Assembly (NCBI GenBank): GCA_028712125.1
Contig: JAQTQS010000006.1
Span: forward strand, 1-37,913
Source: Candidatus Altarchaeota archaeon
GTDB taxonomy: Archaea > Altiarchaeota > Altiarchaeia > IMC4 > SCGC-AAA252-I15
Direction: 5' to 3'
DNA: 37,913 nucleotides
In this document: one piece after another, positions 1 through 37,913 of the stretch
Layout of the letters: each line of letters opens with the position of its first letter
How positions within the stretch are numbered: the stretch's first letter is position 1
Made by a program: the position numbers and the translations under genes
The notes under the pieces: generated by a model
The model's input: only the letters and a program-made list of their open reading frames with translations
The model's database searches: none
What the model was told of the DNA's origin: nothing

Positions 1-708
1 ATGGAGCTTCGCAGGGAGTATTACGGCGTGATTTTAAAGAAGTTCCCGAAGATGGACTTCATAGCCTACGCCATACCCGGCAGGAGCGTGACAGTGATAC
101 TCCCGGAAGACATGGCTCTCCTGCGCAGCGAATATAAAAATTTTGTGGCTGTCAAGGAAGCCACCGGCGACTTCGACCGAATGCGCCGCACCCGCTCCAT
201 AATGGACGACGAATTCAACATAATATCCGGCGACGACCCGAACACACTCAGGATGATGGCAGACCCGCTGATAAGAAGCAGCGGCGTAATATCCGTCATC
301 TCGAACATCACGCCCGGCCCTATCGAGAAAATCACGAGATTGCTGCTGAAGGGAGAGGTTGAGAAGGCCAAGGAACTGGACGACAAGCTGATGCCATTAT
401 ACAACGTCGTGGGCGTGAAGACAACCGAGACTGTGGCACTGCCAAGCGGCGGGACCGCCCAAGTCGTGCAGAAATTCCCGAATCCAGTGCCGATAAAAAC
501 GATGATGGCCGGCCTTGGCATGCAAAAGGGCTTGTGCAAGCAGCCGCTCGGAAGGCTGACGAGCCAGGGCGTTGAGACTGTTCGAAACGCGCTCAGGCAG
601 GTGTGGGAGAATTATCCGAAAGCATTGGAGCCGGTTGAAGGCTATTACGACGTGGACGTGCAGGAGAAGCTTGCAGACGACCGCGTTTGGAAAGCATTGA
701 GCTACTGA
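1..708 (+). CDS. dapA: 4-hydroxy-tetrahydrodipicolinate synthase / DapA-family aldolase, 5'-truncated by window edge
   Basis: Motifs AYAIPGR, FVAVKEATGD, ISGDD, NPVPIKTMMAGLGM match the C-terminal two thirds of DapA-family TIM barrels; the N-terminal GTTGE region lies outside the window. Confidence 0.85.
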   Translation: MELRREYYGVILKKFPKMDFIAYAIPGRSVTVILPEDMALLRSEYKNFVAVKEATGDFDRMRRTRSIMDDEFNIISGDDPNTLRMMADPLIRSSGVISVISNITPGPIEKITRLLLKGEVEKAKELDDKLMPLYNVVGVKTTETVALPSGGTAQVVQKFPNPVPIKTMMAGLGMQKGLCKQPLGRLTSQGVETVRNALRQVWENYPKALEPVEGYYDVDVQEKLADDRVWKALSY

Positions 709-732
709 CTAACCCATAATAAAATCATCCTA

Positions 733-1074
733 TCAGGACTTCAAATCAAGAATAGCCTGCGCGATGTCACCGCCGGCCTTTTCCAGCGCGGCCTTCGCCT
801 TCTGCTCGCTAACCTTCGCCTGTTCGGCGACCAGCTTGACGTCGTCGGCGCTTATATCCAGTTTGACGTCAGCGGACTCCTCCCTCACGTCTCCGGATAT
901 CTGGAACGAGTCCTTGCCCTGGATTTTCGTCTTGACAACCTGCGGGTTGTCGATGATAATATCCTTATCAGTGCATTTGATGATGACCTGCTGGGCGTCG
1001 ACCTCGTCCACCGTGATGCCCATGCGCTTCATCATCTTCTCCATCTGCTTGGGATTCATCCTTCCTGGGAGCAT
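733..1074 (-). CDS. nac: Archaeal nascent polypeptide-associated complex protein (NAC domain + C-terminal UBA)
   Basis: MLPGRMNPKQMEKMMKRMGI N-terminus plus C-terminal UBA-like KAKAALEKAGGDIAQAILDL. Confidence 0.93.
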   Translation of the reverse strand: MLPGRMNPKQMEKMMKRMGITVDEVDAQQVIIKCTDKDIIIDNPQVVKTKIQGKDSFQISGDVREESADVKLDISADDVKLVAEQAKVSEQKAKAALEKAGGDIAQAILDLKS

Positions 1075-1111
1075 GGTATGTATTTTAGCGCCATCCTTTT
1101 AATATATTCAC

Positions 1112-1657
1112 ATGAGGTGCTTCATCGCAATACCCTGCCCCGGCGACGTCCGCGCCAGGCTCGCCGGAGCGCAAAAACAGATAGCCGGCTACGGCGGCCT
1201 GAAACTGGTCGAATGCGAGAACATCCACCTGACGCTCAAGTTCCTCGGCGAAACAGACGAGACAAAGGCGCAACAAGCCGTCCAAGAAATGAAATTCATC
1301 GAATCCTTCGGAAAATTCACCATCCGGCTAAAGGGCATCGGCGCATTCCCAAACACGCGCCGCATCAACGTCGTATGGGCGGGAGTCGAAGACGGAAAAG
1401 ATTTCATCCGGCTGCATGACGAGCTTGACGCGCGCCTGTCAAAAATAGGATTCGCGAAAGACCAAAACTTCCATCCTCACTTCACGCTCGCCCGCGCAAA
1501 AGCTCTGCAAAATCCGGGAGCCCTTGGCGAATACCTTCAAAAAAGCAATGACATTGAATTCGGCCAGTACGCCGTTGACGCCGTGCTTATGATGGAAAGC
1601 CGGCTGACATCCAAAGGCCCGATTTACTCAATATACCATGAACAGGTGATAACTTAG
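1112..1657 (+). CDS. thpR: RNA 2',3'-cyclic phosphodiesterase (2H/LigT family)
   Basis: Two HxT motifs: IHLTLKFLGE and HPHFTLARAK; MRCFIAIPCP start. Confidence 0.92.
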   Translation: MRCFIAIPCPGDVRARLAGAQKQIAGYGGLKLVECENIHLTLKFLGETDETKAQQAVQEMKFIESFGKFTIRLKGIGAFPNTRRINVVWAGVEDGKDFIRLHDELDARLSKIGFAKDQNFHPHFTLARAKALQNPGALGEYLQKSNDIEFGQYAVDAVLMMESRLTSKGPIYSIYHEQVIT

Positions 1658-1694
1658 CTTTTTATTTAAACAGGACATAATAACTTTAACAGAA

Positions 1695-2414
1695 ATGGCG
1701 CCAGAGACCGAGATTAAGAAAGTAAGGACCGGAGTAGAAGGTCTTGACAAGATGCTTAACGGCGGCCTCATCGAGAACCGCTCATATATCATCGTAGGGG
1801 GCCCGGGAACCGGCAAGACGATACTCTCGATGCAGTTTCTCATGGAGGGCGCGAAGTCCGGCGAGGAAGGATTGTTCGTCTCGCTTGAGGAGTCCGGAAC
1901 CGAACTACGCGACGACATGGCGACGTTCTCATGGGACCTTCGGCGCATTAAGATTATCGACAGCACACAGGAGCTTAGCGGGAAATGGGCGCTAAAGGTA
2001 GAGAGCGTGATTGCGGGACCGGAGCTTACCCTCACAAACCTGCTTACGATACTTCGCGAATACATATCCAAGTACGGGATAAAGCGTGTTGTCATCGACT
2101 CTCTGACCAGCTTCAAGCTCATGCAGAAGAGCCCTGTGGACTACCGCCGGGCCTGCCTTACGCTCATGAAATTCCTAAACAGCGTCAACTGCACTGCGCT
2201 GCTCACAATCGAGAAGGAAGACCATGAGCCGGTCATGGAGGAATTTTTGTCCAGCGGAGTCATAGAACTCGACTTCATCAACCACAGCGGAGAATGGCTC
2301 AATTCCATAAGGGTAAAGAAGATGCGCGGCATGTCAATGGACCAGCACGTGCGGCCCATGAAGATTACCGATAAGGGCATTGTGGTCTTCCAGAACGAGA
2401 GTCTCTACCAGTGA
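1695..2414 (+). CDS. KaiC/RadA-like RecA-superfamily ATPase, single domain
   Basis: TGVEGLDKMLNGGL and Walker A GGPGTGKT; SLEES and VIDSLTSF motifs. Confidence 0.88.
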   Translation: MAPETEIKKVRTGVEGLDKMLNGGLIENRSYIIVGGPGTGKTILSMQFLMEGAKSGEEGLFVSLEESGTELRDDMATFSWDLRRIKIIDSTQELSGKWALKVESVIAGPELTLTNLLTILREYISKYGIKRVVIDSLTSFKLMQKSPVDYRRACLTLMKFLNSVNCTALLTIEKEDHEPVMEEFLSSGVIELDFINHSGEWLNSIRVKKMRGMSMDQHVRPMKITDKGIVVFQNESLYQ

Positions 2415-2496
2415 TAAATACGGGATGTCTTTTTATGCTTTTGTAATGAGCTTACGCTAGTCTTAGCAATTGCCGTCTCAGAAATACTATGCGTTC

Positions 2497-2865
2497 TTAT
2501 CCGCCGCTTTCGGCATGGCTTACCTTCATGCCGCCCGGCAGGAGAATAATCTTCTCCTCTGACAGGCGCGCGAGGTCGCCGTCCATCTTAACACAGCTGT
2601 CCCTCAGCTCCTTGACCACGCCGCGGAGCAGAAGCTTGTTGTGGGAAAGCGGCTGGACGTTGAGAATCACGACATTGCCCTTCTGCAACTCCTTGATGAC
2701 GCCCGCCATGCCCTTTCCGTCGGCGTCAAGAGCTATCGACTTGACGTACTTGACGTCGTCGCGCTCTATGATTTTCCCGTCTCGGACGCTCAAACCGCCC
2801 AAGATGTGCTCAATGTTAACATCGCCAGCCGGCTTCTTCCCGCCGAAAAACGCAAAAACAACCAT
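2497..2865 (-). CDS. sepF: SepF-like cell division protein (archaeal SepF/DUF552)
   Basis: YVKSIALDADGKGMAGVIKELQKGNVVILNVQPL... is the SepF core pattern; C-terminal IILLPGGMKV. Confidence 0.75.
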   Translation of the reverse strand: MVVFAFFGGKKPAGDVNIEHILGGLSVRDGKIIERDDVKYVKSIALDADGKGMAGVIKELQKGNVVILNVQPLSHNKLLLRGVVKELRDSCVKMDGDLARLSEEKIILLPGGMKVSHAESGG

Positions 2866-2975
2866 TTTATTCGCCTCGCATCATACCCTACTATGTGCAT
2901 TTATTAATGTACTCGTAGGATAAAAAGTATTTTTCTTCGCTTAAACATTAATATTCTTCCCTTAAAAAACGGAAA

Positions 2976-4241
2976 ATGACAGACAAACTCTTCGAACCGG
3001 CCGCCGAGCGGGGCGTCTTCAAGAACCTTGACGTCCTCAGCCCCCATTACGTGCCCGGCGAGCTTCCCCACCGTCTGTCCGAAGCGAAGGCCGTCAGCAA
3101 GATACTCTCTCCCGTGTTGCGCAATGAAAAGCCCGGCAACATCTTCATCTACGGTTCAACGGGGACCGGCAAGACGTCTGTCGTCCGCCATGTAATCCGC
3201 GAGCTTGAGAGAATAACGTCCAGCCCGGAGGACAACAAGGCGGGGGCCTGCATAAAGGCGGTGTACATGAACTGCAGGACGGGCTACGGAAGCAAGTACC
3301 AGATTCTTCTGAAGATTCTATCCGACGATTCGATGAATGCCGAGGGCATGGAAAAGCGCCCGCTGGAAGGGCGCAGGAACAAGGGATTGTCCGGGCTTGA
3401 CCCGACGCAGCTGTTCGAAAAGCTCAAGAACGTCGTGAGCGCGAACAACATTAGTCTCATCGTCGTGCTGGACGAGATTGACATGGTGAAGGACGTTGAC
3501 GATTTGATGTACCTTCTGACGCGTATTAACGACGAGATAAGCCCGGGCAGGGTTTCCATTATCGGCATATCGAATCGGACGTCTTTCAAGGAGATGCTGG
3601 ACGCCCGCAGCAGGAGCACGCTTTGCGAGGAGGAGCTGATATTCAGGTGCTATAGCGCGCCGCAGCTTGAGACGATACTCGCCCAGCGCGCTGATATCGG
3701 CCTGTATGCGAATGCGCTTCCAGAAGGCTGCATCAAGCTTATCGCGGCTTTGGGCGCGCAGACGAACGGCGACGCGCGGTACGCCCTGAAGCTGCTCCAA
3801 AAGTCCGGAGAGCTTGCCGAATCCGAGGGCAGGAAGTCCATCAAGGCTGATGACGTGAAGGCTGCGCGCAGGAAGGTGGAAGAGGACATCATGTACGAGA
3901 CCGTGAAGATACTTCCCGAGAACCAGCAGGTCGTCCTCTACAGCATCGCAGACCTTCTGTCGAAGGGCGGCCAGTACAAGCGGCTTGGCGAGCCATCGCT
4001 CGAGGGGGTCGCGTTCTCAGGCGAAGTCTACGAGCACTACCAGAGCGTTTCCAAGAGCCTCGACCGCAGTCCGGTCACGATGCGCTGGTTCCGCGACTAC
4101 CTCAACGAGCTGCAGATGCTCGGGCTTGTACTCCTTGAGGACTCTGGCAAGGGCGTGCGCGGCAAGACAACGCTGATAAAGCTCGGCAGGCGGCCTGAGG
4201 ATATCAAGGGGATTGTCGAGGCTAGCCTCGGGCTGACTTGA
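2976..4241 (+). CDS. cdc6: Orc1/Cdc6 replication initiator ATPase
   Basis: HRLSEAKAVSKIL, Walker A YGSTGTGKTSVV, Walker B IVVLDEIDM, sensor ISNRTSF, C-terminal winged helix. Confidence 0.95.
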   Translation: MTDKLFEPAAERGVFKNLDVLSPHYVPGELPHRLSEAKAVSKILSPVLRNEKPGNIFIYGSTGTGKTSVVRHVIRELERITSSPEDNKAGACIKAVYMNCRTGYGSKYQILLKILSDDSMNAEGMEKRPLEGRRNKGLSGLDPTQLFEKLKNVVSANNISLIVVLDEIDMVKDVDDLMYLLTRINDEISPGRVSIIGISNRTSFKEMLDARSRSTLCEEELIFRCYSAPQLETILAQRADIGLYANALPEGCIKLIAALGAQTNGDARYALKLLQKSGELAESEGRKSIKADDVKAARRKVEEDIMYETVKILPENQQVVLYSIADLLSKGGQYKRLGEPSLEGVAFSGEVYEHYQSVSKSLDRSPVTMRWFRDYLNELQMLGLVLLEDSGKGVRGKTTLIKLGRRPEDIKGIVEASLGLT

Positions 4242-4284
4242 CTCTTCAATTTCATTTTAACCCTCCCCGGCACATATATTACCC

Positions 4285-4758
4285 ATGTTGTTAAGGAGGT
4301 TCTTCGTCGTGTCCGGCAAGGGCGTAAGCAAGAATTCCGGGTTGATGGCATTCGACCGCGCATTGCACGATGCCGGCGTGTCCCAGTGCAACCTTGTCTG
4401 CGTTTCGTCCATACTGCCGGCCGGAGCTAAGATGATCAAGCCGGTGGAAATAACTCCCGGTTCTGTGACGTTTACCGTCCTGTCGAGGGAGGACGGCCGG
4501 GGGGGCGAGGATATCACCGCCGGTATCGGCTGGGTTTTCTGCAGCAGGGGCGGCAAGGACTCCTATGGTCTGGTTGTCGAGGACCATGGCAACAAGAATG
4601 CGGAGGAGTGCAAAAGGGACATCGGGCGCAAGCTTGCGGAGATGGCTGACGCGCGTGAAATGACTGTGGCTGCCTTCGATACCAAAATCGCAACGTTATC
4701 GGGCATTCCAAAGAATGGCTATGGGTGCGTTGTCGCAGCCCTCGTCTATGTCGAATAG
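4285..4758 (+). CDS. pdaD: Pyruvoyl-dependent arginine decarboxylase
   Basis: FFVVSGKGVS, SSILPAGAK self-cleavage region (Ser41-Ser42), GIGWVF..., AAFDTKIATLSGIP. Confidence 0.88.
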   Translation: MLLRRFFVVSGKGVSKNSGLMAFDRALHDAGVSQCNLVCVSSILPAGAKMIKPVEITPGSVTFTVLSREDGRGGEDITAGIGWVFCSRGGKDSYGLVVEDHGNKNAEECKRDIGRKLAEMADAREMTVAAFDTKIATLSGIPKNGYGCVVAALVYVE

Positions 4759-5368
4759 CTTCATGCGGTACGGCTGGATAATGCTTTCGCTCGGCATACT
4801 TGCGGCCGGCCGGGTTTTTACGGCGGGGTTTTTCCCGAACGCGTTTTTGGACTTTATTCTGCTTTTCATGATTCCCGCGTCTTTCATACTCCTTTCTGGC
4901 AGAAGGCTGCATGATTTCCTGCTGTCCTTTGGCAGTGTCAAGCGCGGGCTTGCGTACAGTGCCGCCATCTTCGCGCTGGCGGTGCCGTTTATGGTTTACG
5001 GCAGCGGTCTTGATTCATTCCGAGGCTATTATCCCCTCTGGAAGCCGGCTTATGGCAGTCTATCCGATTTTTTATTGTATGAGCTGGCGGTTGCAGTGAT
5101 GCTGTTTTCGACCGAGTTCTTCTACCGGGGTTTCCTGCTAGGATTCCTGAAAGAGAAAACCCGGCATGGGAATATCATCCATGCCGTCATCTATTCGCTG
5201 ATGCACCTGGGAAAGCCGATGCTGGAAGTGCCTTACTCGTTCTTCGCAGGATTTGTCTTCGGCGAAATTGACGTTCGGTGCCGGAGCATACTGCCGAGTT
5301 TCTTGATGCATTTCCTCGGCAACCTGTTTTTTGACCTGCTGTTTATCTATGCCGGCGCGTCCGGTTAG
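4748..5368 (+). CDS. CPBP-family intramembrane metalloprotease-like membrane protein
   Basis: Start ATG overlaps the pdaD stop; multiple TM segments; EFFYRGFLLGFL, YSLMHLG, MHFLGNLFFD resemble CPBP motifs 1-3. Confidence 0.7.
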   Translation: MSNSFMRYGWIMLSLGILAAGRVFTAGFFPNAFLDFILLFMIPASFILLSGRRLHDFLLSFGSVKRGLAYSAAIFALAVPFMVYGSGLDSFRGYYPLWKPAYGSLSDFLLYELAVAVMLFSTEFFYRGFLLGFLKEKTRHGNIIHAVIYSLMHLGKPMLEVPYSFFAGFVFGEIDVRCRSILPSFLMHFLGNLFFDLLFIYAGASG

Positions 5369-5375
5369 GCACTAC

Positions 5376-5438
5376 AATGCTCCCGCCCCCTGCGCAAGAA
5401 AAAAAGAAAAAGAAGAGGGGGTAATGCGAGATGCCTCC
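5376..5438 (-). terminator. Pyrimidine-rich (minus strand) tract downstream of the matrixin gene
   Basis: Plus strand aagaaaaaaagaaaaagaagaggggg, i.e. T-rich on the minus strand right after the minus-strand ORF stop. Confidence 0.4.
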
Positions 5439-6164
5439 TCACAAACCGTACATGCTCTGCAGGCCGGCAATGTCTGGCGATTCCAGAGTCCGCTTCTTCG
5501 TTTCGCCGTTGTTGGAGTAGCCGTACATAGTCACCGCGGTGCACGATTGCGTGTAAAGGTCGCTCAATCCGACAGCGTGGCCTAACTCGTGTGTTGCTAT
5601 GTTCTGCAGGTCCATCAGCGACGAATCGACGGTTGCGTCGCCCCATGTGTAATAAGTGTTGAAGAGTATGTCAAACTCGGTTATCTGCTTTGTTCTCCTG
5701 TTGTACCACACCGAGGTAACCGCTATCACGCCGTTGGTCGGGTAGGAGCCGAATGCGATGGCATTTTTGCCATCCAAGTTCCCATAAGACGCCGTGGTGT
5801 CAATGGTGTATTGGTTTTTGAACAGCTCCTTTGTAGTTGCATCGTCCCACGTTTCGGCAGATGTTGATATCGCTGAAGTTACAAAATTCTCGGTCAGACC
5901 TTGCGGATTAATGGGATTGATAGAATAATTTACCTGTATGCTGCCCAACTTGACTCCCATCAGCTTATAGCACTAGACGGTCTTCTGTCCTGCTCCGTGA
6001 TTGGAGGGCTTTGCGTAGTGGATGAAGTCCACTCGTTCAATGTCCGGATTTTTTGCATTGTCGTTGTCCCTTCCATTGTCGTTCGCCGGGGCCGCCATTG
6101 CGATGGCCGCGTAAAAAAGCAATAAGCCGGCTATGGCCAGATACGCTGTCATGCGCGCATGATT
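5439..6164 (-). pseudogene. Secreted matrixin-type (M10-like) zinc metalloprotease gene interrupted by one in-frame TAG (5973-5975)
   Basis: Signal peptide ORF (MNHARMTAYLAIAGLLLFYAAIAMA...) and catalytic ORF (HELGHAVGLSDLY...MYGYSNNGE) are in the same frame, separated by a single TAG: ...GAGQKTV*CYKLMGVKLGSIQVNY. Could be a pseudogene, readthrough gene or sequence error. Confidence 0.7.
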
Positions 6165-6266
6165 CATTTTGTGCATCACCTGTCCTCTTTGTATTATCAC
6201 TATACGTCTCTTTTGTATTTAAATAATGCTGGCTGGCGATGCCGTTTGTGTGGTATCTGCCTCTGA

Positions 6267-6296
6267 ATTTAAGTTTTTCTTTATAGAAACTTAAAT
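6267..6296. repeat. Perfect 10-bp inverted repeat ATTTAAGTTT-(10 nt)-AAACTTAAAT
   Basis: Direct reading; right arm sits immediately upstream of a TATA-like TTTATAAG. Confidence 0.85.
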
Positions 6297-6298
6297 AG

Positions 6299-6306
6299 TT
6301 TATAAG
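6299..6306 (+). promoter_or_regulatory. TATA-like box for the AbrB-like gene
   Basis: TTTATAAG about 26-33 nt upstream of the ATG at 6332. Confidence 0.5.
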
Positions 6307-6331
6307 GCCGTCCTCCAATACTTATCCTAAG

Positions 6332-6493
6332 ATGACTCGAGACGTAGGGCGCTACCACAAGCTCCCGTGGGGAGGGGGGCAGATAACCATCCCCAAGGAC
6401 CTGGTCAAGGAGATGAGGCTTGAGAACAAGGACAAGCTGTTCATAGAATACGACCCGGTGAAAAAGGAGCTGAAGATAGCCAGGCTTAATTAA
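6332..6493 (+). CDS. AbrB/SpoVT-like small DNA-binding protein (53 aa)
   Basis: MTRDVGRYHKLPWGGGQITIPKDLVKEMRLENKDKLFIEYDPVKKELKIARLN: swapped-hairpin AbrB pattern (QITIPKDLVKEMRLENKDKL). Not in the supplied ORF track. Confidence 0.75.
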   Translation: MTRDVGRYHKLPWGGGQITIPKDLVKEMRLENKDKLFIEYDPVKKELKIARLN

Positions 6494-6651
6494 GAAAAGT
6501 CCCCCGTTAGGGGGACACGGCCGATTGCCGCAACTTTTGTGCGCTGTTCGATGTCCTGGAGCGAGGGCGTGGGTTTTTCCTCGGAGAGTATCTCGATGAC
6601 TCCGTCCCCTTCGCCGTTCACGTGTACGACTCCAACGTAGCGTTTTTTCAT
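6490..6651 (-). CDS. Small conserved-looking protein (53 aa), unknown
   Basis: MKKRYVGVVHVNGEGDGVIEILSEEKPTPSLQDIEQRTKVAAIGRVPLTGDFS; start overlaps upstream stop (ATGA). Confidence 0.55.
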   Translation of the reverse strand: MKKRYVGVVHVNGEGDGVIEILSEEKPTPSLQDIEQRTKVAAIGRVPLTGDFS

Positions 6652-6926
6652 TTTTCCTTTAGCGTCTGCACGACGACGCTGTTGTTGAACACCGCTATTC
6701 CTGCGCGCAGGTTTTTGCCGTTGTCGTCCCGGCCCAGGTAGATGGTGTGCTTGTATGTCGGTTTTGGGGTTTCGCCTTCCTTGCGCTTGTAGTTTTCCTT
6801 CCATGCCCGGTCGAGGCCGTCGGCGATGGTGCTGCTTCTTGCGACTACCGCTTCGAAGATTCTTGCGGTCAGCTTGTTTTCCCCTATCACGTCGTATTCC
6901 TTGTTTCCGATTTTTATTTCTTTCAT
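6648..6926 (-). CDS. Small protein of unknown function (92 aa)
   Basis: MKEIKIGNKEYDVIGENKLTARIFEAVVAR...; start preceded by GGGGTGA Shine-Dalgarno; translationally coupled to the next small ORF. Confidence 0.6.
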   Translation of the reverse strand: MKEIKIGNKEYDVIGENKLTARIFEAVVARSSTIADGLDRAWKENYKRKEGETPKPTYKHTIYLGRDDNGKNLRAGIAVFNNSVVVQTLKEK

Positions 6927-7047
6927 TTGAGTCACCCCGTTTGTTGATGATATGAAATTGCCACTGATGGTATAAAAGTATGTATAATAATATAGTATAT
7001 GTCCGTTCATACCTGCCATTCAAAAAAACAAACAAACAAAAAATACC

Positions 7048-8019
7048 ATGATAGAATCAGAATTCACAAATCTCGGCAAATGGCTCTCAACCACCGAACA
7101 ACAATTCCAAGTACTCTCAACCATACAAGTACTCGAAAACAGGGAGACTGAAATCAGGCCGAAGGCCATAAGCAAGGAATACTCAAAAACATACGGCAAG
7201 ACCATACAAAAACCAAACCTATTCACCATCCTAAAAGCCCTCGCAGAAAAAAACCTTATAAGAAAAGACAACGCGGGAAACTACCGCGTAAACTACGACG
7301 GCATCCGCCATACACTGGCACGCCACCGCGAAAAAATAGACAACGAACGCACTGAATTCCAAAAAGCATGCGAGAACACGGAGGAATACTTCAAAAAACA
7401 CATGCTAAAAGCCGAACACCCCATGGTCGGCTACTACGAGCACAGAGCGCTCTACGCCGAAATGGTGAAATCCCTCGAAAACGCAAGCGTGCTGCACGTC
7501 GTCGCAAACTTCCCGAACATAGCATACACCTACAACATAGCAGCCGGCATAGACCGGCTCGAATACGTGGAAACCCTCTGGAAAAGATGCCTCAAGCAAA
7601 AAGACCTCAAGATAGAATACCTCACCACACTCGACATAGACTACCTCTTCAACCAGGCCTTCAGAGTACACGGCGACCCAAAGCTCGCCTACCGGGAATG
7701 CCAGGCCATAATAAACCAGCTGGAGACGCAAGCCAAGACAAACCCCAAACTCGACATACGCCACTCCGAAGAACAGCCCGGCCTCGACATCGCGATAATG
7801 GAGCAGAAAGACCCGCAGGAGGCATACCTCTTCATAAGGGACGAGCACGGGGAAATAACCGGCGGGATACGCATCAAAAGCAGGCAGATAGCCGCAAACG
7901 CAATGCAGCAATACGCACGCGTCTACGAATACGCCGAAAAACTCACGACACCCGAAGGCCAGAAAAAAATCCAGGACCTGAAAATCCAGCTGAAGCAGAA
8001 ATACGGCCTCCTCGGGTGA
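7048..8019 (+). CDS. Winged-helix (TrmB/PadR-like) transcriptional regulator-like protein
   Basis: N-terminal region VLENRETEIRPKAISKEYSKTYGKTIQKPNLFTILKALAEKNLIRKDNAGNYRV resembles a wHTH; rest unknown. Confidence 0.6.
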   Translation: MIESEFTNLGKWLSTTEQQFQVLSTIQVLENRETEIRPKAISKEYSKTYGKTIQKPNLFTILKALAEKNLIRKDNAGNYRVNYDGIRHTLARHREKIDNERTEFQKACENTEEYFKKHMLKAEHPMVGYYEHRALYAEMVKSLENASVLHVVANFPNIAYTYNIAAGIDRLEYVETLWKRCLKQKDLKIEYLTTLDIDYLFNQAFRVHGDPKLAYRECQAIINQLETQAKTNPKLDIRHSEEQPGLDIAIMEQKDPQEAYLFIRDEHGEITGGIRIKSRQIAANAMQQYARVYEYAEKLTTPEGQKKIQDLKIQLKQKYGLLG

Positions 8020-8052
8020 AACACGCCAGCGCTATCTGCCGTAAACGACTGA

Positions 8053-8094
8053 AAAAAGGTTATAAGCCTAAACTACCCATCTTATCACATGACC
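8053..8094 (+). promoter_or_regulatory. Promoter copy A of duplicated promoter
   Basis: aaaaaggttataagcctaaactacccatcttatcacATGACC, near-identical to 8687-8729. Confidence 0.6.
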
Positions 8095-8637
8095 TTAAAA
8101 CAACCTGATAACCATAAGATACAACCCTCCGGAAAGCCGGAAGAAGTCGAACTACGAATAGCGGACGACGCAATGCCGGCACCGGTTCCAAGCAACAAGG
8201 CTGACGCAGGCCAAGCGCCGTCCAAAATAGACCCTAAAATACAAGCTCTTGCAGGCAAACTGAACAAACGGCATGGCAGGCTAATCAAAGCAGTGGTAGC
8301 CAGAGACCCCGTCCATGTAACCAACCCTACTGAACAGTCAAAGCCAACAGTTGATGACATCGCATCTTTCGTCAAACTTGCCAAGACCCGGCCGGAAAGA
8401 CTGACTGAAATACAGGAAGCCATCCTCTTAAGGGTCTCGCGGGGGACGGACACTAACCCGCAAGACTGGCCTTGGGCCGGACGCAGGGCAAGGTATGTCA
8501 TGGCAACGGCCCGTCTCAATGCGGCCGTAAACCAAGAGTTCGGCACAAAAATCCCTGTAAAGGATTACGAGCTTGATGCGGACAAGCTCAAGGCTTACCA
8601 CACTAAGCGCAACACCCTCGGATTAAAGCAGCAGTAA
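8089..8637 (+). CDS. Orphan protein, tandem paralogue A
   Basis: C-terminal half alignable with next ORF: RLIKAV..., NPQDWPWAGRRARYVMATARLNAAVNQEFGTKIPVKDYELDADKL. Confidence 0.75.
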   Translation: MTLKQPDNHKIQPSGKPEEVELRIADDAMPAPVPSNKADAGQAPSKIDPKIQALAGKLNKRHGRLIKAVVARDPVHVTNPTEQSKPTVDDIASFVKLAKTRPERLTEIQEAILLRVSRGTDTNPQDWPWAGRRARYVMATARLNAAVNQEFGTKIPVKDYELDADKLKAYHTKRNTLGLKQQ

Positions 8638-8686
8638 GACACGGCCTGCCTGGCCGGAGCGCCCCTGAAAGGCCGGATGGTGGCTA

Positions 8687-8729
8687 AAAAAAGGTTTTAA
8701 GCTTATACTACTCATCTTATCACATGACC
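8687..8729 (+). promoter_or_regulatory. Promoter copy B of duplicated promoter
   Basis: aaaaaaaggttttaagcttatactactcatcttatcacATGACC. Confidence 0.6.
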
Positions 8730-9260
8730 CTGAGTGAGAAACCGCCGGGAGAACAACCGCCAAAACAAGCCCAGAGCCCTCCAGAACGGGAGATTGAGCT
8801 TGTGGACACTAAAGCCCCCATACTCGCGAAACCCGCAAGCAAGCCTGTCCGCATAGAAGATACTGCTGACGCGATGGTAAAGACGTTCGCCCAGGGGCTT
8901 ACGCCGGTGCAAGGCAGGTTAATCAAAGCAGTAACATCCGGAGACGAGAGCTACGTGCTCAGGCCGGAACAAGGGGTGTCATTAACCGGGGCGGATATAC
9001 GCGACTTCGTCGACATGGCCATGGAAAAACCGTCCGACATAGTGACTGCTGAAAAAAGGATTATCCCCAAGGTTCCTTTAAGCAAGGAAAGCCATCCTGA
9101 AGACTGGCAATGGAAAGGCGCAAGGGCAAGGCATCTGGTAGCAGCTGCGCAGCTAAATCAAAAGGTGAATGAAGCATTCGGCACGCAAATCCCTGTAAAG
9201 GATTACGAGCTTTCCGCCGAACGCCTTCAAGCGCGCATTCAACAAGCAAAGCCAAAATAA
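8724..9260 (+). CDS. Orphan protein, tandem paralogue B
   Basis: GRLIKAV..., HPEDWQWKGARARHLVAAAQLNQKVNEAFGTQIPVKDYELSAERL matches paralogue A. Confidence 0.75.
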   Translation: MTLSEKPPGEQPPKQAQSPPEREIELVDTKAPILAKPASKPVRIEDTADAMVKTFAQGLTPVQGRLIKAVTSGDESYVLRPEQGVSLTGADIRDFVDMAMEKPSDIVTAEKRIIPKVPLSKESHPEDWQWKGARARHLVAAAQLNQKVNEAFGTQIPVKDYELSAERLQARIQQAKPK

Positions 9261-9277
9261 CGGCCCTAAAAAGTCCA

Positions 9278-10222
9278 TCATCCGATTCTGTCCAATACCG
9301 CGGCCATCATCAGCGGCAAATTTATGCTCGCGTCGCCTTCAACGGTAATATACTTGGCCTTCTCCTTCACCTTGCCCCATGACACGGCCTCGCGTATTCG
9401 CGCGCCTGAGAGGCTGCCGTCGTGCTCGACCGCAGTCGTCAGGTAGACTGCTCTTGAGAGCCCGCCCATGAACTGGTTCCACCAGATGGTGTGGTGCTTT
9501 GATATGCCGCCGCCTATCATGAGCGCGCCGGTCTTCTTGGCGCTGAACACTTTCTCGGCTAGGACGTCCTCGTCCTTGAACAGGTTCAGCCTGAAATCCC
9601 GGTGGGCCTGCTGGAAGAAATAGAGCTGGCTGCCGAAGGCGCCGTCGAGTATGCCGGGCACGATTATTGGAATCTCGTTCTTGGCCGCCCAGTAGAGTAT
9701 GGAGTCCTTGTCTTTCAGCCTTTTGCCGAACTCCCATATCAACTCATAGCCGGATGTCTCGCGCATGCCCTTATGGTAAAGCTCCTCAAGCACCGGCCGC
9801 ATCTTGTCCTCAAGGACTATGCCGTAGCACTCGTTTGGTATGACTATGTTGCCCAGCCGGTTTACGCCCTTGCGGTGGAGCAGCGCGTCGTCCATCATGA
9901 AGTCCCCGTGATAATAGTTCTTGTGCACCCGCGCAAGGTCGTGGTCGAGCGTCCCGCAGGTCGTTATGAAAACGTCAAACAGCTTTCGTTTCGCAAGCTC
10001 GGCAAAGACGCCCCTGACGCCCGTGGAAACCAGCGCCGCCGGAAAACTCAGGAAGTTAAGGCTCTCCTCGTCATCCAGCATCTCGGCCAGAATGTCGACC
10101 CCAACGGCCAGTTTCTTGGCTGTGAAACCGCCGCCGGCTTTCATGCCTTCCACCAGTTCGGACGCGGTCACGCCCTTTTGCAGCTTGATGTCCCGCACGG
10201 GTATGCCTGAAAATCTTGCCAT
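9278..10222 (-). CDS. dys: Deoxyhypusine synthase
   Basis: TCGTLDHDLAR, GDFMMDDALLHRKG, GGGISKHHTIWWNQFMGGLSRAVYLTTAVEHDGSLSGARIREAVSWGK. Confidence 0.95.
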   Translation of the reverse strand: MARFSGIPVRDIKLQKGVTASELVEGMKAGGGFTAKKLAVGVDILAEMLDDEESLNFLSFPAALVSTGVRGVFAELAKRKLFDVFITTCGTLDHDLARVHKNYYHGDFMMDDALLHRKGVNRLGNIVIPNECYGIVLEDKMRPVLEELYHKGMRETSGYELIWEFGKRLKDKDSILYWAAKNEIPIIVPGILDGAFGSQLYFFQQAHRDFRLNLFKDEDVLAEKVFSAKKTGALMIGGGISKHHTIWWNQFMGGLSRAVYLTTAVEHDGSLSGARIREAVSWGKVKEKAKYITVEGDASINLPLMMAAVLDRIG

Positions 10223-10330
10223 AAGAATAAGACATAGGAGACGGGAAATAAAAGAACGCGGCGCAATCCAGAATAATCCGCATGCCGGGCGTGTAATTAA
10301 TCCCCTCTCCTAAATAATATCCGACATACA

Positions 10331-12577
10331 ATGCGCCTCCTTACCTTAGAGCTTGAGAACTGGTCCTGCCACAGCAGCCTCAGCCTCGACCTCTCAAGCG
10401 GCCTGCAAATCGAGGGCCGCAACGGCAGCGGGAAGAGCAGCATCCTTGAGGCAATCCGTTTCGTGTTCGCGGAGACTGCGAGGAAGTACACGGGCCGGCT
10501 GAAGAACGGCGAGCGTTCCGCAAGAGTATCGTTGTCGTTCGAGAAGGACGGCAGCACCTATGTCGTTGAAAAAGAGCTGCTATTGGACAAGGCGTCCACG
10601 GCCCGGATGCTGTGCAACGGCGTTGTCGTGGGCGACAATCCCAGCAGCGTATACGCCCGCATGCAGAACATCCTCGACGAGAACGTCATCGACAAGCTTC
10701 TCTACATACCCCAGGGCGGGCTTACCTCCATCGTCGAAGGACTCACAAGAGACGAAGGGAAAAGAAAGCTCGACTCATTGTTCGGGCTCGAGCGTTTCGA
10801 CAGGGTATACAAGGAGTCGGCCGAGGACGTCAAGGAGGCGAAGCTGAAGCTCGAATTCTCGGCCGAGCAGCTTGCCAGGCATCCGAAAGACGCCGACCGG
10901 GAGTACTCGGAAGAGCTTGGGAAGATAAGCGGCGAGCAAAAAACAATCGAGGCAGAGGCTAAGGCGCTTTCCGCCGAGGTCGCCGGGCTGGACGGCGAGA
11001 TTTCCAAGGCCGATGCCGGCGTTAAAAAGCTTGAAGAATCTAAACGAAAGCTCGACGCGCTAAAGGAAGAATTAAAGACCCTGGACGTCTCATCGGCCAA
11101 GTCAGCTGCCGAGCTTGAAGCTGTGCGCCAGAGGCTGGAACGAATGTCAAAGGCGGCATCAGACCTCGCATCCCTTTCCGAAAAGGCCGTGGAGCTCAAG
11201 AAATACGCGGAGATGCGCGAACTGCTCCAGAAACTGGAGCGCCTTGACGAAAAGCATTCAAGCATGATGCTTGACCGCGACCGCGAACGCCTTATGGCAT
11301 TAAGCGGCGTGCTTGCTGAAAAGGCGGAATTGGAAAAAACGGCGGCAGAAGCTGAAAACGCGCTGAAGCAGGATGAAGCCAGTAAAGCCGCGTCAGAGCA
11401 CGAACTCAAGGGCATGGAAAGCCGGCTTAAGGACCTTGAAGGGCTCAACGGACAGGCTGCATGCCCGCGATGCGGCCAGGCATTGACGCCGGAGCACCTA
11501 GAAGCCGAGAAGGCGGCGACATTGGAATCAGCAGGCAAACTAAAAGAGACGCTGGCGGGACTGCTTGAATCAGTCAACGCCGGGCAGGCCAGTCTAAAAA
11601 AACTGAAGAAGGAGTATTCGTCCCTTGAGAAGAACGATGCTGAATACCGCTACCTAAAGGCCGAGCTTGAAAGGAAGACAGACGAGGAGAAGGACCTCTT
11701 GGAAGCGGTCTCGTTCGTTAAAAACAAGCTGTCGGCGGCGGGATACGGCGACGAAGGCGCAAGGTTCGTCGAGGAGAAGGTCGCGGAATACGGCAAGGTA
11801 TGCGGAGAAATCGAACTCCTAACCGAGGAAGTAAAGCAAAAGGCCGGCCTTGAAGCCAGGCGAAAGACGCTCTCAGACAGCCTATCTTCCACCGCAAGCC
11901 GGCGTGAAAACATATCCGCAGCCGTCGGCCAGATTGCCTTCAAGGATGACGACCTTGCTATTCTGCGCAAGCTTAAGGACGAACTGGTCGCTAAGAGGTA
12001 CGCGCTCTTCAGCGAGTGCGACCGGAAGCAGTACCGGATAATGGAATTGAACATTCGCCATGAAGAATCGGAAAAGAAGCTTAACGAGTACCGCCGGTTC
12101 AGGGAAGGCCGGGATTCGCAGGAGCGCGAGCTGCGCGTCCTATCGCAGGCGAGGGAGGTGTTCCATACAGACAAGGGCATACAGAAATACCTTCGCGACC
12201 GCTACATAAGCCAGTTGAACGGCCTGCTCACATACTACTTCAAGCGGCTTAACGAGAATCCAAAGTACAATGAAATCGCGTTTGACAAGGACTACGAGCT
12301 GCAGGTCAGGACGACCGACGGTGTCATGGCTATCGAGCAGCTGTCAGGTGGCGAGAAGATTCAGCTCGCAATAGCATTGCGAATCGCGCTGACCGAAATG
12401 CTGTCCCATACCCGCATTCTCATACTGGACGAGCCGTTCGGCAGCCTCGACCGCAACCACCGGGAAATACTCGGAGAAACATTGAACAAGATAGCTGCGG
12501 GAGGCCAATTAATCGTGGTGACTCACATCCACGTGGACTCCCTGCAGCTGAGTCGTGTCGAACTTGGCGGGTATTAA
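10331..12577 (+). CDS. rad50: Rad50-type SMC-like DNA repair ATPase with zinc hook
   Basis: Walker A EGRNGSGKSSILEAIRFVF, coiled coils, hook CPRCGQAL, signature LSGGEKIQLAIALRIAL, Walker B LILDEPFGSLD. Confidence 0.9.
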   Translation: MRLLTLELENWSCHSSLSLDLSSGLQIEGRNGSGKSSILEAIRFVFAETARKYTGRLKNGERSARVSLSFEKDGSTYVVEKELLLDKASTARMLCNGVVVGDNPSSVYARMQNILDENVIDKLLYIPQGGLTSIVEGLTRDEGKRKLDSLFGLERFDRVYKESAEDVKEAKLKLEFSAEQLARHPKDADREYSEELGKISGEQKTIEAEAKALSAEVAGLDGEISKADAGVKKLEESKRKLDALKEELKTLDVSSAKSAAELEAVRQRLERMSKAASDLASLSEKAVELKKYAEMRELLQKLERLDEKHSSMMLDRDRERLMALSGVLAEKAELEKTAAEAENALKQDEASKAASEHELKGMESRLKDLEGLNGQAACPRCGQALTPEHLEAEKAATLESAGKLKETLAGLLESVNAGQASLKKLKKEYSSLEKNDAEYRYLKAELERKTDEEKDLLEAVSFVKNKLSAAGYGDEGARFVEEKVAEYGKVCGEIELLTEEVKQKAGLEARRKTLSDSLSSTASRRENISAAVGQIAFKDDDLAILRKLKDELVAKRYALFSECDRKQYRIMELNIRHEESEKKLNEYRRFREGRDSQERELRVLSQAREVFHTDKGIQKYLRDRYISQLNGLLTYYFKRLNENPKYNEIAFDKDYELQVRTTDGVMAIEQLSGGEKIQLAIALRIALTEMLSHTRILILDEPFGSLDRNHREILGETLNKIAAGGQLIVVTHIHVDSLQLSRVELGGY

Positions 12578-12584
12578 AAAAGAC

Positions 12585-14378
12585 TTACCCGCATCCGCCG
12601 CTTGCCGGGACCGATGCCGTGGCAGTCGACCCCTCAAGTGTCTTCTCGCAGCCGCTCAGGCCGGCGTTATACTTGCAGACTAGCTCCTTGATGCTGTTCG
12701 CAGGCATAGCGCCGCCCTGCTGGAACTTGCCGTTCACGACGAACGTCGGCGAACTGCCGATGCCAAGCTCGTTGCCAAGCTTTATGTTCTCGGACAAGAG
12801 CTGGGTGCCCTCGCTGCCCTCGGCGCACGTCTTTATGACGCTCGCGTCAATGCCTGCCGTCTGGGCGCACGTCTGCCATTTCGTAGCAACGTTCTTAATG
12901 TCCGCGTTGACGCACAGAACGTACTTGAAGTAGTCGGCCGGGTAGTGCTCCATCGCACAGACCTGCCGGATGTCCTCGTCAACCTCTGCCTGTCCGTGCA
13001 GGCTGCTGAACTTGCCCTGCGTGTCTTCGCTTGCGATGAACCGCAGAGTAAAGTTTATCTTGTCGCCGAAGAGCTCGAGAACCGTCTTGAGGTTATTCTC
13101 GGCTGCAACGCCGTACGGGCACTGGCTCATGACGAAAAGGTCCAGTTTCTTTGGAACTTCAACCAGCGTCGGGTTGTAGGTTGAGCCTGACGCCTGCGGG
13201 TTGATAAGATACTTGTCTTCCTTCTGTACAAGCGCCCTGCTAACCTTCGAATAATTCGGCGACTTGGTGACATTCACGTCAAACAGGTAGGCTGGAAGCA
13301 TCTTGATGCCGTACTTTGCGGTGAGCGCTTTGCCCTCATCGCTGCCGTATTCCACATTCCTGACCTTCAATCCCGCGAACAGCTGCTTGCTGGTGGTTAG
13401 TATCGATGTCGTGTCGCATGTCGTGCAGTCAGCGGAGTTCACGACAATCAAGTCAATCGGCGTCGGGTCGATATACTCGCACTTGGCGTCCTTCTGGCCC
13501 GGATTCACGCACTTGCCTTCCTTGGTCGGCTGAGCGGTGCAGTCATCGCTGGTGCTGCAGGCCGGAATGTTTGCGCATTCAGGGTGTCCGGAGAGGCCTG
13601 CGCATAACGCCCGCATGAAGGATGCGGAGTCCCGCGCGCCCTGGTACTGCTTCCCGTTGACGTAGATTGTAGGGCTCCCCCCTGCCTTAGCTGCCTGTGA
13701 AGCCTTGATGGATGCTGATAGAAGCTGGGTGCCTTCTGTTCCCTTGAAACAAGTTTGGAGTTTCTGCGCGTCTATCCCTGTCTGGGCTGCGCATGACTCC
13801 CAGTTGGTCGTTAGTTTTGAAGCCTCCTTGTTCTGGCATACGATGAAGTCCACATACTTGTCAGGGCTGATCTTTGCTGCGCAAAGCTGTATCTTGTCGC
13901 CCTCGACCTCGTTCGCGCCATGCAGGCTGTTGAATACTCCGGGCGATGTCTCACCGCCGATGAAATTCAATGAGAAAGCGACGCTGTTCCCAAGACTCTT
14001 CAGGACCGGGGCTATTGCGTCCTCGACCTGCGTTCCATAAGGACACTGGCTCATGACATAGAACTCCAGCTTAACGGTACCATACTGGCTCGGGGTATTG
14101 CTGCCAGATGAATCCTGGGTGCCGTTGGATGCGATAATCGCTCCCGCCGAAATGCTGTCCATGCCGCCGTTATTATTGTTATAAACCTGGGTGTACATGT
14201 AAGCCAAAGCAACTACAGAAACCATAAGAAGGACAACCAAGACGTTGTTCACGTTCATCGCCGGCCGTGGCGTTTCAGAACGGCCTAAATCATCGTTCTG
14301 CGTCTTTACGGCCCCAGCGTCCGTTGCTTTTGCGTTTTTTGCATTCCCCTGACTTTTCCCCGTTTTTTTCTGCGTCAT
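12585..14378 (-). CDS. Membrane-anchored triple thioredoxin-fold protein (two DsbA/GILT-like domains flanking a CxxC domain)
   Basis: N-terminal TM VLVVLLMVSVVALAYMY; FYVMSQCPYGTQVEDAI and LFVMSQCPYGVAAENNL repeats; middle domain DCTTCD; SPTIYVNGK / SPTFVVNGK. Confidence 0.8.
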   Translation of the reverse strand: MTQKKTGKSQGNAKNAKATDAGAVKTQNDDLGRSETPRPAMNVNNVLVVLLMVSVVALAYMYTQVYNNNNGGMDSISAGAIIASNGTQDSSGSNTPSQYGTVKLEFYVMSQCPYGTQVEDAIAPVLKSLGNSVAFSLNFIGGETSPGVFNSLHGANEVEGDKIQLCAAKISPDKYVDFIVCQNKEASKLTTNWESCAAQTGIDAQKLQTCFKGTEGTQLLSASIKASQAAKAGGSPTIYVNGKQYQGARDSASFMRALCAGLSGHPECANIPACSTSDDCTAQPTKEGKCVNPGQKDAKCEYIDPTPIDLIVVNSADCTTCDTTSILTTSKQLFAGLKVRNVEYGSDEGKALTAKYGIKMLPAYLFDVNVTKSPNYSKVSRALVQKEDKYLINPQASGSTYNPTLVEVPKKLDLFVMSQCPYGVAAENNLKTVLELFGDKINFTLRFIASEDTQGKFSSLHGQAEVDEDIRQVCAMEHYPADYFKYVLCVNADIKNVATKWQTCAQTAGIDASVIKTCAEGSEGTQLLSENIKLGNELGIGSSPTFVVNGKFQQGGAMPANSIKELVCKYNAGLSGCEKTLEGSTATASVPASGGCG

Positions 14379-14459
14379 TTTGTCTTAAATGATTTGTGCA
14401 AAGCCGTAGAGAGCATAGAAACAGACCCCCAACGCCTTTGTATATATAGCGCAAATGCC

Positions 14460-15275
14460 CTATATAAATGCCTTGGTTTTATAGCGGCCGACGCCTAAAC
14501 GACAAGCTCCGGCCTCCCTTATCCTGTCCTCTATGAAGCTCCTGTCGGATACCAAGTACTTACCCTCCCGGATGCCAAGGCTGTCGAGCCTAAGGCCGCC
14601 GATGGCAATCCTACGAAGCCTTTTCACCTTGTTCCCTGTCGCCCTGAACATCCGGCGGACCTCCCTCTTCTTGCCCTCGGAAAGCGTTATGACAAACTTC
14701 CTACGGTCCCGTTCGTCAATCATGATACCGCACTTCTTCGTCCTGTAGTTAGTGACCTTCCCGTTCTCCTCGAGCTCGATGACCACTCCCTCCTCAATCC
14801 TCTTAATATCCTCCTCGGCCATGTCCTTCTCCAAAAACCCGGAGTAAGTCCTCTCTACCCCGAACTTCGGGTCGGTCAGCCTTGAACAGAGCTCCCCGTC
14901 ATTCGTCAGTATGAGAAGCCCGGAAGTGTCCTCGTCAAGCCGGCCCACACAGAAAAGCGATTTAACGACCTTCTCGTCCAAGCCCGCCAGAAGGTCGAAG
15001 ACGCTCCTCCTGCCGAAAGAGCGCTCCACCGGAGTAAGCCGGGAGGACAAAAAACCCATAGGCTTATTAAGTATAATATACGTCTTACTAGAGGCCGGCT
15101 TCAAAACCGCGCCATTCCACCGCACCTCCCGCTTGCCGGGCCGAAGCTGGTAAAGCCGGTTCAACACAACCTTACCATCAACGGCAATCTCACCTTCACG
15201 AATGGCGCGATAAACAGCGGCCTTGCCGTCAAACGAGCCAGTCCCGCTCAAAAACTGATGGAGATAAACCTTCAT
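14460..15275 (-). CDS. RsuA/RluB/RluF-family pseudouridine synthase
   Basis: S4-like N-terminus, VGRLDEDTSGLLILTNDGEL catalytic motif, GKKREVRRMF. Confidence 0.93.
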   Translation of the reverse strand: MKVYLHQFLSGTGSFDGKAAVYRAIREGEIAVDGKVVLNRLYQLRPGKREVRWNGAVLKPASSKTYIILNKPMGFLSSRLTPVERSFGRRSVFDLLAGLDEKVVKSLFCVGRLDEDTSGLLILTNDGELCSRLTDPKFGVERTYSGFLEKDMAEEDIKRIEEGVVIELEENGKVTNYRTKKCGIMIDERDRRKFVITLSEGKKREVRRMFRATGNKVKRLRRIAIGGLRLDSLGIREGKYLVSDRSFIEDRIREAGACRLGVGRYKTKAFI

Positions 15276-15365
15276 AACAATAATACAATAGGAGACGCTA
15301 ACCTTTATTACACAACTGTATCCCCGCCAAAGAAAGAAGGAATAAAATACTCAAATTAGCCAAAA

Positions 15366-15376
15366 CTTAAATACGC
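15366..15376 (+). promoter_or_regulatory. Archaeal BoxA/TATA-like element for tRNA-Val
   Basis: acttaaatacg about 35-40 nt upstream of the tRNA 5' end. Confidence 0.5.
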
Positions 15377-15408
15377 CACATACCAATCATTAATCCTGCC
15401 ATAAAACG

Positions 15409-15481
15409 GGCCTGTAGTCTAGTCGGTTATGACGTCGCCTTTACGAGGCGAAGATCACCGGTTCGAATCCGGTCAGGCCCA
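15409..15481 (+). tRNA. tRNA-Val (anticodon TAC)
   Basis: Acceptor GGGCCTG/CAGGCCC, anticodon stem TCGCC/GGCGA with loop TTTACGA, T arm ACCGG-TTCGAAT-CCGGT; no intron; CCA not encoded. Confidence 0.95.
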
Positions 15482-15528
15482 CAGCCTTTTTTCTAACATA
15501 GACGTTCGATTGTTATCTGATGGCCTCA

Positions 15529-15990
15529 TCATTTTTTAAAGATTAGTTTCCTTGGTAATGCTCCTGTTTTGTATCTGTCTACTGCCATTCCGATAAAGTA
15601 GCCTAGTGGCGCGAGGACGCAGCTTCGGGTTAAATAGGTTGTGTAATACCTCTGGAAATTCTCAAGTTCGTCTATCCCATAACCTAGCAGCAGCCCGAAT
15701 AATACGGTGATTGTGGGGGCGAGTAGTGCGTAAATGGCCCCGGCTGTTATTGAATTCAATATCTCACCATTTTTCTTATAGACCAATATGCCGGCATATA
15801 CCGGGAGAAGTGTGGTGGACACAATATAAAAGGATTTCATCATATCGTACCTCTCCTCCTGGAATCCTGAGAGCTCCATAGCGGAAGCTATGAAGAGCAC
15901 AATAAAGTTTATCAATAGCGGTGATTCCATGCATGACAGATAATCCCTTGCGCTCATCCCAAACAGTCTGTTTTCAAGGAGCCTCTCCAT
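15529..15990 (-). CDS. Multi-pass membrane protein, unknown
   Basis: Several hydrophobic segments (LLINFIVLFIASAM, ITAGAIYALLAPTITVLFGLLLGYG). Confidence 0.6.
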   Translation of the reverse strand: MERLLENRLFGMSARDYLSCMESPLLINFIVLFIASAMELSGFQEERYDMMKSFYIVSTTLLPVYAGILVYKKNGEILNSITAGAIYALLAPTITVLFGLLLGYGIDELENFQRYYTTYLTRSCVLAPLGYFIGMAVDRYKTGALPRKLIFKK

Positions 15991-16130
15991 GTCATTAACC
16001 TACTGTGTAAGGGCCAATAAAACAGCCGGCCGGGCTTGTCCCTGCCGTTTCCTGTTTTAAGTTTTGGTTTTTTTGAGTTAGGAATGTTTGTTGTCGCGGT
16101 TATTATCGCGTAGTTGAATAGTATTCTATC

Positions 16131-17162
16131 ATGGATTCTCCGGTTGTTTATTTTTACGGCGACGTTTCCAGCCTCCGCAGGGGGGCTGCTGGCTTCTTTG
16201 ACATTATCCAAAAGGATTACGGAGCCGGCCGTGTAGGCCTGAAGGTGCATTTCGGGGAGGGAAGGAACGACACTTATGTGCGGCCCGAATGGCTTATGGA
16301 CGTGAAATCCTTTTTCCCGGAGGCTGCCTTTGTGGAGTGTAACGTGCTTTACCGCGGGCATCGGACTGTCAGGGAGAGCCATGTTGCGATGGCCCGCTCT
16401 CACGGGTTTGACTTTCTTCCGGTGGATATTTTAGACGGCGAGAGTGGCGAGTTGCAGGCGGAAGTTCCGGTCAATGTCGGCCGCACAATGAAGGCTAAGC
16501 TGGGCGGCAATCTTTTGAATTACAAGCGTCTGGTCGCAATCTCCCATTTCAAGGGCCATATGGCGACTGGTTTTGGAGGGGCGTTGAAGAACATCGGCAT
16601 GGGTTTGGGTTCGAGGGCCGGGAAGATGGACATGCATTCCATCGTTTCGCCTATTGTTCGGGGCGATAGGTGTGTCGCATGCGGCACGTGCGTGCGTGAT
16701 TGCCCCGTTGGTGCGGTTTCGCTGGGCACTGTGGCTTCTATCGACTCTGGGAAGTGCATCGGCTGCGCTCACTGCATTTCAGTCTGCCCTTCCTCCGCCA
16801 TCGACATTAATTGGAACATGTCACATGAGGTGAACCGCGTGCTTATGGAGAAGATTGCGGAGTACGCGCTTGCCGCAATTAAGGGAAGGCGCTGGTGGTT
16901 CATTAACTTCATAACCGGAGTCACCTACGACTGCGATTGCTTTGACCTGAAGCAGGAGCCGTTCATGGGCGACTTGGGGATTCTGTTGAGCCGCGACCCG
17001 GTGGCCGTGGACCAGGCGAGCCTGGATTTAGTCAAGGAGAAGAATAAGGGAATAGATCCGTTCTTCAAGAAGCATGGCGTGGACGGGACTCACATACTCG
17101 AATACGGGGAAAAAATCGGATTGGGCGCTAGGGAATACGAGTTAAAAAAAGTGTGTGGATAA
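16131..17162 (+). CDS. DUF362-family protein with two 4Fe-4S ferredoxin motifs
   Basis: CVACGTCVRDCPVGAV and CIGCAHCISVCPSSAI; KVHFGEG, HFKGHMATGFGGALKNIGMGLGS. Confidence 0.9.
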   Translation: MDSPVVYFYGDVSSLRRGAAGFFDIIQKDYGAGRVGLKVHFGEGRNDTYVRPEWLMDVKSFFPEAAFVECNVLYRGHRTVRESHVAMARSHGFDFLPVDILDGESGELQAEVPVNVGRTMKAKLGGNLLNYKRLVAISHFKGHMATGFGGALKNIGMGLGSRAGKMDMHSIVSPIVRGDRCVACGTCVRDCPVGAVSLGTVASIDSGKCIGCAHCISVCPSSAIDINWNMSHEVNRVLMEKIAEYALAAIKGRRWWFINFITGVTYDCDCFDLKQEPFMGDLGILLSRDPVAVDQASLDLVKEKNKGIDPFFKKHGVDGTHILEYGEKIGLGAREYELKKVCG

Positions 17163-17218
17163 TAAACTGCCTTATGCTTCTGTAATAATACAAGCGAATC
17201 TTGGTTTTTTGGCATTAT

Positions 17219-17953
17219 CTACTGGGGTTTTGCCGCAGTTGTCCACTGGCGTTCTATCACTTTGAATTTCATTGCAGTTTTCTCTAGAACGTCCTTCTCT
17301 TTAGCGCCTCCCGCCGCAAGCCTGCCTAAATCATCTATAACGCCCTGGAGGTGGTTCAGAGTGAATACTGGAAATTTACGGCGGCTTTGCCCCCCCGCGA
17401 AGGGGTCCGGGTCTCTAGTGGCGTATTCCAGGTTGTCTGCCAGGCTACGAGTCAGTACGTCTGGGTCCACGCCTCCATTCCTTATTTCCCTAATATCGAC
17501 CGGTTTCAGACCAACTGCTTTTAATCCCTGGGGAGTAGGTTCTATTCGACCAATGAGAAATTTCTTCTCGTCGCCCATAAAACGCGGCCTCTCTATAAAC
17601 AAGAACTGTTGTTCCACTCTACCTGCCCATGCCTTCGGGCCGGCTTTGGCCTGGCTTAAGAGCATGCCGAATGAAATTGAGCCTGCGTTTGAATATTCCG
17701 GAGTGCCTCCCGTACCGCTGGGGACTACTGCAACCGGTATGGGGTCCATCACCGGCTTTCCCAAGGCCGGGTGGGCCATGCACCACATTAGGCCGTTCCA
17801 GTATGGTGACGTATAGAAACGGTTGAAGGAATCTTCCCTCGTTCTTCTGTCCCTTACCTGTTGGACACGAACGTCAAGTTCATCAGGCTGGCCGATACTC
17901 CTGCTTCCTCTTCTGCTAGCCCTTGGATCGTCCGTTACGTACCTGCCTGTCAT
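17219..17953 (-). CDS. Hypothetical protein
   Basis: Single uninterrupted 244-aa ORF filling the gap between neighbours; no recognised motif. Confidence 0.6.
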   Translation of the reverse strand: MTGRYVTDDPRASRRGSRSIGQPDELDVRVQQVRDRRTREDSFNRFYTSPYWNGLMWCMAHPALGKPVMDPIPVAVVPSGTGGTPEYSNAGSISFGMLLSQAKAGPKAWAGRVEQQFLFIERPRFMGDEKKFLIGRIEPTPQGLKAVGLKPVDIREIRNGGVDPDVLTRSLADNLEYATRDPDPFAGGQSRRKFPVFTLNHLQGVIDDLGRLAAGGAKEKDVLEKTAMKFKVIERQWTTAAKPQ

Positions 17954-18074
17954 TTTAATTTGGTAATTTACTCTTGGGGTGGCGTTGTTTATAAACCTTC
18001 CTCCAAGGCGGGGGATAAGTTTCCTGGCTTTTACGATTGATTTAATTGCATGTAAAAATTAAGAATTATTTACA

Positions 18075-18479
18075 ATGGTCTTTAAAGCTCCTTCGCTTAC
18101 TGTGGACGGGGTGGTTGTTGACCGCGGGAGGGTCGTTCTGATTAAGCGTCGTTTTCCGCCGTTTGCCGGCTCTTGGGCTTTGCCCGGCGGTTTTGTGGAT
18201 GCCGGCGAGTCGGTCGAGCAGGCTGTTGTGAGGGAGGTGTTTGAGGAGACCAGCCTGAAGGCCAGGGTTGTTAGGTTGGTCGGCGTGTATAGCAAGCCGA
18301 ATCGTGACCCTCGTAGGCATACTGTTTCCGTCTGCTTTTTGTGCAAAAGGAAGTCCGGTGTTCTTAACGCCGGGAGCGATTCGAAGGAGGCTTGCTGGTT
18401 TAGATTGGATGAGCTGCCGAAGCTTGCTTTCGACCATGCGGATATGATTAGGGATGCGAAGAGGCTTCTAGTCGGCTAA
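18075..18479 (+). CDS. NUDIX hydrolase
   Basis: Nudix box GGFVDAGESVEQAVVREVFEETSL. Confidence 0.92.
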   Translation: MVFKAPSLTVDGVVVDRGRVVLIKRRFPPFAGSWALPGGFVDAGESVEQAVVREVFEETSLKARVVRLVGVYSKPNRDPRRHTVSVCFLCKRKSGVLNAGSDSKEACWFRLDELPKLAFDHADMIRDAKRLLVG

Positions 18480-19135
18480 CAGTCGAGTGCGTCGGCTATT
18501 TCATCCAGCGTGTATTTCTTGTATTTATGGCCTTCCACTATCCATGTCGGATATTCGTCTTCGTTGACTCCGGCGCTTTCGCATTCGGACGGGTCCTCAG
18601 CGCAGTCCACTACCGGGCCTATGTTTTCCAGGTGGGATATGCCGCCTGCGTCTTCCTCTAGCTGGGCGCACAGGTCGCAGTCGTCGCTTGTCGTGTACAG
18701 CGTCCAGTCCTTTAGTGCTAGGCAGTCGAGAAGTTCGGAGTTGTCAGGTTTTGTCGTGGTGGTTGTCTTTTTGGTTGTTGTCGTTTTCTGTGTCGTTGTT
18801 GCCTGGCTGCTTGTCTGCTGTGTCGTTGATTCCTCTGTGGTCGTAGTCTCCTGTGTTCCTGCCGTCTCTTCTGTCGTGGCCGTCGTGGTTGCCGCGGTGT
18901 TCTTGGTTGTCGGCTCTGTTACGAGGTTTGTCGTCCTGACGGTTGTTTTTGGAGTTGCGACTGTTGTTTTTAATGTGGGCTTGGTTGTTGCGGTCTGGTC
19001 TTCTGAAGTGATTATCACGTACGCAACTATCACCACGACAAGGGCTATGAGGGCGAGTATGACTAGCACGATTCCGGCCATTACCACGTGGTCGTGCCCT
19101 CCTTTCCTTTCTTCATAGCGTCCTATGGCTGCCAT
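18476..19135 (-). CDS. Single-pass membrane protein with Thr-rich stalk and thioredoxin-like C-terminal domain (CDLC)
   Basis: TM VVMAGIVLVILALIALVVVIVAYVI; long T/K/E stalk; C-terminal LYTTSDDCDLCAQLEEDA...YPTWIVEGHKYKKYTLDEI. Confidence 0.7.
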   Translation of the reverse strand: MAAIGRYEERKGGHDHVVMAGIVLVILALIALVVVIVAYVIITSEDQTATTKPTLKTTVATPKTTVRTTNLVTEPTTKNTAATTTATTEETAGTQETTTTEESTTQQTSSQATTTQKTTTTKKTTTTTKPDNSELLDCLALKDWTLYTTSDDCDLCAQLEEDAGGISHLENIGPVVDCAEDPSECESAGVNEDEYPTWIVEGHKYKKYTLDEIADALDC

Positions 19136-19370
19136 TGAAAGAAACTATTGTACTATGCCAATAAAAATTATCCGGCATGCCTTCGCCAATAATTAAACTC
19201 CGGCGTTTATCCGCAGGCAAGCCTGAAAGCGTTGCGCGTCATTTGAGATGATTGTTAAATTATGGTAAAATGCGCTCTATGCGGCCATCATTTATATGCT
19301 CCTAATTAAAGTATTAAGAGTTTTTTTAACACATGTTTTCGCATCTTGCATATGCTTGCGGTGATTTGAC

Positions 19371-21338
19371 ATGGCAGACAAAACCATTGAATCTATGGGC
19401 CAGGAAGGGGTGGTGATACCCCCGAGGAAGGAGTTCAGCGAAAAGGCGCAAATAAAAAGTCTTGCGGAATACAACAAGATTTACGAGCGGTCCGTGAAGG
19501 ACCCGCAGGGTTTCTGGACCGAGATAGCCAACCAGCTCCACTGGTACCGCAAGTGGGACGAGTTCCACTACTGGGAGCCGGAGAAGGCGGTCATCCGCTG
19601 GTTCAAGGGCGGCCAGACCAACATTTCCTACAATTGCGTTGACCGGCACCTTGCCTCAAAGAAGGACAGGGTCGCGATTCTATGGCAGGGCGAGCCCGAC
19701 GAGGACGTCCGCAAGGTTACATACGGCCAGCTTCACAGGGACGTATGCCGCTTCGCGAACGTCCTTAAGAAGAAGGGCATACGCAAGGGCGACCGCGTCT
19801 GCATCTACCTGCCGATGGTTCCTGAACTGCCGGTTGCAATGCTCGCCTGCGCGAGGATTGGCGCGATACACAACGTAGTGTTCGGCGGATTCTCAGCCGA
19901 CTCGCTGGCAGACCGGATTAACGACTCCGAGTCCAAGGTCATAGTGACGTCCAACGTAAGCCTGCGCAGCGGCAAGCACATACCGCTGAAGGTCAACGCG
20001 GACAAGGCTTCCGACAAGTGCCCGTCTGTCAAGAGCGTTATCGTCGTCGAGCGCGCCAAGTTCGACACGCCTATGAAGCAGGGCCGCGACAGTTGGTGGC
20101 ATGAGGAGATGGACGCGAAGGACATTTCCGACACTTGCGAGCCGGAAAAGATGGACGCGGAGGACCCGTTGTTCATCCTGTATACGAGCGGCACCACCGG
20201 CAAGCCCAAGGGCGTAGTCCACACGACCGGCGGCTACATGGTGTTCACGTACATAACATTCAAGTGGATTTTCGACCACCGCGACAGCGACATATTCTGG
20301 TGCACGGCAGACATCGGATGGGTTACCGGCCACAGCTACATCGTCTACGGCCCGCTTGCCAACGGCGCGACTACTGTGATGTTCGAGGGCGTTCCCCATT
20401 TCCCAGAGCCCGACCGTTTCTGGCAGGTTTCGGAGAAGCACAAGGTTACCGTCTTCTACACCGCCCCGACAGCTATTCGGGCTATTGCCAAGTACGGCGA
20501 CGAGTGGGTTAACAAGCACGATCTGAGCACGTTCCGGCTTCTTGGAAGCGTGGGCGAGCCAATCAATCCGGAAGCATGGCTTTGGTACTACCGCGTGGTA
20601 GGCAAAGAGCGGTGCCCGATTGTCGACACATGGTGGCAGACCGAGACCGGCGGCATACTCATCACACCGCTGGGCGGCGTCAACACCCTCAAGCCCGGCT
20701 CTGCAAGCAGGCCTTTCCCCGGCGTAATTCCCGAAGTCGTGAAGGAGAACGGCACGCCTGCCGCAGTCGACGAAGGCGGCTATCTCGTAATCAAGAAGCC
20801 GTGGCCCGGCATAATGCGCACCGTCTGGAACCACCACGAGCGCTTCGTCGAGACCTACTGGACTCGCTTCAAGGGCGTTTACTTCACGGGCGACGGAGCC
20901 CGGGTTGACAAGGACGGAGACTACTGGCTCATGGGCCGCATAGACGACGTCGTCAACGTGTCCGGCCACCGCATAGGAACGGCCGAGGTCGAAAGCGCTT
21001 TAGTCAGCCATCCGGCTGTCGCTGAGGCTGCAATCGTCCCATACCCGCATGAAATCAAGGGTCAGGCGTTGTACGCGTATGTGACGCTTAAGGAAGGCCG
21101 GGATAAGACGGACGCGCTGAAGGAGGAGCTCCGGAAGCACGTTTCGAACGAGATTGGGCCTATTGCGAAGCCTGACAAAATCCATTTCGCCGATGCGCTG
21201 CCAAAGACGCGAAGCGGCAAGATAATGCGCCGCATCCTGAGGAAGATTGCCGAGGGGGCGGACATGGAAGCCATCGGGGACACGACGACCCTTGCAGACC
21301 CGAGCGTGGTCGAAGTCCTGTTGAAAGGCAAGCAATGA
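19371..21338 (+). CDS. acsA: Acetyl-CoA synthetase (AMP-forming)
   Basis: [61 protein letters not shown]. Confidence 0.97.
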
Positions 21339-22564
21339 ACCAGAACCGCTGGCTGGTTGTCGCCGGGGCGTTATTGGTACAGCTCTGCCTCGGCGCCATC
21401 TACTCCTGGAGCATATTCGTCGAACCCCTGAAGAAGGCGTTTGGCTATTCCACCACAGAGACTCAGATAATATTCTCTGTCGCCCTGGCGTCCTTCGCAC
21501 TGGTGATGATATTCGCCGGCCGGCTTCAGGACAGGATAGGCCCCCGCATTGTCGCAACCGCTGGCGGAATCGTCCTAGGGCTTGGATACGCCCTCGCATC
21601 TTTCACCAACGGAAACTTCATTGCCCTGACGCTGACAGTCGGGCTGATTGGCGGGGCAGGAATAGGCCTTGGCTATGTCTGCCCGATTGCGGCCTGCGTG
21701 AAGTGGTTCCCGGACAAGCGGGGGATGGTGACGGGTCTTGCGGTCGCAGGGTTCGGCGCAGGCGCATGGCTGTTCCAGATTGTCGGCTCGTCCCTGATAG
21801 AATCCGAGCCTGTGCTTTCAGCTGGGTTGATGAAGGCGTTCCTCTACCTTGGCGGGATATTCTTCCTTACCGTGGTCGTTGGCGCCCAGCTGCTGAAGAA
21901 TCCTCCTGCAGGCTGGCTTCCTGAAGGATGGACGCCGCCGGCCAAAAAGACTCCCGCAGGAGCGGTCGAGGACTACAACTGGAACGAGATGCTGAAAACC
22001 AAGCAATTCTGGATGCTCTGGCTCTCATTCACCTTCGCAGCCACCGCAGGCCTCATGGTGATAGGCATACTAAAGCCGTTCGGCATCTGGGCCGGGCTTG
22101 ACAAGCTTACGGCCGGAAGCGCGGTCGGAATACTCGCATTGTTCAACGGCGCAGGCAGAATCCTATGGGGCACGGCATCAGACAAGATAGGCCGCTCCAA
22201 ATCAATGGCTTTCATGTTCATCCTCCAGGCGGCCATGATGCTCGTCCTCATAAAAATGGGCTCGTCCGGCCTCTTGCTCGCAATAGCGTCGGCCTGGGTC
22301 GGATTCAACTTCGGAGGAAACTTCGCACTATTCCCAAGCGCGACCGCCGACTACTTCGGGACGAAAAATGTGGGCGTAAACTACGGATTCGTCTTCACGG
22401 CCTACGGCGTCGCCGGAATCATCGGCCCGATACTCGGCGGCCAAGTCTTCGACATGACAGGAAACTACAAGTGGGCGTTCATACCGACCGGGATACTGTG
22501 CGCGATTGCCGCAGTGATAAGCCTGATGCTGAAACACCCTCACCACGAGGACAAGAAGAAATAA
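21335..22564 (+). CDS. OFA-family MFS transporter (oxalate/formate antiporter-like)
   Basis: 12-TM pattern; [49 protein letters not shown]; start overlaps acsA stop. Confidence 0.9.
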
Positions 22565-22570
22565 GACGCG

Positions 22571-23809
22571 CTATTCGTTAACGGCCTTTGTTTTCGGGAC
22601 GCCTCCGCGTGGGATATTATTGACGCTGCCGTAAAGCGTCCTCTCCTTCCTGCGGATGGCCTTCAGCTTGGCTTCCTCGTCTGCAGGCGCAGACGGCCGC
22701 AATGTCTCGTCCCCCCTTCTTTCGAATAACATCTCGAGCTTGCGGTGTTTTTGGTCAGGCAGGAGGCGCAGTCTCCTCACTTCAAGAAGGCTTTTCAGTC
22801 CGCATATTTCCAAAATCCACATACCCCTTTTCCTGTACTCGAAGAGCGACGAGTTGATTCCCAGCCTTGCCAGCAGTATCTGCATGTCCGCAAAAAGCCT
22901 CGGCTCCTCGCCTTCAGGCAGCGGGGGAAAATTCTTGGTCATCCTCACAGTCGGATGCGCCTTCTCCCGCCCCCTGTCGACGACCGAACTGTTCGCCGCG
23001 AGGAAACCCCTAGCGCCCTCGATGCGCTCGTCCCTGCTCTTGAGATGGCCCCAGGCAAGGCCTTTTTCCCCGTCGGTCGCCTTTCTGAGGTAGTCAAGCA
23101 CTTTTGGGCATTCAAGCTGGAAGGAGTACAGCCCCTCGGGACGCAATGCCGTTTTAAGGTCGTCTGCAGTAGGCGTCTTGCCCAAAAGGCGTTTTGCCTC
23201 AAAGCGCATTACGCCCACAACGCCCGCGTCCTCGTTGCTGACCTTCAGATTGTGGTTCGGCAGGCTCCCCCGCTGTGCGGAGGTGAAACAGCAGAAAAAC
23301 GCGAAGTCAGGGTCTTCCCTGGATGGAATAACTGCGACGCCTTCGGAAACCTGCCTGGCCATGAACTTTGGAGTAGACTTGTTAAGCCAGTTCGACACCG
23401 TGGCCCCGCCCAAACTCAAGCCCGCTGCTTTATTGACCTCCCTTCGCAGCTGCCCTTCGCTGAAATCGCCGCCGGCCTCCAGCCTGGACATCGCGGTAGT
23501 CAATAGCGTCAGATAAGCCCCATGGCTCCTCGTCAGGCTAGCCCTCATCGAATCCTGCCTGTCGGGCTTTATCCCCCGCCTCCTCCATGCGTTTTCCTGC
23601 CTTTCAATGACGGCTTTCAAAGGAGGCGTGCTTTCAAAAAGCTGCCTAACCCTGGCCAGCTGCTCATCGCCGCTAAGCTCGCTAAAATGCCTCAAAACAG
23701 GACTGTTGGCGGGCGTTCCCCCCACCATTGCATGCTTGACTTCCCTCTGGGCCATATACATTAAATAAACGGCGTTTAAGTAAAATAACGATTCAGCCAA
23801 GGCATGCAT
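22571..23809 (-). CDS. Orphan protein: HTH-like segment followed by degenerate LAGLIDADG-like region (tentative)
   Basis: LRREVNKAAGLSLGGATVSNWLNKS (HTH-like); NHNLKVSNEDAGVVGVMRFEAKRLLG and ERIEGARGFLAANSSVVDRG...PTVRMTKN...LFADMQILLARLGINSSLFEYRKRGMWILEICGLKSLLEVRRL resemble LAGLIDADG repeat spacing without canonical acidic residues. Confidence 0.45.
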   Translation of the reverse strand: MHALAESLFYLNAVYLMYMAQREVKHAMVGGTPANSPVLRHFSELSGDEQLARVRQLFESTPPLKAVIERQENAWRRRGIKPDRQDSMRASLTRSHGAYLTLLTTAMSRLEAGGDFSEGQLRREVNKAAGLSLGGATVSNWLNKSTPKFMARQVSEGVAVIPSREDPDFAFFCCFTSAQRGSLPNHNLKVSNEDAGVVGVMRFEAKRLLGKTPTADDLKTALRPEGLYSFQLECPKVLDYLRKATDGEKGLAWGHLKSRDERIEGARGFLAANSSVVDRGREKAHPTVRMTKNFPPLPEGEEPRLFADMQILLARLGINSSLFEYRKRGMWILEICGLKSLLEVRRLRLLPDQKHRKLEMLFERRGDETLRPSAPADEEAKLKAIRRKERTLYGSVNNIPRGGVPKTKAVNE

Positions 23810-23848
23810 GCGCCCTATTAATGAATCCCGGAGAAATAGCCAATAAAA

Positions 23849-25312
23849 TCAACTGACATACAACCCGCTCCTCCCGTACCTGTCCGCCATCCGGCTCCAC
23901 ACCGAGTCCACCTGCCTGAGGGTCTTATCCAGGACCTTCCTCTTGTACTCCGCCGCAGGGATTCCAACGAGCCCTCCCAAGTACTCCAAGTCCCTTTCAA
24001 GCAATGGATTCCAAGGCGAAGTCGCGTTCGGGCTGTGCAGCTTCAAATCAAGGTTAATGGAATCCAACTGCCAGGATGCGGCCTCAATCAGCCTGTGTTC
24101 CTCAGGCTTCAGGTGGAGTGGATGCCTCGGCGGAAGGCTCGCCAGTATGGCAAGGCCTCCCAGCGCCCTTCCGGTCTTTCGAATCTTCACCTCCGGCAAA
24201 TCCGGGTCCAGAATCTGGCCCATATGGTTCATGTACGCGGTGCTCCTCGACCCTCCGGCGGAGTACTTTAGGGATATTGCAGTGCCGCCCACGCCCAGCA
24301 AATCCTCCTCCATGATACGGCCGGCGTCGGCAGTCTCCTTCGCTCGCGACATAATCATCCGGGATATGAATCTATGCGTATTTTTAGGGTCGAAGGCGGC
24401 GTCGGAAACGGTCTTCATCACGATGCCGAACATCCCGCCGGTCTCGTAAACCCGTGATGAATTCAACATGTCCATGCAAACATCCAAACGGCCGAGGTCA
24501 TGCTTGAACTCGTCAAGCGTTTTAGGCCCCCTCTTATGGTGATTGGCGATTCCCGTGCCCTTCAACAGCTCTTCAGTAAAGCCGGAAACCTTCAAGAAGA
24601 AATCCCCGTTGCCAATCGCACTCAAATGGTCAAACATGCCGCCCCTGTCAACACCCCCCGTCTTCCCGTCCTTGAAATAAACCCAGTACAAGTCAACATC
24701 GGAATTCGGAAGCATCTCCCGCCGGCCGTAACTCCCGATAGCGACGACCGCAAAATCGGCGCTAGGCCTGCCGTGCTCATTTTCGGCCATGAAAAAAGCG
24801 GTTTCAACCGTCTTCTTCAAGACGACGTCCGAAACCCTTGAAAGGTTCTCTGTCGTCTCAGAGACGCGGGCTCCGGCAGCATGCCTGACTCCGGTTCTGA
24901 CGAACTCCTCAGCCCAAAAATTCGACAAAACCCTGCCAACGCCATCCATGTAATCCCTGCCCGTGCCAAACGACCAATCAGACCCTAAACCACGCTGCTG
25001 ATGATTTAAATGGATTGCATCAAAAGCTTTGCCCACCCTGCCGTCCAAATCATGGCTTAATGCCTCGACCGCCCTCATAGGCAAAGCAAGGCTGCCCGGT
25101 TCCATCAGACGCCTGTAAGATTCGTTGTCCGCCTGCTTCAAGTCCCGGCAGACGCCAAGCAGAGTAAACCGCTCCCTGCCGCTGGCGCTAATATCCGCCA
25201 AGGCCTTTCGTACCGCATCCACGGGCAAAACAGTCCCCGCCGTCTCAAACAAGACCGGGCCCGCTTGAGATACCGCTTGATTCTTGTGCTTCTCCATAAA
25301 CCGTGCCCCCAA
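23849..25312 (-). CDS. GlnD/DUF294-like nucleotidyltransferase-domain protein
   Basis: VVAIGSYGRREMLPNSDVDLYWVY (NTase GS...DxD motif), LDVCMDMLNSSRVYE, SLKYSAGGSRST. Confidence 0.7.
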   Translation of the reverse strand: MGARFMEKHKNQAVSQAGPVLFETAGTVLPVDAVRKALADISASGRERFTLLGVCRDLKQADNESYRRLMEPGSLALPMRAVEALSHDLDGRVGKAFDAIHLNHQQRGLGSDWSFGTGRDYMDGVGRVLSNFWAEEFVRTGVRHAAGARVSETTENLSRVSDVVLKKTVETAFFMAENEHGRPSADFAVVAIGSYGRREMLPNSDVDLYWVYFKDGKTGGVDRGGMFDHLSAIGNGDFFLKVSGFTEELLKGTGIANHHKRGPKTLDEFKHDLGRLDVCMDMLNSSRVYETGGMFGIVMKTVSDAAFDPKNTHRFISRMIMSRAKETADAGRIMEEDLLGVGGTAISLKYSAGGSRSTAYMNHMGQILDPDLPEVKIRKTGRALGGLAILASLPPRHPLHLKPEEHRLIEAASWQLDSINLDLKLHSPNATSPWNPLLERDLEYLGGLVGIPAAEYKRKVLDKTLRQVDSVWSRMADRYGRSGLYVS

Positions 25313-25508
25313 TATGGAAGGGATTTATCGAATAGAGTATGGGGAGATTCAGATAAAAAGCCGGAAGCAAAAAAGCCAGCATGTAATAACAACCGGCTGC
25401 AACACCCTTTTATTAGCAAAACAACTCTGTATTAACCAACAGCATGCAAGCCCGATTAAAAGCGAAAGATTGCAGGCATGCAATGCAAAATTCGTCCACC
25501 TCCTGAAA

Positions 25509-25862
25509 ATGCCGGCCAGAAAAAAGACTGAAGGCGTCAATGGGAGCGTACTCGGCCCAAAGCTTAGCGGCAGCATACTGTCCTCCCTCGCCAGCCGCTT
25601 CCCCGGCGAGCCCTTGAAAATAATCGGCCGCTATGTCAGGACCGAAATCGATGTTAGAATCGCCCTTTCTAAAAGCGACACCGAAACAGTCCGGTGGGAG
25701 AACGCCCGCAAGGAATTTACGTGCATCATCGGGATGGGATTCGATGACGTATTGAACAAAAAAGACCTGAACGCATTAAAAAAATACCTCAAGGAGAAAA
25801 CAACCGAACACGAGGCGGTCGCCGAAGTATACAAAAGCCTGAGGGAAAAGCTGATTATATGA
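25509..25862 (+). CDS. Small hypothetical protein
   Basis: MPARKKTEGVNGSVLGPKLSGSILSSLASRFPGEP...; internal start chosen over the ORF-track start. Confidence 0.45.
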   Translation: MPARKKTEGVNGSVLGPKLSGSILSSLASRFPGEPLKIIGRYVRTEIDVRIALSKSDTETVRWENARKEFTCIIGMGFDDVLNKKDLNALKKYLKEKTTEHEAVAEVYKSLREKLII

Positions 25863-25922
25863 AACTGCTGTTTATAACGACAGACTGCATTTATTATAAT
25901 AACCTATTTTAAACACTCCAAA

Positions 25923-26816
25923 ATGGCCAAGCTGAAAACAACCCCCACCGGAGGAATGATTATTGAAGTAAACAAGAGCGAAGGATTGAAATTAGCCGGC
26001 GTCAGGCCGGCGAATCCCAGCGTTGCCGATGTCAATAAAGTCCTGGATATGGTGCCGTTGAAGGAACTTGCAGCCAAGGCCGTCCAGCTTGGGGAATACC
26101 CGAATCCTGTAAAGACACTGCCTGAAACCGCACTCGGCCGAACCCTTGAAGCTGCGTTGGTCATAAAATACGGGGAGACTGGTCTACAGAAAGCAGGAGT
26201 CGCGCCGAATGTCGTAGAGCAACTACTCCGGACGAGCGACGAGTTAAGCGGCAGGATAGGGGAACCTGTCAAGGCCGTCAGTGAACTAATCCGAAGGACG
26301 GGTTTGTCCATCAGGCACGTCGACAAGAGCAGGACGCCAGAAATTGAAAAACTCCAAGACAGCATAGCGTTTGCAAAAGGCCTACAGGCGATATCATCCA
26401 CTGCATCAAGCATGGTATCCAAAGGCAAAACCGCTGCTGCTGTTGGAAAAGCCAACCAGTATCTGGAGGAACACGGCCAGCTTCAGTATTACGACGAGCA
26501 GGAACGGTCGCTAGGCCACCTTACTCCTCTCCAGAATTATAATTATTCAAGCATAATCCTTGCGGCAAGATTCAACTCGACGATGGCGTCGGCACTGGGG
26601 GAATACCGTGGAAATCCCAGAAAAGCCTTGGATGAATTGTCGGCATTCCCGAATCTCGCCAAAACAACCGGCAAACCAGAGGAGCAATTAGCCGCGCATA
26701 AAAAATATTTCAAGTCGCAGTCTGAGTCATTACTTTCAGCCGCTGAAAAAAAACTCCCTCCACTCCCTCCTGCCGTCAGGCACCGTCCTGAAGGGCCTGG
26801 AAATGTCGGCCTTTAA
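25923..26816 (+). CDS. Hypothetical protein
   Basis: 297-aa ORF with TATA-like tttattataata about 30 nt upstream; no recognised domain. Confidence 0.65.
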   Translation: MAKLKTTPTGGMIIEVNKSEGLKLAGVRPANPSVADVNKVLDMVPLKELAAKAVQLGEYPNPVKTLPETALGRTLEAALVIKYGETGLQKAGVAPNVVEQLLRTSDELSGRIGEPVKAVSELIRRTGLSIRHVDKSRTPEIEKLQDSIAFAKGLQAISSTASSMVSKGKTAAAVGKANQYLEEHGQLQYYDEQERSLGHLTPLQNYNYSSIILAARFNSTMASALGEYRGNPRKALDELSAFPNLAKTTGKPEEQLAAHKKYFKSQSESLLSAAEKKLPPLPPAVRHRPEGPGNVGL

Positions 26817-26840
26817 GCAAATTAATCCCTAACAGCATAG

Positions 26841-26860
26841 CACATAGGATAGTCTATGTG
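26841..26860. terminator. Hairpin CACATAG-gatagt-CTATGTG between convergent genes
   Basis: Perfect 7-bp stem, 6-nt loop, between 3' ends of the hypothetical gene and gap. Confidence 0.4.
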
Positions 26861-26909
26861 ACCTACCATAATCCGACAAGTCCTTCAAAGAAAAAAAGAA
26901 GGGGAATGA

Positions 26910-27911
26910 TTACTGTTTCCCCACCTTCTCCATCAGTTCGACCAGCCTGTTGCTGTACCCCCATTCGTTGTCGTACCAAGCCAGGACTTTGACGAGGTTT
27001 CCGCCGATGACCTTGGTGGACTTCGCGTCAAAGATGCTGCTAGCCGGATTACCAAGGATGTCAGTGCTGACCAATGGCTCCTCGCTGTACTCGAGAATGC
27101 CTTTCAGCGGGCCCTCGGCCGCCTTCTTCATTGCCGCGTTGACTTCCTCTATGGTGACGTTGCGCTTCAGGACTGCGACAAGGTCTGTCAGCGAGCCGTC
27201 TGCCACCGGGACGCGTACGGCAATCCCGTCAAGCTTCCCCTGGGTTGATATTATGACCTTTCCGGTAGCCTTGGCCGCGCCGGTCGTTGTGGGAATTATG
27301 TTGGTCGCAGCGGCCCGCGCCCTTCTCAAGTCCTTGTGGGGGGCGTCAAGCAGACGCTGGTCCGAAGTATAACCGTGGATGGTGGTCATGAATCCCTTCT
27401 CCACACCGAAACTGTCCTCAAGGACCTTGACGACCGGAGTAAGAGAATTTGTGGTGCACGATGCGTTGTCAAGCACGGTATCATCGGCCGTTATGACAGA
27501 TTCGTTGACTCCCATGCAAATGCTCTTCACGCCCTCGCCCTTCGCGGGCGCGCTGATTACGACCTTCCGGGCTCCAGCCTTCACGTGCTTTTCTGCGTCT
27601 TCACGCTTCGTGAAAAAGCCGGTGCTTTCAAGGACGACGTCGATTCCAAGCTGCTTCCATGGGAGCTTCTCAGGGTCCCTTTCAGCAAGGACCTGTATCT
27701 TCCTGCCGTTGACCACCAGGCTGCTGCCGTCGACCTTGACGTCGGCATCAAGCTTCCCGTGCACGCTGTCGTGCTTCAGGAGGTGGGCTAGTGTCGGAGC
27801 GTCTGTAAGGTCGTTTATTGCGACAATGTCAAGTGTGCTCTTGCGCTTGAGAGCAGCCCTAAGAACGCATCTTCCAATCCGCCCGAAACCGTTTATAGCA
27901 ACCTTTACCAT
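26910..27911 (-). CDS. gap: Glyceraldehyde-3-phosphate dehydrogenase, type I (bacterial-like)
   Basis: KVAINGFGRIGR, NASCTTNSLTPVVKVL, TTIHGYTSDQRLLDAPHKDLRRARAAATNIIPTTTGAAKA, WYDNEWGYSNRLVELM. Confidence 0.97.
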   Translation of the reverse strand: MVKVAINGFGRIGRCVLRAALKRKSTLDIVAINDLTDAPTLAHLLKHDSVHGKLDADVKVDGSSLVVNGRKIQVLAERDPEKLPWKQLGIDVVLESTGFFTKREDAEKHVKAGARKVVISAPAKGEGVKSICMGVNESVITADDTVLDNASCTTNSLTPVVKVLEDSFGVEKGFMTTIHGYTSDQRLLDAPHKDLRRARAAATNIIPTTTGAAKATGKVIISTQGKLDGIAVRVPVADGSLTDLVAVLKRNVTIEEVNAAMKKAAEGPLKGILEYSEEPLVSTDILGNPASSIFDAKSTKVIGGNLVKVLAWYDNEWGYSNRLVELMEKVGKQ

Positions 27912-28055
27912 ACAAATCACCTCGTAATTTATATGTATGTGAGAAATCGGTTATAAATAGTTTTAGGCCCTTCAGGATTCTGGATTAACGGGACATGCAG
28001 GAATGCAAAGATGGAAAGACCGTCTTTCGCGTCAGGTGCCGGTATTGCGCTCTCC

Positions 28056-29114
28056 TCATACCTCCTTGTTTATGCCCAGTATCTTTTTCACTATCGGCGC
28101 GAACCTGCCGTCGACATGGGATTTAATGTCATTGGTCACGAAAATGCGCGCTACCGGCTCCTTGAACAGCAGATCGTGCGTCTTGTAGAAGCCGACTATC
28201 TCGTCAAGCGTCCTGTTGTACTCCGGGTAGTCCCTGTAGGCCGAGATGAGGACGAACTCAAGGTTCCCTAATGCGTAGAAAATGTGGGCTCCCTGGCTCA
28301 GTATCTTCTGTATCCCGCTCTTCATGGCGGACACACTGGCCTTCGGGTTTATCATCACGTGCATCATGACCAGAAGCTGGAATCCAAGCGCTTCAAGGTT
28401 CGGCATCCTTGCGGTCCTCACAAGGCCTTCTTTTTCGAATTTTTTCCTTGCCGCGCTCACGAACTGCCGGGTCATCGATACTTTCTTCGCTATCTCGTTG
28501 TCGTTGAATTTCGGGTACTTCATGGTCGCGTACAGGACCATCTTTTCGTTCTCATTCAGCTCCGTCTCTTCTTTATTGGCTTCTGTGCTGTCGTAGGGCT
28601 CCTCTTTTTCGGCATGCAAGTCGAAGAGCCGTCTCAGAAGAGGGGCATAGTCAAAGAACCTGAGCACCTTTGATACCCTCAGTGGGAACAGCACGTGTAT
28701 TATGCCCTCGTCGGTAAGGAAGCCTTCCTCCCCGTATACCTTGTTGGAATAATCTATGTACTTCTTGACCTCGGTGAAGTTTTTAGCGGCGTTTAGCGCT
28801 ATCCTCTGGCGGTCGGTCGTGCGCTTGAAAATCACTTCCGGGAATTTCTGGGTTGACGAGTACTTCTGCCTCAGCTCGTATGTCGACATGGGGTTGAAGC
28901 TTCCGTACCTGACTGTCAGTAGCTCGCAGCCCAGCTTCTCTAGGTCCGGCACTTTTATCGTCGTGTAGAAGTCGTTCTTTTCAAGCTTGTTCTTTATCGC
29001 GGTTATCGTCGACCTTTTTATGCCGGTCTTGTCCGAAAGCTCCGTGTCATTGAGTTCAGGCCATCTTGTGAGTGCGTAGAATACGAGCTTGTCTTTTTCG
29101 GTCAGGCGTACCAT
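28056..29114 (-). CDS. Transcriptional regulator-like protein with internally duplicated wHTH module
   Basis: TEKDKLVFYALTRWPELNDTELSDKTGIKRSTITAIKNKLEKNDFYTTIKVPDLEKLGCELL aligns with NENEKMVLYATMKYPKFNDNEIAKKVSMTRQFVSAARKKFEKEGLVRTARMPNLEALGFQLL. Confidence 0.75.
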   Translation of the reverse strand: MVRLTEKDKLVFYALTRWPELNDTELSDKTGIKRSTITAIKNKLEKNDFYTTIKVPDLEKLGCELLTVRYGSFNPMSTYELRQKYSSTQKFPEVIFKRTTDRQRIALNAAKNFTEVKKYIDYSNKVYGEEGFLTDEGIIHVLFPLRVSKVLRFFDYAPLLRRLFDLHAEKEEPYDSTEANKEETELNENEKMVLYATMKYPKFNDNEIAKKVSMTRQFVSAARKKFEKEGLVRTARMPNLEALGFQLLVMMHVMINPKASVSAMKSGIQKILSQGAHIFYALGNLEFVLISAYRDYPEYNRTLDEIVGFYKTHDLLFKEPVARIFVTNDIKSHVDGRFAPIVKKILGINKEV

Positions 29115-29482
29115 TGCTTACTTATAAAATCTTTGTCTTTATATATACTAGTACTTTGTCATTTTGTTATCGGTTTTTTGTTTTTTTAAATTTTATGATA
29201 TTTATGCCTATTTTTATTGGTTAGTTTGGTTTTTTATGGTCACCTACACCGTTTTTTTATTTGTATTCTTATCACATAGTATTAAAAAATTTTAGGCGTT
29301 TTTAAAATATATTATATAAAAATAAAATTAATTTTAACTATACGTTTCAAAAAATATATCTTTAATAACATCTTGATAATTATTCCTGTATTTTTTATAA
29401 AAACACCGAAAGATATTTATATAGGGTTTCATATAACTTATCGATAATAAAATTATAATTTTATTATCGGGAGGTGGTTAAA
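29115..29482. promoter_or_regulatory. AT-rich divergent intergenic region
   Basis: By eye count 55 G/C in 29161-29460 (about 18%); TATA-like tttatatata ~30 nt before the minus gene and tttatatagg at ~29416 for the plus operon. Confidence 0.7.
29442..29469. repeat. Perfect 28-bp palindrome CGATAATAAAATTATAATTTTATTATCG
   Basis: Sequence equals its reverse complement over all 28 nt. Confidence 0.97.
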
Positions 29483-29683
29483 ATGTCTGAAAAACGCGAA
29501 CCCTGGACGAAAAAAAGGTTCATAGACTTTATACGCAGCCACGAGAGACTGATGACACCGTCGGAAGCCGCAATAAAAACACAGCTCCCGATGGAAAAAG
29601 TGCACGAACACCTTGGCAGTCTGCAAGCAGAAGGCGAGATAAGATGCATACCGCTGGAAAACCTGCTTGAGGAGGGCAAATGA
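29483..29683 (+). CDS. 66-aa wHTH-like protein
   Basis: MSEKREPWTKKRFIDFIRSHERLMTPSEAAIKTQLPMEKVHEHLGSLQAEGEIRCIPLENLLEEGK; strong SD GGGAGGTG upstream. Confidence 0.7.
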   Translation: MSEKREPWTKKRFIDFIRSHERLMTPSEAAIKTQLPMEKVHEHLGSLQAEGEIRCIPLENLLEEGK

Positions 29684-29684
29684 C

Positions 29685-29813
29685 ATGACAACATACTGTT
29701 ATAAATGCTGCGGCTTCTGCAAGAGCCACAAGCTATGCGAAGCAAGGGAAGGCGGTTGCGACAGGTGCGACTACTGGAAATACGGGGAATGCACAAACCC
29801 TAAAAGGCCCTGA
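29685..29813 (+). CDS. 42-aa cysteine-rich (8 Cys) mini-protein
   Basis: MTTYCYKCCGFCKSHKLCEAREGGCDRCDYWKYGECTNPKRP; starts 1 nt after the upstream stop; absent from ORF track. Confidence 0.6.
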   Translation: MTTYCYKCCGFCKSHKLCEAREGGCDRCDYWKYGECTNPKRP

Positions 29814-29874
29814 CCGCCCGCACCCTCCGCCAAAACGAGTTCTATTTAATCAGCAATTCCCATATCCTACATAC

Positions 29875-30684
29875 ATGAATCCAGACCACCTGCCAGAAAA
29901 CGGAAATTCTAACCAAGCAGACAACCAAAAAGACCGCTCAGGGAAAGAAAACACTTCACCCGCGCTCATAGCCGAAAGACGCGACACCAAAATAGACACA
30001 CTAATAGAAACGCCGGAGCTCACATGGCGCGACATCCTCTACGAAGTCATCAAGGGCATGGACCCCTGGGACATAGACCTCTGCGAGCTCGCAAGCCGCT
30101 ACGCCAAAAAAGTCGAAGAAATGCAGGACATGAACTTCCGGATACCCGCAAACGTCATACTCGTCTCCAGCGTCCTCCTCAGGATGAAAGCAGACGTCCT
30201 AAGGCCGTCAGAAACCGACCCCTTCATTGACAACAGGGAAGCGTTCGACTTCATGTTCAACAGAGATTTCGCATTCCTCAAGGACGACAAGAAAGCGCGG
30301 GAATACGAGCTACAGGCGCTACTTCGGCCCAACCGCCTGATAACCCGCAGGGTCACAGCCGAAGAGCTCATAGGCGCCATCCAGAAGGCATTGGAAGAGC
30401 GCTCGGAGAAGAAGTACAAGCTTGAGATGCAGGGCGGGAAAAGGATGCTCATCGTCGCCACCGACTGGGACATCACGGCCGTCATCGAGGAAGTCTACGG
30501 CCGGATAATGGGGATACTAAAGGAGCGGGAGTTCGCCGTATTCTCAGAGCTTGCGGGAAACCGGGACGAGATGATACGCGTGTTCACGTCCATCCTGCAC
30601 CTTTCCAACAAGCAAAAACTCTCATTAAGGCAGGAGCGCATATTCGAGGAGATTTACATAAGCCCTCCTGTCAGCCGCCTCTGA
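29875..30684 (+). CDS. scpA: Segregation and condensation protein A (kleisin)
   Basis: MDPWDIDLCELASRYAKKVEEMQDMNFRIPANVILVSSVLLRMKADVL; C-terminal wHTH VFTSILHLSNKQKLSLRQERIFEEIYI. Confidence 0.9.
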   Translation: MNPDHLPENGNSNQADNQKDRSGKENTSPALIAERRDTKIDTLIETPELTWRDILYEVIKGMDPWDIDLCELASRYAKKVEEMQDMNFRIPANVILVSSVLLRMKADVLRPSETDPFIDNREAFDFMFNRDFAFLKDDKKAREYELQALLRPNRLITRRVTAEELIGAIQKALEERSEKKYKLEMQGGKRMLIVATDWDITAVIEEVYGRIMGILKEREFAVFSELAGNRDEMIRVFTSILHLSNKQKLSLRQERIFEEIYISPPVSRL

Positions 30685-30735
30685 CCCTTTTTTAAGGACA
30701 TCTTCACAGTATATAGAAATAACTCGGTGAACACC

Positions 30736-31158
30736 ATGGCGATACTAAACTTCAAGCTGAACAAGATTTCGGGCGAAAAGCGGGAGAAGGCGTCGAAGCG
30801 CGCCTCGGTCAAGGCCAATTCCGCAATCGTCTCGGTCAAGCGCGAAAAGAACGACAGCGTGGGTGAATACCTCCACGTCAACTTCAAGTACGACGTCAAA
30901 TACGACCCAGACATCGGAGAAATAGCCGTCGAAGGCATCCTATGGTACTCCCACCCCAACCTGAAAGAGCAGATGGATGAGAGCAAGGACAAGGTGACGC
31001 TCAAGAACGAGGCCGTGCAGGAAATCTCGACATCAATCATAAGGGAATGCCTGCTTGAATCAATCGACATCGCCAAAAAGCTCAAGCTCCCAATACCGAT
31101 AAACATGCCGACTGTGGAGATAAAGGCCAAGACAGTCGACTTCAAAAAGGCCACCTGA
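30736..31158 (+). CDS. Conserved-looking small protein, unknown
   Basis: MAILNFKLNKISGEKREKASKRASVKANSAIVSVKRE...; beta-rich pattern; closely follows scpA. Confidence 0.6.
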   Translation: MAILNFKLNKISGEKREKASKRASVKANSAIVSVKREKNDSVGEYLHVNFKYDVKYDPDIGEIAVEGILWYSHPNLKEQMDESKDKVTLKNEAVQEISTSIIRECLLESIDIAKKLKLPIPINMPTVEIKAKTVDFKKAT

Positions 31159-31172
31159 TTCTCCAAAACGCC

Positions 31173-31337
31173 ATGGACGCCACCGGCCTGTGCGACAACT
31201 GCGGCAAATCCGGCAGGCTTTATACGTGCATGCTATGCGGCAGAAGAGTCTGCGCTGATTGCATCGACGCCGGCAAACGCGCATGCAAAAACTGCAAAGG
31301 CGGACGCACTACAGGCGGTACAACAACACTCCGGTAA
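31173..31337 (+). CDS. 54-aa zinc-finger-like protein (8 Cys)
   Basis: MDATGLCDNCGKSGRLYTCMLCGRRVCADCIDAGKRACKNCKGGRTTGGTTTLR: four CxxC pairs; absent from ORF track on this strand. Confidence 0.65.
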   Translation: MDATGLCDNCGKSGRLYTCMLCGRRVCADCIDAGKRACKNCKGGRTTGGTTTLR

Positions 31338-31374
31338 TCTTCTTTTATGCGGCTTTTTCAATAATCTAAAGAGC

Positions 31375-33747
31375 ATGGCAGAGATTGGTCGTTTACCCAA
31401 AATAATTCTTTTAAGCTCTTTTACCCCTTACCTTGCCTTAATTTCCGTCGCGCTTGTACTGCTAATGGGCGGTTGTATCCAACAGCAACAGGAGGAAACA
31501 ACCACACTACCACAAACAACTACTACAATAGCCCAGCCCACTACCACAAGCCCCCCGACATTAGCCACGACCACCACGACACTGCCCGCACTCCCCGAAA
31601 AGCAACCGTCCGGAAGCCTTCAATTGGCAATGGCCTCTTATTACCAATCGGTTTCGTATTCGATAGACCCTAAAGTCCCGCAGTACAACCTTCCTTTGGA
31701 CCTGAGCTTGGTTGAGAACCTTGATGAAGTATCCTCAAAACTCAGCCTTGACGACAACGAGAAGGCCCTACTCAGGAACAACGGTTTTGTGGTGATAGAC
31801 TACGGCCGTCAGGAGGATATAATACAGCCTTACAAGAATATGAAAGCGGGCGGTATAGTCCTCATAGGTGTGGCTAGCAAGGATGATGGCGTTCCTATCT
31901 TCGTGACGTCCGACACCCTCCTCCATCTATACCACATACAATTCGACGAGACGCTCAAGGACGTCGAAGAGAGGGAGTTCTACGGCGATATTACTGTAAT
32001 CAGTGAAACGTTGATGGAAAAATCTATCAGCGACTACCAGAAGTACACAGGAGACTTGAAAGAAGCCGCAAGGAGGAACGTCGCTTATTTCGCAGTCGGC
32101 CTTAAACTCCTGAACCCAAACGCTTCTGTGCCCGATTACGTCAAAAACGAGGTCGACACCGAGCTAGGGCAAATCGAAGCACACCAAGGATTCGCCCCAA
32201 GTGCTATATTCAAATACAACGAAGACTACAGCCAATACATACCACGAGGCCATTACACCCGAAGTGAAAACCTGAAAAAATACTTCAAGGCGATGATGTG
32301 GTACGGGCGCATTGGATTCCTGCTGAAAGGCTGTGAGGGTTGTCTTGTATCGGAAGAAGACGCCAAAACACAGACGATGCAAGCCGCCTTGCTGACGACT
32401 TACCTAAAAGAGAAAACCAAAGGCAAGGAAACGATAGGCGGCATCTGGGACCGGATGTATGCAGTAACTGCCTACTTCGTAGGACTTGCAGACGATTTGA
32501 CGCTCTACGAATACAACAGTTCATTATATGAAGTATTGAACAAGCCAATTGATTTAACCAAATTGGATGATGACAACACCATGCTGGAATTCAAGGCATC
32601 ACTAGCAACACTTAGAACGCCTGAAATATATGGGGGTACCGGGAAATGCACGATAAGTCCTCCTGTTACTCCAGAAAAGTTAGACAACTGCCTGGATGAA
32701 AGCAAGGGACTTCGCTTTATGGGCCAACGCTTTATTCCGGACTCTTACATGTTTCAACAGGTTGTGGTTCCTACGGCGGGAATGTATACTGGTTCCGATA
32801 ATCCTTTTACCATGTGCCAGACACAAGGAGGCAATGTGCGCTGCTTCCCAAGAGGCTTGGATGTCATGTACATACTAGGCTCTAAAAGAGCCTTGGAGGT
32901 TCTTGAAAGCGAAGGTGATACTGATTACGAGTTCTACGACAACCAGTCAAATAAAATGCTTGATGAATTCGGTTCATTCAATCAAACGGAATGGAACAGG
33001 AACCTGTACTGGAGCTGGCTGTACACACTCAAGCCGTTATTACAAGAATTTGACCCAAACTACCCTACATTCATGCAGTCTAAGGCATGGCAGGACAAGG
33101 AGCTTAACGCTGCATTGGCCTCTTGGACTGAACTACGGCACGATACTATCTTATACACAAAACAAAGCTATGGTGTCGGGATAGATTCTTTCAATCCACC
33201 CAAGCCAGTGGTTGGCTATGTCGAACCCATCCCGGAGTTTTACTACAGGCTGCTTGCTTTGACGCGTATGACACGCAACGGCTTGGATGATTTACAGGTT
33301 TTGGACGGCAATTCAAGGACCCGGCTGGCTAATCTGGAGAACATTTTAGACAGGCTGTCAAACATATCCATAATGGAATTAGAAAACCAGAAACTCTCCG
33401 AAGGAGACTACGAATTCATAAGGAATTTCGGCGAAAACCTTGAGGGAACCGTCTTGGGAGTCGCAAGAACAGGGACCATAACAACGCTTGTGGCAGACGT
33501 ACACACGGATTCAAATACTAACCAGGTTCTGGAAGAAGGAGTGGGTTACGTTGACCTCATAGTCGTAGCCTACAAGCTTCCGGACGGCAGAATACTTGTG
33601 GGCGCAGGGCCGGTGATGTCCTACTACGAATTCAAGCACCCGATGAACGACCGGCTTACGGACGAGAAATGGCGGCAGATGTTGGCTGAAAACCCGCCGG
33701 CAAAACCGGAGTGGACGGGCTATCAGGCAGGCAATGCGCTTAATTAA
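31375..33747 (+). CDS. DUF3160-like surface lipoprotein with Thr-rich linker
   Basis: Lipobox-like LVLLMGGC, Thr/Pro linker, FVTSDTLLHLYHIQFDETLKDVEEREFY, YRLLALTRMTRNGL. Confidence 0.75.
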   Translation: MAEIGRLPKIILLSSFTPYLALISVALVLLMGGCIQQQQEETTTLPQTTTTIAQPTTTSPPTLATTTTTLPALPEKQPSGSLQLAMASYYQSVSYSIDPKVPQYNLPLDLSLVENLDEVSSKLSLDDNEKALLRNNGFVVIDYGRQEDIIQPYKNMKAGGIVLIGVASKDDGVPIFVTSDTLLHLYHIQFDETLKDVEEREFYGDITVISETLMEKSISDYQKYTGDLKEAARRNVAYFAVGLKLLNPNASVPDYVKNEVDTELGQIEAHQGFAPSAIFKYNEDYSQYIPRGHYTRSENLKKYFKAMMWYGRIGFLLKGCEGCLVSEEDAKTQTMQAALLTTYLKEKTKGKETIGGIWDRMYAVTAYFVGLADDLTLYEYNSSLYEVLNKPIDLTKLDDDNTMLEFKASLATLRTPEIYGGTGKCTISPPVTPEKLDNCLDESKGLRFMGQRFIPDSYMFQQVVVPTAGMYTGSDNPFTMCQTQGGNVRCFPRGLDVMYILGSKRALEVLESEGDTDYEFYDNQSNKMLDEFGSFNQTEWNRNLYWSWLYTLKPLLQEFDPNYPTFMQSKAWQDKELNAALASWTELRHDTILYTKQSYGVGIDSFNPPKPVVGYVEPIPEFYYRLLALTRMTRNGLDDLQVLDGNSRTRLANLENILDRLSNISIMELENQKLSEGDYEFIRNFGENLEGTVLGVARTGTITTLVADVHTDSNTNQVLEEGVGYVDLIVVAYKLPDGRILVGAGPVMSYYEFKHPMNDRLTDEKWRQMLAENPPAKPEWTGYQAGNALN

Positions 33748-34924
33748 ACACTTCCCTTATCTTTTCTTTCGTCCATCCGCCTCCGAATCCTGCGCGGAAG
33801 TATTTCTTCAGGTTTTCGAATCCTTTATAGCTTCCTCCGAAGCTTGAGCCGGGTATGAAGCCTACTTTTCGTTCTGCGGCCGTTTTTTTGACGTATTCTT
33901 CGCCGTCCATGCCGTCGGGGGTTTGCGGGAAGAGGAAGTAGCCGCCCGCTGGTTTTTCCGTGAGGGTGCAGCCCAGTTTTTCGAGGCATTCGCCGAGGAC
34001 TTCGGCTTTTTCTTTGTAATTCTTTACCATCGGCTTGAGGAATCCGAGTTTCGGGTCTTTGTTCAATACTGCGGTCACGCCGGCCTGCGCGGGCCTTGAC
34101 GCGCCTGCGCTTAGGTTTCTGAAGTAGTATAGCAGTCTTTTGGCTTCCGGGTGTTCCAGGATTTCCGGCGCGATGCGCAAATATCCGAGCCTTATGTCGG
34201 GCTTTATTATTTTGGAGAACGAGCTTATTTCAGTGGTCTTGCGGCCTGCTTCCGGGCTGCAATTCAGGGGCGAGACGTACGGAGTCTTGCCGGGCTCGTA
34301 GATGAGGTATTTGTACGGCGCGTCCGATATGATTTGGAGGTCGTGCGCGACGGCCCAGTCTGCGAATTCCTTGATGACTTTTTCCTTAAGCACTATCCCG
34401 TTCGGGTTCGCCGGGAAGTTGACATAAACCGCCTGCGTATTATCCGACAATGCTTTTTCCGCGTTCTCCTTAACGAACCTGCCGTCCTTGAACAGTTCGG
34501 CCGGCACGCCCTTGACGCCGGAGTGGGCCGTCATGTTGAATATCGTGCCCCAGCAGGGGGTCATTGCGATTATCTCGCTGCCCGGCCGGAACAAAGAGAA
34601 GGCGAACTGCAGGCCTTGGGAGCCGCCGGCGGTGACGTAAATACGGGATGCGTCATCTTCAGCGTAGTTGACGTTGAAGTTCTTCTCCATCCCGACGATA
34701 GCCTTCCTAAGGCTTTCCTCCCCAGCGACGGGGGGGTAGCTGACCTTGCCCGAAAGCTCCTCGTCATAGACGGCCTTGGCGTAGACCGCGAGCATGTCTT
34801 TCGGTATGGGGTCTGGCTCGCCGATGGTGAACATGTGCTTCGCCCCGAGTTCCTTGTCGACATTAATCCAATGGCGTACGGGGTCGGGCACGATGTCCGC
34901 CAAATGCCGTGTGAGCTTCAGCAT
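33740..34924 (-). CDS. Class I/II PLP-dependent aminotransferase
   Basis: VTAGGSQGLQFAFSLF, NFPANPNG, SDAPYKYLIYE, SSFSKIIKPDIRLGY. Confidence 0.93.
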   Translation of the reverse strand: MLKLTRHLADIVPDPVRHWINVDKELGAKHMFTIGEPDPIPKDMLAVYAKAVYDEELSGKVSYPPVAGEESLRKAIVGMEKNFNVNYAEDDASRIYVTAGGSQGLQFAFSLFRPGSEIIAMTPCWGTIFNMTAHSGVKGVPAELFKDGRFVKENAEKALSDNTQAVYVNFPANPNGIVLKEKVIKEFADWAVAHDLQIISDAPYKYLIYEPGKTPYVSPLNCSPEAGRKTTEISSFSKIIKPDIRLGYLRIAPEILEHPEAKRLLYYFRNLSAGASRPAQAGVTAVLNKDPKLGFLKPMVKNYKEKAEVLGECLEKLGCTLTEKPAGGYFLFPQTPDGMDGEEYVKKTAAERKVGFIPGSSFGGSYKGFENLKKYFRAGFGGGWTKEKIREVFN

Positions 34925-34976
34925 GGCAATATATTCGAAAGAGGTTTAATAAACACAACAGAGGCGGCTTATTATT

Positions 34977-36950
34977 ATGGATGTCTCATATCTTCTTATG
35001 GCGGGTCAGAGCGGCAGTCACCAGCGAAGGGCGCATGCCGAGGCTATCGTAGTGCCGGGCGTCGGCGCCGTAGCTTACCGTGCGAGTCCGGCCGAATGGG
35101 GCGAGGACCATGAGAAGCAGCGGCATCTGTGGCTTGAGAGGAGGGCGTCCATGCCCGGCTTTATGTCATGCAAGCATGATGTCCACCCGCAGGAGAAGGA
35201 GGAACATTCCCTCATGGGAGGCGACAGGACTTATCCCAACAATTCCAACATGGCTTTCGGCCGTATGACGGCCGGCGAGATTGCTTACCGCAAAAGGCTT
35301 TCAGGCTTGCCGGCCATCGGGCTTCAGGGCGAGCTGGACTTGAGGTTCGGGTCCGGGGCATGCGACTACGCTTCTGCGACTACGCAGGGATTGGCCGAAC
35401 TCCATAACAAGGTCTTGGGGGGCAAGCCGTATAGGTACTCGGTCGCAACCACCGACGAGGCTTCGCGCATGAAAATGCTCGTCTTGTATGAAGCAGAAGA
35501 CAGGCTGGAGAAGACCGGCCGGAGTCTTAACGACCTCGTCACTTGGGAACAGAGGGCCGAGCGCTCGCAGTGGCCTGCCGGCTTGGAGGAAGGATTTGCA
35601 GAGAGGCTTGCGGGAGCGAGCGTCCAGCAGCTTGACCGGCTGCTTGCAGCCGAAGGCTCCAAGTACGGCCTTGGGAACCGGTTCCTTGACGAGGTCCATG
35701 AAGAGTTCTACATTCCTTTGAACAACGAGCGCAGCCGCCTTATCGGCAGGCGCGAGATGGGAGGAGATACCGACGAGGTCCGGCTTGCCAGCCTCAACAG
35801 GCAGGATGCCATTGCACTGGCCTACGCGCAAAGGATTCATGGGATTGAAAACAGTTTCGCAAACATGGTCGCAAGCTACTCCCGGAAGGACTCGCTTGGC
35901 GTCCGGGATACTTGGCACACCGCCGCAAAGGCGGAACGGGAGTACCGGGGAGGCCTTTCCAAAAAGACTGCAGAAGGCCTTTCAAGGGAGGCCGGCGTAT
36001 TGTGGGGCGCTGCTACCGACCTTGGCAAAATGACTTACAGGGACTTGTTCTTCAGGCTGTACGAGCCTGCCGAGAGGAGGAAGTTAGAATTGACTATGGA
36101 ATGGACTGAGGACAAACAACCCGGACGCAGGGACGAACTACAGGCCGGCATCCTCGCAGAGGACAAGAAACTCTGGCTCGTCGAGGAATGGACTTACAGG
36201 CACGGCCGCCGGGACGCTAAAATCGAGGAACGAAAATTCGCGCCATCAAAGGAGGAGAAATACGGACCGGCTTATCCCGTGGTCAAAATGTTCGGCATAT
36301 GGGAAGGCGAAGACCACCTGCTCAGACTTGCCGGCTTCATGGACAAGAACGGCCTCGGGCCGGACAGCAACGTGGTATACGTCGGCCCGCAGGCGAGGAC
36401 AGACCAGATGGCGCTCATCGCATTCAAGGGCGCAAACGTCCTGGCATTGGAGAGGGATGGCAACCCCAAGATTCTGGAAGAGGCAAGGCAAAGCCTGTCG
36501 TACTATCCCGACAGAGACCCGGACCCGGCATTAAGAAAGGCGATGGCCGAAGCGATAGGGAGGGTACAACTGGTATACGGCCCGGACGGCGACTTCCTGA
36601 AACACCCCATAAAGCCCGGCAATGACATGGTCGTATTGTCCAACATACTGGACGACCCGGAAAGGGCGGGAGGCTTCATGTGCATAAGCGGCGGCGAAGA
36701 CACCGCAATAAGAGACCCCCACTGCATCGAACGAAACGGAAAACTCATCGGAAGGGCCGTCGACGTCCTGAAAGACGGCGGAATCATGCTAGTAAGCTGC
36801 GTCTACAACCCGGCCGCACACTTCCACCAGGCGGAAGATTATATGAGAAGAGTGAAAAACGCGCAGCCCGAAGTCTTGGACTCATGGACGTACTCGGGAA
36901 AGATGAACATGGACATAACGCTCAGGATGTACAGGATACGCAAAGGGTGA
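34977..36950 (+). CDS. Large orphan protein with putative C-terminal Rossmann/methyltransferase-like domain
   Basis: NVVYVGPQARTDQMALIAFKGANVLALERDGNPKILEEARQSL ... GNDMVVLSNILDD ... LKDGGIMLVSCVYNPA resemble the SAM-MTase motif order; N-terminal ~430 aa unknown. Confidence 0.5.
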   Translation: MDVSYLLMAGQSGSHQRRAHAEAIVVPGVGAVAYRASPAEWGEDHEKQRHLWLERRASMPGFMSCKHDVHPQEKEEHSLMGGDRTYPNNSNMAFGRMTAGEIAYRKRLSGLPAIGLQGELDLRFGSGACDYASATTQGLAELHNKVLGGKPYRYSVATTDEASRMKMLVLYEAEDRLEKTGRSLNDLVTWEQRAERSQWPAGLEEGFAERLAGASVQQLDRLLAAEGSKYGLGNRFLDEVHEEFYIPLNNERSRLIGRREMGGDTDEVRLASLNRQDAIALAYAQRIHGIENSFANMVASYSRKDSLGVRDTWHTAAKAEREYRGGLSKKTAEGLSREAGVLWGAATDLGKMTYRDLFFRLYEPAERRKLELTMEWTEDKQPGRRDELQAGILAEDKKLWLVEEWTYRHGRRDAKIEERKFAPSKEEKYGPAYPVVKMFGIWEGEDHLLRLAGFMDKNGLGPDSNVVYVGPQARTDQMALIAFKGANVLALERDGNPKILEEARQSLSYYPDRDPDPALRKAMAEAIGRVQLVYGPDGDFLKHPIKPGNDMVVLSNILDDPERAGGFMCISGGEDTAIRDPHCIERNGKLIGRAVDVLKDGGIMLVSCVYNPAAHFHQAEDYMRRVKNAQPEVLDSWTYSGKMNMDITLRMYRIRKG

Positions 36951-36959
36951 AGCAGTAGG

Positions 36960-37598
36960 CTAGCTTGAGATAAAGATAATAGCTATTAATACCGCCGCCA
37001 AGATAAGACCCGGCAAAGCGACGGAGACCAGCGCCCGCCATTTCGAGAACTTATGGGCTTCGGATACTGCGACAACGAGTATAATGAAATTGATGATGCT
37101 TATCAACAACGCAAAAACGGAAGTGATGTTACTGATTAGGATTATTACCTGGTTTTCCGCAACCTCTTTAAAGCCGAAGATAGCCCCAGCCAACATTGAG
37201 ACTGCAATGAACATTATGAGCAGAGAGTTGAAGAGGAGGGTTATTATACTGGAGTATGCCCATGCAGCAGTAAGCTCCTTCCATCCTCCCTTGCCCCCGA
37301 GCCAGTGACCTATTATCGAGTTAAGACCTCCCAAAAAATGGATGTATACTAAGCCGAAGATTGATGCAATCAACAAAACGAGCAATAATGCTACTGGGTT
37401 AAATAGGAGGACAATGTTTTCGCTACTTAGTATTTTAGCTACACCGTAGGATAGTCCATAGAGTATTCCTAGTAGTATGACGTTTTTCCGTGGGTTGGTG
37501 CGTAGTACTTCCCGGATGGTTTCGCGCGGCTCGAGAATCATGGGAATCCATGGTATGTCGCGGATTTTAGTGTCTTTCAGGAAACCCAATAGCTTCAT
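36960..37598 (-). CDS. Yip1-like multi-pass membrane protein
   Basis: PWIPMILEPRETIREVLRTNPRKNVILLGILYG, hydrophobic helices, LGGKGGWKELTAAWAYSSI. Confidence 0.7.
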   Translation of the reverse strand: MKLLGFLKDTKIRDIPWIPMILEPRETIREVLRTNPRKNVILLGILYGLSYGVAKILSSENIVLLFNPVALLLVLLIASIFGLVYIHFLGGLNSIIGHWLGGKGGWKELTAAWAYSSIITLLFNSLLIMFIAVSMLAGAIFGFKEVAENQVIILISNITSVFALLISIINFIILVVAVSEAHKFSKWRALVSVALPGLILAAVLIAIIFISS

Positions 37599-37635
37599 GG
37601 CGTTATAGAATTGGTTTTTGTATTAATACTATTTG

Positions 37636-37913
37636 CTATTTTCCTTGCCGGTCTAGTTCCGCCTTTCGTATCTCCAGCGTTCCGCTGTTTCGCCCCGTCA
37701 TGCGTTTTTCGGTTTCCTTTAGTATTATCGGCTTTTTGTATATCGGCCCGTCTATTACGAACGTTTCGTATTCTCCTCCTTCGCCGGCTATGTTGATGCC
37801 GTGTTTTTTGCTTATGGCTTCCAGCCTGCCGGCGTCTTCTAGTGTGAGAATCCTGCCCAGCCAGCTTTCGTCCAGTCCTTCGGCCGCTATGCCGGCCATC
37901 ACTACCTTGAATC
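37636..37913 (-). CDS. dph6: Diphthine--ammonia ligase (Dph6) C-terminal fragment, truncated by window edge
   Basis: GINIAGEGGEYETFVIDGPIYKKPI is the Dph6 C-terminal signature. Confidence 0.85.
   Translation of the reverse strand, partial: FKVVMAGIAAEGLDESWLGRILTLEDAGRLEAISKKHGINIAGEGGEYETFVIDGPIYKKPIILKETEKRMTGRNSGTLEIRKAELDRQGK

Follow-up and report, generated by a model that had tools for sequence, protein, structure and literature searches.

Matrixins (Pfam PF00413), the metalloproteases that include the MMPs and karilysin, carry a HExxHxxGxx(H/D) zinc site and a conserved Met downstream of it. In-frame TAG codons, on the other hand, are familiar in archaea from pyrrolysine-encoding genes of the methylamine methyltransferase type, and the Sifarchaeia, an archaeal class with pyrrolysine, encode PylS, PylB, PylC, PylD and pylT (PMC9723677). 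The locus discussed here touches on both, and lies in a window of 37,913 nucleotides that makes up an entire contig (C40) of a 97-contig MAG (1.41 Mb, 89% complete), where it is the single copy of its kind in the genome. From its sequence, the product is predicted to be a small secreted matrixin-type metalloprotease. The downstream piece of the gene matches Pfam Peptidase_M10 (PF00413; 2.5e-11, 44.1 bits, gathering cut-off 24 bits), among PDB entries the profile matches MMPs and karilysin, and the HExxHxxGxx(H/D) zinc motif is present as HELGHAVGLSD (minus strand, 5559-5591, residues 196-206), followed by the conserved Met in VTMYGY. The window protein has Asp where MMPs have the third His, and it departs from matrixins in general by the ERVDFIHYAK segment that its own family adds before the domain, and by the TAG that interrupts its gene.

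On the minus strand a single frame extends from 6176 to 5439, and its sole interruption is the TAG at 5973-5975; no further stops or frameshifts are present in the gene. The ATG at 6167 makes the best start: no earlier Met in the frame has a good ribosome-binding site, which here is a Shine-Dalgarno-like GGTGAT read from the sequence at 6175-6180 (minus strand), 7 nt before the ATG. From there, 64 codons (5976-6167, minus strand) specify an apparent signal peptide of ~25 aa, recognised by eye, and the conserved ERVDFIHYAK segment, up to the TAG; the remaining 177 codons and a TGA (5439-5972, minus strand) specify the catalytic domain. The earlier note described a matrixin gene interrupted in frame by a single amber codon, with signal peptide and catalytic module in a single frame, ORF starts 240 nt apart (6200 and 5960) and no need of a frameshift, and all of this holds; a frameshift is in fact ruled out, both parts already sharing one frame. 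Its coordinates were right, apart from a 5′ end at 6164 that falls three bases short of the well-supported start at 6167. The case for one gene in the interrupted frame goes far beyond chance, given the Pfam match, the relatives that align across the TAG, and base shuffles of the downstream piece, only 1 of 5000 of which gave a stop-free result. The structure model is weak (mean pLDDT 62.6) and was used only for placing the stop, which falls in a low-confidence linker. Elsewhere in the window, a short MazE/AbrB-like protein is encoded divergently from the protease (6332-6487, plus strand), no neighbouring toxin gene being recognised, and a 790-aa protein at 31375-33747 (plus strand) consists almost entirely of DUF3160 (696 bits).

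Relatives of the protease in other genomes, at about 52–63% identity, are the same protein free of internal stops. The gene occurs in two genomes of the same family, at 64% and 60% identity and uninterrupted in both, and a scan of GTDB contigs returned 13 loci, all free of internal stops; two of them are contig-end fragments, and one belongs to a genome already counted among the two family members. As had been proposed, relatives were checked for a sense codon at the TAG, and every one that spans the position is a single ORF with a sense codon there and aligned residues on both sides. The column itself is variable but holds small residues, Thr in most relatives and Ser or Val in a few, and is followed by an invariant Cys. 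With residues aligned straight across the TAG, the pieces normally form one protein, and the case named in the note as refuting its reading, relatives with two separate genes, is ruled out. The MAGs of these relatives bear the labels Nanoarchaeota, Diapherotrites or uncultured archaeon, a few of the relatives being in bacterial bins, and the host of the window is accordingly a probable DPANN archaeon. Three close relatives (L012, L014 and L016) come from bins assigned to Parcubacteria, Falkowbacteria and Thermoleophilia, and represent either misbinned contigs or gene transfer. No phage or viral relatives were found. Synteny was sought through the neighbouring arginine decarboxylase, whose relative in genome G004 is on another contig and which has no match in the same-genus genome. 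The protease gene looks dispensable, because no match to it was found in that same-genus genome (78% complete) or detected in most of the phylum.

A ribosome restarting at the ATG five codons past the TAG would, as noted before, make a protease lacking the signal peptide (173 aa, 5439-5960, minus strand), and this ORF does hold nearly the whole Pfam domain. It is nonetheless very improbable that it works as a separate gene for a cytoplasmic catalytic domain: no Shine-Dalgarno-like sequence precedes this ATG, and the Met, although kept in most relatives, is an internal residue in them. Its product would also lose one of two invariant Cys, a pair that suggests a disulfide-bonded exported protein.

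TAG is a normal stop in this genome. It ends 8 of the 35 probable genes of the window, among which the LigT-like phosphoesterase (1112-1657) and the pyruvoyl arginine decarboxylase (4285-4758) terminate just after complete or nearly complete Pfam domains; these are real gene ends, at 1655-1657 and 4756-4758, just as the note had it. In the decarboxylase the Pfam domain reaches to within a residue of the end, and the decarboxylase of G004 ends at nearly the same residue. Internal stops occur in 0 of 17 ABC-ATPase matches in the genome, which, together with the TAGs that close complete domains, rules out genome-wide reassignment of the codon. A 412-aa ORF at 22571-23809 (minus strand), with a weak LAGLIDADG match and possibly homing-endonuclease-like, also ends in TAG.

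In an archaeal gene, a TAG in frame and flanked by conserved sequence does bring pyrrolysine to mind, and programmed insertion of an amino acid was one of the causes put forward in the earlier note. Insertion of pyrrolysine here is, however, the most improbable of the explanations considered. In the genome, 89% complete, PylS matches stay below the cut-off, like those in control genomes not known as pyrrolysine users, and PylD gives no match above it, whereas the Sifarchaeia encode the whole set cited above; the protein is not a methylamine methyltransferase, and relatives have ordinary residues at the column. The proposed search for pylS or an amber suppressor tRNA was thus negative on its first count, and on its second no tRNA with a CTA (CUA) anticodon was found in the incomplete, intron-rich set recovered. 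The recovered set has fewer than 20 distinct tRNA genes, others being possibly multi-intron, split or missing, and most of its members (L022-L030, L042-L054) have introns of ~23 to 144 bases. An ARAGORN ‘tRNA-Stop (TTA)’ at L041 is a chance match (13.6 bits), and the T-arm pattern matches at L043 and L056 yielded no credible tRNA.

In a tRNA set this incomplete and intron-rich a suppressor could have been missed, which bears on the reading in which an ordinary near-cognate or suppressor tRNA reads through the TAG to give some full-length secreted protease. The downstream domain is still constrained, and the TAG falls in a column that tolerates several residues, within the low-confidence linker of the model, all of which would suit such a reading. 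Even so, we consider it unlikely, the preserved downstream part being the one piece of positive evidence for it, and in view of the missing CTA anticodon, the many genes here that TAG terminates, the absence of a stimulatory RNA fold after the stop (z = +1.4), and the fact that no relative keeps a stop at this position. Its narrower form, a natural amber suppressor specific to this lineage that lets a limited amount of full-length protease through, is less likely still by a good measure. Phase variation, also among the earlier proposals, is not supported, since no switchable repeat or slippery tract is found at the TAG, and nearby repeats are only short and weak.

If the stop had been there for long, DNA downstream of it might be expected to drift, and of this there is little sign. 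For the part after the TAG, the window copy and relative L003 differ by a dN of 0.24 and a dS of about 1.3. Measured against eleven other relatives, dN averages 0.293 for the window copy and 0.261 for L003, an excess of 0.03 (bootstrap 95% -0.01 to 0.08) that is not significant. Branch lengths of the window copy are within the family range, and at near-invariant sites it departs as often in total as L003 does. Set against all relatives, its residues around the TAG are unusual, and two otherwise invariant ones just after the stop are changed (W77L and P81Q), which hints at local change near the stop but is not proof. The absence of clear acceleration after the stop implies one of three things: a recent stop, strain variation or an error in the consensus. 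Put differently, judging by substitution patterns, the gene would seem to have been under constraint until recently, or to be so still, or else the stop is not real; the lack of excess dN is expected of a very recent event, and equally of a gene that still works.

If the TAG came from an error in the assembly or consensus of the MAG, or from a chimera of strain variants, the organism's own gene would be intact; this is possible, if rather doubtful. The fragmentation and incompleteness of the assembly, the unusual residues flanking the TAG and the lack of decay beyond it favour an error, whereas the position of the gene well inside its 37.9 kb contig, the absence of any homopolymer, repeat or frameshift at the TAG and the uninterrupted ABC ATPases speak against it. 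In the assembly, a disrupted gene looks no different from a consensus error or a mixture of strains.

Of the causes originally listed, nonsense mutation and assembly error are thus the ones that remain, with low-level readthrough as a less likely third, pyrrolysine insertion and phase variation having found no support. We infer that the TAG truly belongs to the organism and terminates translation here, and we favour a probably ordinary cause, a recent nonsense disruption of a secreted matrixin-type protease gene, with a probability of roughly 0.55. A single nonsense codon would separate the signal peptide/pro-segment from the catalytic domain; translation begun at 6167 would break off after 64 residues, and the exported protease would not be made, or only in traces via basal readthrough. 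As the gene is otherwise undamaged, the stop would have arisen recently, or would be a variant carried by a strain of the population sampled. Against the disruption it must be said that the undamaged downstream part also fits a read-through gene.

A lone disrupted gene has little importance beyond annotation, where automatic gene calling would yield a 173-aa protease that lacks the signal peptide. Were readthrough to be shown, however, it would mean that amber suppression occurs naturally in a DPANN-like archaeon in which no pyrrolysine genes were detected. Like the archaeal pyrrolysine-encoding genes, the locus is a conserved archaeal gene with a single TAG in frame, but it differs from them in that the machinery is not found, TAG is a common stop, and no relative has it at this position. 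Its closest match is with recent prokaryotic pseudogenes carrying a single nonsense mutation, with which it shares the one stop, the intact remainder and the intact relatives, and from which we see no feature that sets it apart.
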